A stretch of DNA of 64,000 nucleotides from Tateyamaria sp. Alg231-49 (GTDB lineage Bacteria > Pseudomonadota > Alphaproteobacteria > Rhodobacterales > Rhodobacteraceae): positions 208,280-272,279 of the forward strand of contig NZ_FRFA01000006.1 in NCBI RefSeq assembly GCF_900143535.1, written 5' to 3'. The notes below the pieces were generated by a model. It ran no database searches and was not told the origin of the DNA. It saw only the letters and a list, made by a program, of their open reading frames with translations. Of the stretch, positions 1 through 64,000 are shown in pieces; the stretch's first letter is position 1; each line of letters starts with the position of its first letter. Made by a program: the position numbers and the translations under genes.

Positions 1-69
1 TTGCGTTCAGTGATCTGGAAATATCATTTTTCTGGGATTTTATGGGCTAAAAGCGATCCAACCAATGCG

Positions 70-149
70 ACACTATATGTTGTGTGCGTGATGTTGGGAG
101 TCACATGATGGGCGCCATTTCGGCGACATTTCTCCACTACATGTTGTTT
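70..149. promoter_or_regulatory. Pair of NrdR-box-like palindromes
   Basis: ACACTATATGTTGTGT at 70-85 and CCACTACATGTTGTTT at 134-149 both fit the NrdR box pattern (acaCwAwATaTwGtgt). NrdR is the repressor of ribonucleotide reductase genes. The two sites start 64 bp apart, about six helical turns. NrdR boxes usually come in pairs, often closer together than this. The target may be a divergent nrd gene left of the window or the mraZ promoter itself. That is inference from motif shape only. Confidence 0.45.
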
Positions 150-204
150 TTCAACACCTCTGTTCACAGGGTATAGGGTTCACTGGTCACAAAAAACTAT
201 TGTT

Positions 205-229
205 TCCCATCAATTCCCATGGCATCCCT
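205..229 (-). promoter_or_regulatory. Putative MraZ operator: three 5-bp repeats at 10-bp period
   Basis: TCCCA, TCCCA and TCCCT lie at 205-209, 215-219 and 225-229. On the minus strand these are TGGGA, TGGGA and AGGGA, each separated by 5 bp. Escherichia coli MraZ is known to bind TGGGN direct repeats separated by 5 nt in its own promoter. The array precedes mraZ by about 280 bp and lies just downstream of a possible -10 element (172-177), a good position for autoregulation. Confidence 0.6.
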
Positions 230-406
230 AATGCATCAGATGAGAACGAGCCCGGGGCACCAAACGACCCCAAGCAAACAAAAAACTCTAGCAGGTTTCA
301 TACAGGCACCTCGCTTTCATCAGACCAAGAGATCCGGCGCGCGAGCGAGCAGACATCCCCCCAGGTGGCGCGCGCAGCTGGACATCCCGCGAGACGGGAC
401 GAGGGC

Positions 407-440
407 GGCGGGTTGATCAGTGGCAGCAGATCAACCCGCC
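407..440 (+). terminator. 12-bp perfect hairpin in mraZ leader, terminator- or attenuator-like
   Basis: GGCGGGTTGATC at 407-418 pairs perfectly with GATCAACCCGCC at 429-440 across a 10-nt loop. The sequence after it is GTTTCC, a weak T tract. It lies 70 bp before the mraZ start, inside what should be the leader transcript, so it could terminate transcription from the left or act as a leader structure. Confidence 0.5.
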
Positions 441-509
441 GTTTCCATTTCAAGACACTGGGGAACGATTTGAGCGCGGGGGCGCAAAGGAAAAGGGACG
501 GGCCAACAG

Positions 510-1001
510 ATGGCACGCAGGTTCAGAGGCGAAAGCGACCACAAGGTGGACGCAAAGGGGCGGGTGTCTATCCCGGCCTCGTTTCGTCGTGTAATCGAAG
601 CCGCTGATCCCGACTGGACCGAAGGTCTGCCGCCGCGCATCATCATTGTCTATGGGGGCGACACCCGCACCTACCTCGAAGGGTTCACCGTCGAGGCCAT
701 GGATGAGGTGGACGACAAAATCTCTCTCCATCCGCGTGGATCGGCCAAACGTAAGGCTATGGAGCGCCTCTATAGCGCACAATCCATCGAAACGGTTGTC
801 GATGAGACGGGCCGCATCGTCTTGCCCGCCAAGTTGCGGGACAAGATTGGTCTGGATGGCATGGCCCGTTTTGTGTCTTCCGGAGATACCTTCGAGATTT
901 GGAAGCCCGAGGCTTACGATGCCAGCATCGCAGCCCTTGATGACGACGGATATGACCCGGATGTCGATCCGTCGGTCTATTTGGACGGGGATCTCGCATA
1001 A
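510..1001 (+). CDS. mraZ: MraZ, dcw-cluster transcriptional regulator
   Basis: The product of 163 aa matches the MraZ family, a DNA-binding protein with a tandem SpoVT/AbrB-like fold that forms ring-shaped oligomers and represses its own cluster. Two copies of the signature are visible: DAKGR around residues 14-18 with IPASFR following, and DETGR around 98-102 with LPAKLR following. The start at 510 is preceded by a purine-rich stretch (aaaggaaaagggacggg). It is the first gene of the dcw cluster and is followed 28 bp later by rsmH. The putative operator at 205-229 suggests autoregulation. Confidence 0.96.
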   Translation: MARRFRGESDHKVDAKGRVSIPASFRRVIEAADPDWTEGLPPRIIIVYGGDTRTYLEGFTVEAMDEVDDKISLHPRGSAKRKAMERLYSAQSIETVVDETGRIVLPAKLRDKIGLDGMARFVSSGDTFEIWKPEAYDASIAALDDDGYDPDVDPSVYLDGDLA

Positions 1002-1029
1002 CATGTCGGTCTCAGTGAGCGTATAAGGG

Positions 1030-1992
1030 ATGACCGGGGGGCCACATATACCAGTTCTGATCGATGCGATCTTGGCACATTGCGCGCCGATCGAAGGGAC
1101 ATGGTTGGATGGTACGTTCGGAGCGGGCGGCTATACCAGGGCACTTTTGGACGGCGGCGCCGATACAGTCATCGCGGTTGATCGTGACCCGTTGGCCTTC
1201 GAAATGGCCGCTGATTGGGCCGCCGGTTATGGATCGCGACTTCGGATGCAGCCCGGTGTGTTTTCAAAACTAGATGAGTATGGGGCAGGCCTTGATGGTG
1301 TTGTGCTGGATCTGGGCGTCAGTTCCATGCAGCTTGATCAGGCCGCACGTGGTTTTTCCTTTCAAAAGGACGGACCGCTCGACATGCGGATGAGCCAGGA
1401 TGGGCCCACAGCCGCCGATATCGTCAACCAAGCGGACGAGGGCGTGCTGGCCGACATCCTGTTTCACTACGGCGAAGAGCGCGCCAGTCGCCGCATCGCG
1501 CGCGCAATAATCATGGCCCGCCCTATCACTACAACGTTGGAGCTCGCGGGTATCGTCGAAAAGTGCCTGCCACGCCCCAAGCCTGGACAGTCGCACCCCG
1601 CCACACGCAGCTTTCAGGCGCTGCGCATTGCCGTAAACAATGAATATGACGAACTTTATCAGGGCCTTATGGCGGCCGAACGCGCCTTGAAACCCGGCGG
1701 TAAACTGGCCGTGGTTACCTTCCATTCCGTCGAGGACCGTATGGTCAAACGGTTTCTCACAGCGCGCGGCGGGCGCAGTGCCAATGCCAACCGCTATGCG
1801 CCTGAAACGGTGCAAGAGGCGGCCCAGTTCACCGTTAAAAGCCGCAAAGCCATTGGCCCGGATGCAACTGAACTGGCTGCAAACCCACGCAGCCGTTCGG
1901 CCAAATTGCGCGTGGGTATCCGCACTGACGCACCCGCCGGGATCATCGACGCCAAATCCATCAGTATGCCGCAGATCAAAGGGGGGATATGA
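1030..1992 (+). CDS. rsmH: 16S rRNA (cytosine(1402)-N4)-methyltransferase RsmH
   Basis: RsmH (MraW) uses S-adenosylmethionine to methylate N4 of C1402 in the 16S rRNA decoding centre. The 320-aa product has the SAM-binding segment [13 protein letters not shown] near the N terminus, [10 protein letters not shown] in the middle and [11 protein letters not shown] in the C-terminal half, all typical of the family. Length is normal. Its stop overlaps the ftsL start in an ATGA, so the two are probably translationally coupled. Confidence 0.97.
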
Positions 1993-2348
1993 TGCGCAGT
2001 GTCCTTTACGTTCTCACAACGCTGGCAGTCATCGGGCTGGCCTTTTGGGCCTACCGCGAAAACTACGCCACGCAGGATTCGCTGGCCCAGACAGATCAGC
2101 TACACCGCGACATTCGTGCAGCCCATGCCCGTTTGGCCGTGCTCAAGGCAGAATGGGCCTATCTCAATCGCCCCGATCGTTTGCGCGATCTGGCGGACAT
2201 CAACTTTGATCGCCTTGGTTTGTTGCCTTTCCGCCCTGACCAGTTCGGACGCGTAGACGAGGTGGCCTATCCCGCCCCACCACTTCTGGACATAACAAAC
2301 AGCATTGAAGTGTCTGGCACTCTGCCAGTCGTGGAGGTTTCAGAATGA
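1989..2348 (+). CDS. ftsL: Cell division protein FtsL
   Basis: This 119-aa bitopic protein has one N-terminal membrane segment (about residues 3-21) followed by a helical region beginning around residue 30, rich in Leu, Arg and Gln, as expected for the periplasmic coiled coil that pairs with FtsB. The [16 protein letters not shown] stretch resembles the conserved end of alphaproteobacterial FtsL. Assignment depends partly on its invariant position between rsmH and ftsI. ATGA overlaps join it to both neighbours. Confidence 0.88.
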
Positions 2349-4132
2349 CCCGCACCCCTCTGCGCCCGCTTGCCCGTATCCTGCCGGCCCGTGCCGCCGG
2401 GCATAGCCCTGATGAGATTGAGCGTGAAAACCGAGCCGCGCGCCACGAAGAAATGCGCGACACCTCGCGCCAGCGTGCCGAAGGGCGATTATTGGTGCTT
2501 GGTGTGTTCTTTTTCTGCGCGTTTATGGTTGTGGGATTCCGCATGGGAATGCTGGCGACATCCGAACCTGTTGAGCCGCGCGCGAGTGCCCAAGGGGCTG
2601 CCATTTCTGCCGCTCGTGCCGACATTGTCGACCGTAAGGGCAGATTGCTTGCGACCAATTTCGAAACCCATGCGCTCTATGCCCAACCGCCGCATATGAT
2701 TGACCCGATGCGGGCCGCCAAAGAACTGGCTGCAATCTTTCCTGATCTGGAAGAAAAGAAGCTGGTCAAGGATTTCACTGGCAAGCGTAAGTTCTTGTGG
2801 ATACGCAAGAAAATCAGCCCAGAGCAGATGCAGGCCGTGCACGAAATCGGCGACCCGGGTCTGTTGTTTGGCCCCCGCGAGATGCGACTTTATCCCAATG
2901 GTTCGCTTGCTGCTCATGTGATGGGTGGAGCATCCTTTGGCAAGGAAGGCGTGCACGCCGCCGAAGTGATAGGCGTAGCAGGTGTCGAAAAGCACTTTGA
3001 TGATTACCTGCGCGACCCCGCAAACGGGCAGCGCCCTCTCAAATTGTCCCTCGATTTGACCGTGCAGGCCGCAGCTGAACGTGTCCTCTATGGTGGCATG
3101 AAAATCATGAACGCCAAGGGCGCGACTTCCATTCTGATGGACGTGCACACGGGCGAGGTGGTGTCGGTCGTCTCCCTGCCAGATTTTGACCCCAACAACC
3201 GGCCCCGCCCGGCGACCTCGGGGGATCAGTCAGACAGCCCGCTGTTTAACCGCTCGGTGCAAGGGGTGTACGAGTTGGGTTCGACCTTCAAGATTTTCAC
3301 GGCAGCGCAAGCTGTCGATCTGGGCCTTGTGTCTCCCGATACGGTAATCGACACCAAAGGACCAATGCGCGTTGGCGGCTTTCCCATCGGTGAGTTCCGC
3401 AACAAGAACTATGGCAAGCTGACAGTGTCCGACATCATCGTCAAATCCTCGAACCGGGGTACGGGCCGCATGGCATTGGACATCGGGGTCAAACGCCAGC
3501 AGGAGTTCCTGAAATCGCTTGGCTTTTTTGAGGCAACCCCGTTCGAGATTGTTGAAGCGCGCACAGGCAAACCGCTATTGCCCAAACGCTGGACTGATCT
3601 GAGCGCTGTTACCGTGAGCTATGGGCATGGTTTGTCCACGTCCCCCATGCATCTGGCCGCTGGGTATGCGGCCATCGCAAACGGGGGGTACACGGTTGCT
3701 CCGACGATCCTGAAACAGAACGGCCCCCGTCTGGGCAAGCGCGTGATGAGTGAGTCCTCTGCCAAGGCGGCCCGCGACATGTTGCGGGCGGTGGTGACCA
3801 CCGGCACAGCGAGCATGGGCGAAGTGCCCGGTTACGCGGTGGGCGGCAAGACTGGAACCGCAGACAAGCCTAAGCCCAACGGCGGGTATTACGAGGATAA
3901 GGTCATCGCGACCTTTGCCACGATCTTTCCTGCTCACGATCCCAAATACGTGCTGATCGTGACGCTGGATGAACCGGTGGAGACAAGCGGCGACAAACCA
4001 CGCCGTACGGCAGGTTGGACAGCGGTGCCCGTCGCGGCCGAGATGATCGGGCGCATTGCTCCGCTGCTGGGCCTGCGTCCGGGCGTTGAACCCCGCTCTT
4101 TGACTGATATAACGCTCACAAGCAGCAACTGA
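2345..4132 (+). CDS. ftsI: Septal peptidoglycan transpeptidase FtsI (PBP3)
   Basis: FtsI is the class B penicillin-binding protein that cross-links septal peptidoglycan. The 595-aa protein has a cytoplasmic tail, one membrane anchor (about residues 49-66), a dimerisation domain and a transpeptidase domain. All three active-site motifs are present: the nucleophile motif STFK at about 313-316, SSN at about 368-370 and KTG at about 502-504. Start and ftsL stop overlap as ATGA. The N-terminal tail of about 48 residues is rich in Arg and Glu. Confidence 0.97.
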   Translation: MTRTPLRPLARILPARAAGHSPDEIERENRAARHEEMRDTSRQRAEGRLLVLGVFFFCAFMVVGFRMGMLATSEPVEPRASAQGAAISAARADIVDRKGRLLATNFETHALYAQPPHMIDPMRAAKELAAIFPDLEEKKLVKDFTGKRKFLWIRKKISPEQMQAVHEIGDPGLLFGPREMRLYPNGSLAAHVMGGASFGKEGVHAAEVIGVAGVEKHFDDYLRDPANGQRPLKLSLDLTVQAAAERVLYGGMKIMNAKGATSILMDVHTGEVVSVVSLPDFDPNNRPRPATSGDQSDSPLFNRSVQGVYELGSTFKIFTAAQAVDLGLVSPDTVIDTKGPMRVGGFPIGEFRNKNYGKLTVSDIIVKSSNRGTGRMALDIGVKRQQEFLKSLGFFEATPFEIVEARTGKPLLPKRWTDLSAVTVSYGHGLSTSPMHLAAGYAAIANGGYTVAPTILKQNGPRLGKRVMSESSAKAARDMLRAVVTTGTASMGEVPGYAVGGKTGTADKPKPNGGYYEDKVIATFATIFPAHDPKYVLIVTLDEPVETSGDKPRRTAGWTAVPVAAEMIGRIAPLLGLRPGVEPRSLTDITLTSSN

Positions 4133-4148
4133 GCCAAAAGGCCAAACA

Positions 4149-5624
4149 ATGGGCGCGCAGGCACGACCACTTTCATCCTTGGGCCTGACCGCGCTTGGCG
4201 GTGCCAATCCGAACGTTTCCGGATTGGCCGTGGACAGCCGCGAGGTAAAGGCCGGCACCCTGTTTGCCGCCATGCCGGGCAGCCGCGTACACGGGGCGGA
4301 ATTCATTCAATATGCCGTGCGGATGGGTGCAGTCGCTGTGTTGACCGATCGCGCCGGGGCCGAGATTGCCTCTGATCATCTCGACGGGATCGCGGTGGTG
4401 TTGGCCGACGACCCACGCGCCACCCTGTCACGCACCGCCGCCCTTTGGTTCGGCGGGCAGCCTGACACGATGGTTGCTGTCACAGGGACCAATGGAAAAA
4501 CCTCCGTTGCCACGTTCGTGCGCCAGATCTGGATCGAATTGGAACTTGCCGCCGTCAATCTCGGGACAACTGGGGTGGAGGGCGCATGGACCGCCCCCTT
4601 GGCGCATACGACGCCGGAACCCATCACGCTGCACCGCATTCTGGCCGAGGCGCGCGACAATGGCATCACCCACGCGGCCATGGAGGCCTCGTCGCACGGG
4701 CTCGATCAACGCCGTCTGGACGGTGTGACACTGACCGCAGCAGGCTTTACGAATTTCACCCAGGATCACCTCGACTACCACCACACGTTCGAGGCGTATT
4801 TTGACGCCAAGGCTGGCCTGTTTGCCCGTGTTTTGCCCGAAGACGGCACCGCCGTGATCAACATGGACGACCCGCGCGGTGTGGATATGGCCGCGATTGC
4901 GCGTGCTCGGGGCCAAAAGGTTCTGAGTGTAGGGCGCGATGGGGGTGATCTGCATCTCTCTGCGCAGCGCTTTGAGAGCACCGGGCAGGATGTCCGCTTT
5001 GACTATGCAGGCAAAGCCTTCACCGCGCGCCTGCCTCTCATCGGTGGCTTTCAAGCGGACAACGTGATGCTGGCATGTGGCCTTGTCATCGCCTGTGGCG
5101 CTGAACCTGCCCATGTGTTTGAAACCCTGCCGCATCTTGGCACCGTTCGGGGGCGTATGCAGCTTGCCGCCACGCGCGAGAACGGAGCGGCCGTTTTTGT
5201 GGATTACGCCCACACGCCGGATGCTGTTGCCACTGCGCTGTCCGCAATGCGCCCACATGTGATGGGGCGGCTAATCGCAGTGATTGGGGCAGGCGGGGAC
5301 AGGGATGCAGGCAAACGCCCGTTGATGGGGCAGGCGGCAGCACAAAACGCCGACGTCGTGTTTGTAACAGATGACAACCCGCGCTCAGAAGACCCCGCAA
5401 CCATCCGCGCTGCGGTGATGGAGGGGTGCCCTGAGGCCCACGAGGTCGGCGACCGGGCCGAGGCAATCCTGCGCGCGGTTGACGCTCTTGGCCCCGGTGA
5501 TGCTTTGCTGATCGCGGGCAAGGGACACGAGACAGGACAAATTGTGGGCGATGACATCCTGCCCTTTGATGATGCCGAACAGGCCAGCGTGGCCGTGGCT
5601 GCCTTGGAAGGAAGACTGACGTGA
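4149..5624 (+). CDS. murE: UDP-N-acetylmuramoyl-L-alanyl-D-glutamate--2,6-diaminopimelate ligase MurE
   Basis: MurE adds the third stem-peptide residue in the cytoplasm. The 491-aa protein has the Mur ligase ATP-binding loop VTGTNGKTS in its first third, the carbamylated-lysine and histidine region around FTNFTQDHLDYH, and the DNPRSEDP motif near the C terminus that marks enzymes using meso-diaminopimelate rather than lysine. It ends in a GTGA overlap with murF. Confidence 0.97.
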   Translation: MGAQARPLSSLGLTALGGANPNVSGLAVDSREVKAGTLFAAMPGSRVHGAEFIQYAVRMGAVAVLTDRAGAEIASDHLDGIAVVLADDPRATLSRTAALWFGGQPDTMVAVTGTNGKTSVATFVRQIWIELELAAVNLGTTGVEGAWTAPLAHTTPEPITLHRILAEARDNGITHAAMEASSHGLDQRRLDGVTLTAAGFTNFTQDHLDYHHTFEAYFDAKAGLFARVLPEDGTAVINMDDPRGVDMAAIARARGQKVLSVGRDGGDLHLSAQRFESTGQDVRFDYAGKAFTARLPLIGGFQADNVMLACGLVIACGAEPAHVFETLPHLGTVRGRMQLAATRENGAAVFVDYAHTPDAVATALSAMRPHVMGRLIAVIGAGGDRDAGKRPLMGQAAAQNADVVFVTDDNPRSEDPATIRAAVMEGCPEAHEVGDRAEAILRAVDALGPGDALLIAGKGHETGQIVGDDILPFDDAEQASVAVAALEGRLT

Positions 5625-7069
5625 CGCTATGGACTGCCAGCGACGCCGCCGCTGCAACGGGTGGGCAAGCCACAACAGACTGGACGGCCACAGGCGTGTC
5701 CATCGATACCCGCACGTTGGAACCGGGTGATCTGTTCGTCGCTCTGCAAGCGGCACGGGACGGGCATGACTTTGTGGCGCAGGCGCTGGAAAAAGGCGCC
5801 GCCGCCGCTCTTGTCACACAGGTGCCGGAGGGTGTGGCCCCTGACGCGCCCTTGCTGATTGTCGCGGATGTTTTGCAAGGTCTGGAGGCGCTTGGCGCTG
5901 CCGCCCGCGCGCGCACCGATGCCCGTGTGGTCGCAATCACCGGATCGGTTGGCAAAACCTCGACCAAGGAAATGTTGCGCGCGATGCTTGGCGATCAGGG
6001 GCGAACGCATGCCTCGGTGGCCAGCTATAACAACCACTGGGGTGTGCCGCTGACACTGGCGCGGATGCCGGCAGATACGGAATACGCGGTGATCGAAATC
6101 GGGATGAACCATCCCGGAGAGATTGCGCCCTTGGCAAAGTTGGCCCGGCCCCACGTGGCAATGATCACAACCGTCGCCGCCGCCCATCTAGAAGCCTTTG
6201 AGAACATCGAAGGCATCGCGCTGGAAAAGGCATCCATCATTGAAGGGCTTGAATACGGGGGCACCGCAATCCTGAACAACGACTGTTCGACCGCTGCAAT
6301 CCTGCAATCCAAGGCTCATGACATGAAGCGGCGCGACATTGGCTTTGGCGAACACGGTTTTGATTTCGTTCTGAAATCTGTCGATCTGGGGCGCGAAGTT
6401 ACGGTGGTGCAGGCGACCGCCCACGAGGCACCGCTATTGTTCAAGATCGGGGCCGTGGGAAAACACTTTGCCATGAACGGTCTCGGAGCGCTGGCGGCAG
6501 CAGAGGCGCTTGGCGCGGATCTTGCGCTCGCGGCCCAATCACTGGGCCGTTGGTCGCCCTATCAGGGTCGGGGCGCACGCGAAGTCATCGCGCTCGATGC
6601 CGTGGATACCCAAATGACGCTTGAGTTGATTGACGACAGCTACAACGCCAATCCAACGTCGATGGAGGCCGCCCTTGGTGTTTTAGCCGCGGCAGAAGTT
6701 ACCAACGACATTGGCCGGGTAAGCAAGGGACGGCGGATCGCCTTTGTCGGTGACATGAAGGAATTGGGGCCAACCGGGCCCGAACTGCACGCGGCTCTTG
6801 CGGACCTCGATGCGATGGAGGCGATCGACACTGTCCACTGCGTTGGTCCTTTGATGCAACACCTGCACGACGCACTTCCGGCTTCGAAACAAGGCCTTTG
6901 GACAGAAACGTCTCAGGACTTGGCCGCCCAGGTCGCACGCCGTCTCGACAGCGGCGACGTGGTGCTGGTCAAGGGGTCTCTCAGCATGAAATTGGCCGTG
7001 ATCGTTGACGCGATCCGCAAAATGGGCCATCCGGGGACTGAGGGCGCAGACCCACAAGATAATGTGTAA
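5621..7069 (+). CDS. murF: UDP-N-acetylmuramoyl-tripeptide--D-alanyl-D-alanine ligase MurF
   Basis: MurF joins D-Ala-D-Ala to the tripeptide to complete the UDP-MurNAc-pentapeptide. The 482-aa sequence shows the substrate-binding SIDTRTLEPGDLF segment, the P-loop ITGSVGKTSTK, the YNNHWGVPLTL and EIGMNHPGEI segments and the DDSYNANPTSM segment, all diagnostic for MurF. It starts at GTG 5621 inside the murE stop and lies 12 bp before mraY. Confidence 0.97.
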   Translation: MTLWTASDAAAATGGQATTDWTATGVSIDTRTLEPGDLFVALQAARDGHDFVAQALEKGAAAALVTQVPEGVAPDAPLLIVADVLQGLEALGAAARARTDARVVAITGSVGKTSTKEMLRAMLGDQGRTHASVASYNNHWGVPLTLARMPADTEYAVIEIGMNHPGEIAPLAKLARPHVAMITTVAAAHLEAFENIEGIALEKASIIEGLEYGGTAILNNDCSTAAILQSKAHDMKRRDIGFGEHGFDFVLKSVDLGREVTVVQATAHEAPLLFKIGAVGKHFAMNGLGALAAAEALGADLALAAQSLGRWSPYQGRGAREVIALDAVDTQMTLELIDDSYNANPTSMEAALGVLAAAEVTNDIGRVSKGRRIAFVGDMKELGPTGPELHAALADLDAMEAIDTVHCVGPLMQHLHDALPASKQGLWTETSQDLAAQVARRLDSGDVVLVKGSLSMKLAVIVDAIRKMGHPGTEGADPQDNV

Positions 7070-7081
7070 GGCGAGGCGAGA

Positions 7082-8164
7082 ATGCTCTATTGGTTGACAG
7101 CACTGTCGGATGGGGGCGATTTTTTCAACCTGTTCCGCTACATCACCTTCCGGGCCGGCGGCGCGTTCATGACTGCGCTGGTCTTTGGGTTCATGTTCGG
7201 TAAGCCTCTGATTGCGGTGTTGCGCAAGACCCAAGGCAAGGGTCAGCCGATCCGTGATGACGGCCCCGAGGGGCACTTCGTCAAGGCTGGCACGCCGACC
7301 ATGGGGGGGCTGTTGATCGTGGGTGCGCTGGTAACGTCCACGCTGCTTTGGGCGCGGTTGGACAATCCGTTTGTGTGGATTGTTTTGGGCGTGACGCTCG
7401 CTTTCGGGTTGATCGGATTTGCGGACGACTATGCAAAAGTATCGAAACAAAACACGGCTGGGGTGCCGGGCCGCGTCCGGCTGTTGCTTGGGTTTTTGAT
7501 TGCGGCCATTGCGGCCTATTTTGCGGCCGTCGCGCATCCAGAGGGGCTGCAGAACCAATTGGCCGTGCCGGTGTTCAAGGATGTGCTGATCAACCTCGGG
7601 CTTTTGTTCATCCCCTTTTCGGTCATTGTGATTGTGGGCTCTGCGAATGCGGTGAACCTCACGGACGGGCTCGACGGATTGGCGATTATGCCGGTGATGA
7701 TCGCGGCGGCAACTCTCGGCGTCATCGCCTACTTTGTGGGGCGGGTCGACTTCACCGAAGATCTGGGTCTGCACTATGTCCCCGGAACGGGCGAATTGCT
7801 GATCTTTACGATGGGGATCATCGGCGGGGGCTTGGGCTTTTTGTGGTACAACGCTCCTCCGGCGGCGGTCTTTATGGGGGATACTGGCTCGTTGGCTTTG
7901 GGCGGCGCGTTGGGGGCCATCGCGGTGGCTTCGAAACATGAAATCGTCTTTGCCATCGTCGGCGGAATTTTCGTGGTCGAGGCGTTGTCGGTGATGATCC
8001 AGGTCCTTTATTTCAAGAAGACGGGCAAGCGGGTCTTTTTGATGGCCCCGATCCACCATCACTACGAAAAAAAGGGGTGGGCGGAGCCTCAGATTGTGAT
8101 CCGATTCTGGATCATCGCGCTGATTTTGGCGATGATCGGGCTGGCCACTCTTAAAGTCCGGTAA
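7082..8164 (+). CDS. mraY: Phospho-N-acetylmuramoyl-pentapeptide transferase MraY
   Basis: MraY transfers phospho-MurNAc-pentapeptide to undecaprenyl phosphate, making lipid I at the inner membrane. The 360-aa polytopic protein contains the catalytic signatures [18 protein letters not shown] and [12 protein letters not shown], the conserved [11 protein letters not shown] near the C terminus, and about ten hydrophobic segments. A perfect 8-bp stem hairpin follows at 8170-8188. Confidence 0.98.
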
Positions 8165-8169
8165 TTTTG

Positions 8170-8188
8170 GTGTCCCATGCTGGGACAC
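8170..8188. promoter_or_regulatory. Perfect palindrome after mraY
   Basis: GTGTCCCA and TGGGACAC flank TGC, an uninterrupted 8-bp inverted repeat 5 bp after the mraY stop. It could be a weak terminator (a T-run appears only at about 8202-8206) or a regulator half-site pair for the promoter region in front of the unknown gene at 8285. A near-consensus CtrA motif lies 40 bp further on. Confidence 0.4.
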
Positions 8189-8227
8189 TCTCTGCACGAC
8201 TATTTTTCAAGCACTTACAGAGGCGAT

Positions 8228-8242
8228 TTAACGCTTTGGTAA
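8228..8242 (+). promoter_or_regulatory. Near-consensus CtrA-type site TTAA-N7-GTAA
   Basis: TTAA at 8228-8231 and GTAA at 8239-8242 are separated by 7 bp, one mismatch from the alphaproteobacterial CtrA consensus TTAA-N7-TTAA. The site lies in the 120-bp gap before the unknown gene that precedes murD, where an internal cluster promoter is plausible. One-mismatch matches occur by chance, so this is only suggestive. Confidence 0.3.
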
Positions 8243-8284
8243 GGTTTTTGGGTTCCCGCAGGGCGGGAGGCGGGTAAGCTCGCC

Positions 8285-8725
8285 TTGGGGAACTGGGGTG
8301 TTTGTGTGTTTGAAACCTTAATTGCTTTTTTAACTGAGAATGCCGTTGTCCTCGGCGCAGTCGGCAGTATCGTTTTTTTGATCGGCTGGGCCTTTAGCAT
8401 CATAAAGGCCCCGTTCAAACGCGACAAGCCTGTGGCCCTTGCGCCTGACACCATCCAGCAGATTGCGCAGCAACAATCGAAAAACGGCGCGGCGCTGACC
8501 ACCGCAGAATTTATCCGTGTCCGTCGAGAACTGAAAGCGGACATCGAGGCGGAACTGGCCCGCGCACCGGACGCCGAAAAGGATCAGTTGCGGGCGCGCA
8601 GCATCCGCAAACGCAACAGGTCTTTGCCAATCTTGAGCGATTTCGCGCTGCGCGTGGTGGGGATGCGGCGGTATGACATCGGCCTTTCGGTCGCGCGAAG
8701 TGACGGCGTTTGGTCGGATCGTTGA
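8285..8725 (+). CDS. Unknown membrane-anchored protein between mraY and murD
   Basis: I do not recognise this protein. The reading frame starts at TTG 8285, with a ggaggcggg stretch 10 nt upstream. A GTG at 8306 with tgggg just before it is an alternative. One hydrophobic segment occupies about residues 17-40, followed by a charged helical stretch (AEFIRVRRELKADIEAEL) resembling the start of a coiled coil. The last 30 residues lack obvious structure, so the gene may be a truncated form of a longer anchored coiled-coil or repeat protein. It is interesting for its position inside the dcw cluster. Confidence 0.6.
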   Translation: MGNWGVCVFETLIAFLTENAVVLGAVGSIVFLIGWAFSIIKAPFKRDKPVALAPDTIQQIAQQQSKNGAALTTAEFIRVRRELKADIEAELARAPDAEKDQLRARSIRKRNRSLPILSDFALRVVGMRRYDIGLSVARSDGVWSDR

Positions 8726-8792
8726 AGACTTGCGCCTCTTGCAGGGGGCGGGGTTTCGTGGGACCTGTATCGCCCAAAGCGGGAGGTGCGCC

Positions 8793-8861
8793 ATGCGGTT
8801 GGTTTTGAGACATGAAAATGCGGTGATGCGCCTGAGGTCAGCGCGAGGACTGCGCCGATGA
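8793..8861 (+). CDS. Possible 22-aa leader peptide coupled to murD
   Basis: An ATG at 8793 has a strong ribosome binding site (gggagg at 8781-8786, 6-nt spacer) and opens a 22-codon frame rich in Arg, Leu and Val. Its TGA (8859-8861) overlaps the murD ATG (8858) as ATGA. The same frame is open further upstream, so chance is possible. If translated it would deliver ribosomes directly to murD, which otherwise has no good binding site of its own. Confidence 0.4.
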
Positions 8862-10261
8862 TCCCGGTGCGTGGCCTTGCGGGCAAGACTGTGGCTGTGC
8901 TTGGGCTTGGCCGCACGGGGTTGTCGGCGGCGCGTGCGCTTGAGGCGGGTGAGGCTGTGCCGCTGTGCTGGGATGACAATCCGGACGCGCGCGCAACGGC
9001 AGAGGCCGAGGGGTTTGTCTGTAAGGATCTCAAGAAACAGGGCGCGTTTGAGAATGTCGCGCGGTTGATCGTGTCGCCGGGCATTCCGCATCTTTATCCC
9101 GTTCCCAATCCGGTGGTGGTTGCCGCACTGGAGGCGGGCGTGCCTGTCGACAATGACATCGGTCTGTTCTTTCAATCCTTTGCAACGCCCGACTGGAACA
9201 ATTTCGACACTGCGCCGCGGGTGATTGCCGTGACGGGGAGCAACGGGAAATCGACGACATCGGCCCTGATCCATCACATCATGGAGACCGCCAACCGGCC
9301 CTGTCAGTTGGCGGGGAACATTGGCCGTGGGGTGCTTGATATCGATCCGCCACATGATGGCGAGGTGATTGTGTTGGAGCTGTCCAGCTATCAGACTGAT
9401 CTGGCCCGCAGTCTGACGCCCGATGTTGCCGTGTTCACCAACCTGAGCCCGGATCATCTGGATCGCCACGCCGGCATGGGCGGGTATTTTGCGGCCAAGC
9501 GACGCCTGTTTGCCGAAGGCGGCCCGGACCGCGCCGTTATCGGAGTGGACGAGCCGGAGGGGCGGTATCTGGCGGGCCAGTTGAGCGAAGGACCCGCGGA
9601 CGACCGTGTGATCCGGGTGTCGGCCGGGACAAAGCTGGGGGGTCCGGGCTGGAACGTGTTTGTCAAAAAGGGGTTCTTGTCCGAAGTGCGCAAGGGCCGG
9701 CAGGTGGCGTCCATTGATTTACGCGAGATTGCCGGTTTGCCCGGTGCCCACAATCATCAGAATGCCTGTGCGGCCTATGCTGCTGTGCGCTCTCTTGGGA
9801 TTGCGCCAAAGGTGATCGAGGCGGGCTTTCGCAGCTTTGCCGGGTTGCCCCATCGCAGCCAGACCATTGCCGAGGCTGGTGGTGTGCGGTTCGTGAACGA
9901 CAGCAAGGCGACCAATGTAGACAGTGCCGCCAAAGCCTTGGCTGCCTTTCAGAATATCCGCTGGATCTGCGGTGGTTTGGAAAAAGATGGCGGGTTGGCG
10001 GCGCTGGCGGGTGCCACACAATCTGTCCGCAAGGCTTATGTGATTGGTCGAGAGGCCGCACATTTTGCGATGCAGCTGGACGTGGATGCGCAGGTTTGTG
10101 GGACAATGGAGGCCGCTGTTGCGGCCGCCATGGAAGACGCGGCGCCGGGCGACGTTGTGTTGCTGGCCCCTGCGGCGGCGAGCTTTGATCAGTATGACAG
10201 CTTTGAGCGTCGCGGTGAGGACTTTGCCGACGAAGTATTGAGGCGTCTTTCAACGGGCTGA
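8858..10261 (+). CDS. murD: UDP-N-acetylmuramoyl-L-alanine--D-glutamate ligase MurD
   Basis: MurD adds D-glutamate to UDP-MurNAc-L-alanine. The 467-aa product begins with the UDP-binding Rossmann segment [17 protein letters not shown], has the ATP loop TGSNGKSTT around residues 126-134, then [10 protein letters not shown] and [10 protein letters not shown], and ends with [19 protein letters not shown], the family's C-terminal signature. It is the last + strand gene before a 3.3-kb insertion that separates it from ftsW. Confidence 0.97.
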
Positions 10262-10575
10262 AAGGCGGGGCTGACGTCAGACTGCCTTTGAACGGTCAGG
10301 GCGCGGTTCCCCATCGCCGCCTTGGGCCCATTCTGCGACCAAAAGGAGCGCGCTTGCGCGCGCACGACATGTTTTATGCGCTCTGACTTCTGCCTCACCA
10401 AGACAGATATCTGTCCCGCATCCGGCCCCGCCTGCGCCTTGCCTGACAGAAGGCCGCCCCCCGCCCAAGTAAAATAGCCGTATCCCCGCAAGCGGGGCCC
10501 CTCGGCGATTTTTCTTGGCCGGGCGCCCTCCATCTGTCCGTTCAGGTTCAGGCGGCGCCGGCTCCGAGACAGAGA
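10262..10575. other. Convergent intergenic region with three palindromes; no gene seen
   Basis: This 314-bp gap lies between the 3' ends of murD (+) and the flavoprotein gene (-). It contains GCGCGC-TT-GCGCGC near 10350, the perfect 14-bp palindrome GACAGATATCTGTC at 10402-10415, and CCCCGC-AA-GCGGGG at 10484-10497. Clustered palindromes fit bidirectional termination or a remnant of a dispersed intergenic repeat. Reading frames here have no family resemblance. Confidence 0.5.
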
Positions 10576-11751
10576 TCAGCCCTGGAGCGCGCGGGCGCTG
10601 GCCATGGCCGAGGACCACGCCCATTGGAAATTGTATCCCCCCAGCCAGCCGGTGACATCCACCGCTTCTCCGATGAAATAGAGCCCCGGTGTGGATTTGG
10701 ATTCCATGGTTTTGGAGTTGAGCGTGGCGGTGTCGATGCCGCCCCGCGTCACTTCGGCGGTGCGGTAGCCTTCGGTGCCGCTGGGCGTGAGGCTCCATGC
10801 GCTGAGGCTGTTTGTGATCTGAGCGATGCGGGTGTCGGAGGCATCGCCGAGCCGGCCTTGGAGGTCGTGTTCGCCGCTGAGGTGTTCGACAAGCCGTGCA
10901 GGCAAGTGCCGCGCGAGTTCGGTTGTCAGGGCCTTTTTGCCGTCTGTTGTTCGTTTGTCTTTGAGCACCTGCGCGAGGTCTGTGTTTGGGCAGAGGTTCA
11001 CGGTGATTGCCTCGCCTGCGTGCCAATAGTTGGACGCTTGCAGCACCGCCGGGCCAGAAAGACCACGGTGGGTGAAAAGGAGTGCCTCGTCAAAGGCCGG
11101 GCCGTTGGCCTGCACCCGGGCCGGGCAGGCGACGCCGGAGATTGCGGCAAAGCGGCGGTCGGGGAAGGTGAAGGGGACGAGGGCGGCCTCGGTCTCGGTC
11201 ACGCGGTGCCCGAACTGTCGTGCGATGTCGTAGGCAAAGCCTGTTGCCCCCATTTTCGGGATCGATTTGCCGCCGCTTGCGATCACGGCCCGTTTGGCGG
11301 TGATGTGCTGTGTGTGTCCGTCTTTGACCAGCGTTGCTTTGAACCCATCCGGGGATTTGGCGAAATGGCTGACTTCGGTTTGCAGGTGCAGATCGACGCC
11401 TGCGTCTTGCATGAGCTTGCGCAGCATCGCCACGATGTCTTTGGCGGACACATCGCAAAACAGCTGCCCCAGCGTCTTTTCATGCCATGCGATACCATGC
11501 TGATCGACCAATGCGATGAAGTCCCATTGGGTGTAGCGCGCCAGTGCTGATTTAACGAAATGTGGGTTTTCGCTGATGAAGGCCTGTGGGTCGCAGTACA
11601 TGTTTGTGAAGTTGCAGCGCCCGCCGCCTGAAATGCGGATCTTTTCCCCCGGTGCGCGCGCGTGGTCGACCACCAGCACGCGCCCCCCCGCATGGGCGGC
11701 ACACATCATGCCTGCCGCACCGGCTCCGATAACTAATGTGTCGTAATCCAT
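10576..11751 (-). CDS. HI0933/BaiN-type NAD(P)/FAD-dependent oxidoreductase
   Basis: The 391-aa protein begins with a dinucleotide-binding Rossmann motif (VIGAGAAGMMCA, residues about 7-18), followed by KIRISGGGRCNFTN, the marker of the HI0933-like (YhiN/BaiN) flavoprotein family. The C terminus has the typical GLYFIGEAVDVTGWLGGYN FAD-binding signature. Substrate cannot be told from sequence; family members are annotated as putative reductases. It is transcribed against the surrounding dcw cluster. Confidence 0.9.
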   Translation of the reverse strand: MDYDTLVIGAGAAGMMCAAHAGGRVLVVDHARAPGEKIRISGGGRCNFTNMYCDPQAFISENPHFVKSALARYTQWDFIALVDQHGIAWHEKTLGQLFCDVSAKDIVAMLRKLMQDAGVDLHLQTEVSHFAKSPDGFKATLVKDGHTQHITAKRAVIASGGKSIPKMGATGFAYDIARQFGHRVTETEAALVPFTFPDRRFAAISGVACPARVQANGPAFDEALLFTHRGLSGPAVLQASNYWHAGEAITVNLCPNTDLAQVLKDKRTTDGKKALTTELARHLPARLVEHLSGEHDLQGRLGDASDTRIAQITNSLSAWSLTPSGTEGYRTAEVTRGGIDTATLNSKTMESKSTPGLYFIGEAVDVTGWLGGYNFQWAWSSAMASARALQG

Positions 11752-11861
11752 GACGCCCCCGTGCAGGAATGCACAGTTTGGGTCAAGGGTCGGACCTTGC
11801 CCACGCTGTCTGCAACCATAGTTCAGACGTAAACCTAGTCAAAAGACCTGGAGCCCCCAAA

Positions 11862-12389
11862 ATGATTGCACTGACCGCTGGCACTACGTTCCCCAAAATC
11901 GAAATTTCGCAGTTGGGCGGTGGCACTGTTGTGCTTGGCGCGCCACGGAGTGGGTACGACTGGCAGTTGGTGGTGATCTATCGCGGTCTGCATTGCCCGC
12001 TTTGTAAAAATTACCTTGCCGAACTCGAAAACATGCAAGCCGCGTTCCATGACATTGGTGTGGATATCGTGATCGCCTCGGGTGATCCGGCAGAAAAGGC
12101 GCAGGCCATGGTTGATGAAAAAGGACTGAGCCTGCCCATGGGATACGATCTGAACATCGAGCAGATGCGTGCTCTGGGTGTCTACATCTCGGACCCGCGC
12201 AGCCCGCAGGAAACTGACCGTCCCTTTGCCGAACCGGGTCTGTTTGTGATCAACGCCGAAGGGTTGATCCAGATGGTCGATGTGTCCAATGCTCCGTTTT
12301 TGCGCCCGGACCTACAGTCGGTGCTGAAGGGGATCGCGTTCATTCGCAACAATGACTATCCGATCCGGGGAACGCACAAGGCGGCGTGA
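11862..12389 (+). CDS. Peroxiredoxin-like (AhpC/TSA) family protein
   Basis: A 175-aa thioredoxin-fold protein. The ATG at 11862 was chosen because the protein then begins with the family's usual N-terminal strand; an upstream GTG would add 31 unlikely residues. RGLHCPLCKNYLAEL (CPLC at about 45-48) sits where peroxiredoxin-like proteins carry the peroxidatic cysteine, and the spacing also resembles a CxxC. GLFVINAEGLIQMVDVS is typical of the C-terminal half. The role is likely peroxide or thiol redox chemistry in the cytoplasm. It is divergent from the flavoprotein gene 110 bp away. Confidence 0.85.
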   Translation: MIALTAGTTFPKIEISQLGGGTVVLGAPRSGYDWQLVVIYRGLHCPLCKNYLAELENMQAAFHDIGVDIVIASGDPAEKAQAMVDEKGLSLPMGYDLNIEQMRALGVYISDPRSPQETDRPFAEPGLFVINAEGLIQMVDVSNAPFLRPDLQSVLKGIAFIRNNDYPIRGTHKAA

Positions 12390-12612
12390 CCTTGAGGCGC
12401 TTGCGATTGCGGCGTCATTTGCCTGAAAAAACAGCAACCCAATCGGCAACTACTTGCCTGCTATTGGTCGCCTCTGGCGGCCAATTTGCCAATGGGCTGC
12501 GCTTTTAGGACACTGGCCATATTTAATGGCGCTGCACTGTTTTTTCGTGCGGTTTTCCCGATGTTGTACTGTTGGGCAAACTGATTGCGCTGCATTCAAT
12601 GGAGGCTTTGCA

Positions 12613-13236
12613 ATGCCCGCAACTCTTAAAGTGACCCCGACAAAATACAGAAATTACAAGGTTTCAGGTGACGACCTGATGGCGATCCTGAAAAACATGA
12701 AGAAGAAGGGCCCGAAGGACCCCAATGACGGAAAGCGCGTCGCGGCACTGACGTCCACAACGCTTGATGTGAGTGCCGCTGTGTCGAGCGCCCGGTTTGA
12801 GGGGGACGGTAACATTGTCACCTTGAGGGATGGAAAGTTCGAGGCGAAGGCAAAGATCAAGTCGATGGCAGTCGCGTATTCCAGCGAAACCCTTTTGCCT
12901 GAGGTCGGCGCCAACAACCTTTCAGTGCGGGCATGGATCGAATGGGCTCGGTTCAAGTTGAAGCTTGGCATTCACGAGAACGAGCATGTCAAAAAGGCCA
13001 AAAGTGACGCCGTCACGATCGTTGCAGATATCAGTGCAATGCGTGGCGTTGGTGTTGATGCCGACAAAGGCAAGGCCGCTTTGGCAGCAGCAGGAGATCT
13101 GCAAAAGCAGATCGTCAAGAAGTACAACGCCAAGACGCTGGAAAAGCGTTTCAATGCGATCCACAAAAAGTTGGACAAGCCGAAGAAAAAGGGGCGCCCA
13201 GGGCACGGTCCGGTCCTTGATGCGACCATCAAGTAA
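12613..13236 (+). CDS. DUF922-type putative Zn-dependent protease
   Basis: The start at ATG 12613 is chosen for the ggagg 7 nt upstream, giving 207 aa. The N-terminal YKVSGDDLMAIL segment followed by a Gly-Pro turn, and the HENEH motif at about 121-125 (a form of HExxH) in a long helix, match the DUF922 group of predicted Zn-dependent proteases. Family members are usually secreted, but no signal peptide is visible here. The protein is very Lys- and Ala-rich with a basic C terminus. It sits alone between the peroxiredoxin-like gene and ftsW, inside the dcw cluster insertion. Confidence 0.65.
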   Translation: MPATLKVTPTKYRNYKVSGDDLMAILKNMKKKGPKDPNDGKRVAALTSTTLDVSAAVSSARFEGDGNIVTLRDGKFEAKAKIKSMAVAYSSETLLPEVGANNLSVRAWIEWARFKLKLGIHENEHVKKAKSDAVTIVADISAMRGVGVDADKGKAALAAAGDLQKQIVKKYNAKTLEKRFNAIHKKLDKPKKKGRPGHGPVLDATIK

Positions 13237-13526
13237 TCCCCGGCAAGGACCAAAGCCCGGCTGAACCGAAAACGCGCGTGCCATTCCGCAGGTCCGCGCC
13301 CAGCGGTCCGTCGGCTGGTTGCTTATGTTGTCCTCAGTGCTTTTGGCCTGAATGCCTGATCCGAGAAGCCGCATTTGGTGCGGCGCGATCCACAGCGGCG
13401 CTAAATCGCCTGTGGGCCAGCCTCGCAAGGACTAGCCTGCGCGCAATTTTGCAGCTATGGTTAACCACATGCACTTTGGATCAACCGGAGGCATTGAGGC
13501 AGATATAGGCAACAAGGCGGCAGATC

Positions 13527-14693
13527 ATGACAGAGATGGTCTTTGGCGCGGTCCCTGTTCGGGACGGCGAACCAGTACTTCCAAAGTGGTGGCGCACCAT
13601 CGACAAATGGTCGTTGAGTTGCGTTTTGATCCTTTTTTCAATCGGGTTGTTGCTGGCGCTGGCCGCCTCGGTCCCTTTGGCTGAAAAGAACGGTTTCCCA
13701 CCTTTCTACTACGTCACAAAGCAGGCGATTTTTGGCGCTGCTGCGTTGATTGCGATGATCGTGACGTCGATGATGTCCCCATTGCTGGTGCGCCGTTTGG
13801 CGGTGCTTGGGTTCTTGGTGGCCTTTGTGGCGTTGGCGTTTTTGCCGTTTTTCGGCACAGATTTTGGCAAGGGTGCAATGCGGTGGTATTCGCTTGGCTT
13901 TGCTTCTGTGCAGCCGTCAGAGTTCCTTAAACCCGGCTTTGTCGTTGCTGCGGCATGGATGATGGCCGCAAGTCAGGACATCAACGGACCGCCCGGCAAG
14001 CTGTGGTCTTTTGCTTTATGCGTTTCCATTGTGTTGATGCTGGCCTTGCAGCCCGACTTTGGACAGGCCTGCCTTGTCCTGTTTGGTTGGGGTGTGATGT
14101 ATTTTGTCGCTGGGGCGCCGATGCTGTTGTTGGTGTGTATGGCGGGTGCCGTGGTCTTTTTCGGGACGATCGCCTATTCCAACTCAGAACACTTTGCCCG
14201 CCGCATTGACGGGTTTTTGTCCCCCGACGTCGATCCGCGCACGCAGTTGGGTTATGCCACCAACGCCATCCAAGAGGGTGGGTTGTTCGGTGTTGGTGTG
14301 GGCGAGGGGCAGGTGAAGTGGTCCTTGCCTGATGCGCATACGGATTTCATCATTGCTGTGGCCGCCGAAGAATATGGCCTGATCCTCGTGCTGTGTATCA
14401 TCGCGCTGTATACAGGCATCGTTGTGCGGTCGCTGATGCGTCTGCTGCGCGAGCGTGATCCGTTCATCCGTCTTGCTGGAACCGGTCTTGCCTGCATGTT
14501 CGGTGTGCAGGCGATGATCAATATGGGCGTGGCGGTGCGGCTGTTGCCTGCCAAGGGCATGACATTGCCCTTTGTGAGTTATGGCGGGTCGTCGGTCATT
14601 GCCTCGGGCATCGCGGTCGGTATGCTGCTCGCCTTTACGCGAACACGCCCCCAAGGGGAGATAGCGGACCTGCTGGGGCGGGGGCGCAGATGA
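13527..14693 (+). CDS. ftsW: Putative lipid II polymerase FtsW
   Basis: FtsW is the SEDS-family septal glycosyltransferase partnered with FtsI. The 388-aa product has about ten membrane segments and the conserved PSEFLKPGFV, PDFGQACLV, LPDAHTDFIIAVAAEE and PFVSYGGSS segments. The last includes the family signature near the C terminus. Length is normal. Its TGA overlaps the start of a 38-codon frame that runs into murG. Confidence 0.96.
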   Translation: MTEMVFGAVPVRDGEPVLPKWWRTIDKWSLSCVLILFSIGLLLALAASVPLAEKNGFPPFYYVTKQAIFGAAALIAMIVTSMMSPLLVRRLAVLGFLVAFVALAFLPFFGTDFGKGAMRWYSLGFASVQPSEFLKPGFVVAAAWMMAASQDINGPPGKLWSFALCVSIVLMLALQPDFGQACLVLFGWGVMYFVAGAPMLLLVCMAGAVVFFGTIAYSNSEHFARRIDGFLSPDVDPRTQLGYATNAIQEGGLFGVGVGEGQVKWSLPDAHTDFIIAVAAEEYGLILVLCIIALYTGIVVRSLMRLLRERDPFIRLAGTGLACMFGVQAMINMGVAVRLLPAKGMTLPFVSYGGSSVIASGIAVGMLLAFTRTRPQGEIADLLGRGRR

Positions 14694-14806
14694 TGCGCGC
14701 GCGGCATGGCGGCGGCGCGAAGCCTGCTCTTTGGATGAGTAGGCTGGCCCGGGTGTTCAAGCAGGTTTGGCAGACAGGTCTGTTGGCGAAAGGGGCGCGG
14801 GGATGA
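14690..14806 (+). CDS. Possible 38-aa coupling ORF between ftsW and murG
   Basis: An ATG at 14690 overlaps the ftsW stop as ATGA, and the frame stays open for 38 codons until a TGA (14804-14806) that overlaps the murG ATG (14803), again as ATGA. The encoded peptide is basic and rich in Gly, Ala, Arg and Leu, with a short amphipathic stretch ([17 protein letters not shown]). The ATGA at both ends makes translational coupling plausible, though an open frame of this size can arise by chance at this GC content. Confidence 0.4.
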
Positions 14807-15900
14807 GCCAACCTTTGCTTCTCATCGCGGCGGGTGGCACGGGCGGGCATATGTTCCCTGCGCAAGCTTTGGCCGAGGCGATGTTGCAGCGTGGCTGGCG
14901 CGTCAAGCTCAGCACCGATGCGCGCGGTGCGCGCTACACCGGTGGATTTCCACACACCACACAGATTGAGCAGATCTCGTCTGCGACATTTGCCCGTGGC
15001 GGTCCAATTGCCAAACTGGCGGTCCCGTTTCGCATTGCCGCTGGTGTGTTCAGCGCAAGCCTGAAAATGCTGCGCGACAAGCCCGCTGTTGTTGTCGGCT
15101 TTGGCGGTTATCCGACAATTCCGGCGATGGTCGCAGCCACGTTGCTGCGTCTGCCACGCATGATCCATGAGCAAAACGGCGTTCTGGGGCGGGTGAACCA
15201 TTTGCTTACCAAGCGGGTCAATGCGGTGGCTTGCGGGACGTGGCCGACGGACCTGCCTGAAGGTGTTGAAGGCATTCATGTCGGCAACCCGGTGCGCGCT
15301 GCGGTGTTGGAGCGCGAAGCTGCGTCTTACATTCCACCTGGCGATTATCCGATAGAAATTCTGGTGATTGGTGGGTCTCAGGGCGCACGTATTCTGTCTG
15401 ACGTGATACCGCCTGCGATTGCCAGCCTGCCAATCGCGCGTTTGAAGAACCTGCGTGTCAGCCATCAGGCGCGTGGTGAGGATGAAGACCGCGTGCGCGC
15501 CTTTTATGAAGACCACGGCATCGCCGCAGATGTACAGCCATTCTTTACGGATGTGCCTCGCAGGATGAGCGAGGCGCAGTTGATCATTTCGCGTGCGGGC
15601 GCTTCGTCTGTTGCCGATATTTCGGTCATTGGGCGCCCGTCGATCCTGATCCCCTATGCCGCGGCAACGGGGGATCACCAAACCGCCAATGCGCGCGGGC
15701 TGGTAGAGGCCGGGGCCGCCATTCTGATCCCTGAAAGCAAGTTGACCGTTGAAGCGATGGCTGAGCAGATCAGCGCTGTCCTTGATACGCCCGACGCTGC
15801 CTCTGAGATGTCACGTGCGGCCACCACCTTTGGCAAGCCGGACGCAACAGAAAACCTTGTTCACCTTGTAGAAACCCTCGCACAGAAAGGGACACCATGA
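14803..15900 (+). CDS. murG: UDP-GlcNAc--lipid I N-acetylglucosaminyltransferase MurG
   Basis: MurG converts lipid I to lipid II on the cytoplasmic face of the inner membrane. With the ATG at 14803 the protein is 365 aa and starts conventionally, with [10 protein letters not shown] at about residues 11-20. Other family segments are [24 protein letters not shown] (glycine-rich UDP-GlcNAc side) and [11 protein letters not shown]. Its stop overlaps murC as ATGA. Confidence 0.97.
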
Positions 15901-17303
15901 ACGCCGCAACCAAACTGCCCGGAGACGTGGGCGCAATTCATTTCGTTGGTATCGGCGGGATCGGGATGTCGGGCATTGCTGAGGTGCTGTTGAACCACGG
16001 CTATGTCGTTCAGGGTTCGGATTTGAAGGCCTCCAAGATCACGGAGCGCCTTGCCGAACTGGGTGCACAGATATTTGTTGGCCAAAACGCCAGCAATATT
16101 GATAACGCCGAGGTTGTTGTGATCTCTTCTGCGATCAAGCCGGGCAACGCCGAGCTGGATGCCGCCCGCGCGCGCGGCCTGCCCATTGTGCGTCGCGCCG
16201 AGATGCTGGCCGAGTTGATGCGTCTGAAATCCAACATTGCGATTGCGGGCACGCATGGCAAAACCACCACCACCACGATGGTTGCGGCCTTGCTGGACGA
16301 GGGCGATTTTGACCCCACTGTCGTGAACGGAGGCATTATCCACGCCTATGGTTCGAACGCCCGCAAGGGCGAGGGCGAATGGATGGTTGTTGAGGCCGAT
16401 GAGAGCGACGGGACCTTCAATCGGTTGCCCGCCACCATCGCCATCGTCACCAACATCGACCCCGAACATATGGAACATTGGGGGACCGAAGAGGCCCTGC
16501 ATCAGGGCTTTTATGAGTTTGTGTCCAACATCCCGTTCTACGGGCTGGCTGTGTGCTGCACGGATGATCCGGATGTTCAGGCGTTGGTGGGCAAGATCAC
16601 CGATCGCCGGGTGATTACCTATGGCTTTAACGCGCAGGCGGATGTGCGTGCCGTGAACCTGACTTACAAAAACGGTGTGGCCCATTTCGATGTGGCGCTG
16701 CAATCAGAGGACAAACTCATCGAGGGCTGCTCGTTGCCGATGCCGGGCGATCACAACGTGTCCAACGCCCTGAGCGCCATTGCTGTGGCGCGCCATTTGG
16801 GCATGAAGGGCGACCAGATACGGACCGCGCTGGCCAATTTCGGTGGCGTTAATCGCCGCTTTACCCGCGTAGGTGAAATTGAGGGGGTGACCATTATCGA
16901 TGACTATGGTCACCACCCAACTGAAATTGCTGCCGTCCTGAAGGCGGCCCGCCAAGCCACCGAAGGACGCGTGATCGCCGTGCACCAGCCGCACCGCTAT
17001 ACCCGCCTGCATCACCATTTTGAGGATTTCTGTTCCTGCTTTAACGATGCCGACGTGGTCGGGATCACTGACATTTTCGCTGCCGGCGAGGATCCGATCG
17101 AAGGGGCCAGCCGCGATGACCTGGTCGCAGGTCTTATTCGCCACGGTCACCGCCATGCGCGTTCTGTAATGAGCGAGGATGATCTGGAGCGCCTCGTGCG
17201 CGAACAGGCGCGTCCCGGTGACATGGTGGTCTGCCTTGGGGCAGGGACGATTTCCGCTTGGGCAAACGGGTTGCCGGGGCGATTGCAAAAGGGAGCCGCG
17301 TAA
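15897..17303 (+). CDS. murC: UDP-N-acetylmuramate--L-alanine ligase MurC
   Basis: MurC catalyses the first amino-acid addition to UDP-MurNAc. The 468-aa protein has the N-terminal Rossmann motif [16 protein letters not shown], the ATP loop GTHGKTTTT at about 118-126, [20 protein letters not shown] and [10 protein letters not shown], all standard for MurC. A set of small membrane-protein genes begins 6 bp after its stop. Confidence 0.97.
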
Positions 17304-17309
17304 GAGCGC

Positions 17310-17630
17310 ATGGAGGCCAACCTGTTCAGTGTGACTGTGATCGGTGTGCCGCTTTTGGCGGCCCCGGCGGCGTTGATCTGGGGATTGCGCAGGACTTTGA
17401 TTGTCGTCTTGGGCATCTGCGCGCTGATGCTGGTGGCTCCTTATGTCTCTTTTGGCGTCTGGGCTTTGATCGAGGGCGAGGACCTCTGGACAACATTGCA
17501 AGCTGTCGCGGTGTCGTTCCCGGCGGCTGCGGTCATTGTCGGCTGGATGCTGGTGTGGACGGTGGCGTATGGCGCGATTGCTGCAGGAATACGACTGGGG
17601 TGGTTCTATTTGAGGAGGGAAAGAGCATGA
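17310..17630 (+). CDS. Small unknown membrane protein downstream of murC
   Basis: This 106-aa protein is largely hydrophobic, with about three membrane segments (roughly residues 6-25, 27-50 and 64-97) and a basic C-terminal tail. I do not recognise a family. It starts 6 bp after murC and its stop overlaps the next gene's ATG as ATGA, placing it in the murC-murB transcription unit. Confidence 0.75.
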   Translation: MEANLFSVTVIGVPLLAAPAALIWGLRRTLIVVLGICALMLVAPYVSFGVWALIEGEDLWTTLQAVAVSFPAAAVIVGWMLVWTVAYGAIAAGIRLGWFYLRRERA

Positions 17631-17902
17631 TGGTTGTCTGTCTGGGTATACTTGCCTTGTCACTTGCCTTTGGCGTGGCGTGGATCAACACGCGTATTGC
17701 GGGGCTGTTCTGGGTCTCGGCCAATTTTCTGGGCTATCAGTGGATGGTTGAGGCGACACGACTGGATCCGAACATGATGAAAATGGCAGCGAACTTTTCG
17801 CTGGTTTTGTTGACCGTCTATCTGTCGGTCATGGCACTTTCGGGTATCGGAGCGGCGCATCTGGCCAAATCCAAGCGCCGCGCCCAACTGGCTACAACAT
17901 GA
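17627..17902 (+). CDS. Small unknown membrane protein
   Basis: This 91-aa product has a hydrophobic N terminus (about residues 1-22), a second hydrophobic segment around 27-43 and a third around 58-78, then a basic tail. The ATG at 17627 overlaps the preceding stop and is preceded by gaggagg. No family was recognised. Confidence 0.75.
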   Translation: MMVVCLGILALSLAFGVAWINTRIAGLFWVSANFLGYQWMVEATRLDPNMMKMAANFSLVLLTVYLSVMALSGIGAAHLAKSKRRAQLATT

Positions 17903-17966
17903 CAAACCTGAAATGGCTGAGTGCGAACGGCCTGCATTCGAAATGTATTTTTAGAGAGTTGTCCCG

Positions 17967-18230
17967 ATGACACTTGCGCTGGCCTGCATCGCTTGGGTTT
18001 TTGCCGCGACGGCCGTGGCGATGTTGCCTATGCGCCATCAGTACATTCCCGGCGTGACTCTTTTGCTTGCGTCCCCTGTGCTGATCTTGTGGATCGGTAT
18101 TGCAGTGGCGTGGTGGGCCGGTGTTCTTGCCTTGTGCGCGTTCGTGTCTATGTTTCGCAACCCGCTGCGCTATTTCTGGGCAAAGGCGCGCGGGCAAAAT
18201 CCACAGCTTCCGCCGGAGTTGCGGTCATGA
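17967..18230 (+). CDS. DUF2484 family membrane protein, copy 1
   Basis: The 87-aa protein has three hydrophobic stretches and the pattern ACIAWVFAATAVAMLPMRHQ near the N terminus. With the C-terminal FRNPLRYFWAKARG it resembles DUF2484, a family of unknown function found in Rhodobacteraceae next to murC/murB. Its TGA overlaps the next DUF2484 gene's ATG as ATGA. Confidence 0.8.
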   Translation: MTLALACIAWVFAATAVAMLPMRHQYIPGVTLLLASPVLILWIGIAVAWWAGVLALCAFVSMFRNPLRYFWAKARGQNPQLPPELRS

Positions 18231-18475
18231 GTCTTTCGATCATCCTTGCCTGTCTTTGGGCGCTGGCCGCCAACGTGATCGCGATGTTGCCGAGCCGTGA
18301 TCAACATTGGACCAACGCCTATGGCCTGATCGCCATTGGCATCCCGATCCTTGGTTTTGTCACGTGGCAACATGGGCCGTGGGTGGGTCTGCTGCTGCTG
18401 GCAGCGGGCATGAGCGTGCTGCGCTGGCCCGTCATTTACCTGAGCCGCTGGATCAAGGCGCGGATCGTGCGATGA
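18227..18475 (+). CDS. DUF2484 family membrane protein, copy 2
   Basis: This 82-aa protein is a clear paralogue of the gene before it: LACLWALAANVIAMLPSRDQ lines up with the equivalent segment there, and both end in a basic helix after an arginine-rich turn. Three membrane segments are likely. ATGA overlaps join it to both neighbours. Its function is unknown. Confidence 0.8.
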   Translation: MSLSIILACLWALAANVIAMLPSRDQHWTNAYGLIAIGIPILGFVTWQHGPWVGLLLLAAGMSVLRWPVIYLSRWIKARIVR

Positions 18476-18741
18476 TACCGATAGCATTGGCAACGCTGCT
18501 GGTTGGGATTGTCGCCGGATTTGCGCTGGCCCGCCGGTTCATGCTCCGTATCTTGGTGTCACTGGTTCTGGGGTTGATCGGGCTTATTGTGTTGGTGTCG
18601 TGGGCGCCGGCAGAGGCATTGCCCGGGGACGGGTACGCCATGGTCGTTGCCGCGTACCTGATTGCGCCGCCCCTGGCTGCGGGCCTGTTTGGTGGAGCGG
18701 TGTTTGCATGGCTTTTCAGAAATAGAACCAAGACGGCCTGA
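18472..18741 (+). CDS. Small unknown membrane protein
   Basis: The 89-aa product has three hydrophobic segments (about residues 2-19, 24-43 and 55-83) and short basic ends. Its ATG lies inside the preceding gene's stop (ATGA). No family was recognised. It belongs to the same run of coupled small membrane proteins upstream of murB. Confidence 0.75.
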   Translation: MIPIALATLLVGIVAGFALARRFMLRILVSLVLGLIGLIVLVSWAPAEALPGDGYAMVVAAYLIAPPLAAGLFGGAVFAWLFRNRTKTA

Positions 18742-18787
18742 GTTGCAGCAGCGACTGCGGTGCCGCCACCCAAGAAAGCACGTTTTG

Positions 18788-18965
18788 ATGTCCTCTTACA
18801 TTACCTACGTCCTGAGCGCGGCCATCGCATGCTTTGGGATTGCGCGCGCGCGCTTTTGGCTGGACTGGAGCCTTTGTATTGGCGGCCATTGTCGGCGCAA
18901 CAGCTGTTGCCAAAAGGCGCGCAGCCCTGCAAAGCGCGGGTTCAATGCCTCTTAAGAGCGGATGA
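18788..18965 (+). pseudogene. Small two-segment membrane protein with apparent +1 frameshift before murB
   Basis: From ATG 18788 one frame encodes a plausible first membrane segment (YITYVLSAAIACFGIARAR) and then turns into cysteine- and arginine-rich nonsense. Shifting by one base at the TTTT run (18854-18857), just after an alternating GC tract, gives a second membrane segment (GAFVLAAIVGATAVAKRRAA) and a natural end. The TGA at 18963-18965 overlaps the murB ATG at 18962 as ATGA, like the junctions before it. Removing one T would give an intact protein of about 58 aa. A sequencing error, a mutation or programmed slippage would all fit. Confidence 0.55.
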
Positions 18966-19897
18966 TCGTGATGAACGGCACAGGTATTCCAGATGTGCGC
19001 GGCAGTCTGACTGCACACAAAGACCTTTCGACCCTCACGTGGCTGCGCGTTGGTGGCCCTGCGGATTGGCTGTTGCAACCGGCCGACGTCCAAGACCTGT
19101 CGGACTTTCTGAAAGCGCTGGGCCTGGACGTGCCCGTGTTTCCGATGGGGGTGGGCAGCAACCTGATCGTGCGCGACGGAGGTTTGCGCGCTGTGGTGGT
19201 CCGGCTGGGGCGCGGGTTTAACGAGATCAAGGTGGACGGTGACATGGTCACCGCGGGGGCGGCTGCATTGGATGCCCATGTGGCGCGTCGTGCGGCGGAC
19301 GCGGGCGTCGATCTTACGTTTTTGCGCACAATCCCCGGCACACTTGGCGGTGCGGTGCGCATGAACGCCGGGTGCTACGGCAGTTATACGGCCGATGTTT
19401 TCCATTCGGCGCAGGTGGTGTTGCGCGACGGGACCATCACGACACTGGCCCCCGCAGATATGAATTTTCGCTATCGGCAAAGCGATTTGCCGACAGGCGC
19501 GGTGTTGACCTCAGTAACCTTACGCGCGCCTTTGGGCGATCCGGCACACCTGAATGCCCGGATGGCGGATCAACTGGCCAAGCGGGATGCGACCCAGCCG
19601 ACCAAGGACCGAAGTGCAGGATCAACCTTTCGCAATCCGGCGGGGTTTTCATCGACAGGGCGTGCTGACGATGTCCATGATCTGAAGGCATGGAAGGTCA
19701 TTGATGATGCAGGCATGCGGGGCGCGACCCGTGGTGGCGCACAAATGAGCGAAAAACACTCCAACTTCCTCATCAACACTGGCGGGGCCAGTGCTGCCGA
19801 CCTTGAAGGATTAGGGGAGGAAGTGCGAAAAAAGGTTTACGATTCAAGCGGTATCACGCTAGAATGGGAAATCATGCGGATCGGCGAACCGGGCTAG
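18962..19897 (+). CDS. murB: UDP-N-acetylenolpyruvoylglucosamine reductase MurB
   Basis: MurB is the FAD- and NADPH-dependent reductase that makes UDP-MurNAc. The 311-aa protein has [23 protein letters not shown] and [17 protein letters not shown] in the FAD domain, then AGSTFRNP with the proton-donor serine and the conserved Glu in SEKHSNFL. Start 18962 is favoured because it overlaps the upstream stop as ATGA; ATG 18971 is the alternative. Confidence 0.96.
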
Positions 19898-19929
19898 GTT
19901 TCATGAGCGCAGATGGGCCGGAAAAAACG

Positions 19930-19986
19930 ATTAAAATAACGGCATTATATACGAGGGTCCGCTAAAGGACCCCGAAAAGAGAGCAC
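19930..19986 (+). promoter_or_regulatory. ddl leader with possible promoter and hairpin
   Basis: The 89-bp murB-ddl gap is AT-rich (ttaaaataac, cattatata around 19943-19951), as expected of a promoter. It then has GGGTCC at 19955-19960 pairing with GGACCC at 19967-19972 across a 6-nt loop. The hairpin sits just upstream of the ddl ribosome binding region (gaaaagagag). Confidence 0.35.
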
Positions 19987-20913
19987 ATGGCGGGTCAGTC
20001 GAGCAGGACGACTCCGAAAGTGGCGGTATTGATGGGTGGCCCCTCGGCTGAGCGTGAGGTGTCGCTGTCTAGTGGGACATCGTGCGCTGCCGCGCTGCGG
20101 AGTTTGGATACATACGAAGTGGTCGAGGTCGATGCGGGCCGCGACCTTGCTGCCGTTTTGGTGGCAGAGCGCCCTGACGCTGTTCTCAATTGCCTGCATG
20201 GGCGTTGGGGCGAAGATGGCTGTGTGCAGGGGCTTTTGGAGTGGCTTGGCATTCCTTATTCGCATTCCGGCGTTCTGTCTTCGGCTTTGGCGATGGACAA
20301 GCAGCGCACCAAGGTCGTCTACCGTGCGGCAGGCCTGCCGGTTGTCGACAGCATCATCGCACCCGCAGATGAGGTGCGCCGTGCCCACGTGATGTCGACC
20401 CCTTATGTGGTCAAACCCAACAATGAAGGGTCCAGTGTCGGCGTTTACCTTGTCAATGACGGGGCCAACGGCCCGCCGCAGCTGAGCGCGGACATGCCCG
20501 ACGAGGTGATGGTCGAAGCCTTTGCCCCCGGGCGCGAGTTGACCACCACGGTTATGGGCGCGCGCCCCCTTGGGGTTACGGATATCCTGACCGATGGCTG
20601 GTATGACTATGATGCCAAGTACAAACCGGGCGGCTCACGCCATGTGATCCCGGCGGATGTGCCCAATGAAATTACAGAATTATGCCTCGATTATGCGGTC
20701 CGTGCCCATAACGCCCTTGGGTGCCGGGGTGTCAGCCGTACGGATTATCGCTGGGATGAAAGCAAGGGGGCGGCTGGCCTTATCCTGCTTGAAACCAACA
20801 CACAGCCCGGCATGACCCCCACGTCGCTGACGCCGGAACAGGCACAGGCGGCGGGCATCTCATTTCCTGAACTATGTGCGTGGATGGTGGAGGATGCGTC
20901 TTGCCACAGATGA
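19987..20913 (+). CDS. ddl: D-alanine--D-alanine ligase
   Basis: Ddl makes the D-Ala-D-Ala dipeptide used by MurF. The 308-aa ATP-grasp protein has [15 protein letters not shown] at the N terminus, [15 protein letters not shown], the [17 protein letters not shown]-binding segment and [18 protein letters not shown] at the C-terminal metal site. The purine-rich aaaagagag precedes the ATG. Its stop overlaps ftsQ as ATGA. Confidence 0.96.
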
Positions 20914-21767
20914 ACCGTCGATCTGATCCGGCCCCGTCGCGGTGGTCATGGCGTATGCAGCGCCTTATGCTCACGCCGCTTTTCCGGTTTGGGCTGCGCG
21001 CTGGTTTGCCCTTTGCCGTGACGTTGAGCGCGGCCACGTGGTTCTTGTCCGACCCGAAGAACCAGGCAGCCATCCAGGCCACTGTTGCAGAGGCGCGTGC
21101 AGCCATCGAAGAACGGCCTGAGTTCATGGTGAACCTAATGGCCATTGATGGGGGCGACGGTGATCTGGATGCTGCGATCCGTCAGGCCTTGCCGCTGGAT
21201 TTCCCGGTCTCGTCCTTTGATCTGGATCCCAACGCCATGCGGGCCCGTATCCTTGAAATGCCGCCCATCAAAGAGGCAAGTGTACGCATCCGCCCCGGCG
21301 GTGTGCTGCAAGTGGATATCACACCGCGTGTGCCGGTCGCGATCTGGCGCACAGCTGAGGGGTTAAGTCTGATTGATGACACGGGCGCAAAAGTTGGTCT
21401 GATCGACCGGCGTGGTTTGCGCCCCGATTTGCCCGTGATCGCGGGCGAGGGTGCTCCTGAGCATGTGGGCGAAGCTTTGGCCCTGATGGAGGCGGGTGCG
21501 CCCTTGGGGACCCGTTTGCGTGGGCTTGTTCGTCTTGGGGATCGCCGGTGGGACGTGGTGCTGGACCGAAATCAACGCATCCTTTTGCCGGCCTCCAGGG
21601 CGGTGCGCGCGCTGGAACGCGCGTTGGCCCTTGATGCTGTGGATGAGATCCTGGCGCGGGATGTTGCCCGTGTCGACCTGCGCCTGTCTGATCGCCCAAC
21701 TGTCCGTATGAACGCCAGCGCCACCGAAGAATGGTGGCGCATCCGGCAAATGAATTCCAAACAATGA
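20910..21767 (+). CDS. ftsQ: Cell division protein FtsQ
   Basis: FtsQ links FtsB/FtsL to the rest of the divisome. ATG 20910 is chosen because it overlaps the ddl stop as ATGA, giving 285 aa. A basic cytoplasmic tail is followed by one membrane segment (about residues 29-47), then the POTRA domain ([36 protein letters not shown]) and the beta domain. Confidence 0.93.
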
Positions 21768-21776
21768 GTGGCCTCA

Positions 21777-23111
21777 ATGACTGACCTATATCAAAACCAA
21801 CGCAGCATGCGGAATATGCGCAAGATCGCCATGCAGCGAGGCGTTGTGGCCATTCTGGACGTGGGCAGTTCGAAAATCGCCTGCCTTGTTCTGCGGTTTG
21901 ACGGCACGACCAAGCTGGGCGAAGAGGGCGAGATTGGCTCGCTCGCCGGACAATCGGGTTTCCGTGTTATTGGCGCTGCCACCACGCGGTCACGCGGCGT
22001 CCGCTTTGGCGAGATTTGTGCGATGCAGGAAACCGAACGGGCCATTCGCACGGCCCTGCAGGCCGCACAAAAGATGGCCGGGATCCGTGTGGATCATGTG
22101 ATCGCATGCTTTGGCGGCGCGGAGCCGCGCAGCTATGGTTTGGACGCACAAGTGCAGTTGGACGGGCAGATGGTGTCCGAACAGGATGTGGCCCAAGTGC
22201 TGGCGCGCTGCGACGTGCCGGATTACGGCGAGGGGCGCGAGGTGCTGCACGCGCAACCTGTGAACTTTGCGCTGGATCACCGGTCTGGCCTGTCTGACCC
22301 TCGTGGGCAGCTGGGCAACGAGTTGGCTGTGGACATGCATATGCTGACCGTTGATGCCGCCGCTGTGCAGCATCTGGCCCACTGTATCAAACGCTGCGAT
22401 CTGGAACTGGCTGGTATTGCGTCGTCCGCTTATGTGTCGGGCATTGCGTCGCTGGTTGAGGATGAACAGGAGCTTGGTGCGGCCTGTATCGATATGGGGG
22501 GCGGGTCCACTGGCGTGTCCATCTTTATCAAGAAGCACATGATTTTTGCTGATGCGGTGCGCATGGGTGGGGATCATGTGACCTCTGACATCTCCATGGG
22601 ATTGCAGGTGCCGATGGCTAATGCCGAACGGATCAAGACGTTCTATGGCGGTGTGCACGCGACCGGTATGGATGACCGCGAGATGATCGAGATTGGTGGC
22701 GATTCCGGCGATTACGAACACGACCGCCGGACGGCCAGCCGCGCCGAGTTGATTGGGATTATGCGCCCGCGTGTGGAAGAGATTTTGGAAGAAGTGCGTC
22801 TGCGTCTGGACGCCGCTGGATTTGACCACCTGCCCAGCCAGCAGATCGTGCTGACGGGTGGGGGCAGCCAAATCCCCGGTCTTGACGGTCTTGCCAGCAA
22901 GATTTTGGGCCAGCAAGTGCGTCTGGGACGCCCCTTGCGGGTGCACGGTCTGCCGCAGGCCGCGACCGGGCCTTCGTTTGCGTCGGCTGTGGGGCTGGCG
23001 CTGTTTGCGGCCCATCCACAGGACGAATGGTGGGATTTTGACATCCCCCATGACCGCCATTCGGCGCGCAGCTTGCGCCGCGCGGTCAAATGGTTCCGCG
23101 AAAACTGGTAA
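21777..23111 (+). CDS. ftsA: Cell division protein FtsA
   Basis: FtsA is the actin-like protein that anchors FtsZ to the membrane. From ATG 21777 it has 444 aa; a GTG at 21768 directly after the ftsQ stop is possible. Phosphate-1 loop AILDVGSSKIACLVL (about 25-39), phosphate-2 segment CIDMGGGSTGVSIF and the adenosine segment VLTGGGSQIPGL are present. The C-terminal helix ARSLRRAVKWFRENW fits the membrane-targeting amphipathic helix. Confidence 0.96.
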   Translation: MTDLYQNQRSMRNMRKIAMQRGVVAILDVGSSKIACLVLRFDGTTKLGEEGEIGSLAGQSGFRVIGAATTRSRGVRFGEICAMQETERAIRTALQAAQKMAGIRVDHVIACFGGAEPRSYGLDAQVQLDGQMVSEQDVAQVLARCDVPDYGEGREVLHAQPVNFALDHRSGLSDPRGQLGNELAVDMHMLTVDAAAVQHLAHCIKRCDLELAGIASSAYVSGIASLVEDEQELGAACIDMGGGSTGVSIFIKKHMIFADAVRMGGDHVTSDISMGLQVPMANAERIKTFYGGVHATGMDDREMIEIGGDSGDYEHDRRTASRAELIGIMRPRVEEILEEVRLRLDAAGFDHLPSQQIVLTGGGSQIPGLDGLASKILGQQVRLGRPLRVHGLPQAATGPSFASAVGLALFAAHPQDEWWDFDIPHDRHSARSLRRAVKWFRENW

Positions 23112-23579
23112 TCTGAAATCAGATCGCAGACTTGGCTTGTTTCTATTGAGTCTCGTGGACCTGCGCCGGGTCTTGGCTGGGGGGCTGAACTGGCCACTGC
23201 CACGCGTCGTGCGGCACACATTTTCAGACATCGAATCGCTTGGGTTTTTGCGTGATTTCGCATAGACTTATGAACAAGGCCCAAGAGAGGCCCGGCGGCA
23301 CTGTCGAGCAGTAGCCCCAGATTTTTAATCTACCATTGCGTGTGTTTCGCAATGCGTCTGGCGTGGGTCGTGAACCTGCGTGCGTGGTAGCTTTGTCTTG
23401 TAAGCCCCCCACATCTGGCTATTTTTGCCAAATCACGTGTGCACTGGCAAAGCACCGCCTATATTTTGTAGGGAAAATGCGTTTTTTAAGTGACCTTCGC
23501 GCCACGGAGCGTTAGGATTGGCGAAATTTAGGCACAAAAACACCCGCGAACGCGGCAAACATACAGGTGGAATTGACCC
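23112..23579 (+). other. ftsA-ftsZ intergenic region, probable ftsZ promoter
   Basis: This 468-bp gap has no credible gene. It contains a 7-bp hairpin CATTGCG/CGCAATG (23334-23354) and an AT-rich stretch from about 23419 to 23490 that could hold the ftsZ promoter. I could not fix -35/-10 boxes, and no TTAA-N7-TTAA CtrA motif was found. Confidence 0.5.
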
Positions 23580-25220
23580 ATGACGCTGAACCTCACGATG
23601 CCCGGCAATGAAGAGCTGAAACCCCGGATCACGGTCTTTGGTGTTGGGGGTGCGGGCGGCAATGCGGTCAACAACATGATCGAAAAGGCACTGGACGGTG
23701 TTGAATTCGTTGTTGCCAACACCGACGCTCAGGCGCTGCAGCAATCTGCCGCCGCCAACCGGGTGCAATTGGGCATCAAAGTCACCGAAGGTTTGGGGGC
23801 AGGGGCCCGCGCAACAGTAGGCGCCGCCGCCGCCGAAGAAAGCATCGAACAGATCGTTGACCACCTTGCCGGTGCGCACATGTGTTTCATCACCGCAGGC
23901 ATGGGCGGGGGCACTGGGACGGGTGCTGCGCCGATCATTGCGCAAGCCGCGCGTGAACTTGGTGTGCTGACCGTTGGTGTTGTCACCAAGCCCTTCCAGT
24001 TCGAAGGCGCCAAGCGGATGAAGCAGGCCGAAGACGGTGTCGAGGCCCTGCAAAAGATGGTCGACACGCTGATCATCATTCCCAACCAGAACCTGTTCCG
24101 TCTTGCCAACGAAAAGACAACCTTTACCGAAGCGTTCTCGTTGGCCGATGACGTCCTGTACCAAGGTGTGAAGGGTGTGACTGACCTGATGGTGCGCCCT
24201 GGCCTGATCAACCTCGACTTTGCTGATGTTCGCGCCGTGATGGACGAGATGGGCAAAGCCATGATGGGCACAGGTGAGGCGGAAGGCGAAGATCGCGCCA
24301 TTCAGGCCGCTGAAAAAGCCATCGCAAACCCGCTGCTGGACGAGATTTCCCTGCGCGGTGCCAAGGGCGTGCTGATCAACATCACCGGTGCCCACGACCT
24401 GACCCTGTTCGAACTGGACGAGGCGGCCAACCGTATCCGCGAAGAAGTTGATCCAGAGGCCAACATCATCGTCGGCTCGACACTGGATACCGCCATGGAA
24501 GGTATGATGCGTGTAAGCGTTGTGGCCACTGGCATCGACGCCACGGACGTTCAGTCTGATATGCCGGTCCCGCGCCGGTCGATGGCGGCCCCGCTGCCTG
24601 CGTCCTTTTCGGCGGATGAGCCCGAAGACGCGGCTGCACCCGCGCCAACCCCGACGCCTGAAGCAACGCCTGCTCCTGTGGCCGCTACCGCAGAAGAGCC
24701 AACTCTGTTTGAAGAGTTGGATGTGACTCAGGCGGCTGCTGTCGATATGGCCGAAGATATCTTTGCCGAAGAAGTCGCACCCGCAGCAACGGACGACGAT
24801 CTGCCACCGCCAGCCTATCAGCCGGCAGTGGCGGCGTTTGAGCCAACGCCAGAGCCCGAAACCTTTGTCGCGCCACGTGCGCCAGCTCCCGGCACTCCGT
24901 CGCCAGAGGCGCTGGCCCGTCTGCAGGCTGCCACCCGAAAGGCCGCACCTCATCGCGCTCCTTTGGTCCCTGAAGAGGCGCCCGCAGCAGCCCCGGCCGC
25001 AGCAGGTGAAAAGCCGCGTTTTGGTATCAATTCCCTGATCGGGCGCATGACAGGCAGCAACGAATCCGCTGGTGGAGAGGCGCGCCCGGCGCGCCAGCAG
25101 CCCCCGGTTCAGACGGGTGCCGCGACAGCACCAGCCCCTGCGCCAAAGCCTGCTGAGGCGGTTGACCCGGACCAGGAACGGATTGAAATCCCGGCCTTCC
25201 TGCGCCGTCAAGCGAACTGA
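23580..25220 (+). CDS. ftsZ: Cell division GTPase FtsZ
   Basis: The 546-aa tubulin homologue forms the Z ring. [12 protein letters not shown] (about 22-33), the tubulin signature [10 protein letters not shown] (about 109-118) and the [12 protein letters not shown]7 loop are intact. After the globular core comes a long Ala/Pro/Glu-rich linker (about 330-530), longer than in enteric FtsZ but usual for alphaproteobacteria. The conserved tail [12 protein letters not shown] binds FtsA and other partners. Confidence 0.98.
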
Positions 25221-25240
25221 TTTATTTTACTTCAAGACAG

Positions 25241-25269
25241 AAAGGGCCGCTGTTTAGCGGCCCTTTTTT
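25241..25269 (+). terminator. Rho-independent terminator after ftsZ
   Basis: AAAGGGCCGC at 25241-25250 pairs with GCGGCCCTTT at 25257-25266 across a 6-nt loop, and the run of T continues to 25269. It lies 20 bp after the ftsZ stop and separates the division genes from lpxC. Confidence 0.9.
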
Positions 25270-25417
25270 CGTTTGAGAACAGCGTGTTGCATGGCCCGAT
25301 TCTCGACACGAAATCCATTGTGTCACGATGTTTCAGACCGTTGCAAAGATTGAGTTGTGTGTCTGGACCCCAGCCCATAGGTCTGTTGCGTAACAAAGGT
25401 GTAACAGGGTGGGCCCA

Positions 25418-26341
25418 GTGCAAGCGACAGTCAAAGGACCAATCACATTTACAGGACGCGGGCTCCATTCTGGCAAGCCTGTACGCCTGACGATTCGTCC
25501 CGCGATGGCTGAGCACGGAATCTGGTTTTGCCGCACAGACATCGAAAATGGCGATACGATGATTCCGGCGCGCTATGACGTCGTGCACCAATCCCCGCTA
25601 TGTACCACGCTTGTGAATGAGGCTGGTGTCAGTGTTGGCACTGTTGAGCATGTCATGGCGGCCCTAGCCGGGTGCGGCGTGCACAATGCGCTGGTTGAGA
25701 TCGACGGCCCCGAAGTGCCGATCCTTGATGGATCCGCTGTGCCGCTTGTGCGCGGCATCATGCACCGCGGCCTGCGTCGTCTTCCTGCCCGCGTCCGCGC
25801 CTTTGAGGTGTTGAAGCCGGTTACAGTCACGCAAGGCGATGCGACCGCGACCATTGCGCCGTCGCCTGTTCTGAAGATCGAATTCCACATTGATTTTGCC
25901 GATGCTGCAATTGGCCGCCAATCCAAGACGCTGAACATGTCCAATGGCAGTTTTGCGCGTGAGTTGAGCGACAGCCGCACGTTCTGCCGCAAGGGCGACG
26001 TTGAAAAGATGCAAGCGAGCGGTCTTGCCTTGGGCGGCACGCCCGGTGTGAACGCAGTTGTTTTTGACGGAGATCACGTGGCCAGCCCCGGTGGCTTGCG
26101 TCATCGGGATGAACCTGTGCGTCACAAGATGTTGGATGCGTTGGGTGACATCGCATTGGCAGGTGCGCCCTTGATCGGACATTATACCGGCGTGCGCGCG
26201 GGTCACACGCTGACCAACCAGTTGCTGCGCAAGTTGTTCGCAACACCCGGTGCGGTACGTATGGTGACATGCGATGCCGACATGGCCGCGCTGTTGCCCG
26301 GTGCGGGCCTTGTCTGGGACGAGATCCCACAAGTCGCCTGA
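25418..26341 (+). CDS. lpxC: UDP-3-O-acyl-N-acetylglucosamine deacetylase LpxC
   Basis: LpxC is the zinc-dependent deacetylase that commits UDP-GlcNAc derivatives to lipid A. GTG 25418 gives the usual N terminus (QATVKGPITFTGRGLHSG) with ggtgg 5 nt upstream; GTG 25409 is an alternative. Zinc and active-site regions are visible: VEHVMAALAGCGVHNA, DSRTFCRKGDVEKM and HKMLDALGDIALAG. Length (307 aa) is normal. Confidence 0.96.
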   Translation: MQATVKGPITFTGRGLHSGKPVRLTIRPAMAEHGIWFCRTDIENGDTMIPARYDVVHQSPLCTTLVNEAGVSVGTVEHVMAALAGCGVHNALVEIDGPEVPILDGSAVPLVRGIMHRGLRRLPARVRAFEVLKPVTVTQGDATATIAPSPVLKIEFHIDFADAAIGRQSKTLNMSNGSFARELSDSRTFCRKGDVEKMQASGLALGGTPGVNAVVFDGDHVASPGGLRHRDEPVRHKMLDALGDIALAGAPLIGHYTGVRAGHTLTNQLLRKLFATPGAVRMVTCDADMAALLPGAGLVWDEIPQVA

Positions 26342-26539
26342 TCCGCTTTGCGGGTTGCCTGGGGCATCATGCGTTCAAAACTTCCAATGACACGAGAAAA
26401 CCGGCACGCTGTTTTGCGCGCGCTTTTCTCAAAACGCCGTGCAGTAAGGCAAATCGGCGTTTTATCCTTCCCTGACTTTGTGTTAAAGAATCTCAAACAG
26501 TCCGAAACAGGGCGGTGTTGAGTGTCGTTGGGGAAAAGC

Positions 26540-27403
26540 ATGAACTGCGGTACATCCATTTTGCGACTGGCAGGCGTACTGGCGCTGACTGGGCTTGTGG
26601 CGGCTTGCGGTTCCGATCGGCCCACGACCGGTAGTTTTCTGAACCAGCAGGAAGTCCCGCTCGAAAGCTTTACACCGCAGCAAATTTTTGAGCGCGGCGA
26701 GTTTGAGCTTGAACAGGACCAACTGAGCGAAGCGGCGTTTTACTTTTCCGAGATTGAGCGGCTTTACCCCTATTCGGACTGGGCGCGGCGCGCGTTGATC
26801 ATGCAGGCCTTTGCGTACCACCGGGATCGTGATTATCCCAATTCACGCTCTTCTGCGCAGCGGTTTATCGACTTCTACCCCGACGATGATGATGCAGCCT
26901 ATGCACAGTATCTGCTGGCGCTCAGCTATTATGATCAGATCGATGAAGTGGGGCGCGACCAAGGTTTGACGTTTCAAGCCCTGCAGTCATTGCGGGAAGT
27001 CATTGAGCGCTATCCTGACAGCGAGTACGCCAAGGCGTCTATCCTGAAATTTGATCTGGCGTTTGATCACCTTGCGGGCAAGGAAATGGAAATTGGTCGC
27101 TATTATCTGCGCCGCGACAACTTTGCCGCCGCAATCAACCGTTTCCGCGTGGTGGTAGAAGACTTTCAGACCACGACCCACACGCCCGAGGCGTTGCACA
27201 GACTGGTCGAGGCCTATCTGTCGCTTGGGTTGACGGATGAAGCGCAATCGGCGGGTGCTATCCTTGGCTACAACTATCAATCGACCGACTGGTATCAGGA
27301 CAGTTTCAAACTGCTGACCGGGCAGGGGCTGGAGCCCCGTGTGCGCGGCGATAACTGGCTGTCACAAACTTACCGTCAGATGATCAAGGGCCGGTGGCTC
27401 TGA
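26540..27403 (+). CDS. bamD: Outer membrane assembly lipoprotein BamD
   Basis: BamD is the essential lipoprotein partner of BamA. ATG 26540 gives a lipoprotein signal peptide with lipobox LVAAC (Cys about residue 23). The mature part is built of tetratricopeptide-like helices (FERGEFELEQDQLSEAAFYF, YPYSDWARRA, YPDSEYAKAS), standard for the YfiO/ComL family. The lpxC-bamD-recN order is common in this group. Confidence 0.93.
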   Translation: MNCGTSILRLAGVLALTGLVAACGSDRPTTGSFLNQQEVPLESFTPQQIFERGEFELEQDQLSEAAFYFSEIERLYPYSDWARRALIMQAFAYHRDRDYPNSRSSAQRFIDFYPDDDDAAYAQYLLALSYYDQIDEVGRDQGLTFQALQSLREVIERYPDSEYAKASILKFDLAFDHLAGKEMEIGRYYLRRDNFAAAINRFRVVVEDFQTTTHTPEALHRLVEAYLSLGLTDEAQSAGAILGYNYQSTDWYQDSFKLLTGQGLEPRVRGDNWLSQTYRQMIKGRWL

Positions 27404-27443
27404 GGTGATGGCAGAGTGAACGCCGCCTTTTGGATGGGCCCTG

Positions 27444-29093
27444 ATGCTGCGTACCCTTGATATCTCGGATATGCTGATCATTGACCGGCTGGAACTTGAG
27501 TTTCAGCCCGGCTTGAACGTGCTGACTGGCGAGACGGGAGCGGGCAAGTCGATATTGCTGGACGCGCTTGGCTTTGTCCTTGGTTGGCGGGGGCGGGCCG
27601 AACTGGTCCGACAGGGGGCTGAGCAAGGCGAGGTGGTTGCATCCTTCGATCTGAGCCCGGGTCATCCTGCCATTGCTGTATTGGAAGAGGCGGGGTTGCC
27701 CGTCGATGATGAATTGATCCTGCGCCGGGTGAACACGTCTGATGGTCGCAAGACGGCGTGGGTCAATGATCGTCGCTGTTCAGGCGAAGTGCTGCGCGCG
27801 TTGAGCGAGACGCTGATTGAATTGCACGGCCAGCACGATGACCGGGGCCTTTTGAACCCCCGTGGTCACCGCGCCATTTTGGATGCGTTTGCGGGCTGTG
27901 ATGACGCGCGTGCTGACACGCGCGCACGCTGGCGCGAGATGGGGCAGGCCCGCAAGGCATTGGCGGATGCAGAAGCTGTGATGGAAGCGATCCGGGCGGA
28001 AGAGGAATTCTTGCGCCATGCTGTTGCTGAATGCGACGCCCTTGATCCCAAGGCCGGGGAAGAGGCCGAGCTGGACACACGCCGCCGCCAGATGCAGGGG
28101 GCCGAACGCATTCGCGAGGATGTCCAGCGTGCTTATCAGGGCTTGGGGCATGATGGGGCCGAAGGCACGTTAAGCGACGCGATCCGCTGGCTCGATGGGG
28201 TGGCCGAGCAGGCCGAAGGAACGCTTGATGCGCCATTGGCCGCGTTGTCCCGCGCGCTTGGGGAGCTGGATGAGGCCAGCGACGGGATCGTCCGGGCCCT
28301 TGAGGTGATGCAGTTCAACCCGACAGACCTTGAAGAGACTGAAGAGCGTTTGTTTGCGATCCGTGCACTGGCACGCAAACATGGGATCAGTGTGGATGTT
28401 TTGCCCGGCTTTGCGGGCGATTTGCGGGCCAAACTTGCCGCGCTTGATGCTGGGGAAGCAGATTTGGGGCGCTTGCGTGCGGAATTGGCCGCAGCCGAAA
28501 CCGCTTATGAGACTGCTGCGCAGACCTTGCGCGCGGCGCGTGTCGCCGCTGCCAAAAATCTGGACACAGCCGTGATGCAAGAGCTGGCCCCGCTCAAAAT
28601 GGAGCGGGCGGTGTTTGCCACGCAAGTGGGGGATGAGGCGCCCGGCCCGGAGGGGTTTGACGCGGTTGCCTTTTCCGTGGCCACCAACCCCGGTGCTCCT
28701 GCGGGTGCGCTGAACAAGATTGCATCGGGGGGCGAGCTTAGTCGGTTTTTGCTGGCGCTCAAAGTTTGCCTCACGCGCGAGCAGTCGGGCCTCACGATGA
28801 TCTTTGACGAGATTGACCGGGGCGTTGGTGGTGCAACAGCGGATGCCGTTGGGCGCCGGTTGTCGGCGCTGGCGGCGGGTGGGCAAGTGCTGGTCGTGAC
28901 CCATTCCCCGCAAGTTGCGGCACTGGGTGCGCATCACTGGCGGGTTGAAAAGCGTGTGAGCGGCGAGATGACCACATCAACTGTGGTCCCGCTGGAGCAA
29001 GACGCCCGCGTCGATGAGATTGCCCGCATGTTGGCAGGGGATACCATCACCGATCAGGCGCGTGGTGCTGCGATTGCACTACTGGCGGGGTGA
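27444..29093 (+). CDS. recN: DNA repair ATPase RecN
   Basis: RecN is an SMC-like ATPase for double-strand-break repair. The 549-aa protein has Walker A GETGAGKS at about 29-36, long coiled-coil arms in the centre, the ABC signature ASGGELSRFLLALK and Walker B TMIFDEIDRGVGG. I looked for a GTTC-N7-GTTC LexA site upstream and did not find one. Confidence 0.96.
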   Translation: MLRTLDISDMLIIDRLELEFQPGLNVLTGETGAGKSILLDALGFVLGWRGRAELVRQGAEQGEVVASFDLSPGHPAIAVLEEAGLPVDDELILRRVNTSDGRKTAWVNDRRCSGEVLRALSETLIELHGQHDDRGLLNPRGHRAILDAFAGCDDARADTRARWREMGQARKALADAEAVMEAIRAEEEFLRHAVAECDALDPKAGEEAELDTRRRQMQGAERIREDVQRAYQGLGHDGAEGTLSDAIRWLDGVAEQAEGTLDAPLAALSRALGELDEASDGIVRALEVMQFNPTDLEETEERLFAIRALARKHGISVDVLPGFAGDLRAKLAALDAGEADLGRLRAELAAAETAYETAAQTLRAARVAAAKNLDTAVMQELAPLKMERAVFATQVGDEAPGPEGFDAVAFSVATNPGAPAGALNKIASGGELSRFLLALKVCLTREQSGLTMIFDEIDRGVGGATADAVGRRLSALAAGGQVLVVTHSPQVAALGAHHWRVEKRVSGEMTTSTVVPLEQDARVDEIARMLAGDTITDQARGAAIALLAG

Positions 29094-29226
29094 AGGCGGG
29101 TAAATCTTCTCGTTCCGATTGAAATTCGGAGATCACGCATCTTTGCACGGGTTCTGGGGTTTCGCAGGTGCAGCATTTGGCCTACCCTGAGGTATACCTT
29201 CGCGCATTGTGATCCGCACCCGACCC

Positions 29227-30915
29227 ATGGCAGAGCCCACACGCCCCTTTATTGCCAAGCAATATGGCCTTGCATTGAACGCATGCCGGGACGGGTGGTT
29301 GGTGCTACGCCAGCAGGGACCATCTCAAGTACAGTTCTGGTTTATTGCATTGGCTGTCGGTGTCGCCGCCGGTTTTGCAGCGCTGTTTTTCCGCAAGGGA
29401 ATCGAGGCACTGCAAGCCTGGCTTTATGGGACCGAGGACGTTCAATACCTGCATAGCGCCGCGACCTATCTGCCGTGGTACTGGATATTGGTTATCCCAA
29501 TTATCGGCGGTTTGTTGACGGGCCTGATACTGCACCATTTCACCCGTGACGGCGTGGCCCGCAGTGTGGCGGACGTCATTGAGGGAGCCGCCTTGCGCAA
29601 TGGGCAAGTGGGAACGAAGGCTGGGATTGCGTCGGCTTTTGCCAGCTTCATCACGCTGTCGACAGGTGGTTCGACCGGGCGGGAAGGCCCGGTGGTGCAC
29701 ATTGCTGCCGTCATCTCCACCAGGGTGTCGCGTTGGATCAGCGCGGATGGGATCACCGGGCGCGATCTGCTGGGGTGCGCGGTGGCGGCGGCTGTATCGG
29801 CCAGTTTCAACGCGCCGATTGCAGGGGCGTTGTTCGCGCTTGAGGTGGTATTGCGCCATTTTGCGGTCCATGCCTTTGCCCCGATCGTGATTGCGTCCGT
29901 GGCAGGCACTGTGATCAGTCGGTTGGAATTTGGCGACGTGCGGGAATTCACATCGCCTGAGACGAACGAACTTGTGTTTTATCAGGAACTTCCGGCCTTT
30001 TTGTTGCTTGGGCTTGTCTGTGGTTTGGTGGCGGTCGTGCTGATGCGGTCGATTTTCTGGACAGACGATATTGGGACAGCGTTTCAAAAACACACGGGCA
30101 TTCCGCGTTGGCTGCGCCCAGCCATTGCAGGAGCGTTGCTGGGCGGCATCGCCATTTTCTATCCGCACATCATTGGGGTGGGGTACGAAACCACGTTACT
30201 GGCATTGACCGGGGAACTGGCCTTGAACGAGGTCATGGTATTTGTGGTTCTGAAAACGGCCGCTGTGGCGATCACGATGGCGGGCCGCATGGGGGGCGGG
30301 GTGTTTTCGCCGTCTCTTATGATCGGGGCTTTGTCGGGGTTGGCCTTTGGGTTGATTGCGACAAGTGTGTTTCCGGATGTGTCGGGGTCTGTGTCGCTCT
30401 ATGCATTGGCGGGCATGGGCGCTGTGGCGGCTGCGGTTCTGGGCGCGCCGATTTCAACGACATTGATCGTGTTCGAACTGACAGGAGACTGGCAGACCGG
30501 GCTTGCTGTGATGGTCGCTGTGTCGATGTCGACTGCTTTGGCCTCGCGGCTGGTTGATCGGAGTTTCTTTCTTACCCAACTTGAGCGGCGCGGCGTGCAT
30601 CTGGCCGCAGGGCCGCAGGCCTATTTGCTGGCGATGTTCACCGTCAGCTCTGTCATGCGCAAACCGGACGATCCGCGTGCCGCGGATGAAGCGCGCAGTT
30701 GGGAATTGATTGGGGACGGCATCTATGTGGATGCAGCGGCCACGCTTGAGGTCGCCTTGCCCATCTTTGATCGGACATTGGTGCCGTTCATTCCGGTGGT
30801 GACGTTGACAGGCAAGGATGCGGCCCCAGAGCTGAAGGGCGCGCTGTTTCATGTGGACGCGCTGAAGGCATACAACCGGGCGCTGGCAGCGACGGCGGCA
30901 GAAGAGCACAGTTGA
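29227..30915 (+). CDS. CLC-family chloride channel or H+/Cl- exchanger
   Basis: This integral membrane protein has about 562 aa and more than ten hydrophobic segments. The CLC selectivity-filter segments are present: GSTGREGP, with the gating glutamate, and GGGVFSPSLMIG. A GTG six codons upstream (29209) is an alternative start. The last 90 residues are cytoplasmic and too degenerate to call CBS domains. Channel and exchanger modes cannot be told apart here. Confidence 0.92.
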   Translation: MAEPTRPFIAKQYGLALNACRDGWLVLRQQGPSQVQFWFIALAVGVAAGFAALFFRKGIEALQAWLYGTEDVQYLHSAATYLPWYWILVIPIIGGLLTGLILHHFTRDGVARSVADVIEGAALRNGQVGTKAGIASAFASFITLSTGGSTGREGPVVHIAAVISTRVSRWISADGITGRDLLGCAVAAAVSASFNAPIAGALFALEVVLRHFAVHAFAPIVIASVAGTVISRLEFGDVREFTSPETNELVFYQELPAFLLLGLVCGLVAVVLMRSIFWTDDIGTAFQKHTGIPRWLRPAIAGALLGGIAIFYPHIIGVGYETTLLALTGELALNEVMVFVVLKTAAVAITMAGRMGGGVFSPSLMIGALSGLAFGLIATSVFPDVSGSVSLYALAGMGAVAAAVLGAPISTTLIVFELTGDWQTGLAVMVAVSMSTALASRLVDRSFFLTQLERRGVHLAAGPQAYLLAMFTVSSVMRKPDDPRAADEARSWELIGDGIYVDAAATLEVALPIFDRTLVPFIPVVTLTGKDAAPELKGALFHVDALKAYNRALAATAAEEHS

Positions 30916-31101
30916 GGGGCGGCGGCCGCTCTGTTTGCTGCGCAAAGGCACCCACCGACAACCCAGTATATATCTTGGGATAAACTGCGCGGCCTTAACA
31001 CGTGATGAGGCCTCGGCACTTGTAGGATCGACGGTGTGGCCGACAGTTTTTGTGCAAAAACGGTCCTTGCCACCGTTTGCGATCACATAGGTGATCGCTC
31101 C

Positions 31102-31446
31102 TCAGATCTTTTCGACTGCGACGCCTTCGCTGGTGTAAAAGGCCAGATGGTCTTTGATCCGAGCCACGCCCTCTTTCGGCGCTTCGTAGCTCCAAACCGT
31201 GTTTTCAAGGGTTTGAGACTTTGTCACGACGGAAAAATAGCTCGCATCACCCTTGTGGGGGCAGTGCGTGACCTTGTCGGTTTTGTCCAGAAATGCCATC
31301 GCGATGTCGGAGCGTGGAAAGTAGATCACGGGCGGGTAGTCGCCCTCGCTCAGCTCCAGCGCGTTTGTGCTTTCACCCAACACAGCCCCACCGGCACGCA
31401 CTGACCAGGTGCCGTCTGCCTTACGAATTGTGATGTGGTCGGCCAT
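31102..31446 (-). CDS. DUF427 family protein
   Basis: The 114-aa protein matches DUF427: ITIRKADGTWSVRAGG, then PPVIYFPRSDIAMAFL and CPHKGDASYFSV, ending WSYEAPKEG. Its function is unknown. The ATG at 31446 is preceded by gagg on the minus strand. It follows the M24 peptidase gene in the same direction. Confidence 0.9.
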   Translation of the reverse strand: MADHITIRKADGTWSVRAGGAVLGESTNALELSEGDYPPVIYFPRSDIAMAFLDKTDKVTHCPHKGDASYFSVVTKSQTLENTVWSYEAPKEGVARIKDHLAFYTSEGVAVEKI

Positions 31447-31520
31447 AAACGGCTCCTCTTGCTGGGCTATCTGGGATGATGGACGCAACATGTAACAGAT
31501 GCGCGACGGTGCTGCCAGAG

Positions 31521-33311
31521 CTAGAGCGGGCGGCATGCCTCGGCCAGCCACGTACGCGTGGATTCTGACACGCGGGGTCCAATTTTGGCTAAAGTTTCAG
31601 CATGATAGGTATCAAGCCAAGCCCGCGATGGCGCGTCCAGCATGTCCGGTACAATCAGCGTTCGGTCGATCGGAGCGTAGGTCAGAGTGCGCCAACTGAG
31701 CATCTCGCGATGTGTGTCTCCACCCGCGGGCGGCGTGGCCTGTTCGACCACCAGAAGGTTTTCGATCCGGATGCCAAAGGCGCCCTCGCGGTAATACCCC
31801 GGCTCGTTTGACAGGATCATTCCGGGTTGAAAGGGCACCGAACTGGTGCGGGCCAGCCGCTGTGGACCTTCATGCACCGATAGGTACGCCCCGACGCCGT
31901 GGCCCAGCCCGTGGTCAAAATCCTGATGGGCATACCAGAGTGGCGCGCGTCCGATCGCTTCGATATCGCGGCCCGCCAGACCCTTCGGCCAAATGAGGCG
32001 CGACATTGCGATCATGCCCATCAGCACGCGTGTAAAGGCGGCACGGGCCTCTTGGGGCGGTGTGCCGATGGCAATGGTGCGGGTGATGTCTGTGGTCCCG
32101 TCCAGATACTGCCCACCGCTGTCCAACACGATCAACTGACCGTCTTGGAGGGTGCTGTCTGTCTCTTCGGTGACGCGGTAGTGCATAATCGCGCCGTTTG
32201 GCCCGGTGCCCGCGATCGTTTCAAAGCTGATGTCTTGCAGGGCGTTATCCCGACGGCGGTATCCTTCCAGCTGGCTCACCACTTGGGTTTCGCGCAAACT
32301 GCCGGGCGTTTGGGCGTCAAGCCATGCGAGCAGTTCCACAACGGCTGCGCCATCGCGCAAATGGGCCTCTGCACTACCTGCGATTTCGGCCGCGTTTTTG
32401 CAGGCTTTGGGCAGGGCACAGGGGTCTTCTCCCCACTGAACGGCGTCGCCGAGGGTGTCGGCGACGATTACTGGCACCGAGGATTTGTCGGCAAGGACCG
32501 GGCCTTCAAGCGTCTTGAGGGTGGTCAGAAACGCATCTGGCATATGGCAGGTCACATCGTCACCCAAATGCGCGCGCACCTCATCCAGTTTGGCCGCGTC
32601 CATGAACAGGTCAACGCCACCCGTGCTGTGCAAAATGGCAAACCCTTGCACAATCGGATTTCTGGGGATGTCCGCCCCGCGAATGTTCAGCAACCAGCAC
32701 AAGGCGTCGGGCAGGGTGATAACCGCAGAGCTGACGCCCGCGTCCGCAAGGCCTGCCGCCAGACGGGCGCGTTTGTCTGCATGGCTTTCGCCTGCAAATT
32801 CAATAGGATGTGCCTTGGCCATTTCTGCTGCTGGCGCGGGTTGATCGGCCCAAACACGATCCACCAGATTTTCCGATTGCACCAGTTCAACGCCGCTGCC
32901 TGCCAGTGCGCTGCGCGTCTGCTCGATCTGGCCGGGGGTATGGAGCCATGGATCAAAGCCGACCCGACCACCGTCGGGCAACTGATCTTTCAGCCATGCA
33001 CCAAGGCTGACATCTGGCCAGGGGACCGGTGTGTAGACATCCGCCACCTGCGCCTTGACCTGCGTGCGGTAGCGCCCGTCGATGAACACGCCTGCACTGT
33101 CCGTCAATACTGCGCAAAACCCTGCTGATCCGGTGAACCCGGTCAGCCATGCCAAACGTTCGTCGCGTGCCGATACATATTCGCCCTGATGCGCATCCGC
33201 GCGTGGAACGAGGAACCCGTCCAGCGATGCGCCTTGCATCACAGCGCGCAACGCCTCCAGCCGGGGTGGGCCTTGCTCGGGTCTTGCCGTGACTTCAAAC
33301 GACTGAAACAT
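31521..33311 (-). CDS. Aminopeptidase P family (M24) metallopeptidase
   Basis: The 596-aa protein is the long, three-domain form: two creatinase-like N-terminal domains and a C-terminal pita-bread domain. All dinuclear metal ligands are visible: the two Asp in LDSGGQYLDGTTDITRT, the His in HGLGHGVGAYLSVHEGP, and the Glu residues in EPGYYREGAFGIRIEN. It should cleave Xaa-Pro N termini of peptides in the cytoplasm. Confidence 0.95.
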   Translation of the reverse strand: MFQSFEVTARPEQGPPRLEALRAVMQGASLDGFLVPRADAHQGEYVSARDERLAWLTGFTGSAGFCAVLTDSAGVFIDGRYRTQVKAQVADVYTPVPWPDVSLGAWLKDQLPDGGRVGFDPWLHTPGQIEQTRSALAGSGVELVQSENLVDRVWADQPAPAAEMAKAHPIEFAGESHADKRARLAAGLADAGVSSAVITLPDALCWLLNIRGADIPRNPIVQGFAILHSTGGVDLFMDAAKLDEVRAHLGDDVTCHMPDAFLTTLKTLEGPVLADKSSVPVIVADTLGDAVQWGEDPCALPKACKNAAEIAGSAEAHLRDGAAVVELLAWLDAQTPGSLRETQVVSQLEGYRRRDNALQDISFETIAGTGPNGAIMHYRVTEETDSTLQDGQLIVLDSGGQYLDGTTDITRTIAIGTPPQEARAAFTRVLMGMIAMSRLIWPKGLAGRDIEAIGRAPLWYAHQDFDHGLGHGVGAYLSVHEGPQRLARTSSVPFQPGMILSNEPGYYREGAFGIRIENLLVVEQATPPAGGDTHREMLSWRTLTYAPIDRTLIVPDMLDAPSRAWLDTYHAETLAKIGPRVSESTRTWLAEACRPL

Positions 33312-33362
33312 GCCGCATCCCCTTTATCTGGCCAGAAAGAATGTTCCCCCGAAAGGGTGGCA

Positions 33363-35240
33363 TCAACTGGCGCGCTTCATGCCCATCACACGCGCGCGTG
33401 CCCGTGGGTCACTGTCAAACAGAGCCGCCAGTTGTTCGGTCATCGCACCCGCCAACTGCTCTACATCCGTGATGGTTACCGCGCGGTCGTAATAGCGGGT
33501 CACGTCATGCCCAATCCCGATGGCCAGCAATTCGACAGCGCGCTTGCGTTCGACCATGGCGATCACGTCGCGCAAGTGTTTTTCGAGATAGTTGGCCGGG
33601 TTCACTGACAAGGTGCTGTCATCAACAGGCGCGCCATCGGAAATCACCATCAAAATCTTACGTGCCTCGGGACGACCGACCATGCGGCGATGCGCCCATT
33701 CCAGCGCCTCGCCGTCGATGTTTTCCTTAAGCAGCCCTTCTTTCATCATCAGCCCCAGATTTGGGCGCGTGCGCCGCCAAGGGGCGTCCGCGGATTTGTA
33801 GACGATGTGGCGCAGATCATTAAGCCGTCCCGGTTGCGCGGGGCGGCCATCGTTCAGCCACGCCTCGCGGGCAAGCCCGCCTTTCCACGCGCGGGTGGTA
33901 AAGCCGAGGATTTCGACCTTGACGTTGCACCGTTCCAATGTGCGCGCCAGAACGTCCGCGCAAATGGCCGCAATGGAGATCGGACGACCCCGCATGGATC
34001 CTGAATTGTCCAAAAGAAGGGTGACGCAGGTGTCGCGGAATTCGGTGTCTTTTTCGACCTTGAAGGACAGGGGCGTTGTCGGGTTTGCCACAACCCGTGC
34101 CAGACGGCCCGCATCCAGAGTGCCTTCCTCCAGATCAAACTCCCATGACCGGTTCTGTTGGGCCTGAAGGCGGCGCTGCAATTTATTGGCCAGACGGCTG
34201 ACCGCCCCTTTGAGCGGTTCTAGTTGTTGATCCAGATAGGCGCGCAACCGTTCGAGCTCGACAGGCTCGGCGAGATCCTCTGCGGCGATCTCTTCGTCAT
34301 GATCGCTTAGGTACACCTGATAGTTCGGGTCTGCCTCTGACATGGGTTGGGGTGGGGGCGGTTCCAGAGGGGCCTCGCCATCAGGCATCTCTGCCTCTTC
34401 CCCAAGCTCTTGATCGGCCATGTCGTCCATGGAGACCTGCGCCTGACTCGCGTCTTGTTGTTCTTCCTGACTGGACTCGGGGGAGGCGTCTTCGTCCTCC
34501 TGATCCTGGTCATCCTGTCCGGTGCTGTCAGGATCCTGATCCTCGTCGCTGCCTTCTTCGGCCTCGTCTTCCTGATCTTCGTCGATCTGGTCGGGATCAT
34601 CGCCCAACTGGTCGCCATAGCCCAGATCAGTGATTACCTGCCGGGCAAAGCGGGCAAAGGCGGTCTGGTCGTCCAGAATGTCATCGATGCGATCCAGCGT
34701 TCCACCAGCCTGATCCTCGATAAACCCGCGCCACAAGTCCATAGCGTTCTGCGCACCACCGGGCAGGTCACGACCTGTCGCCAGATGGCGCACGAGATAG
34801 CCCGCAGCTGCGGACAAGGGCACGTCGCTGGCTTGTTTGACCTGATCATAGCCACGGCGCATTGCGTCATTCTTGATTTTGGCGTCGATGTTGCCAGCCG
34901 TTCCCGGCATATCGCGCGCGCCCATCGCTTCGCAGCGTGCGGTTTCCATCGCCTCATAGAGGTCACGCGCCATGTCGCCTTGGGGCGAATAGCGGGCGTG
35001 GGTCTGACCGTTGTGATAGCGGCGGTGCAGCGCCAGCGCATCGGCTGTGCCCCGCGCCAGCATCACCTCATCGCGGGTCATGCGGCGGCTGACTTGAGGC
35101 AGGCGCATCGCATCGCCCGACACGCCCGATGGGTCGACCGAATAACTGACGTTCAACTCGGGGTCATTGGCCATGACTTTGGTGGCCTCGGCCAAGGCCT
35201 TTTTGAACGGATCTGCGGGGTTGTCATTGTTCTGCGCCAT
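33363..35240 (-). CDS. cobT: Cobaltochelatase subunit CobT
   Basis: CobT works with CobS and CobN to insert cobalt in aerobic cobalamin synthesis. The 625-aa protein has an N-terminal helical domain, a very acidic Asp/Glu/Gln tract (about residues 210-300) and a C-terminal von Willebrand A domain with MIDAS sequence DNSGS. The layout is the usual one for CobT. It lies downstream of cobS, separated by a small exported-protein gene; cobN is not in the window. Confidence 0.96.
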
Positions 35241-35550
35241 GTCCCTGAAATTGCCCTTATGGGCGGGAATGGCAAGGGGGAATTGGCCAGATAGCTAAGG
35301 ACAAACGTTTCTCACATCTGGATATGATGCTTTGCGTTGTTACGCGCAGGGTGGGCGAGGAAGCTTGTGCTCACAAAAACTGGCGCTGAGTAGACCGTTC
35401 CAATCTACGCTCCGCGTAGCGAGCAACTGATCGCTTTATGCCCATCTAGATTTTTGATGCAGCTTGGACGGGCGGTTCATCAACGCCCCATGCCATGGCA
35501 GAACCGGAATTGGCGACGTGCCCGCTACAAGAGAGGCAAAACAAAAGCCG
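35241..35550. other. 310-bp gap upstream of cobT; no gene seen
   Basis: The gap between the small exported-protein gene and cobT has no credible ORF. It contains one perfect hairpin, CTACGC-TCC-GCGTAG at about 35404-35418, without a T tract on either side. The cobT promoter is presumably here. Confidence 0.5.
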
Positions 35551-35934
35551 TCACCGCCGCGCGCTGGTTTCGGGATGCATTTTGGCCAGCGCTTCGCAGG
35601 TTTCAGTGAGGTCTTCGAAGACGCGCTGGCTGGATCGGTCACGGTGATAAATCACGGCATCCATCAACGAAATCATATGGTCGCGTTGGTTTGCAATAAA
35701 GGCGTCGATGGCTATCGGGGAGGCTGAGCCAATACGAATTGCAACAGCGCGAAAGGCGTTGGCGCGTTCGATGTCGGCTGGGCTCGCTTCCAGATATGCG
35801 GATAGCTGGCCATAGTCATGATAACCCAGCCAGAACCCGGCGCACTGGGCTGCATCGTTGGAGAGGGTATGTTGTGCCGCCCCCAGCTGGAGGGGCCACG
35901 CCAAAAGTGCGAGACACTTAAGCGCGCGTATCAC
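35551..35934 (-). CDS. Unknown small exported protein between cobS and cobT
   Basis: The 127-aa protein starts at GTG 35934, which overlaps the cobS stop as GTGA, so it is coupled to cobS. A signal peptide is likely (hydrophobic residues about 5-18, cleavage near AAQ). The rest is helical with two cysteines (in [12 protein letters not shown] and LTETCEALA) that could form a disulphide in the periplasm. No family was recognised. Confidence 0.75.
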
Positions 35935-36917
35935 CCCAAGCTGACACTGGCCGCTGATTCAGGCAGTTCTTCGTCAAACAGGCGCTGATAGAACTCTGCA
36001 ACGGTTTGCCGTTCCAGTTCATCGCATTTGTTGAGGAAGGACAGGCGGAAGGCATAGCCGACATTGCGGAAAATTTCGGCGTTTTGCGCCCATGCGATGA
36101 CTGTGCGTGGGGACATCACGGTCGACAGATCACCGTTCATGAACGCGGTGCGCGTAAGGTCGGCGACGGTCACCATCTGTTTGACCGTTTTGCGCCCCTC
36201 GGCTGTGTTGTAGTGTGGGTTCTTGGACAGAACGATTGCGGTCTCAGCATCAATGCTCAGGTAGTTGAGCGTGGCGACAAGGCTCCACCGGTCCATCTGG
36301 CCTTGGTTAATCTGCTGCGTGCCGTGATAAAGGCCCGTGGTGTCACCAAGGCCGACCGTGTTGGACGTCGCAAAGATACGGAAATAGGGATGGGGTTCGA
36401 TCACGGTGTTTTGGTCAAGCAGCGTGAGCTTGCCGTCCACTTCCAGTACACGCTGGATCACGAACATCACGTCCGCCCGGCCCGCGTCGTATTCGTCAAA
36501 GACGATGGCGCAAGGGTTGCGCAACGCCCAAGGCAGGATACCTTCTTGGAAATCAGTGACTTGCTTGCCGTCGCGCAGTTTGATCGCGTCTTTGCCGATC
36601 AAGTCAATCCGGCTGATATGGCTGTCCAGGTTGACCCGCACGGCGGGCCAATTCAGGCGTGCAGCGACCTGTTCGATGTGGGTCGACTTCCCTGTGCCGT
36701 GATACCCTTGGATCATCACGCGGCGGTTGTGCGAAAACCCGGCAAGAATGGCGAGGGTCGTGTCAGGATCGAACTTGTAGGTGGTGTCGATGGCGGGCAC
36801 GCGGTCGCTTGTGTCGGCAAAGCCTTTGACAACCATATCCGTATCAATGCCAAAGACCTCGCGGACGGAAATCTCTTCGCTTGGTTTTGCATTGATATCC
36901 ATCGCGCCGTCCGCCAT
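35931..36917 (-). CDS. cobS: Cobaltochelatase subunit CobS
   Basis: CobS is the AAA+ (MoxR-like) motor of aerobic cobaltochelatase. From ATG 36917 the protein is 328 aa, the normal length. Walker A GYHGTGKS is at about 71-78, Walker [12 protein letters not shown] follows, and [18 protein letters not shown] covers the sensor region. The longer frame upstream to 37166 is not supported. It overlaps the next gene as GTGA. Confidence 0.96.
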
Positions 36918-37142
36918 TTCGCCGTTCCTTAAAGTCAAGAGGTGCGCGCCTGTTCGGGCGCGACAAAGCTGGTCATGCGCCGCGTTTGGGCGCGTGGGTC
37001 GTGGTGCAACATAACGCGGGGAAGGGCAAGGGGAAGGGGGCCGTTGGCGTTGAGAAACTGCACAAGCTCTGCACAATTTACGCACTCCGATTGCACGAAC
37101 GGCGACCATCCTGGTGTGGAACAAAACAACAGGACGCGATCC

Positions 37143-37604
37143 ATGACATATTTCCCAGTTTATCAAAGGGTGCGCTGCGGCGTGCTGATGGCCCTGTCGG
37201 GCGGTGCTGTGGCGCAGGCTATGACACTGTGGGGCGGCGATTTGTCCCGGTTTTTGCCATCACTCAGCACGATGATCCTCGCGGCTTGTGTCGGGGCAGG
37301 TGTGGCCGGGTTTCTGCTTGCAGACGCATTTGGTCGCCGGGGGTGGCGTGGCGCTATCTGGACCGTTGTTGCGTGGCCGATTGCGACAGTCTGTGGTGCA
37401 TCCTTGGGCGCTGGTCTGGTCGGAATTGCGTCATCAGCCGAGCCGCTGGCAGGTTTGCCCGAGGCATTGGTGGCGGGTGCTCCGCTTGGCATCATGGCCG
37501 TCAGCGATGGGTTAAGCACCAGCCCGGCTGTCGCCGTCATCTGGTTGATCTGCGGTCTGGCCATGCACCACGGTGCAATGGCAGAACGCAGCCCAACTAC
37601 TTGA
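37143..37604 (+). CDS. Unknown membrane protein, divergent from cobS
   Basis: The 153-aa product from ATG 37143 is hydrophobic, with about four membrane segments (roughly residues 12-30, 41-62, 69-95 and 128-146) and many small residues. No family was recognised. Its 3' end overlaps the convergent J-domain gene by 8 bp. Confidence 0.7.
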
Positions 37605-38223
37605 AGTTACGGCTGTCCTTAATCTGATCCCAGGCCCAGACGACCTCTTGCAGCTGTTCTTCCTGGCTTCGGTCCCCACCGTTCATGTCAGGGTGCAGGA
37701 CTTTGATCAGCGCTTTGTATGACTTGCGCACGTCGGCTTTGGTCGCGTCCGCAGTTGTTTCAAGGATTTCGATGGCGCGCTTTTCGGTGGGGGGCAGTTT
37801 GCGAGCAGCCGCGTTGCCGCCGCGCCCAGGGTTTTGGGTCGCGTTCTTGCCCAGCACCTGATGCGGGTCCTCGATGCCAAGGCGGGCCCAGGCGCGCGCC
37901 TCGGGGTCAGTCATCGGCTTTGTTGCGCGTTCCCACACCTTGTCCTTGGACTGCTGGGCGTTGATCTCGGCCTCGGTCGTGCCGTCAAAGAAACTCCACT
38001 TGCTGTTATATTCACGCACGTGCTGCTGGCAGAACCAGAAAAAGTCATCCAGCACGTCAGGTGCCTTGGGCGCGCGGAACTTGCCGGCCTCTTCGCATCC
38101 CTCGTGATCGCATATCCGCGTCGAGGTTTCGGACGCACCAGACATGCCGCGACGACCGCGCGGGTTCTTCTTTTTGGCCGAAGAAACGGACATATCAAAA
38201 CCAAAGGGATCAGACTTGCTCAT
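37597..38223 (-). CDS. J-domain (DnaJ-like) protein
   Basis: The 208-aa protein has a C-terminal J domain (about residues 150-205) with the essential HPD at 177-179, and an N-terminal region with CDHEGC and FCQQHV that could bind a metal. C-terminal J domains of this type recur beside cobS and bolA in this group. It should stimulate an Hsp70 partner. Confidence 0.9.
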   Translation of the reverse strand: MSKSDPFGFDMSVSSAKKKNPRGRRGMSGASETSTRICDHEGCEEAGKFRAPKAPDVLDDFFWFCQQHVREYNSKWSFFDGTTEAEINAQQSKDKVWERATKPMTDPEARAWARLGIEDPHQVLGKNATQNPGRGGNAAARKLPPTEKRAIEILETTADATKADVRKSYKALIKVLHPDMNGGDRSQEEQLQEVVWAWDQIKDSRNFK

Positions 38224-38297
38224 GGGATGGTCCTTTTCGACTCAGGCGCTGGAGTTTAGGCTATGACAGCGAGGATTGAAGGGGGTCAGAGAAAAAA

Positions 38298-38555
38298 ATG
38301 TCCGTACGGCAAGAAATAGAAGATGCATTGTGTGCAGCCTTTGATCCACGAGAGATAGATGTCGTGGATGACAGTGCAAGCCATGCAGGGCATGCAGGTG
38401 CCCCCGCTGCGGGTGAAAGCCACTTTAATGTCCGGTTGCGCAGCCTTGAATTTGAAGGAAAAAATCGAGTTTCCCGACACCGCGCGGTGCATTCCGCCTT
38501 GGGGCCGGATCTCATCGGACGCATACACGCGCTGGCGCTTGATCTGGACGTTTAA
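38298..38555 (+). CDS. BolA family protein
   Basis: The 85-aa protein has the BolA fold signature: helix EIEDALCAAF, then VVDDSASHAGHAG, ESHFNV with the conserved His, and RHRAVHSALG followed by IHALALDL. BolA proteins pair with monothiol glutaredoxins in iron-sulphur or iron signalling. It is divergent from the J-domain gene. Confidence 0.93.
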   Translation: MSVRQEIEDALCAAFDPREIDVVDDSASHAGHAGAPAAGESHFNVRLRSLEFEGKNRVSRHRAVHSALGPDLIGRIHALALDLDV

Positions 38556-38647
38556 GGCGACCACGCAAGTCTCTGACTTGGACGTTTAATTTCTGACCGA
38601 ATGCATTCTCACCGATGCGGTGACGGTCAGAGTACTTATTGACCGCC

Positions 38648-39049
38648 TTATTTTTGCGCGTTGGTTTCGTCGGCTGTTGTTTCTGCGCTTGCCTCCTCAG
38701 TTTCGGCGGCGGGTTGCGTGGCTGCTGTCATGGGCGGGTCTGCCGGTTTTTTCGACACAGCCGTTTCTGGCGTGGGAGCTGGCAACAATTCGGGTTCGAA
38801 ATCGTCGATTGCGTCGGCCACAGCGCGGCGGAAGACCAGCACATTGCGCCATTCTGTCGTGCTGCCCGTCAGACCGGAGCGCTCAATTGACGGCAAAGTC
38901 TCTGCGCGTTGATACTCCCACCCTTCGCGGCCCATGTCGTTCATCAACGACTGAAGCGCATTCGCAAACCGCCCCTCGGGGCCTTTAACGCCGTGCGCTT
39001 TGGTGCCCTTGGTTGGGGCCGGGACGACTTTGTATTCCCACTGAGACAT
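38648..39049 (-). CDS. DUF4177 domain protein
   Basis: The 133-aa protein starts at ATG 39049, with aaaggg 8 nt upstream. QWEYKVVPAPTKG, then LNxxGxEGWEY-like MGREGWEYQRAETLP, matches DUF4177. The last 45 residues are a low-complexity Ala/Pro/Glu/Thr tail. Its function is unknown. Confidence 0.82.
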   Translation of the reverse strand: MSQWEYKVVPAPTKGTKAHGVKGPEGRFANALQSLMNDMGREGWEYQRAETLPSIERSGLTGSTTEWRNVLVFRRAVADAIDDFEPELLPAPTPETAVSKKPADPPMTAATQPAAETEEASAETTADETNAQK

Positions 39050-39134
39050 GACCATACCCTTTTATACTTGTCGGGCGCGTATATCCGTGGGCGCCCGGCA
39101 TGAAAAGACCGTGACTGCGTTGTTTGCGTGGGTC

Positions 39135-39608
39135 CTATTTGCGCCGGATACCAATACTGGCGCCTACAGCGGACGGCCGAGGCAGGCTGGAATGTTCGTC
39201 CGCCAGAGTGCGCACTTTGTTCAGTACATCATCGGGCATTGGGGCAACTTTGGGCCCGGATTGGTCGACATGCAGTGTCAGCGCCTCGCCGGTGGCGGCC
39301 AGCCAACCGTCCTGATGCCAGATTTCCTGATATGAGTGGAAACGTTTGGCATCAAAATCAATAAGTTGAAATGTTACTGTGACCGGATCGTTCACATGCA
39401 ATTCGCGGACATAGGCCAGATGAAATTCGGCCACATAGGTCGTGTTGCCTGTGGTCTGATGATAGTCGGGGCCAAAACCAATCCGCTCGTAAACCTCATC
39501 CGCGCATTGATCGAACAGCACGTTGTAATAGGCCATATTCAGATGGCCGTTGTAGTCGATCCATTCGGGACGCACGGTCATTATCGAAGAACGAAAAGGG
39601 GCGGTCAC
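39135..39608 (-). CDS. Hotdog-fold acyl-CoA thioesterase
   Basis: The 157-aa protein has the thioesterase pattern VRPEWIDYNGHLNMAYYNVLFDQ, with the catalytic-region Asp/Asn and His of the 4-hydroxybenzoyl-CoA thioesterase type, followed by YVRELHVNDPVTVTFQL. The substrate is unknown; related proteins in this group are annotated as carnitine-associated thioesterases. It is 79 bp from the divergent methyltransferase gene. Confidence 0.88.
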   Translation of the reverse strand: MTAPFRSSIMTVRPEWIDYNGHLNMAYYNVLFDQCADEVYERIGFGPDYHQTTGNTTYVAEFHLAYVRELHVNDPVTVTFQLIDFDAKRFHSYQEIWHQDGWLAATGEALTLHVDQSGPKVAPMPDDVLNKVRTLADEHSSLPRPSAVGASIGIRRK

Positions 39609-39687
39609 GGCAGTCTCCTGTTTGCGGTTTCGTCCAAGTTAGGGCAGAGCATGGGCAGAGAAAAGCGCAAGGCACAGGGACACCATC

Positions 39688-40875
39688 ATGAGCGATGAAG
39701 CGGTAAAAGCGCAGTACGAATCTTATCCCTATCCCGAACGCAAACCAACAGACGAGCGCAAGCGGTTGATCACCGGGTCCCCGTCTTTGCCGGTCGAAAT
39801 GGATCACTGGCTGTGGGGCGGGGCGCGCGACTGGACCCAACCCTTGCGTATTCTTGTGGCGGGAGGAGGCACTGGCGACGCGTTGATCCAATTGGCGCAA
39901 TTGTTGACCGATGCGGGGCGCCCTTACGACATCACCTATCTGGATATGTCTGTGGCCGCGCGCTCTTTGGCCGAAAAACGTGCCAAGGTACGAAAGCTGG
40001 ACGGTATCACGTTTGTCACGGGGTCTTTGCTGGATGCAGGTGCCTATGGTCCCTTTGATTACATCGACTGCTGTGGCGTGCTGCACCATCTAGAGGACCC
40101 GCAGGCGGGCTTTGATGCGCTGGCAGGCGTGCTCGCTCCGGATGGCGGCATGGGCCTGATGGTATATGCCCCGCACGGACGTTCGGGTGTTTATCCATTG
40201 CAGGCAGCGTTCGGGCGATTGTTTGAGGGGCTTTCCCCCGAAAAACGGCTGAAACGAGCAAAGGCCGTTTTTGCCGCCTTGCCTGACGGACACCCGTTCA
40301 AGCGCAACACGCGGGTGGTGGATCATGAGCAGGGGGATGCGGGTTTCTATGACTTGTTGCTGCACGGGCGCGACCGGCCTTTTTCCATCAGCGAGGTTCA
40401 GAATGCACTGGCACAGGCAGAACTGGAATACGCAGGCTGCCCAGAGCCTGTTCTATACGATCCAACGCGGCTTGTGGGCGAGCTGCCCGAGGGGCTGAGC
40501 GACATCGAGGTACAGCAACTGGCCGAGGATTTGCGCGGCACTTTCAAGACCCATGTGGTCTACGTGCGCGCCAAGGGCGCAGTCGTACCGCCACCGTTCG
40601 GGCAGGCAGATGCGGTGCCGCATCTGCGGGCCGTCGCGGCGGCAGATTTGGCCGCTCATGTCGCCAAGACGGGTGGGATAACAATCGATACGGCCGGTGA
40701 GGCGTTTCACTTTGATGTGGCCCGCGAGGCTGGTCCGCTGATCGCGCAGATTGATGGCAAGCGGTCTTTGGGCGAAATTGGTGCAGGGGTTGCCGAGTTT
40801 GATCGGCTTTGGTCTGCTGTGGAAACAGCCCTGTGCGGGTCGGGCATGATGCACTATTCACGGCTGTTTGCCTGA
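39688..40875 (+). CDS. SAM-dependent methyltransferase with C-terminal extension
   Basis: The 395-aa protein has a class I methyltransferase domain (residues about 50-250): motif I ILVAGGGTGDALIQLA, YLDMSVAARSLAEKRA and DYIDCCGVLHHLEDP. The N terminus QYESYPYPERKP resembles the start of other bacterial methyltransferases that act on peptides or lipids. A further domain of about 140 aa at the C terminus is not recognised. The substrate is unknown. Confidence 0.85.
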   Translation: MSDEAVKAQYESYPYPERKPTDERKRLITGSPSLPVEMDHWLWGGARDWTQPLRILVAGGGTGDALIQLAQLLTDAGRPYDITYLDMSVAARSLAEKRAKVRKLDGITFVTGSLLDAGAYGPFDYIDCCGVLHHLEDPQAGFDALAGVLAPDGGMGLMVYAPHGRSGVYPLQAAFGRLFEGLSPEKRLKRAKAVFAALPDGHPFKRNTRVVDHEQGDAGFYDLLLHGRDRPFSISEVQNALAQAELEYAGCPEPVLYDPTRLVGELPEGLSDIEVQQLAEDLRGTFKTHVVYVRAKGAVVPPPFGQADAVPHLRAVAAADLAAHVAKTGGITIDTAGEAFHFDVAREAGPLIAQIDGKRSLGEIGAGVAEFDRLWSAVETALCGSGMMHYSRLFA

Positions 40876-40977
40876 GCGACCCGAGACCCAATAGTTGATG
40901 TGTGGTGCAGTATTGGCAAATGGCCCAACGCTGCGCACAGCCATGTGGTCAAAGAAAGGCTTTCTGTCCCTGTTCCT

Positions 40978-42642
40978 CTAGTCGTTCTTGCATCCGAATT
41001 GAACGCCGAGATCGCAATGCGCTTTCAGCCGCTCCGTATCAGCGTCTGTCCAACCCGTTGGGGCCGTCGCCTGCACCCATGGCGCGATGTAGTCCTGTGC
41101 GTAGTAGGAGTGCCCGTGGCCCGGCGGTGCGCCAAAGGCCAGAGCCATATCAAGCGCCAGCTGAAACTGCGTCACGATGGGTATGAAACGGATATGCTCT
41201 GACGCATCGTGCGCAGGTGGATCATTCATCCAAGGCGGAGCGCGCCACAGAGAGTAAGGATCGTAAAAGACGATTGGATCGCTGGAGTATTGCAGGAATA
41301 CGATCCGCATTTGGCCCCAGTTCGCAGTGGCGGTGGATGCATCGGAATAGTGGGACGCATACCGCACGAGAGAGCCGTCACCGATGGTTGGCAAGACCCA
41401 TGGGCTGTCAGGAGTACGTGCGTTTTGGACATAGTTCCAGAAACCAGACGGAAAGGGTGGGCCGGCCCAGAACGCTCCGTCGATCGGGTCGTCCACAAGG
41501 CGGAACAGGTTGGTCGCATACATTGATGACCAAGCGCCAAGGCTGAGCCCGTGGGCATAGAGCCGTGGACGGTCGTCCTTGGGCAAGGTCTTCCAGTATT
41601 GGTGCACGATTTCGAGCAATGAGGTGGCCTGATCAAGGCCCGTCCGCGTTTCGAGGATCAGTGCAAGGGGAGATTGCAGATACGAATACTGCACACTCAC
41701 AGTCGCGATGTCACCGTTGTGCATATATTCGACGGGATCATGCGACCCCGGATCCATCCACCCGGTGCCTGTGGGGCTGGTGACAATCAAAACCTCGCGC
41801 TCAAATGCGCCAAGGCGTATCAGTTCAGCCAGCGCCAATTCGGAACGCTCGCTTGGGGTCTCGCTCTGCGCGCGTCCGACATACACGCGAATTGGAGTTC
41901 GCGCGGGCCGTCCGGAGAATGCAGAAATCGCGGCAGCATCTGGGCCAGTGGTGACAAAATCGCGCCCCGGTTGACCCATCGAAGCCCAATCGATCAGTGA
42001 ATTGGCGCCCCCAACAACATCTGGATCGTCCGGTGGTGGGGGGGCCGCATCAAACAACTCTTGTGCGGTCTCGTAGCTGGTATCAAGAGCCCGCACGGCC
42101 TGATCAAAAAGGCCATCGCGTGTGACCACGAACAGGATCAGGGCAACGAGGACTGCCGCCAGTACATTCGCGCGGCGTGGTGGCATGATCCTGTAAAGCC
42201 GCTTTTGGACAATCCAGAACAGCCACTCGATCACGCCCATGATAAGAAAGACGACGGCAAATGTCAGAACTGCAGCGGTGAGGATCGAAATCAGATCCAG
42301 TGCGTCAGCAGGCGCGAGGCCCATTTTGGCACGTAGCGCGTTTTGCCACGTCAGGCTCGACGCCACAGTCCAGCCCAGAAACGAAACGACCACAATCGTA
42401 AGGCCCCCCATTGTCAGCCGTGCGGTTTGTCCCGTCAGCTGTGGGAGGTCTCCTGCACGCCATAGTAGCCCTACGATTCTGGCGACAAGATACCCGAGTG
42501 CCATCACCAAACCGCCCAGAACACCCTGAACCATTGGCCCCCGTGGGATTAAAGACGGTGTGAGAGATGCCGCAAAAAACAGAAAGCCAAAGAGTACGCA
42601 AGGGACTGAAAACGAAGCCAGAATTCTCTTGATAATATGCAC
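40978..42642 (-). CDS. Membrane-anchored alpha/beta-hydrolase family protein
   Basis: The 554-aa protein has about five N-terminal membrane segments in its first 210 residues and a large C-terminal alpha/beta-hydrolase domain. The nucleophile elbow is GLSLG within YAHGLSLGAWSS. ISAFSGRPARTPIRVYVG, GTGWMDPGSHDPVEYMHNGD and RIVFLQYSSDPIVF fit the PF10081/PF15420 pair. The substrate is unknown. Confidence 0.85.
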   Translation of the reverse strand: MHIIKRILASFSVPCVLFGFLFFAASLTPSLIPRGPMVQGVLGGLVMALGYLVARIVGLLWRAGDLPQLTGQTARLTMGGLTIVVVSFLGWTVASSLTWQNALRAKMGLAPADALDLISILTAAVLTFAVVFLIMGVIEWLFWIVQKRLYRIMPPRRANVLAAVLVALILFVVTRDGLFDQAVRALDTSYETAQELFDAAPPPPDDPDVVGGANSLIDWASMGQPGRDFVTTGPDAAAISAFSGRPARTPIRVYVGRAQSETPSERSELALAELIRLGAFEREVLIVTSPTGTGWMDPGSHDPVEYMHNGDIATVSVQYSYLQSPLALILETRTGLDQATSLLEIVHQYWKTLPKDDRPRLYAHGLSLGAWSSMYATNLFRLVDDPIDGAFWAGPPFPSGFWNYVQNARTPDSPWVLPTIGDGSLVRYASHYSDASTATANWGQMRIVFLQYSSDPIVFYDPYSLWRAPPWMNDPPAHDASEHIRFIPIVTQFQLALDMALAFGAPPGHGHSYYAQDYIAPWVQATAPTGWTDADTERLKAHCDLGVQFGCKND

Positions 42643-42863
42643 TTTTGGTTCCCAACCAGATGTATCGTAGCGCCAAGTCGTCAGATCTTTGGCACAACGG
42701 TAAACTCGCTGAAACTGGGGCGCGACGCAAAACTAAAATCCGTGTCTTGCGGCGCTTTCGGCGTGGGAAATCACGAATTCATCACGAACGCGGTCGAGTC
42801 TCGTCTTGTGCGCGCCGTTTGAGTGCCTGTGCAACAGAGGGTTCTAAAGCCCGTCTGCCGAGT

Positions 42864-44387
42864 CTAAAGTCCGAGCTTGCCCGCAACTATCTCGTTCACT
42901 GCCTTGGGGTTGGCCTTGCCGCCCGTGGCTTTCATCACCTGACCCACAAACCAACCCGCAAGTTTCGGGTTTTCGCGTGCCTTTTCGACCTGTGCAGGGT
43001 TCGCGGCGATGATCTCGTCAACGGCGGCTTCAATAGCGCCAGTGTCGGTCACCTGTTTCATGCCGCGCGCTTCGACAACTTCGGCAGGGTCACCACCGTC
43101 CGTGTAGATGATTTCGAACAGATCCTTGGCGATCTTGCCCGAAATGTCTCCCTTGGCGATCAGGTCTACGATGCCACCAAGTTGCGCTGGGCTGACCGGG
43201 CTTTCCGTGATGTCGCGGTCGTCCTTTTTCAGTCGTCCAAAGAGCTCATTGATTACCCAGTTCGCCGTTGCCTTGCCGTCGCGGCCTGCAGCCACGGCCT
43301 CAAAATAGGCGGCTGTGTCGACCTCGGCCGTCAGAACGGATGCGTCATAGTCTGTCAGCCCGAAATCAGCCATGAACCGCGCTTTTTTGGCGTCCGGCAG
43401 TTCGGGCAGGGAGGCTGCGATGTCATCAACCCAGCCTTGTTCGATTTCCAACGGCAGCAGATCGGGGTCGGGGAAATAGCGATAGTCATGCGCTTCTTCT
43501 TTGGAGCGCATGGACCGCGTTTCGCCCTTGTCCGGATCATAAAGGCGCGTTTCCTGATCGACCTCTCCGCCGCCTTCAACAATGGCGATTTGGCGGCGTG
43601 CTTCGACCTCGATCGCCTGCTGGATAAAGCGCATCGAGTTCATGTTCTTGATCTCGCAGCGCGTGCCGAGATGGGAAAAGTCCTGCGTTTCCTGATACTT
43701 TTCATACTGACCGGGCAGGCAGATCGACACGTTCACATCTGCGCGCAGGTTACCGTTTTGCATGTTACCGTCACACGTCCCGAGATAGCGCAGGATCTGA
43801 CGCAGTTTGGTGATGTAGGCGGCGGCCTCTTCTGGGCCACGGATGTCAGGGCGCGACACGATTTCCATCAGCGCGACGCCTGTGCGGTTGAGGTCGACAA
43901 AGGACATGTTGGGATCCATGTCGTGGATCGATTTGCCTGCGTCCTGTTCCATGTGGATGCGTTCGATCCGCACCAGACGCTTTTTGCCCAGATCAGGGCC
44001 GGGGCCCATTTCAACCAGCACTTCACCTTCGCCCACGATGGGGTGGTAAAGCTGGGAAATCTGGTAGCCTTGGGGCAAGTCTGGGTAAAAGTAGTTCTTT
44101 CGGTCAAAAGCCGAGGTCAGGTTGATTGCTGCCTTGAGCCCCAGTCCTGTGCGCACTGCTTGCTCGACGCAGAATTCGTTGATGACGGGCAGCATGCCGG
44201 GCATCGCTGCGTCCACAAAGGCAACGTTTGAATTGGGTTCAGCGCCAAAGGTGGTCGAAGCCCCGGAAAACAGTTTGGCGTTCGAGGAGATTTGCGCGTG
44301 CACCTCCATCCCGATCACCAGCTCCCAATCGTGCTTGGCCCCGGCAATGGTTTTGATTTTGGGGGTCTCGTAGGTCAGGTCCAGCAT
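42864..44387 (-). CDS. gatB: Asp/Glu-tRNA amidotransferase subunit GatB
   Basis: GatB carries the kinase and tRNA-binding part of the amidotransferase that makes Gln-tRNA(Gln) or Asn-tRNA(Asn). The 507-aa protein, starting at ATG 44387, has [14 protein letters not shown], the family signature [19 protein letters not shown] and the C-terminal YqeY-like domain. A 34-residue upstream extension in the same frame is not supported. Confidence 0.96.
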
Positions 44388-44506
44388 CGGTTCTATCCGT
44401 GGGTAAGGGTGCTGATGCGGGAATAGATCAGCCCAAGATGCGCTGCAAGGGGGGCGCGACGATTGCGCGGGTTTGCACGTCGCGTACATGTGCCATGATG
44501 CGGGGC

Positions 44507-44995
44507 ATGATGATAACGCAAACCGCTTTGCCTCAAGGCAGTCTGATCGCGCCCTATGCGCACCTCGAGGCGCATTACACGGACTGTTTCGAAGTTTCGT
44601 GCGATCGCTCCGTTACATTGCCTCGTTTCATCACCGCTTTTTATACGCAACGGCTGTTTCGTGCAGAACGTTTCGTGTTGGGGTTGGTGGCGGGTGCGCG
44701 GTCAACCGATGCTGATGTGACAGCCTTGGCGCAAGGCCTGACCACCCAGTTTGCCGTTTGGGAGGTCAGCGAGCGGCGAAACGACCAAGTATTGCTTGTG
44801 CAAAAGGGTGGGCGCACGTGTTCATGGCTTCAGGCTGGGGACGGCATGTTACGTTTTGGTTCAGTTGTGGTGCCAGCGCGAGGGCGGGGCGGTAAGCTGA
44901 CCCTTGGGCCAGTGTTTCACAGCCTTTTGGGCGCGCATAAACATTACTCGCGAGCATTGCTTGCTGGGGCGGCGCGCAAGCTGGCGTCTGTCTGA
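44507..44995 (+). CDS. Unknown conserved-looking protein
   Basis: The 162-aa product from ATG 44507 (ATG 44510 is equally possible; cggggc precedes) has the segment [19 protein letters not shown] and a mostly beta-rich remainder ([38 protein letters not shown]). No family was recognised with confidence. It is convergent with the gene to its right. Confidence 0.65.
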
Positions 44996-45013
44996 TGCCG
45001 GTGCGCCGTTCTG

Positions 45014-46315
45014 TCATCCCACAGCTTCAAGACCACCCTGCGAAAACACGACGTGTTTGCCCGAGGACAACTCCCGACGGAAAACGCTGCGCAGGAAATG
45101 CATCGCGTCCGAATGGCCCGAGGCCGCGAAGCGCTCGGCGCTGCGCACGCGCAGGGCGTTGTCAAAGCCGCGTGCGGCGTGGGCCCACAGCATCGGGTGC
45201 AGTTCGGTCAGGTGTTCGCGTACGATCCAGTCTGCGGCCTGCGCAATTTGAGCGCGCACATAATCGGCCTCGTTATTGCCGGTCTGTGTCGCGCCCATCG
45301 TGTTGGCGCAATAGGCCAAGAGCAGATTGACGGTATGCTGGTCACTGGTGTGGCGCAGGATGTCGCGCAACCCATCCAGAAAGAAATCCAGATCGACAAG
45401 CGCGCATGCTGCGGTGTCGCTTGAGATCGCGTCGAACATTGTCCACGCATAGGCACCTGCGCCCCAGACATCATGCATACGGCCTGCGGTGCGGCGTGCC
45501 TCTAGCTCTAGCTGGTCATAGGAACCGTTCCAGCGCGGCAGCAACTGTGCGCCAAAGGCGCGGTAGGCGCGCCCATTGCGTGGATCAAGATCGATCCAGG
45601 TTTCAAACTGTTGTGCGACCTGACGAGGAGACAGAGTGCGCGAAGCGCTCAGAGCGCATTTGGCCGCTGCTACAAGCGGGGAATTGAGGCTGGTTGCGTC
45701 AAAGTCGGACAGAATGCTGTCGGCACGATCAAAATGCGCGCTGAAGGCCTCAAGATTGCGTGCGGGCACTTCGATTTTCCACGCAGTCCCGCGCCAGGCC
45801 CACCCCAGATCCACGTGCGCCAACGCCACAATAGACGCAAGAGCCGGGTTTTTCGGATCTTCGGACAAAACATGTTCAAGCGCCTCGATCCCAGCCAACA
45901 AGGGTGCATCATGCGCCGGACGCCCGTTCATCAGAGCGTGCTCTACCGCGTTGACCACATCATTTCGCGCGCCATATGCGAGGATTTCGGCGACCGGCAT
46001 CCCGCCAGGTGTCTTAAGGCGCGCGGCATCGGCGGCCGCAATCTCTGCTGTCAGCTTGTCCCAGTCTTCGAGGCGGGCCAGTTTCTGACCCCGCATTTGG
46101 TGGACGTCACGGGCGCGCTCTTCGGCTGTGGGATCGGGGCAGGGGATGGTCAACGCTGCTTTGAGCGGCTTGGGCGCCGCTGCGCAGGGCTGAGGCACAG
46201 GATGCGCGGCATTCACCGGCTGCATCACGCCATCATGCGCCATTTCCATACGTTGTGATTTGAGTTTGGTGCGCATGTGCGCGATTGGTGCCATGAGGCG
46301 TGATGCCAGTGCCAT
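45014..46315 (-). CDS. Unknown helical, TPR-like protein
   Basis: The protein has about 433 aa from ATG 46315; a GTG at 46366 would add 17 residues. It is largely alpha-helical and Ala-rich, with segments spaced like tetratricopeptide repeats (LAGIEALEHVLSEDPKNPA, RQVAQQFETWIDLDPRNGRA). No enzymatic motif is visible. No signal peptide is seen with either start. Confidence 0.65.
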   Translation of the reverse strand: MALASRLMAPIAHMRTKLKSQRMEMAHDGVMQPVNAAHPVPQPCAAAPKPLKAALTIPCPDPTAEERARDVHQMRGQKLARLEDWDKLTAEIAAADAARLKTPGGMPVAEILAYGARNDVVNAVEHALMNGRPAHDAPLLAGIEALEHVLSEDPKNPALASIVALAHVDLGWAWRGTAWKIEVPARNLEAFSAHFDRADSILSDFDATSLNSPLVAAAKCALSASRTLSPRQVAQQFETWIDLDPRNGRAYRAFGAQLLPRWNGSYDQLELEARRTAGRMHDVWGAGAYAWTMFDAISSDTAACALVDLDFFLDGLRDILRHTSDQHTVNLLLAYCANTMGATQTGNNEADYVRAQIAQAADWIVREHLTELHPMLWAHAARGFDNALRVRSAERFAASGHSDAMHFLRSVFRRELSSGKHVVFSQGGLEAVG

Positions 46316-46543
46316 TGTTAAATCCGTACTTGTTACACCTGAATAGATGGCAGTCGATTGGGTCACAAACAGGGCGGTGGCGGGACATGTTCGCGCTTCT
46401 TCAGTGGAGATTTGGCGGTGGATTTTCCCATAAACGTGACAATTTGATCGAAATCGGTGGATTGTTGCCCAAGACAGGTCAAATGCCGCTCAAAAATGCC
46501 CTTTGCTGGACACGAGGCAAACGGCCCGTTCATAGTCGCGCGC

Positions 46544-47281
46544 ATGTTTTTGAGCCGGGCCCTTTTTGTGATTTGTACAGCCGTCGGAGCGGTGAGTGTT
46601 TCGGTGCCATCCATTGTGCGCGCCGAGGCGAGCGTTCAGGCTGCTGATGGATTGCAGTCTGAAGTAGAAACAATGACTTCTGATGCACAGCCTGGCCTTG
46701 CCGATGTCCGGCCCCGACTCCGAGAGCACGATATGCCTGCCACCCGCTGGAGCGGCAAACAAGACCATATGCTATGGAACCATGCCGCCCTGAGTGCGCT
46801 AAAAACCCATGCAGTGGCGCTGGTTGAAGAAGTGCCCAAGGATATTGGGGCGTGGTGTCCTCTTTATCCGGACGCAACGGACGAGCAGCGCCGTAGTTTC
46901 TGGCTTGGGTTCATGTCCGCTCTGGCCAAATTCGAAAGCACTTATAATCAGCGTGCTGTTGGAGGCGGTGGGAAATGGTTCGGTTTGTTGCAGATTTCGC
47001 CTGCCACTGCGCGCGGGTATGGCTGCAATGCCGGTTCTGGGTCTGCCCTCAAAAGCGGGGCCGCCAATCTGAGTTGTGCGGCGCGTATCATGGCGGTGAC
47101 TGTGCCGCGTGACGGAGTAATCTATGCGCCCGGCGGGCGCGGTGTTGCGGCCGATTGGGGGCCCATGCGCAGCCGGTCCAAGCGTACAGACATGGCGGGC
47201 TGGTTGCGGCGTCAAAGCTATTGCACACCGCTTGCAACCACGCGCCCAGTATTGCGGCCAGTACGTTTGGCCTCTGACTGA
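46544..47281 (+). CDS. Exported lytic transglycosylase (SLT domain)
   Basis: The 245-aa protein begins with a signal peptide (residues 1-28, hydrophobic core LFVICTAVGAVSVSV, cleavage near VRAEA). The SLT domain shows the catalytic Glu at about 131 (AKFESTYN), GLLQISPATARGYG and two later cysteines. It should cleave glycan strands in the periplasm. ATG 46544 is chosen for the signal peptide. Confidence 0.88.
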   Translation: MFLSRALFVICTAVGAVSVSVPSIVRAEASVQAADGLQSEVETMTSDAQPGLADVRPRLREHDMPATRWSGKQDHMLWNHAALSALKTHAVALVEEVPKDIGAWCPLYPDATDEQRRSFWLGFMSALAKFESTYNQRAVGGGGKWFGLLQISPATARGYGCNAGSGSALKSGAANLSCAARIMAVTVPRDGVIYAPGGRGVAADWGPMRSRSKRTDMAGWLRRQSYCTPLATTRPVLRPVRLASD

Positions 47282-47368
47282 ACGGCGCATTCGACAGTAA
47301 ATACGATGTTTTGACGGATAATCATCCTGACGCGCAGACAGGTCTTCCGCATCAAATCACCCCCGCCT

Positions 47369-47800
47369 CTATCCCAATAGCGAAAAGTGGTGACGTTCGA
47401 CCTTGATGTCGCGCTCTTTCAATACTTTTTCGAACGTGTCGGCCTGAGGCGTGGCCTCCAGTGGCAGGCGCACCTTGCGGCCTGATACCAGCACGGCACT
47501 GGCGCGGACCGAAAAGTCGAGGCGGGTGTCGAGCCGCATGTGGCTGATCTTGTCCCACGTGATCTCGCCTGTGCGTTTGCCTGCAAACCAGCGCAGCCCG
47601 TCTGTGTCGAGCGCGACCCCAGAACGGCGCCCCACAATCAGGTCGTATGCTGCAGGCAAGGTGCACAGGCCGATAAGTCCGGCCAGCCAGAGCGACGCAT
47701 CGATCGTGAGCACAGCTGTGATGATGAGGGCCCAGACAATCACAAGCGCCATCAGCGTCTTGCGATTTCGCCCGCTTGTCTCAAAGCTGTAAGGTGTCAT
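47369..47800 (-). CDS. Unknown small membrane protein with PH-like C-terminal half
   Basis: The 143-aa protein has two adjacent hydrophobic segments (about residues 16-53) and a C-terminal half (VGRRSGVALDTDGLRWFAG, GEITWDKISHMRLDTR) that looks like a small PH/YcxB-type beta domain. It lies 7 bp downstream of the SDR gene and is probably cotranscribed with it. Confidence 0.7.
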   Translation of the reverse strand: MTPYSFETSGRNRKTLMALVIVWALIITAVLTIDASLWLAGLIGLCTLPAAYDLIVGRRSGVALDTDGLRWFAGKRTGEITWDKISHMRLDTRLDFSVRASAVLVSGRKVRLPLEATPQADTFEKVLKERDIKVERHHFSLLG

Positions 47801-47807
47801 GCGCCCC

Positions 47808-48551
47808 TCAGCGGCCACCCGTGACGTCGAGCGTTGAGCCTGTCACGTAACTGGCATCTGGCGAAGCAAGCCACAGGATTGCGCGTGCGACCTCTTCAGC
47901 AGAGCCTTCCCGTTTCATTGGCACCATGTGGGCCAGCCGTTGCGCACGGCCAGGTTCGCCCCCTTTGGCGTGGATTTCGGTGTCGATCAGGCCGGGGCGG
48001 ATAGACATGACGCGAATGTTGTCGCCTGCGACTTCATCTGACAGCCCCTTGGTAAAGATGTCGATGGCGGCCTTTGAGGCTGCATAATCCACATATTGGT
48101 TGGCTGATCCCAGCCGTGCGGCAGCAGATGAGATGTTTATGATCGCTCCGCCGTCGCCCTGTGCCTGCATACGCATCACTGCTTCTTTGGCGACCAACAT
48201 TGCACCGATGACGTTGACGTTCATCATCCGGGTCAGGCGGGCATGGGTCATTTCAGTGACTTTGGCGGTCTGGTCAACGATCCCTGCGTTGTTGATCAGC
48301 ACGTCGATGCGGCCAAACCCATCGTCGACCACCTTATATATGGCTGCGATGTCTTCGGGGTCAGCGACATCCCCTTGTGCCAGTATGGCGCGCGCGCCCA
48401 ATGCTTCGGCTTCGGCTTTTACGGCCTCGGCCGCGCTTTGGTTGCTGCGGTAATTCAGAACGAGGTCATAGTCAGGGGCCGCCAGCCGCGCGCAGGCGGC
48501 GCCTATTCCGGCGGAGGCACCTGTGATCAGGCAGATGGGGCGTTGTGTCAT
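47808..48551 (-). CDS. Short-chain dehydrogenase/reductase
   Basis: The 247-aa SDR has the cofactor loop TGASAGIGAA near the N terminus, NNAGIVDQ, the catalytic Ser in INISSAAA and the YAASK motif (Tyr and Lys). The C terminus SYVTGSTLDVTGGR is typical of the FabG-like branch. The substrate is unknown. Confidence 0.92.
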   Translation of the reverse strand: MTQRPICLITGASAGIGAACARLAAPDYDLVLNYRSNQSAAEAVKAEAEALGARAILAQGDVADPEDIAAIYKVVDDGFGRIDVLINNAGIVDQTAKVTEMTHARLTRMMNVNVIGAMLVAKEAVMRMQAQGDGGAIINISSAAARLGSANQYVDYAASKAAIDIFTKGLSDEVAGDNIRVMSIRPGLIDTEIHAKGGEPGRAQRLAHMVPMKREGSAEEVARAILWLASPDASYVTGSTLDVTGGR

Positions 48552-48569
48552 GAAATATAACCTTATGTC

Positions 48570-49067
48570 TTAGTGGTGCGTTGGTGTGGACGTATAGAGG
48601 TGGAAGCCATCCAGATCGCCTTTGCCCACATTCGCGCCTGCGTGGCGCAACGTGGCATAGCCAAGCGTCAGGTGGAACTGCGCATTTGGTAGCGCAAAGA
48701 GGAGTGCATAGTCTTTGCCGTTTTGGGTCAATGTCGCTTCGCCAGCATTATGGGTGATCTCGCGATGTTCTGCGTCGTGGAAATCATGGCGTGAGACGGA
48801 CTGAAGAAGGAACGTCATATCTTCGGACAGCGCCACGATCAGTCCGGGATCATTGTCAAATGGCAGTTCTGGGATGTCGCGCCCCACAAGCGGCAGGATC
48901 GTCCGCGCCACAAACCCAAGTGCGCAACAGAAGTGTTCTCCGGCGGTAAAGCTGTCAGGTGTCAGGCGCGCGGAAATCGGATCTTCGGTTTCTAAGCGCG
49001 CAATCAGCCGGGGCACGGTTTTAGCAAGCCGTTTCAGCGGTGGGACGGTGGCGTCAAAGAAGTCCAT
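48570..49067 (-). CDS. DUF1993 family protein
   Basis: From ATG 49067 the 165-aa protein has MDFFDATVPPLKRLAKTVPRLI and a helical remainder with scattered His (SRHDFHDAEHREITH, HLTLGYATLRHAG), like the DUF1993 group, which is related in fold to DinB-type proteins. Its function is unknown. Confidence 0.85.
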   Translation of the reverse strand: MDFFDATVPPLKRLAKTVPRLIARLETEDPISARLTPDSFTAGEHFCCALGFVARTILPLVGRDIPELPFDNDPGLIVALSEDMTFLLQSVSRHDFHDAEHREITHNAGEATLTQNGKDYALLFALPNAQFHLTLGYATLRHAGANVGKGDLDGFHLYTSTPTHH

Positions 49068-49092
49068 GGGTGGCGATTCCAAAGGTGTGGGA

Positions 49093-49112
49093 GCGAGGGG
49101 GCAGCCCCTCGC
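49093..49112 (-). terminator. Hairpin downstream of pepN, resembling a dispersed repeat
   Basis: GCGAGGGG at 49093-49100 pairs with CCCCTCGC at 49105-49112 across a 4-nt loop, just past the 3' end of pepN on the minus strand. Its core GAGGGG-CAG-CCCCTC is shared with the hairpin at 55831-55850, so both may belong to one intergenic repeat family. Confidence 0.45.
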
Positions 49113-49164
49113 GCTGCCAGAAGTGTACGTTGCAAGATAAAGCAGGAAAAGGTGTGAGAGGCGC

Positions 49165-51708
49165 TTACGCCTCTCTGATCCGCGTGATCATTTCGGTTGT
49201 GTCGCGGCTGAGGTCAGGTGTGCTGGCGATCCGGTCAAGTTCCTTGCTGATCATGGATTGGCGGATTGCATCATAGCGCCGCCACGTCTGAAAGGCCGAA
49301 CACATGCGCGCTGTGGTTTGTGGGTTCACCGGATCGAGTGTGATCAGCCAGTCCGCCAGCAGGGCGTAGCCTGACCCGTCTTTGGCGTGAAAGCCTGCGT
49401 GATGCGCGGCAAGCGCACCAAGTGTGGCGCGGAACCGGTTGGGGTTTTTCCAGTTGAAGCCTGCATGTTTGGTCAGCGCCTTTGCGGTGTCGGCGGCGTC
49501 ATCGGGTTTGGCCTCCATCACTTGCAGGCCGTACCATTTGTCCATGACCAGCCGGTCATCCTTCCACTGCGCCTCGAACTGGGACAGGGCTGCATCGCCG
49601 CGTCCGGCCCGGATCAGGTTGGCCAGAGCGCTTAGCTGCTGGGTCATATTGTCGGCCGCGTCGTATTGCGCCTGCGCCTGATCACCGCCGTCCTGACGCG
49701 TGATCAGCGAAAGTATGGCGTTGCCAAAGGCGCGCATACCGGATTGAGCGGCGTCCGGGGCATAGGGTGCTGTGACCTGATAGGCGGCGTACATCGCTGG
49801 CAGTTCATCGCTGATTTTGTCAGACAATGCCTGTTTCAGGGTGTTCACTGCGACCCAGATCGCGTCCGGATCGGGGATGTGTCCTGCGCGTTGAATTTCA
49901 GCGGCAAGTTCGGATTGACCCGGTAGCCCCAACATCAGCGCGCGATAGGCCGGGTCAAGCGTGTCGTCCCGCATCACGCTGGCGATTCCGTTGATCCAAG
50001 CCGGATCCGGTGCCGTCCCTTTCAGGATCGTGTTCATCAAAGATGTACGCGCCAGACTGCGTGCTGCTTCCCATCGATTGAACGGGTCGGTGTCGTGGGC
50101 CAGCAAGAAGGCGTGATCGGCGTCGTGGTCCAGCACGACTGGGGCGGAGAACCCGCGCAGGATCGATGGCACCGGTTTTGCGTTCAGACTGGGAAAGGTG
50201 AAGGTCTGCGAGGCTTGGGTCAGTTCGAGGATTTGGGTCGGCATCGCTTCGGACCCATCAGGTGCGATCAGGCCAACGGCGATCGGGATGACAAGCGGGG
50301 CAGGGTCGGGTGTGGTCGCGGAGGGCGGCGTGCTTTGGGTGAACTCTAGGGTATAGGTTCCATCGGCAAACGCCTCGGACACTGCCACATGCGGCGTGCC
50401 CGCCTGCGCGTACCAACGCTGGAACTGACTCAGGTCGCGCCCGGTCGCATCCTCAAACACCTTGAGCCAGTCCTCGATCGTGCAAGCCTGCCCGTCGTGG
50501 CGTTCAAAGTAGAGGTCGAGTGCCTTGGCATAAGCGTCATCGCCGACGAGGGTTTTGAGCATCGCGATGACTTCGGCACCCTTTTCGTAGATCGTCGCGG
50601 TGTAGAAGTTGTTGATCTCCTGAAAACTCTCGGGACGGACCGGATGCGCCAATGGCCCCTGATCTTCGGGGAACTGGCGGGCGCGCAGGTCGATGACGTC
50701 CGAAATCCGTTTTACCGGGGCCGAGCGCATATCGGCGGTGAACTGGCTGTCGCGAAAGACGGTCAGCCCTTCTTTCAGGCACAGTTGAAACCAGTCACGG
50801 CACGTGATCCGGTTGCCGGTCCAGTTGTGGAAATACTCGTGAGCGATGATCGCTTCGATCCGTTCAAAATTTCCGTCTGTCGAGGTTTCCGGGCTGGCCA
50901 GGACCGCAGAGGCATTAAAGATGTTGAGCCCTTTGTTCTCCATCGCGCCCATATTGAAGTCGTCCACAGCCACGATGTTGAACACATCGAGATCGTAAGG
51001 ACGGCCATAGACCTTTTCATCCCAGACCATCGAATCTTTCAGCGCTTGCATCCCAAAGGCGCATTTGCCCTCGTCACCGGGGCGCACGTAAAGGGCGAGG
51101 TCGACCTTGCGTCCTTCCATCGTGGTGAAGGTGTCGCGATGGGCGATCAACTCGCCTGCCACCAGCGCAAAGAGGTAAGCGGGCTTGGGCCACGGATCGT
51201 GCCATTCGGCCCAGCCATCGCCTGCCGCCACGGGGTTCCCGTTGCTCAGGAGCGTGCCATGGGGACCGTTGATGCGAACCGTGAATGTACTCATCACGTC
51301 TGGGCGGTCGGGGTAGTAGGTGATTTTGCGAAACCCTTCGGCCTCGCATTGAGTGCAGTACATACCGTTGGACAGATAAAGCCCTTCGAGCGCTGTGTTG
51401 CCCGCTGGATCAATCTGCACCTCGGCCTCCCACGTAAAGGGCATGTCCGGCACGTCGCAGGTCAGCCCCTCATCTGTGAGTGTGGGTTTGACGGATTCAC
51501 CGTCGATCTTGGCAGAGATCAGCGACAGGTTTTCACCGTGCAGAAAGAAGGTGCGATCCGCGGCTGCGCGGTCGGGTACAAATCGGATACGCGCCGTCAC
51601 GCGCGTGGCGGATGGCGCCAGATCAAAGGTAAGGTGCACGTCCTGAACGGCAAAGCCGAAGGGGGCGTAGTCCTTGAGGTAGATCGTTTGGGGGGACGCA
51701 TCGCGCAT
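49165..51708 (-). CDS. pepN: Aminopeptidase N (M1 family)
   Basis: The 847-aa zinc aminopeptidase has the exopeptidase motif GAMEN and the zinc motif HEYFH followed 18 residues later by the Glu in LKEGLTVF. ATG 51708 gives the usual N terminus (DASPQTIYLKDYAPFGF); ATG 51744 would add 12 residues. Length and domain order fit the bacterial PepN type. Confidence 0.96.
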   Translation of the reverse strand: MRDASPQTIYLKDYAPFGFAVQDVHLTFDLAPSATRVTARIRFVPDRAAADRTFFLHGENLSLISAKIDGESVKPTLTDEGLTCDVPDMPFTWEAEVQIDPAGNTALEGLYLSNGMYCTQCEAEGFRKITYYPDRPDVMSTFTVRINGPHGTLLSNGNPVAAGDGWAEWHDPWPKPAYLFALVAGELIAHRDTFTTMEGRKVDLALYVRPGDEGKCAFGMQALKDSMVWDEKVYGRPYDLDVFNIVAVDDFNMGAMENKGLNIFNASAVLASPETSTDGNFERIEAIIAHEYFHNWTGNRITCRDWFQLCLKEGLTVFRDSQFTADMRSAPVKRISDVIDLRARQFPEDQGPLAHPVRPESFQEINNFYTATIYEKGAEVIAMLKTLVGDDAYAKALDLYFERHDGQACTIEDWLKVFEDATGRDLSQFQRWYAQAGTPHVAVSEAFADGTYTLEFTQSTPPSATTPDPAPLVIPIAVGLIAPDGSEAMPTQILELTQASQTFTFPSLNAKPVPSILRGFSAPVVLDHDADHAFLLAHDTDPFNRWEAARSLARTSLMNTILKGTAPDPAWINGIASVMRDDTLDPAYRALMLGLPGQSELAAEIQRAGHIPDPDAIWVAVNTLKQALSDKISDELPAMYAAYQVTAPYAPDAAQSGMRAFGNAILSLITRQDGGDQAQAQYDAADNMTQQLSALANLIRAGRGDAALSQFEAQWKDDRLVMDKWYGLQVMEAKPDDAADTAKALTKHAGFNWKNPNRFRATLGALAAHHAGFHAKDGSGYALLADWLITLDPVNPQTTARMCSAFQTWRRYDAIRQSMISKELDRIASTPDLSRDTTEMITRIREA

Positions 51709-51854
51709 ATGGGGGCCGCCTTTGGTGGGAAGGAGTTTCGACATGAGGGTAGTGCTGCGGCGTCAGTGCTTCAAGCGGTGTTGGAGCCCAGACGGGATTA
51801 ACCCAGAAGCGCGCAGCCTTTGACAGTTGAGCAAGTCCGATTAACTGGTGACCC

Positions 51855-53372
51855 ATGACAACAGTACTGTGGTTCAAACGGGATTTACGGGTGCACGATC
51901 ACCCGGCGCTGGCGCGGGCCACGGCGTGTGGTGATGTGATCCCTCTGTATGTGTTTGAGCCTGAATATTGGGCCGAACCTGATGTGTCTGGCCGACAATT
52001 TGCCTTTGTGCGTGAAAGCGTGGCCGAGCTGGGCACGGCGCTGTCTGCTTTGGGTGTGCCGCTGGTGGTGCGCGTGGGGCGGGTGGGTGACGTCTTGGGC
52101 AGTCTGCCCGCCTTTGATCGGCTGATCAGCCACGAAGAGACGGGCAACGCCTGGACCTATGCGCGCGACCGCGATGTGGCTGCGTGGTGCGGGGCGCATA
52201 GTGTTGTGTGGGAAGAGCTGGCGCAGTCGGGCGTCGTGCGCCGTCTCAATGGACGTGATGGTTGGGCCAAACAGCGCAACGCATATTTGCGCCAGCCTGT
52301 AGCGGCTGACCCAAAGTCGCTGAGTGGGCCGTCCTTGCTGTCCGATCCTGTTCCCGATCTTGTCCCACACGATCACTGCCCCGAAAGACAAATGGGCGGA
52401 CGGAGTGCGGGTGAGGCCCTGCTGACTTCATTCCTCGAAACGCGCGGGCAGACCTATCGCCGCGATATGTCCTCGCCTGTTACGGGCGAATGGTCTTGTT
52501 CGCGTCTGTCCCCTTATCTGGCTTTTGGGTGCCTGTCGGGACGCGAAACATCGCAAGCCACCGCTGCGCGCCAACGCGCCGTCAAGGGAACACGCACGGG
52601 ATGGGGCGGGTCGCTTAAGTCGTTTCAGGCTCGGCTCGCTTGGCGCGATCATTTCACGCAAAAGCTTGAGGATGAGCCGGGACTGGAGTCCCACTGTTTG
52701 CACCGCGCCTACGAAGGGCTGCGCCCGCGCATGCCGGATTCCGAGCGGTTGGCTGCATGGGAAAAGGGAGAAACCGGCATTCCCTTTGTTGATGCGTGCA
52801 TGCGCTATCTGGCCGCGACGGGATGGATGAATTTTCGAATGCGCTCGATGTTGATGGCGGTGGCCTCATACCATCTGTGGCTGGACTGGCGTGTGACCGG
52901 ACTGCATCTGGCACGTCAGTTCACCGATTTTGAACCCGGTATTCACTGGCCGCAGGTGCAGATGCAGTCCGGGACCACTGGCATGAACACGGTGCGCATT
53001 TACAACCCGGTTAAACAAGGCAGGGATCAGGACCCGTCAGGTGCATTCACGCGCCGTTGGTGCCCCGAACTGGTGGATGTGCCGGATGCGCATCTGCAAA
53101 GCCCGTGGACGTGGGAGGGGGCCGGGTCGCTTTTGGGCTGTCATTATCCAATGCCGATTGTGGATGTGGCCGAGGCCGCGCGGGAGGCCCACCAAAAAGT
53201 GTGGGCTGTGCGCAAGGGCAGCGCCTTTCGCACCGAAGCGGCGCGCGTGGTGCAAAAACACGCCAGCCGTAAAGATCCTCAAGGTCATTTCGTGAATGAC
53301 CGGGCGCCGGGGCCGCGCAAGGTGCGCGCCATACCCGCCAAAGACACGCGCCAAATGGGTTTTGATTTCTGA
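51855..53372 (+). CDS. Cryptochrome/photolyase family protein
   Basis: The 505-aa protein begins with the antenna-domain motif [16 protein letters not shown]. The FAD domain has [57 protein letters not shown] (split here) and a long [20 protein letters not shown] segment that differs from E. coli-type photolyase. Repair and signalling roles cannot be told apart here. The next gene, 1 bp after the stop, encodes a DUF2256 protein. Confidence 0.88.
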
Positions 53373-53373
53373 C

Positions 53374-53520
53374 ATGGGACGGATGCGCAAAAAGTCTGAC
53401 TTACCGGAAAAGGTGTGCCCGATCTGTGCCCGCCCATTCACATGGCGCAAGAAGTGGGCGCGCGTCTGGGATGAGGTGAAGTATTGCTCGGATCGGTGTC
53501 GCAGTGCGGCGCGCGGGTGA
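53374..53520 (+). CDS. DUF2256 small zinc-ribbon-like protein
   Basis: The 48-aa protein has four cysteines in [14 protein letters not shown] and YCSDRC, a CxxC-x(n)-CxxxC arrangement typical of DUF2256. It starts 1 bp after the photolyase-like gene, so the pair is surely cotranscribed. Its function is unknown; metal binding is likely. Confidence 0.85.
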
Positions 53521-53555
53521 TCTGAACGTCGATTTAGAGGTTTTTTGGGTAGTTC

Positions 53556-53590
53556 GGTAAATTTGGTAAAATTATTTGACCAATGCTGTT
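53556..53590 (+). promoter_or_regulatory. Possible operator upstream of glcB
   Basis: GGTAAA occurs at 53556-53561 and 53565-53570. TTGGT at 53563-53567 is matched by ACCAA at 53579-53583 as an inverted repeat with an 11-bp gap. GntR-type regulators of glycolate and malate synthase genes use TGGT/ACCA half-sites, but normally with a shorter gap, so this is weak. Confidence 0.25.
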
Positions 53591-53655
53591 TACGATAGGA
53601 AACTTTTTCTCTAATCGTCCCATCGACGAACACACCAAAGTCAGGAGAGCATGCA

Positions 53656-55809
53656 ATGGCGACTTATGTTGAACGGGCAGAGCTACGTGTGGCGGACACG
53701 CTGGCACAGTTTATAGAAACTCAGGCGTTGCCGGGAACCGGCGTCGCCTCGGCTGACTTTTGGGCAGGGTTGTCTGCACTGGTACATGATCTGGGCCCAA
53801 AAAACCGCGCCTTGCTGGCAGAGCGGGAAGAGATGCAGGCCAAACTTGATGCGTGGCACATCGCGCACCGTGCGAGCCCGCATGAGGCGGCAGCCTACAC
53901 CGATTTTCTGAAGGAAATTGGCTATCTCGTGCCGGAAGGCGATGACTTCGAAATCGAGACAGAGAACGTGGACCCGGAAATCGCATCGATCCCCGGCGCA
54001 CAGTTGGTGGTACCGATCACCAACGCCCGCTTTGCACTCAACGCTGCAAACGCACGGTGGGGCAGTCTTTATGATGCGCTTTATGGCACGGACGCGCTGG
54101 GCGACCTGCCGACAGGCAAGGGATATGACGCGGCACGCGGCGCGCGCGTCATCGCGTGGGCCAAGGCGTTTTTGGATGAAGCGGTGCCACTGGCGGGGGC
54201 CAAGTGGGCTGACGTCGATTATCTTGGTCGCGAAGGCAACGCGCTTGTGCTGCGTGCGGCGGGGGCGTCTGTTGGTCTTGCTGACCCAACCCAATTTGTG
54301 GGCTCGGCGACGGTTGAGGATTGGGGCAAGTTCCTTTTCAAAAACAACGGTCTCGGGGTCGAAGTTCTGGTCAACCGTGACAACCAGATCGGCAGCACTG
54401 ATGCCGCCGGGATCGCCACAGTGAACCTTGAATCAGCTATGTCGACCATCATGGACTGCGAAGATTCTGTTGCCGCGGTCGATGCCGAAGACAAGGTGCT
54501 GGCCTATGGCAACTGGCTGGGCCTGATGAAGGGCGATTTGCAAGAAACATTCGAAAAGGGTGGCAAGTCTGTCACCCGAAAAATGCACGACGATTTCACC
54601 TATACCGGTCCGGATGGCGCGCCTGTTTCGGTGAAGTGCCGCAGCCTGATGCTGGTGCGCAATGTCGGGCACCTGATGAGCAACCCTGCCATTCTGGACC
54701 GCGATGGAAAAGAGATCGGCGAGGGGCTGATGGATGCAATGGTGACGACATTGATCGCCATGCATGACCTGCAAAAGACGGACGGTCTGCGCAACTCGGT
54801 CACGGGCTCGGTCTATGTGGTGAAGCCTAAAATGCATGGTCCAACCGAAGTGGCCTTTGCCGACGAGATTTTCACGCGCGTCGAAAAGGTGCTGGGCCTG
54901 CCCGCCAACACGGTCAAGCTGGGCATCATGGATGAGGAACGCCGCACCTCTGTTAATCTCAAAGAGTGCATCCGCGCTGCCAAATCCCGCGTGGCCTTTA
55001 TCAACACCGGCTTCCTTGATCGTACCGGCGATGAAATCCACACTTCGATGGAAGCGGGGCCTATGGTGCCAAAGGGCGAGATGAAAGGGGCGGCATGGAT
55101 CTCCTCTTATGAGGATCGCAATGTCGATATCGGTCTGGAATGTGGTCTGAAAGGGCGCGCGCAGATCGGTAAAGGTATGTGGGCGATGCCGGACCTGATG
55201 GCCGACATGCTTGAGGCCAAGATTGGCCACCCCCAAGCGGGCGCGACCTGTGCATGGGTGCCTTCGCCAACGGCGGCCACTTTGCACGCCACGCATTACC
55301 ACAAGGTTGACGTGCTGGCGCGTCAGGACGCCATCAAGGCAGGTGGTCCGCGTGGCAAACTCGAGGACTTGCTGTTGATCCCAGTTGCTGTGGGTCGCAA
55401 TTTTTCCGACGCCGAGATCACGCGCGAGTTGGAGAACAACGCCCAAGGTATCCTTGGCTACGTTGTCCGCTGGGTCGATCAGGGCGTGGGCTGTTCCAAA
55501 GTGCCGGACATCAATGACGTTGGTCTCATGGAAGACCGCGCGACCTGCCGTATCAGCGCTCAGGCAATGGCGAACTGGCTGCACCATGGTGTCGCTAACG
55601 AAGAGCAGGTCATGGCCGCAATGAAGAAGATGGCTGCCGTGGTGGATCGCCAGAATGCGTCTGACCCGGCCTATCTGCCGATGACCCCGGGTTTTGACGG
55701 GATTGCGTTTCAGGCGGCTTGCGATCTGGTCATCAAAGGCCGGGTGCAGCCGTCGGGTTACACCGAACCTGTGCTGCATGCCCGCCGTTTGGAATTCAAG
55801 GCGGCGTAA
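53656..55809 (+). CDS. glcB: Malate synthase G
   Basis: Malate synthase G condenses glyoxylate with acetyl-CoA in the glyoxylate and glycolate pathways. The 717-aa single-chain enzyme is of the normal G-isoform length. [55 protein letters not shown] and [16 protein letters not shown] cover the active site; the conserved region [20 protein letters not shown] follows. It starts 14 nt after aggaga. Confidence 0.98.
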
Positions 55810-55830
55810 GCAAGAGATGAGACGGTGGGA

Positions 55831-55882
55831 CCGAGGGGCCAGCCCCTCGGGCTCCCCGTGGTATTTTTAGTCAAGAGAAAGG
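55831..55882. repeat. Hairpin and tail of a Rhodobacterales-type intergenic repeat
   Basis: CCGAGGGGC at 55831-55839 pairs with GCCCCTCGG at 55842-55850 across a 2-nt loop, then GCTCCCCGTGGTATTTTT and a gaaagga tail follow. From memory, a hairpin plus CTCCCCGGGATATTTTT-like tail is a common intergenic repeat in Rhodobacteraceae. It also ends with a T-run and may terminate glcB. Confidence 0.55.
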
Positions 55883-55921
55883 AATGGGCGCGAATTGACC
55901 CGTTCCACGTAAGGAGACGAC

Positions 55922-56347
55922 ATGGGAATTACATTGGATCAGGCGCGCACGATGATTGCCGCCACTCTTGAAACCGGCCACGAGATGGGGCTGAAGCCGC
56001 TTTCTGTGGTGGTGTTGGATGCTGGTGGAAACGTTCAGGCCTTTGAACGTGAAGATGGTGCAGCACCGGGTCGCTTTGCGATTGCGCATGGCAAGGCGTA
56101 TGGGTCCGTTATGCTGGGCATGGCGGGAACGGCCCAAATGGCACGCGCCGAGGCGCAGGCCTATTTCATGGGCGCTGTGAATGGTTTGTTCGGTGGTCAG
56201 CTGGTTCCTGTGCCCGGCGGCGTTTTGGTGCGCGATGCAAGCGGTGCTGTTGTTGGCGCCGTTGGCGTCACAGGTGATACGTCCGACAATGACGCAGCCG
56301 CAGCACAAGCCGGGATCGCTGCGGCTGGCCTTGTGGCGGAAATTTAA
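55922..56347 (+). CDS. GlcG/HbpS family protein
   Basis: The 141-aa protein matches the GlcG/HbpS (DUF336) family: ITLDQARTMIAATLETGHEMGLKPLSV begins it (longer segment split here) and DAGGNVQAFEREDGA and GVTGDTSDNDAAAA follow. Members bind haem or cobalamin-related ligands or are of unknown function. Its place beside glcB suits the glycolate locus. Confidence 0.88.
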   Translation: MGITLDQARTMIAATLETGHEMGLKPLSVVVLDAGGNVQAFEREDGAAPGRFAIAHGKAYGSVMLGMAGTAQMARAEAQAYFMGAVNGLFGGQLVPVPGGVLVRDASGAVVGAVGVTGDTSDNDAAAAQAGIAAAGLVAEI

Positions 56348-56458
56348 GCGTTTGACGGTTTGCTGCTGAGCGCACAGTGATCTGCGCGCTCAGCCGCACT
56401 AGGCGATCCTTTCCATGCCGTTTATACGTTAGCTCAAAGCGCGACTTATGAGGACAGC

Positions 56459-57238
56459 ATGGTACGGCCCGTTATTGGCATCATTTCGAACCAGCACATC
56501 ATCAACGACGAATATGAGGTGCAAGCCGCCGGCGTGATCAACGTCTCAGCGGTTGCCGAAGTGGCAGAGGGCTTGCCGCTGATGGTGCCCGCGGACCCGG
56601 AAAAAGTGCCATTGGCAGATTTGTTGGAGGCGTGCTCGGGTTTTGTCTTTACCGGTGGGCGCGCTAACGTGCATCCCGAAGAATATGGCGAAGAAGAAAC
56701 GCCGGCCCACGGTGCCTTTGACCGCAACCGCGACCGCGTGGTCTTGCCGCTGATCCGTGCGCTGGTCGAGCGGGGTCAACCACTGCTTGGCATCTGCCGT
56801 GGGTTTCAGGAAGTGAATGTTGCGATGGGTGGCACGCTTTACCCTGAGATCCGGGATTTGCCGGGCCGCGACAATCACCGCATGCCCCCGGATGGCACGC
56901 TCGAAGAGAAATTTGCCCTGCGCCACAATGTGGAGTTTTCGCAAGATGGCGTTTTCCATCAACTGATGGGGTCACAGTCGGTTTTGACCAATACGTTGCA
57001 CGGGCAGGGGATCAAGTCGCCTGGGCCACGTGTTGTGGTGGATGGTCATGCCCCAGACGGGACAGCCGAGGCGATTTACATCGACGGCGCACCTGGCTTC
57101 ACGCTTTCGGTGCAATGGCATCCTGAGTGGAACGCCAAGGCGGATCCGGTGTCCCGGCCTCTTTTTGAAGCCTTTGGTTCGGCTTGCCGGGACTGGGCTG
57201 ACGGGCGTCGTGCCCGCCCGATGCTGCGCAGCGCCTGA
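56459..57238 (+). CDS. Class I glutamine amidotransferase, gamma-glutamyl-GABA hydrolase-like
   Basis: The 259-aa protein is a peptidase C26-type hydrolase. The nucleophile Cys is at about 113 in GICRGFQEVNVAMGG, and the catalytic His is in SVQWHPEW near the C terminus. The Glu of the triad follows two residues later. Similarity to PuuD suggests cleavage of a gamma-glutamyl amide, perhaps in polyamine breakdown. Confidence 0.9.
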   Translation: MVRPVIGIISNQHIINDEYEVQAAGVINVSAVAEVAEGLPLMVPADPEKVPLADLLEACSGFVFTGGRANVHPEEYGEEETPAHGAFDRNRDRVVLPLIRALVERGQPLLGICRGFQEVNVAMGGTLYPEIRDLPGRDNHRMPPDGTLEEKFALRHNVEFSQDGVFHQLMGSQSVLTNTLHGQGIKSPGPRVVVDGHAPDGTAEAIYIDGAPGFTLSVQWHPEWNAKADPVSRPLFEAFGSACRDWADGRRARPMLRSA

Positions 57239-57243
57239 GCCCT

Positions 57244-57260
57244 TTAACACTGCTTTAACC
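57244..57260 (+). promoter_or_regulatory. Perfect CtrA-type motif TTAA-N7-TTAACC
   Basis: TTAA at 57244-57247 and TTAA at 57255-57258 are separated by exactly 7 bp and followed by CC, matching the full CtrA consensus TTAA-N7-TTAAC. The site lies 22 bp before the ATG of the RAYT-like gene, in the only intergenic space available for its promoter. Confidence 0.55.
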
Positions 57261-57281
57261 ATGTTGGCATAGCCTTTTGGC

Positions 57282-57839
57282 ATGGCCAGATATGTTCAAT
57301 CCACCGCACAATCTGATTCCTATTTCTTTACGGCCCGTGCCGCACGGAATGGGGATGATCTATTCATCCGACACATTGATGTATTGCGCCAAGCCTTTCG
57401 AAAGACACGCGAAACACGCCCTTTCATCATAGATGAAATCGTAGTGCTTCCCGACGTGATCCACACTCTTTGGACACTGCCCGAGGGGGACGCTGATTTT
57501 TCGCAGCGCTGGCGGATGCTCAAGAGCCTGTTTTCGCGCGCCGTGGATGGCCCGAAAGATACATGCACATTGCGGCTGCGCCCCGGAGAAAAGGGGCTTT
57601 GGCAGCGGCGGTTTTGGGAACATAAAATCAGGGACGCAGACGATTTGGCCGCGCACCGCCATTTGATATTCAGCGCACCTGTGCAGGCAGGTCTGATCAA
57701 ACGACCCGAGGCTTGGCCATACTCATCCATCCACCGCGCCATTGCGCGCGGCACACATGTGCCGGAGCCATCGGTTGGGTCCGCTCATCGACGGGCGCCA
57801 CCGGAGCGGATTGCACCCCAGCCCAACAGGGTTGCGTAA
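57282..57839 (+). CDS. RAYT-like (Y1 transposase family) protein with degenerate active site
   Basis: The 185-aa protein aligns with REP-associated tyrosine transposases: FIIDEIVVLPD, WTLPEGDADFSQRWRMLKS and GLWQRRFWEHKIRD are typical. The HUH histidine pair, normally H-x-H after LPD, is VIH at about 59-61, and the usual YIHxNP block is LIFSAP at about 128-133, so the catalytic Tyr is missing. It is probably an inactive or repurposed DNA-binding member. A CtrA-type motif precedes it. Confidence 0.85.
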   Translation: MARYVQSTAQSDSYFFTARAARNGDDLFIRHIDVLRQAFRKTRETRPFIIDEIVVLPDVIHTLWTLPEGDADFSQRWRMLKSLFSRAVDGPKDTCTLRLRPGEKGLWQRRFWEHKIRDADDLAAHRHLIFSAPVQAGLIKRPEAWPYSSIHRAIARGTHVPEPSVGSAHRRAPPERIAPQPNRVA

Positions 57840-57949
57840 GATGCGCACATCCTGCGCCCTGATCAGGCGCGTGTGACCCAAGCCCCGTTTCCTTTCGTAT
57901 TTGCGGCACGCTATGCTCTGTTGCAACGCACAGTAAGCGGAGCACGGCA

Positions 57950-58402
57950 TTGAAAAACCTCTTCGATATTCCCCCGGTCTGGCTGGTCCTTGCCATCCTC
58001 GTTGCATGGTGGCAGGCGCGCTTGTTGCCTTTGGGGCTGACGTTGGAAGGCGCTGTGACGGATGCTTTGGCGGGCCTGATGATCGGCGCGGGCGCTATCT
58101 TGATTCTGGCGGCGGCACTGGCGTTTCGCCGGGCGCGGACCACCATCCTTCCGCATCAGACCCCGGCGGTGTTGATCACCACTGGCGTTTTCGCACGGAC
58201 CCGTAATCCCATCTACCTTGCCGACGTATTGATCCTCGCTGGGTTTATCTTGCGCTTTGATGCCGTGGCCTCGTTGGTGCTGGTGCCGATCTTTGTTTGG
58301 TGGATCGAACGGCATTTCATTGTCCCTGAAGAAAACCGCATGCGCCGTAGTTTCCGCGCGGATTTTGCTGCTTACGAACGCAAAGTGCGTCGTTGGCTCT
58401 AA
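57950..58402 (+). CDS. Isoprenylcysteine carboxyl methyltransferase family membrane protein
   Basis: The 150-aa protein starts at TTG 57950 and has four membrane segments. The C-terminal half has GVFARTRNPIYLADVLILAG, WIERHFIVPEE and FRADFAAYERKVRRWL, the cofactor-binding pattern of the ICMT/PEMT family. The substrate is unknown. Confidence 0.85.
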   Translation: MKNLFDIPPVWLVLAILVAWWQARLLPLGLTLEGAVTDALAGLMIGAGAILILAAALAFRRARTTILPHQTPAVLITTGVFARTRNPIYLADVLILAGFILRFDAVASLVLVPIFVWWIERHFIVPEENRMRRSFRADFAAYERKVRRWL

Positions 58403-58557
58403 TTCTTTGCGATTATTGCGCGGCCATGTTTCCCGCCTGCTTGTATCTCTGCACAGGTCCCGGTAACTGAACACGCGGGCGGCACATGCCGTTCTGTCAG
58501 TGCGGTACAACGCCGCCAGCTATTGGACACGACTGCCAAAGGGGGAGAGCGCTTCGC

Positions 58558-60138
58558 ATGAAGATCGGGACACCAAAAGAGATTTTTGCCGGAGAGCACC
58601 GCGTCGCGATGACGCCTGAAAGTGCTTTGGCGCTTCAAAAGCTCGGGCACACCTGTGTGATCGAAGCCGGTGCCGGCGCTGCTGCGGGTTTTGCCGACAA
58701 AGCCTATAAAGAGGCAGGCGTCGAAGTGGTCAAGACTGCGGCCGCATTGTGGAAGGCCGCTGATGTGGTCGCCAAGGTGCGCGTGCCCGATGACGCCGAA
58801 ATGAAGCGTCTGCGCGCAGACCAAACTCTCATTTCATTCTTCAGCCCCGTCGCGGACGAGGACAAGATGCAGGCCGCCGCCAAGAAAGGCGCGACCGTCG
58901 TCGCAATGGAGATGATCCCGCGTATCAGCCGCGCGCAGAAGATGGATGCGCTGTCTTCGATGGCCAATATCGCGGGCTACCGTGCCGTCATCGAGGCTGG
59001 CAACAACTTTGGCCGTTTCTTTACCGGTCAGATCACCGCTGCGGGCAAGGTGCCCCCGGCCAAGGTGCTGGTTGTGGGCGCCGGTGTCGCCGGATTGGCG
59101 GCCATCGGGACATCCACCAGCCTTGGTGCGATCACCTACGCCTTTGACGTGCGCCCGGAAGTGGCCGAGCAAGTTGAATCGATGGGCGCAGAGTTCGTCT
59201 ATCTGGACTTTGAAGAAGAGCAGACAGACGGCGCTGCCACTGGTGGATACGCCTCCGTATCTTCCCCTGAATTCCGCGAGGCACAACTGGCCAAGTTCCG
59301 TGAACTGGCCCCCGAAGTTGACATCGTGATCACCACAGCCCTCATCCCCAACCGGGACGCACCCGAATTGTGGACCGAGGACATGGTCAAAGCGATGAAA
59401 CCGGGTTCGGTCATCGTCGACCTTGCCGCAGAAAAAGGCGGCAACTGCAAACTGACGGTGATGGACGAAAAGATTGTGACGGCCAATGGCGTCACCATCA
59501 TCGGCTACACCGACTTCCCAAGCCGTATGGCGACGCAGGCCTCCAGCCTTTATGCGACGAACATCCGCCACCTGATGACGGACCTGACGCCGGAAAAAGA
59601 CGGCGAAATCAATCACAACATGGAAGATGACGTGATCCGGGGCGCCACCATTGCGCACGGAAAAGAAGTCACCTTCCCGCCACCACCGCCCAAAGTGGCG
59701 GCCATTGCGGCGGCTCCCAAGAAAGAGCCCGCCAAGGAGCTTACAGCGGAAGAAAAGCGCGCAGCCGAAGACGCTGCCTTTAAGCAGCAGACCCGCAATC
59801 AGGTCACTTTGCTGGGTGTTGGTGCAGCCCTCGTGTTGGGCGTGGGATTGATCCCCGGTATGCCCGCCAGCTTCATGCAACACTTCATCGTTTTTGTGTT
59901 GAGCGTGTTTATTGGCTTCCAGGTCATCTGGAACGTGGCGCATTCGTTGCACACACCACTGATGGCGGTCACCAACGCGATTTCGTCCATCATCATCTTG
60001 GGGGCTTTGATCCAGGTTGGATCGTCAAGTCTACTCATAACGTTGCTTGGGGCCTTGGGGATATTCATGGCGTCCGTCAACATCTTTGGCGGCTTCCTCG
60101 TGACACGGCGTATGCTCGCCATGTTCCAGAAATCTTAA
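58558..60138 (+). CDS. pntA: NAD(P) transhydrogenase alpha subunit PntA
   Basis: The 526-aa protein starts at ATG 58558 (gggggag upstream). It joins the NAD(H)-binding domain I ([17 protein letters not shown] at the start, [21 protein letters not shown]ossmann loop) through a Lys/Ala/Pro-rich linker to C-terminal membrane segments. With PntB it couples hydride transfer between NADH and NADP+ to proton movement. pntB follows 16 bp later. Confidence 0.96.
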
Positions 60139-60154
60139 GGCGGGGCAGGGACTT

Positions 60155-61672
60155 ATGGAAAACGCATTCACCATTGCGGCCTATGTGGTCGCAGCCATCC
60201 TCTTTATCCTGAGCCTTGGCGGTCTGTCCGGGCAGGAAAGCGCCAAGCGGGCCGTCTGGTACGGCATTGTGGGCATGGCCATCGCCGTTCTGGCCACGTT
60301 GATTGGCCCGGGTTCGGGCCTGTGGTTTGCCTCGCTTGTTCTGATCGCTGGCGGCGCAGCAGTTGGGTATCAACTCGCCACCAAGGTCGAGATGACCCAG
60401 ATGCCCGAACTGGTGGCCATCATGCACTCGCTGGTTGGTCTGGCGGCGGTCTTTGTTGGCTTCAACGCGGACCTAATGATCAATTACATTGGCGGTGTGT
60501 ATGAAGCTGAGGGCCTTGTGATGGGCGCCGTGGACGCAGGTGGCGTCAAGGCAATTGGACTGCCCAAAGAGGTCTATGAAGGCTTGTCAGCCTTTGGACA
60601 GCTTATCGCGAAGAAATCCAGCGTTGAGATTGGTATTCTGCGCGTTGAACTGGTGCTTGGCATCTGGATCGGGGCCGTGACCTTTACTGGCTCTGTGATC
60701 GCTTACGCCAAGCTTGCAGGTTCGTCTTCGAAACTGCCAATTAATATCGACACCAGTGCGAAGAAACTGCCCGGCGGGCATATGCTGAATGCCGGGGCTG
60801 CGGCTCTGTCTGTGCTGCTTTTGATCGTTTACCTTGGCGGTAGCGGGTCATGGGCGCTGGTTCTGCTGACGCTGGCGGGGCTCTTTATTGGCTATCACCT
60901 GATCATGGGGATTGGCGGCGCTGATATGCCGGTCGTGGTGTCCATGCTGAACAGCTATTCTGGCTGGGCGGCTGCGGCCATCGGCTTCTCCCTTGGCAAC
61001 GATCTGTTGATCGTTGTGGGCGCGCTGGTCGGCTCTTCTGGTGCGATCCTGTCCTACATCATGTGTAAGGCAATGAACCGGAGTTTCGTGTCCGTGATCC
61101 TGGGCGGCTTTGGCGGCCCTGCGGGCGAGCAGATGGCCGTGGAAGGCGAACAGATCGCTATTGAGGCGGACGGTGTCGCCGCCGCCCTGAACGAGGCGGA
61201 CAGCGTGGTGATCATCCCCGGCTACGGTATGGCGGTGGCGCAAGCCCAACAGGGCGTGGCCGAGTTGACGCGCAAACTGCGTGCGGCAGGCAAAACAGTG
61301 CGCTTTGCTATCCACCCGGTGGCGGGTCGTTTGCCCGGGCACATGAACGTGCTTCTGGCGGAGGCCAAAGTGCCCTACGACATCGTGCTGGAGATGGACG
61401 AGATCAACGACGACTTCCCCGACACGGATGTCGCCATCGTCATCGGCTCGAACGACATCGTAAACCCGGCCGCACAGGACGATCCAAACTCGCCCATCGC
61501 GGGGATGCCGGTTTTGGAATGCTGGAAGGCGAAACAGGTGTTCGTATCCAAGCGTGGTCAAGGTACGGGGTATTCGGGCATCGAAAACCCGCTGTTCTTC
61601 AAGGACAACACGCGGATGTTCTATGGCGACGCCAAAGCCTCCATCGACAAACTGCTGCCAATCATTGACTGA
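60155..61672 (+). CDS. pntB: NAD(P) transhydrogenase beta subunit PntB
   Basis: The 505-aa protein has about eight to nine N-terminal membrane segments (domain II) and the NADP(H)-binding domain III, with [33 protein letters not shown] and [13 protein letters not shown]. Length is normal. A strong terminator follows the stop. Confidence 0.97.
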
Positions 61673-62078
61673 TACAGGGTGTTGACGACCTTTGTCGTCG
61701 GCGCCTTAAGAAAAGTGCACCGCCCCCATAATGGGGGCGGTGCTTTTTTTCCGTGAGTGAGTGGCGACGTTTTTGGCTTGCGCTGTCTGGTGCCACATTT
61801 GGTAATATGAACCACCAGCCCGTTTCCGTCGCGTAAATTGCCGATGTGAGCGAAAATTTATTTTTTCGGAACGGGCAGCCAAGTGTGAGCTGCAAGCGGA
61901 GCGTTTGCCGCGAAGGTTATGAAATTCCATCAGCTTTTGGCGGCAAGGCGCGGACTTTGGAAATGGGATTGTCCATTGCATACCGTTGTATTCCGTTAAC
62001 ATGTTGAAAAACAATAAAAAATAGTTTCGCTTTGTGCAGTTTTAGGATTATTTCGCTGCAAAAGAAGTCGGAGCAGTC
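61673..62078 (+). other. pntB-DUF3422 intergenic region; no gene seen
   Basis: This 406-bp gap holds a small hairpin GACGAC-CTTT-GTCGTC (61684-61699), the strong pntB terminator (61717-61750) and then an AT-rich stretch (61845-62060) that presumably contains the promoter of the DUF3422 gene. No credible ORF is present on either strand. Confidence 0.6.
61717..61750 (+). terminator. Strong Rho-independent terminator after pntB
   Basis: GCACCGCCCCCA at 61717-61728 pairs with TGGGGGCGGTGC at 61732-61743 across a 3-nt loop, followed by seven T (61744-61750). It lies about 45 bp after the pntB stop. Confidence 0.95.
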
Positions 62079-63362
62079 ATGTCCCCTGTCCAAGATCACC
62101 CGCTACGCTACCAACTGGCAAACGAATTGCATGCGCGGCCCTTTCCGTCGATGCAGGCTCCAAGTACGGCCGCTTATGTGGCGTTCAAACAGGCTGAAAT
62201 GGCCGCCAACCGCGACCGCAACGCGGACTTGGAACATTTGCACAAGTTGCTCGATAGGCATGGTGCCCAGCATCCACAGCCCGGTGCGACCCACTATTAC
62301 GGGCAGATCGGCAAGCATTGGCTCAAATGGGAACAGCACACAGAATTTGTCACCTACACGATCTTTTCCGAGGGGGTCGAAGAGCGCCCTTTTGATCCGC
62401 GCGCCTTTGATCCGTTCCCGCAAGACTGGCTGGAAGAGGCTCCGGGCCAACGGGTGACATCGATCCTTGTGCGCGTTGAACAGCGGGGGTCGGAGGGCGA
62501 AGTTCAAACTCGCCTGCGTGAATGGTTCGTGCCCGAAAGCCTTGCGGTCAGTTCAGTTCTGGAAGACGCGGCCATCATGGCAGGCGACTTCCGGATTGAT
62601 CAGCACGGACACATGCGCTTTGCCTTGTTTGCAAGCCCCAGCACGGGTGAACATCGTATGGGCCGGATCGTACAGCGCCTGTGTGAAATTGAGACATACA
62701 AGTCGATGTCGATGCTGGGCTTTGCCCGGGTCCGTAGCATGGGGGCACAGCTGGGCGCGCTGGACACGCGGTTGACTGAACTGGTCGAGTCCATGTCTGT
62801 CGGAACCTCCAAGGCCGAAGACACGCTGGATGCGCTGCTGGAAATCTCGGCGGAGTTGGAAACACTGTCAGCGCAATCGTCGTTCCGGTTTGGGGCCACA
62901 TGGGCCTACGAAGCCATCGTGACGGAGCGGATCGCTGCCCTGCGCGAAGAGCGGTTTCACGGGCGTCAGACCTTTCGCGAGTTCATGGTACGGCGCTATC
63001 AGCCTGCCATGCGCACGGTACGCTCTGCACAGGACCGGTTGGATGCGATGAGTGCGCGCGGGGTGCGGGCGGCCAACCTGCTGCGGACGCGTGTAGATGT
63101 GGAGCGCTCAGCCCAGAACCAGAACCTGCTGGAAAGCATGGACAAGCGTGCGGATTTGCAATTGCGCCTACAGCGCACGGTCGAGGGGCTGTCTGTGGTG
63201 GCGATTAGTTACTACGCGGTGTCGCTGGCCAGTTATCTTCTTTATCCACTGGAAGCGCCAACGGGGTTCTCCAAGGGTTTGTTGACCGCGCTGATCACCG
63301 TCCCGGTGGTGGTGCTGGTCTGGGCATCAGTGCGGCGGTTACGGCGCGCGGTGGAGAAGTAG
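62079..63362 (+). CDS. DUF3422 family protein with C-terminal membrane segments
   Basis: The 427-aa protein begins HPLRYQLANELHARPFPSM, the DUF3422 signature, has a long helical centre and ends with two hydrophobic segments (VVAISYYAVSLASYLLYPL and LLTALITVPVVVLVWA). The function is unknown. The start at ATG 62079 is preceded by gtcggagcag. Confidence 0.9.
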   Translation: MSPVQDHPLRYQLANELHARPFPSMQAPSTAAYVAFKQAEMAANRDRNADLEHLHKLLDRHGAQHPQPGATHYYGQIGKHWLKWEQHTEFVTYTIFSEGVEERPFDPRAFDPFPQDWLEEAPGQRVTSILVRVEQRGSEGEVQTRLREWFVPESLAVSSVLEDAAIMAGDFRIDQHGHMRFALFASPSTGEHRMGRIVQRLCEIETYKSMSMLGFARVRSMGAQLGALDTRLTELVESMSVGTSKAEDTLDALLEISAELETLSAQSSFRFGATWAYEAIVTERIAALREERFHGRQTFREFMVRRYQPAMRTVRSAQDRLDAMSARGVRAANLLRTRVDVERSAQNQNLLESMDKRADLQLRLQRTVEGLSVVAISYYAVSLASYLLYPLEAPTGFSKGLLTALITVPVVVLVWASVRRLRRAVEK

Positions 63363-63460
63363 GGCGGGTTGATCACGCACCTGCACGAAGTAAGTGTTGG
63401 CTTCGAACCTGCAGAGATCTGTGCCGCGCAGCGAATGGCCGCTTCGAGTATCCGTCTTGG

Positions 63461-64000
63461 TCAAGCGTGGTTTTGAACCCACTCTCGATCTGCTTTGACC
63501 AATGTGTTGGCGAGCTCAATGAGTTTCCGCATGATTGCTGTGAGAGCGACCTTTTGCGGTTTTCCCTGTTTGATCATTCTCTGGTATTTTTTGCACATAT
63601 CGGGGTTGTGTTTTACAGCGACGAGAGCAGGCATGTAGAGCGCGTCGCGCAACTGCTTTCGGCCCCCTTGAATGCTGGCTTTGCCACGCCACTTTCCCGA
63701 CTGTTGGGTCATCGGAGCCAGCCCGGTCAGGCTTGCAGCTTTCTTCTTATCAAGAGTACCGACCTCAGGCATCTCAATCAGAATGGTTGCTGCGGCCACT
63801 TCGCCTATGCCCGGGATTGATCGTAAAATTGCGTTGGCCCGGGCGCGGCTGGGGCAGTCTTGCAGCCTTACGTTAATGTCTTGTTGTAATGCCTTCAGCT
63901 GACGCGTTAGCTGTTCTATCCGTGCTTTGGTTTGCCGCCTGACGAGAGCAAGAGTTTGTGTTTGCAGACGATTTATCAATCGGGTGCGATCCTTGATAAG
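63461..64000 (-). mobile_element. IS110-family transposase, C-terminal part, cut by the window edge
   Basis: The frame is open to base 64000 and continues off the window, giving at least 179 aa of the C-terminal half. PGIGEVAAATILIEMPEVG, SLTGLAPMTQQSGKWRGK and GRKQLRDALYMPALVAV match the transposase_20 domain of IS110/IS116/IS902 elements. The catalytic DEDD domain would lie beyond the edge. The IS left end should fall between 63363 and 63460, though IS110 ends are not inverted repeats. Confidence 0.88.

What the first reader, a model, noticed from the sequence alone, without database searches (positions are those of the whole stretch)
17310..18965. Cassette of six small membrane proteins inserted between murC and murB
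Six consecutive genes of about 58-106 codons, all membrane proteins, mostly linked by ATGA overlaps, sit in the core cell-wall operon. None has a known function. Their coupling to murC and murB suggests a role at the membrane in precursor synthesis or divisome assembly. This is the best candidate for an undescribed system in the window.
Basis: partly seen in the sequence, partly recalled or inferred. Interest (0 to 1): 0.7.

Follow-up and report, generated by a model that had tools for sequence, protein, structure and literature searches.

The report
Membrane gene module beside murB
Between two cell-wall synthesis genes of a marine Tateyamaria bacterium sit five intact small genes predicted to encode membrane proteins; two of them recur at this place in most relatives sampled and likely act as a membrane adaptor for the wall-building machinery, a role that is inferred and untested.

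Summary
The observation largely holds, with one correction: five intact small genes (w1-w5), not six, lie between murC and murB. The "sixth" is a frame-broken remnant of a gene that has 97 codons in the nearest relative examined. Three of the five internal junctions are 4-base overlaps.

w3 and w4 are two distinct members of Pfam DUF2484 (function unknown), found in 268 of 292 genomes drawn from the order and in none of the 380 other genomes of a class draw outside the family. The pair has a fixed order, A then B, and in the genus A and B evolve about as slowly as murB. Where murC and murB have come apart, DUF2484 lies directly before murB (3 of 3 genomes that hold it). w5 belongs to a fast-evolving three-helix family that recurs just before murB; w1 and w2 are nearly confined to Tateyamaria and are swapped or replaced in sister species. 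In three relatives murC abuts murB, so the module can be lost.

Best reading: a lineage-specific membrane accessory module of the murB-ddl-ftsQAZ half of the dcw operon, with DUF2484 likely a docking adaptor. Anatomy is shown; partner and mechanism are inferred. My co-evolution test named no partner consistently.

The parts
17310..17630 (+). w1, 106 aa, predicted 3 membrane segments; nearly confined to Tateyamaria
   Evidence: 12 database proteins; cluster of 5 loci, one of them (L060) outside the genus; no Pfam, NCBIfam or PHROG family
17627..17902 (+). w2, 91 aa, predicted membrane protein; found in window, L202 and L211, in L211 before w1 instead of after it
17967..18230 (+). w3, 87 aa, DUF2484 subtype A
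   Evidence: PF10658 at 40.3 bits, cut-off 25; subtype motif and order
18227..18475 (+). w4, 82 aa, DUF2484 subtype B, the most widely kept gene of the module
   Evidence: PF10658 at 115.7 bits, cut-off 25; model pLDDT 87.0
18472..18741 (+). w5, 89 aa, member of a fast-evolving three-helix family that recurs before murB
   Evidence: model pLDDT 90.5
18788..18955 (+). w6, frame-broken remnant of a 97-aa small membrane gene, not an intact gene
15897..17303 (+). murC, upstream flank
   Evidence: TIGR01082 524.6 bits
18962..19897 (+). murB, downstream flank, the gene the module stays with
   Evidence: NF010480 358.7 bits; linkage

Best explanation
The five intact small genes between murC and murB form a lineage-specific accessory module of the cell-wall operon whose conserved core, an ordered pair of DUF2484 paralogues (A then B), is predicted to sit in the inner membrane and likely acts as a docking adaptor that would hold wall-precursor and division proteins encoded next door together at the membrane. 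Shown: the genes, their order, the near-confinement of DUF2484 to one family and to this locus in the genomes searched, constraint on A and B, linkage to murB rather than murC, and quick turnover of the flanking small genes. Predicted: three membrane helices, N-terminus outside, positively charged tail inside, so that the most conserved polar and aromatic residues of subtype B (Pro22-Ser23, Asp25, His27-Trp28; Arg66-Trp67-Pro68, Tyr71, Arg74-Trp75) would lie at the cytoplasmic face of the membrane. Inferred: that this face binds a partner. The murB-side enzymes and the FtsW/MurG lipid II apparatus are the likeliest partners, and the fast-evolving small proteins (w1, w2, w5) are taken as optional modulators.
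For: DUF2484 in 268 of 292 genomes and 102 of 112 genera of the order draw, 0 of 14 control genomes; in the class draw 5 of 385, all five in the window's own family. In 60 of 60 loci fetched around DUF2484, murC and murB flank it; genome-wide count equals in-locus count in 59 of 60. Order A then B in 79 of 136 loci, B alone in 40, never B before A. Median pN/pS in 19 Tateyamaria loci: A 0.183, B 0.223, murB 0.171, murC 0.093. 153 of 258 gene-gene junctions in the gaps are 4-base overlaps. In the three genomes with DUF2484 among those where murC and murB are separated, DUF2484 precedes murB on the same strand: permease-A-B-murB (G689), A-B-small gene-murB (G690), B-murB (G692). Tail net charge +4.5 (B, 129 sequences) and +4.1 (A, 86), second loop -0.3. 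Invariant or near-invariant residues in B.
Against: Three relatives have murC abutting murB and no DUF2484 detected, so the function is dispensable or replaceable. B has dN/dS 0.227 in the closest pair, against murB 0.084. The distance comparison gave no stable partner: B followed MurB in the named loci (0.324; 0.25 with FtsW added) but not in the second set once FtsW was added (0.03); A and B do not follow each other (partial r -0.23 and -0.06), which does not favour an obligatory A-B complex. The C-terminal helix is not clearly amphipathic (moment 0.15). No fold or sequence relative of known function. No experiment.
Confidence: 0.3

Rival explanations
1. Separate membrane function: DUF2484 serves another inner-membrane process and is merely co-expressed from a strong, growth-linked operon, like the permease genes found in the same gap.
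For: An amino acid permease family sits in the same gap in 32 of 136 loci; the conserved residues do not match any known family.
Against: DUF2484 was not found away from this place in 59 of 60 genomes, and it stays with murB when the operon breaks.
Confidence: 0.25
2. Tolerated insertion site: the murC-murB gap accepts small membrane genes that give little benefit, and the content drifts.
For: Gap contents vary (83 to 4251 bases); ten make-ups of the stretch before DUF2484 in 19 Tateyamaria loci; w6 is decaying; losses occur.
Against: A and B are constrained about like murB; gene order is regular (permease before DUF2484 in 31 of 32, w5 family after it in 45 of 46); 430 of 443 called genes are on the operon's strand. 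This reading fits w1, w2 and w6 better than w3 and w4.
Confidence: 0.2
3. Transcript tether: translating small membrane proteins in mid-operon brings the polycistronic mRNA to the membrane, so that MurB and the following proteins are made there; which membrane protein does it matters little.
For: The small genes are exchangeable but nearly all membrane proteins (65 of 74 other genes of 60-130 aa have two or more hydrophobic segments), same strand, mostly overlapping.
Confidence: 0.1
4. Arms race: the fast-evolving small membrane proteins (w1, w2, w5) shield membrane steps of wall synthesis from phage lysis proteins or wall-directed bacteriocins, with DUF2484 as the conserved part they attach to.
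For: Median genus amino-acid identity 0.42 (w5) and 0.41 (w1) against 0.84 (murB), median pN/pS 0.654 and 0.664; quick exchange of genes.
Against: No PHROG match below E 0.01 for the ten proteins tried; the closest pair has dN/dS well below 1; drift of loosely constrained proteins would look the same. Defence libraries were not searched.
Confidence: 0.1

Closest known systems
Pfam DUF2484 (PF10658)
   Same: w3 and w4 are members by score (40.3 and 115.7 bits, cut-off 25)
   Different: the Pfam entry gives no function; the A/B split, fixed order, place before murB and confinement described here come from this work
[quoted passage not shown]
   Same: standard genes in the standard order around the module
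   Different: in E. coli and Caulobacter murC is followed directly by murB (recalled, not tested here); here a membrane module is inserted
FtsL/FtsB-type small division membrane proteins
   Same: small membrane proteins of a wall operon (recalled comparison)
   Different: those have one membrane segment and a periplasmic coiled coil (recalled); DUF2484 is predicted to have three segments and almost no periplasmic part
Phage holins (e.g. Pfam PF23778)
   Same: a w5 relative, L183, gives a weak match (E 0.0032): small, several helices, basic tail
   Different: 18.1 bits against a cut-off of 32; fixed place in a housekeeping operon

Membership tests
DUF2484 (PF10658) | score above the curated cut-off of 25 bits | tested here: met
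   w4 115.7 bits, w3 40.3 bits
DUF2484 (PF10658) | score above the cut-off for w1, w2, w5, w6 | tested here: not met
   no match for these four
w5 (three-helix) family, defined here | profile-profile similarity beyond reversed controls | tested here: inconclusive
   w5's own cluster joins clusters c8, c9, c12, c15 (best values 93-96, reversed controls at most 6), but w1's and w2's clusters score 6 at best against it; the 97-aa gene behind w6 scores 48
Phage holin (PF23778) | score above cut-off of 32 bits | tested here: not met
   18.1 bits for L183's gene; no holin match for w1, w2, w5 in Pfam or PHROGs
DUF2975 (PF11188) | score above cut-off of 27 bits for the 97-aa gene of L202 | tested here: not met
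   21.2 bits, E 2.9e-4
Mobile gene cassette | copies elsewhere in the genome or outside the lineage | tested here: not met
   DUF2484 in the locus only in 59 of 60 genomes, 0 of 380 outside the family; of 25 w5-family matches in 20 genomes chosen, 2 lie elsewhere (G303, G305)
Peptidoglycan-synthesis accessory protein | physical or genetic interaction with a Mur or Fts protein | not testable with these tools
   only position, linkage and distance comparisons were possible

The most novel reading that the evidence does not exclude
DUF2484-A and -B are an unrecognised, family-wide membrane scaffold of the wall-synthesis and division machinery of Rhodobacteraceae that docks MurB-side enzymes to the FtsW/MurG complex, and the fast-changing small proteins around it are exchangeable regulators or shields shaped by a contest over lipid II.
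Probability: 0.15. Interest if true: 0.75.

Novelty: new variant of a known kind. Interest (0 to 1): 0.48.

Why it matters
The dcw cluster is among the best known bacterial operons, yet in most sampled genomes of a large, mostly marine family it carries two conserved membrane genes of unknown function in a fixed place. If they serve the wall machinery, this would be a lineage-specific component missed because the usual model organisms lack it, and it could be tested by deleting two small genes in ordinary laboratory strains. The locus also shows, inside one operon, a conserved core beside small genes that are exchanged from species to species.

Tried and rejected
Rejected: six intact genes (w6 is broken).

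Rejected as evidence: a MurB-specific co-evolution signal. On 50 named loci B followed MurB (partial r 0.324, 0 of 999 permutations). With automated A/B typing it was 0.302 on 52 named loci, and 0.25 with FtsW added. In 75 other genomes it was 0.248 with four genes, where MurG led with 0.488, and 0.03 once FtsW was added. FtsW was positive for B in both sets (0.19 to 0.49), but FtsW also follows FtsA at r 0.93, so general relatedness may explain it. An A-MurG signal (0.389) fell to 0.150 and 0.166 and to about 0 with FtsW added; A-Ddl appeared in the second set only (0.31).

Led nowhere: solved-structure search by sequence (none; one match at E 0.43); Foldseek of the w4 model (24 matches, best E 5.2). 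The w5 model was not searched. Promoter and terminator scan gave about what shuffles gave. PADLOC was not searched.

Papers: 'DUF2484' and 'PF10658' gave 0 papers each. Passages only were seen of PMC9275681, PMC5513736 and PMC5089854; none of the passages mentions a gene between murC and murB. Searches were seen as listings only. Supplementary tables were not readable.

Rows dropped: of 80 named murC loci, 10 gave no usable murB and were looked at apart; 11 duplicates were removed, leaving 136 loci; 4 of 80 second-set genomes were removed as matching the first set. The second gene caller still missed DUF2484 in L152 and L165, found by profile. Of the 24 genomes without DUF2484, 20 were listed and followed; the other 4 were not.

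Full report
What is there. The window lies in a Tateyamaria genome: the same-genus genome G229 has the same murC-murB gap as the named Tateyamaria locus L127. Between murC (15897-17303) and murB (18962-19897), in an otherwise ordinary dcw operon, five intact small genes w1-w5 follow one another on the + strand. w1/w2, w3/w4 and w4/w5 overlap by four bases. Whether the frame break is real or a sequencing slip cannot be told here; the missing middle does not depend on it.

The core. w3 and w4 both belong to Pfam DUF2484 (40.3 and 115.7 bits against 25). A draw of 292 genomes from the order gave 268 with it, in 102 of 112 genera, and none of 14 control genomes; all genomes listed there are of one GTDB family. 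A class-wide draw of 385 gave 5 hits, all in that family. By profile, 133 of 136 distinct murC-murB gaps hold it (90 two copies, 42 one, 1 three). Sixty of these loci had been picked because they hold it and others by DNA likeness, so the fairer figure is 63 of 66 named loci found through murC. Genome-wide counts equal in-locus counts in 59 of 60 genomes; in the odd one my profile found one copy more in the locus than the Pfam search had.

Two subtypes. Sequences fall into A (P-x-R-x-Q-x-x-P-G ... S-M-F-R-x-P-L) and B (P-S-x-D-x-H-W-x-x-A-Y ... L-R-W-P-x-x-Y-L-x-R-W). Of 136 loci, 79 have A then B, 40 B alone, one A alone, one A-A-B, ten hold a sequence my motif rule could not type, and in five the gene caller had called none. 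No locus shows B before A. In 19 Tateyamaria loci median pN/pS is 0.183 (A, 18 loci) and 0.223 (B), near murB (0.171) and above murC (0.093). In the closest pair alone B has 0.227 and murB 0.084.

The changing neighbours. w5 belongs to a divergent family with a nearly invariant Pro and Gly in the third helix. In loci with DUF2484, its relatives lie after DUF2484 and before murB in 45 of 46 cases, and amino acid permease genes (AA_permease_2) lie before DUF2484 in 31 of 32. Profile comparison joins several small clusters and singletons to the w5 family (values up to 96, reversed controls at most 6), but not those of w1 and w2. Within Tateyamaria the stretch between murC and DUF2484 is empty, or holds w1+w2, w2+w1, w1+c3, c3, c17, c17+c3, c15, or genes unique to one locus, ten make-ups in 19 loci by my clustering. 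w1 has 12 relatives in a database of 5.8 billion proteins; those with a name are Tateyamaria or an unspecified Pseudomonadota MAG. My set adds a more distant one in L060, outside the genus. In two other Tateyamaria assemblies the locus tags of w1 and w5 are 20 apart (ABJ263_14915/14895, ACERZ8_12965/12985), which suggests the same five-gene run.

What DUF2484 follows. In four named loci murC is followed by other genes and no DUF2484 (L141, L167, L168, L188). Three of those genomes hold DUF2484 elsewhere, and in all three it precedes murB on the same strand: permease-A-B-murB in G689, A-B-a 93-aa small membrane gene-murB in G690, B-murB in G692. The fourth, and the genome of L191, have none. 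So the linkage is to murB and the genes behind it, and in G689 the permease went along. Three cases are few, and G689 is a metagenome assembly.

Loss. Of the 24 genomes without DUF2484, the 20 listed were searched together with G297 (a Tateyamaria-group genome without a DNA match). In 18 of these 21 a murC-murB pair could be read: three have the two genes abutting, four keep a w5-type gene (two of them weak, E 3e-6 and 6e-5), two the permease, two the soluble family c4, and seven show none of these in gaps of 102-1142 bases. The module is not indispensable to the family.

Structure. AlphaFold2 gives w4 three helices plus a fourth, C-terminal one (mean pLDDT 87.0, pTM 0.67, 61 sequences) and w5 three helices (90.5, 0.76, 37 sequences). 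The charge pattern puts the tail inside. The C-terminal helix is not clearly amphipathic (moment 0.15, like helix 2). Foldseek gave no PDB match at E <= 0.001 for w4.

Mechanism. A fixed place in the operon, constraint close to that of murB, linkage to murB and a conserved, probably cytoplasmic face speak for a membrane adaptor serving products of this operon. That is inference. I tried to name the partner by comparing evolutionary distances: in 50 named loci B followed MurB (0.324, 0 of 999 permutations), and this stayed at 0.25 with FtsW added (52 loci), but in 75 other genomes it fell to 0.03 with FtsW added, where FtsW led with 0.49 and MurG had 0.24. A and B do not follow each other. The partner stays open among MurB, MurG and FtsW.

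Verdict. No paper in the held library contains 'DUF2484' or 'PF10658'; papers outside it or using other names were not seen.

Noticed in passing
window 10262-13526: About 3.2 kb between murD and ftsW holds further ORFs, among them a long one on the minus strand (10576-11751), so the dcw cluster has a second inserted stretch. The ORFs were not identified.
   Followed up: no
L034:3712-4899 and 31 other loci: An amino acid permease family (AA_permease_2, 110 bits) lies between murC and DUF2484 in 32 of 136 loci; alanine or glutamate supply for MurC/MurD is a guess.
   Followed up: partly
L072:557-2140, L088:4225-5694 and others: A soluble, alanine-rich protein family without a Pfam match (L072) sits in the same gap in 20 of 136 loci by profile, before or after DUF2484.
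   Followed up: partly
P0041, P0051, P0061, P0074, P0105, P0108, P0110, P0117: Database proteins of 95-96 aa of the w5 family are named 'UDP-N-acetylmuramate--alanine ligase' by a source, probably a naming error carried over from the neighbouring murC.
   Followed up: no
G303:C5:25053-25310 and G305:C2:25767-26027: Two same-genus genomes have a second, weaker w5-family match away from the murC-murB locus.
   Followed up: no
G063:C3:223496-224887, G209:C1:12492-13883, G141:C1:4333723-4335111: The murC match of three DUF2484-less genomes contains one in-frame stop (TAG, TAG, TGA); whether it falls at the end of the gene was not checked.
   Followed up: no
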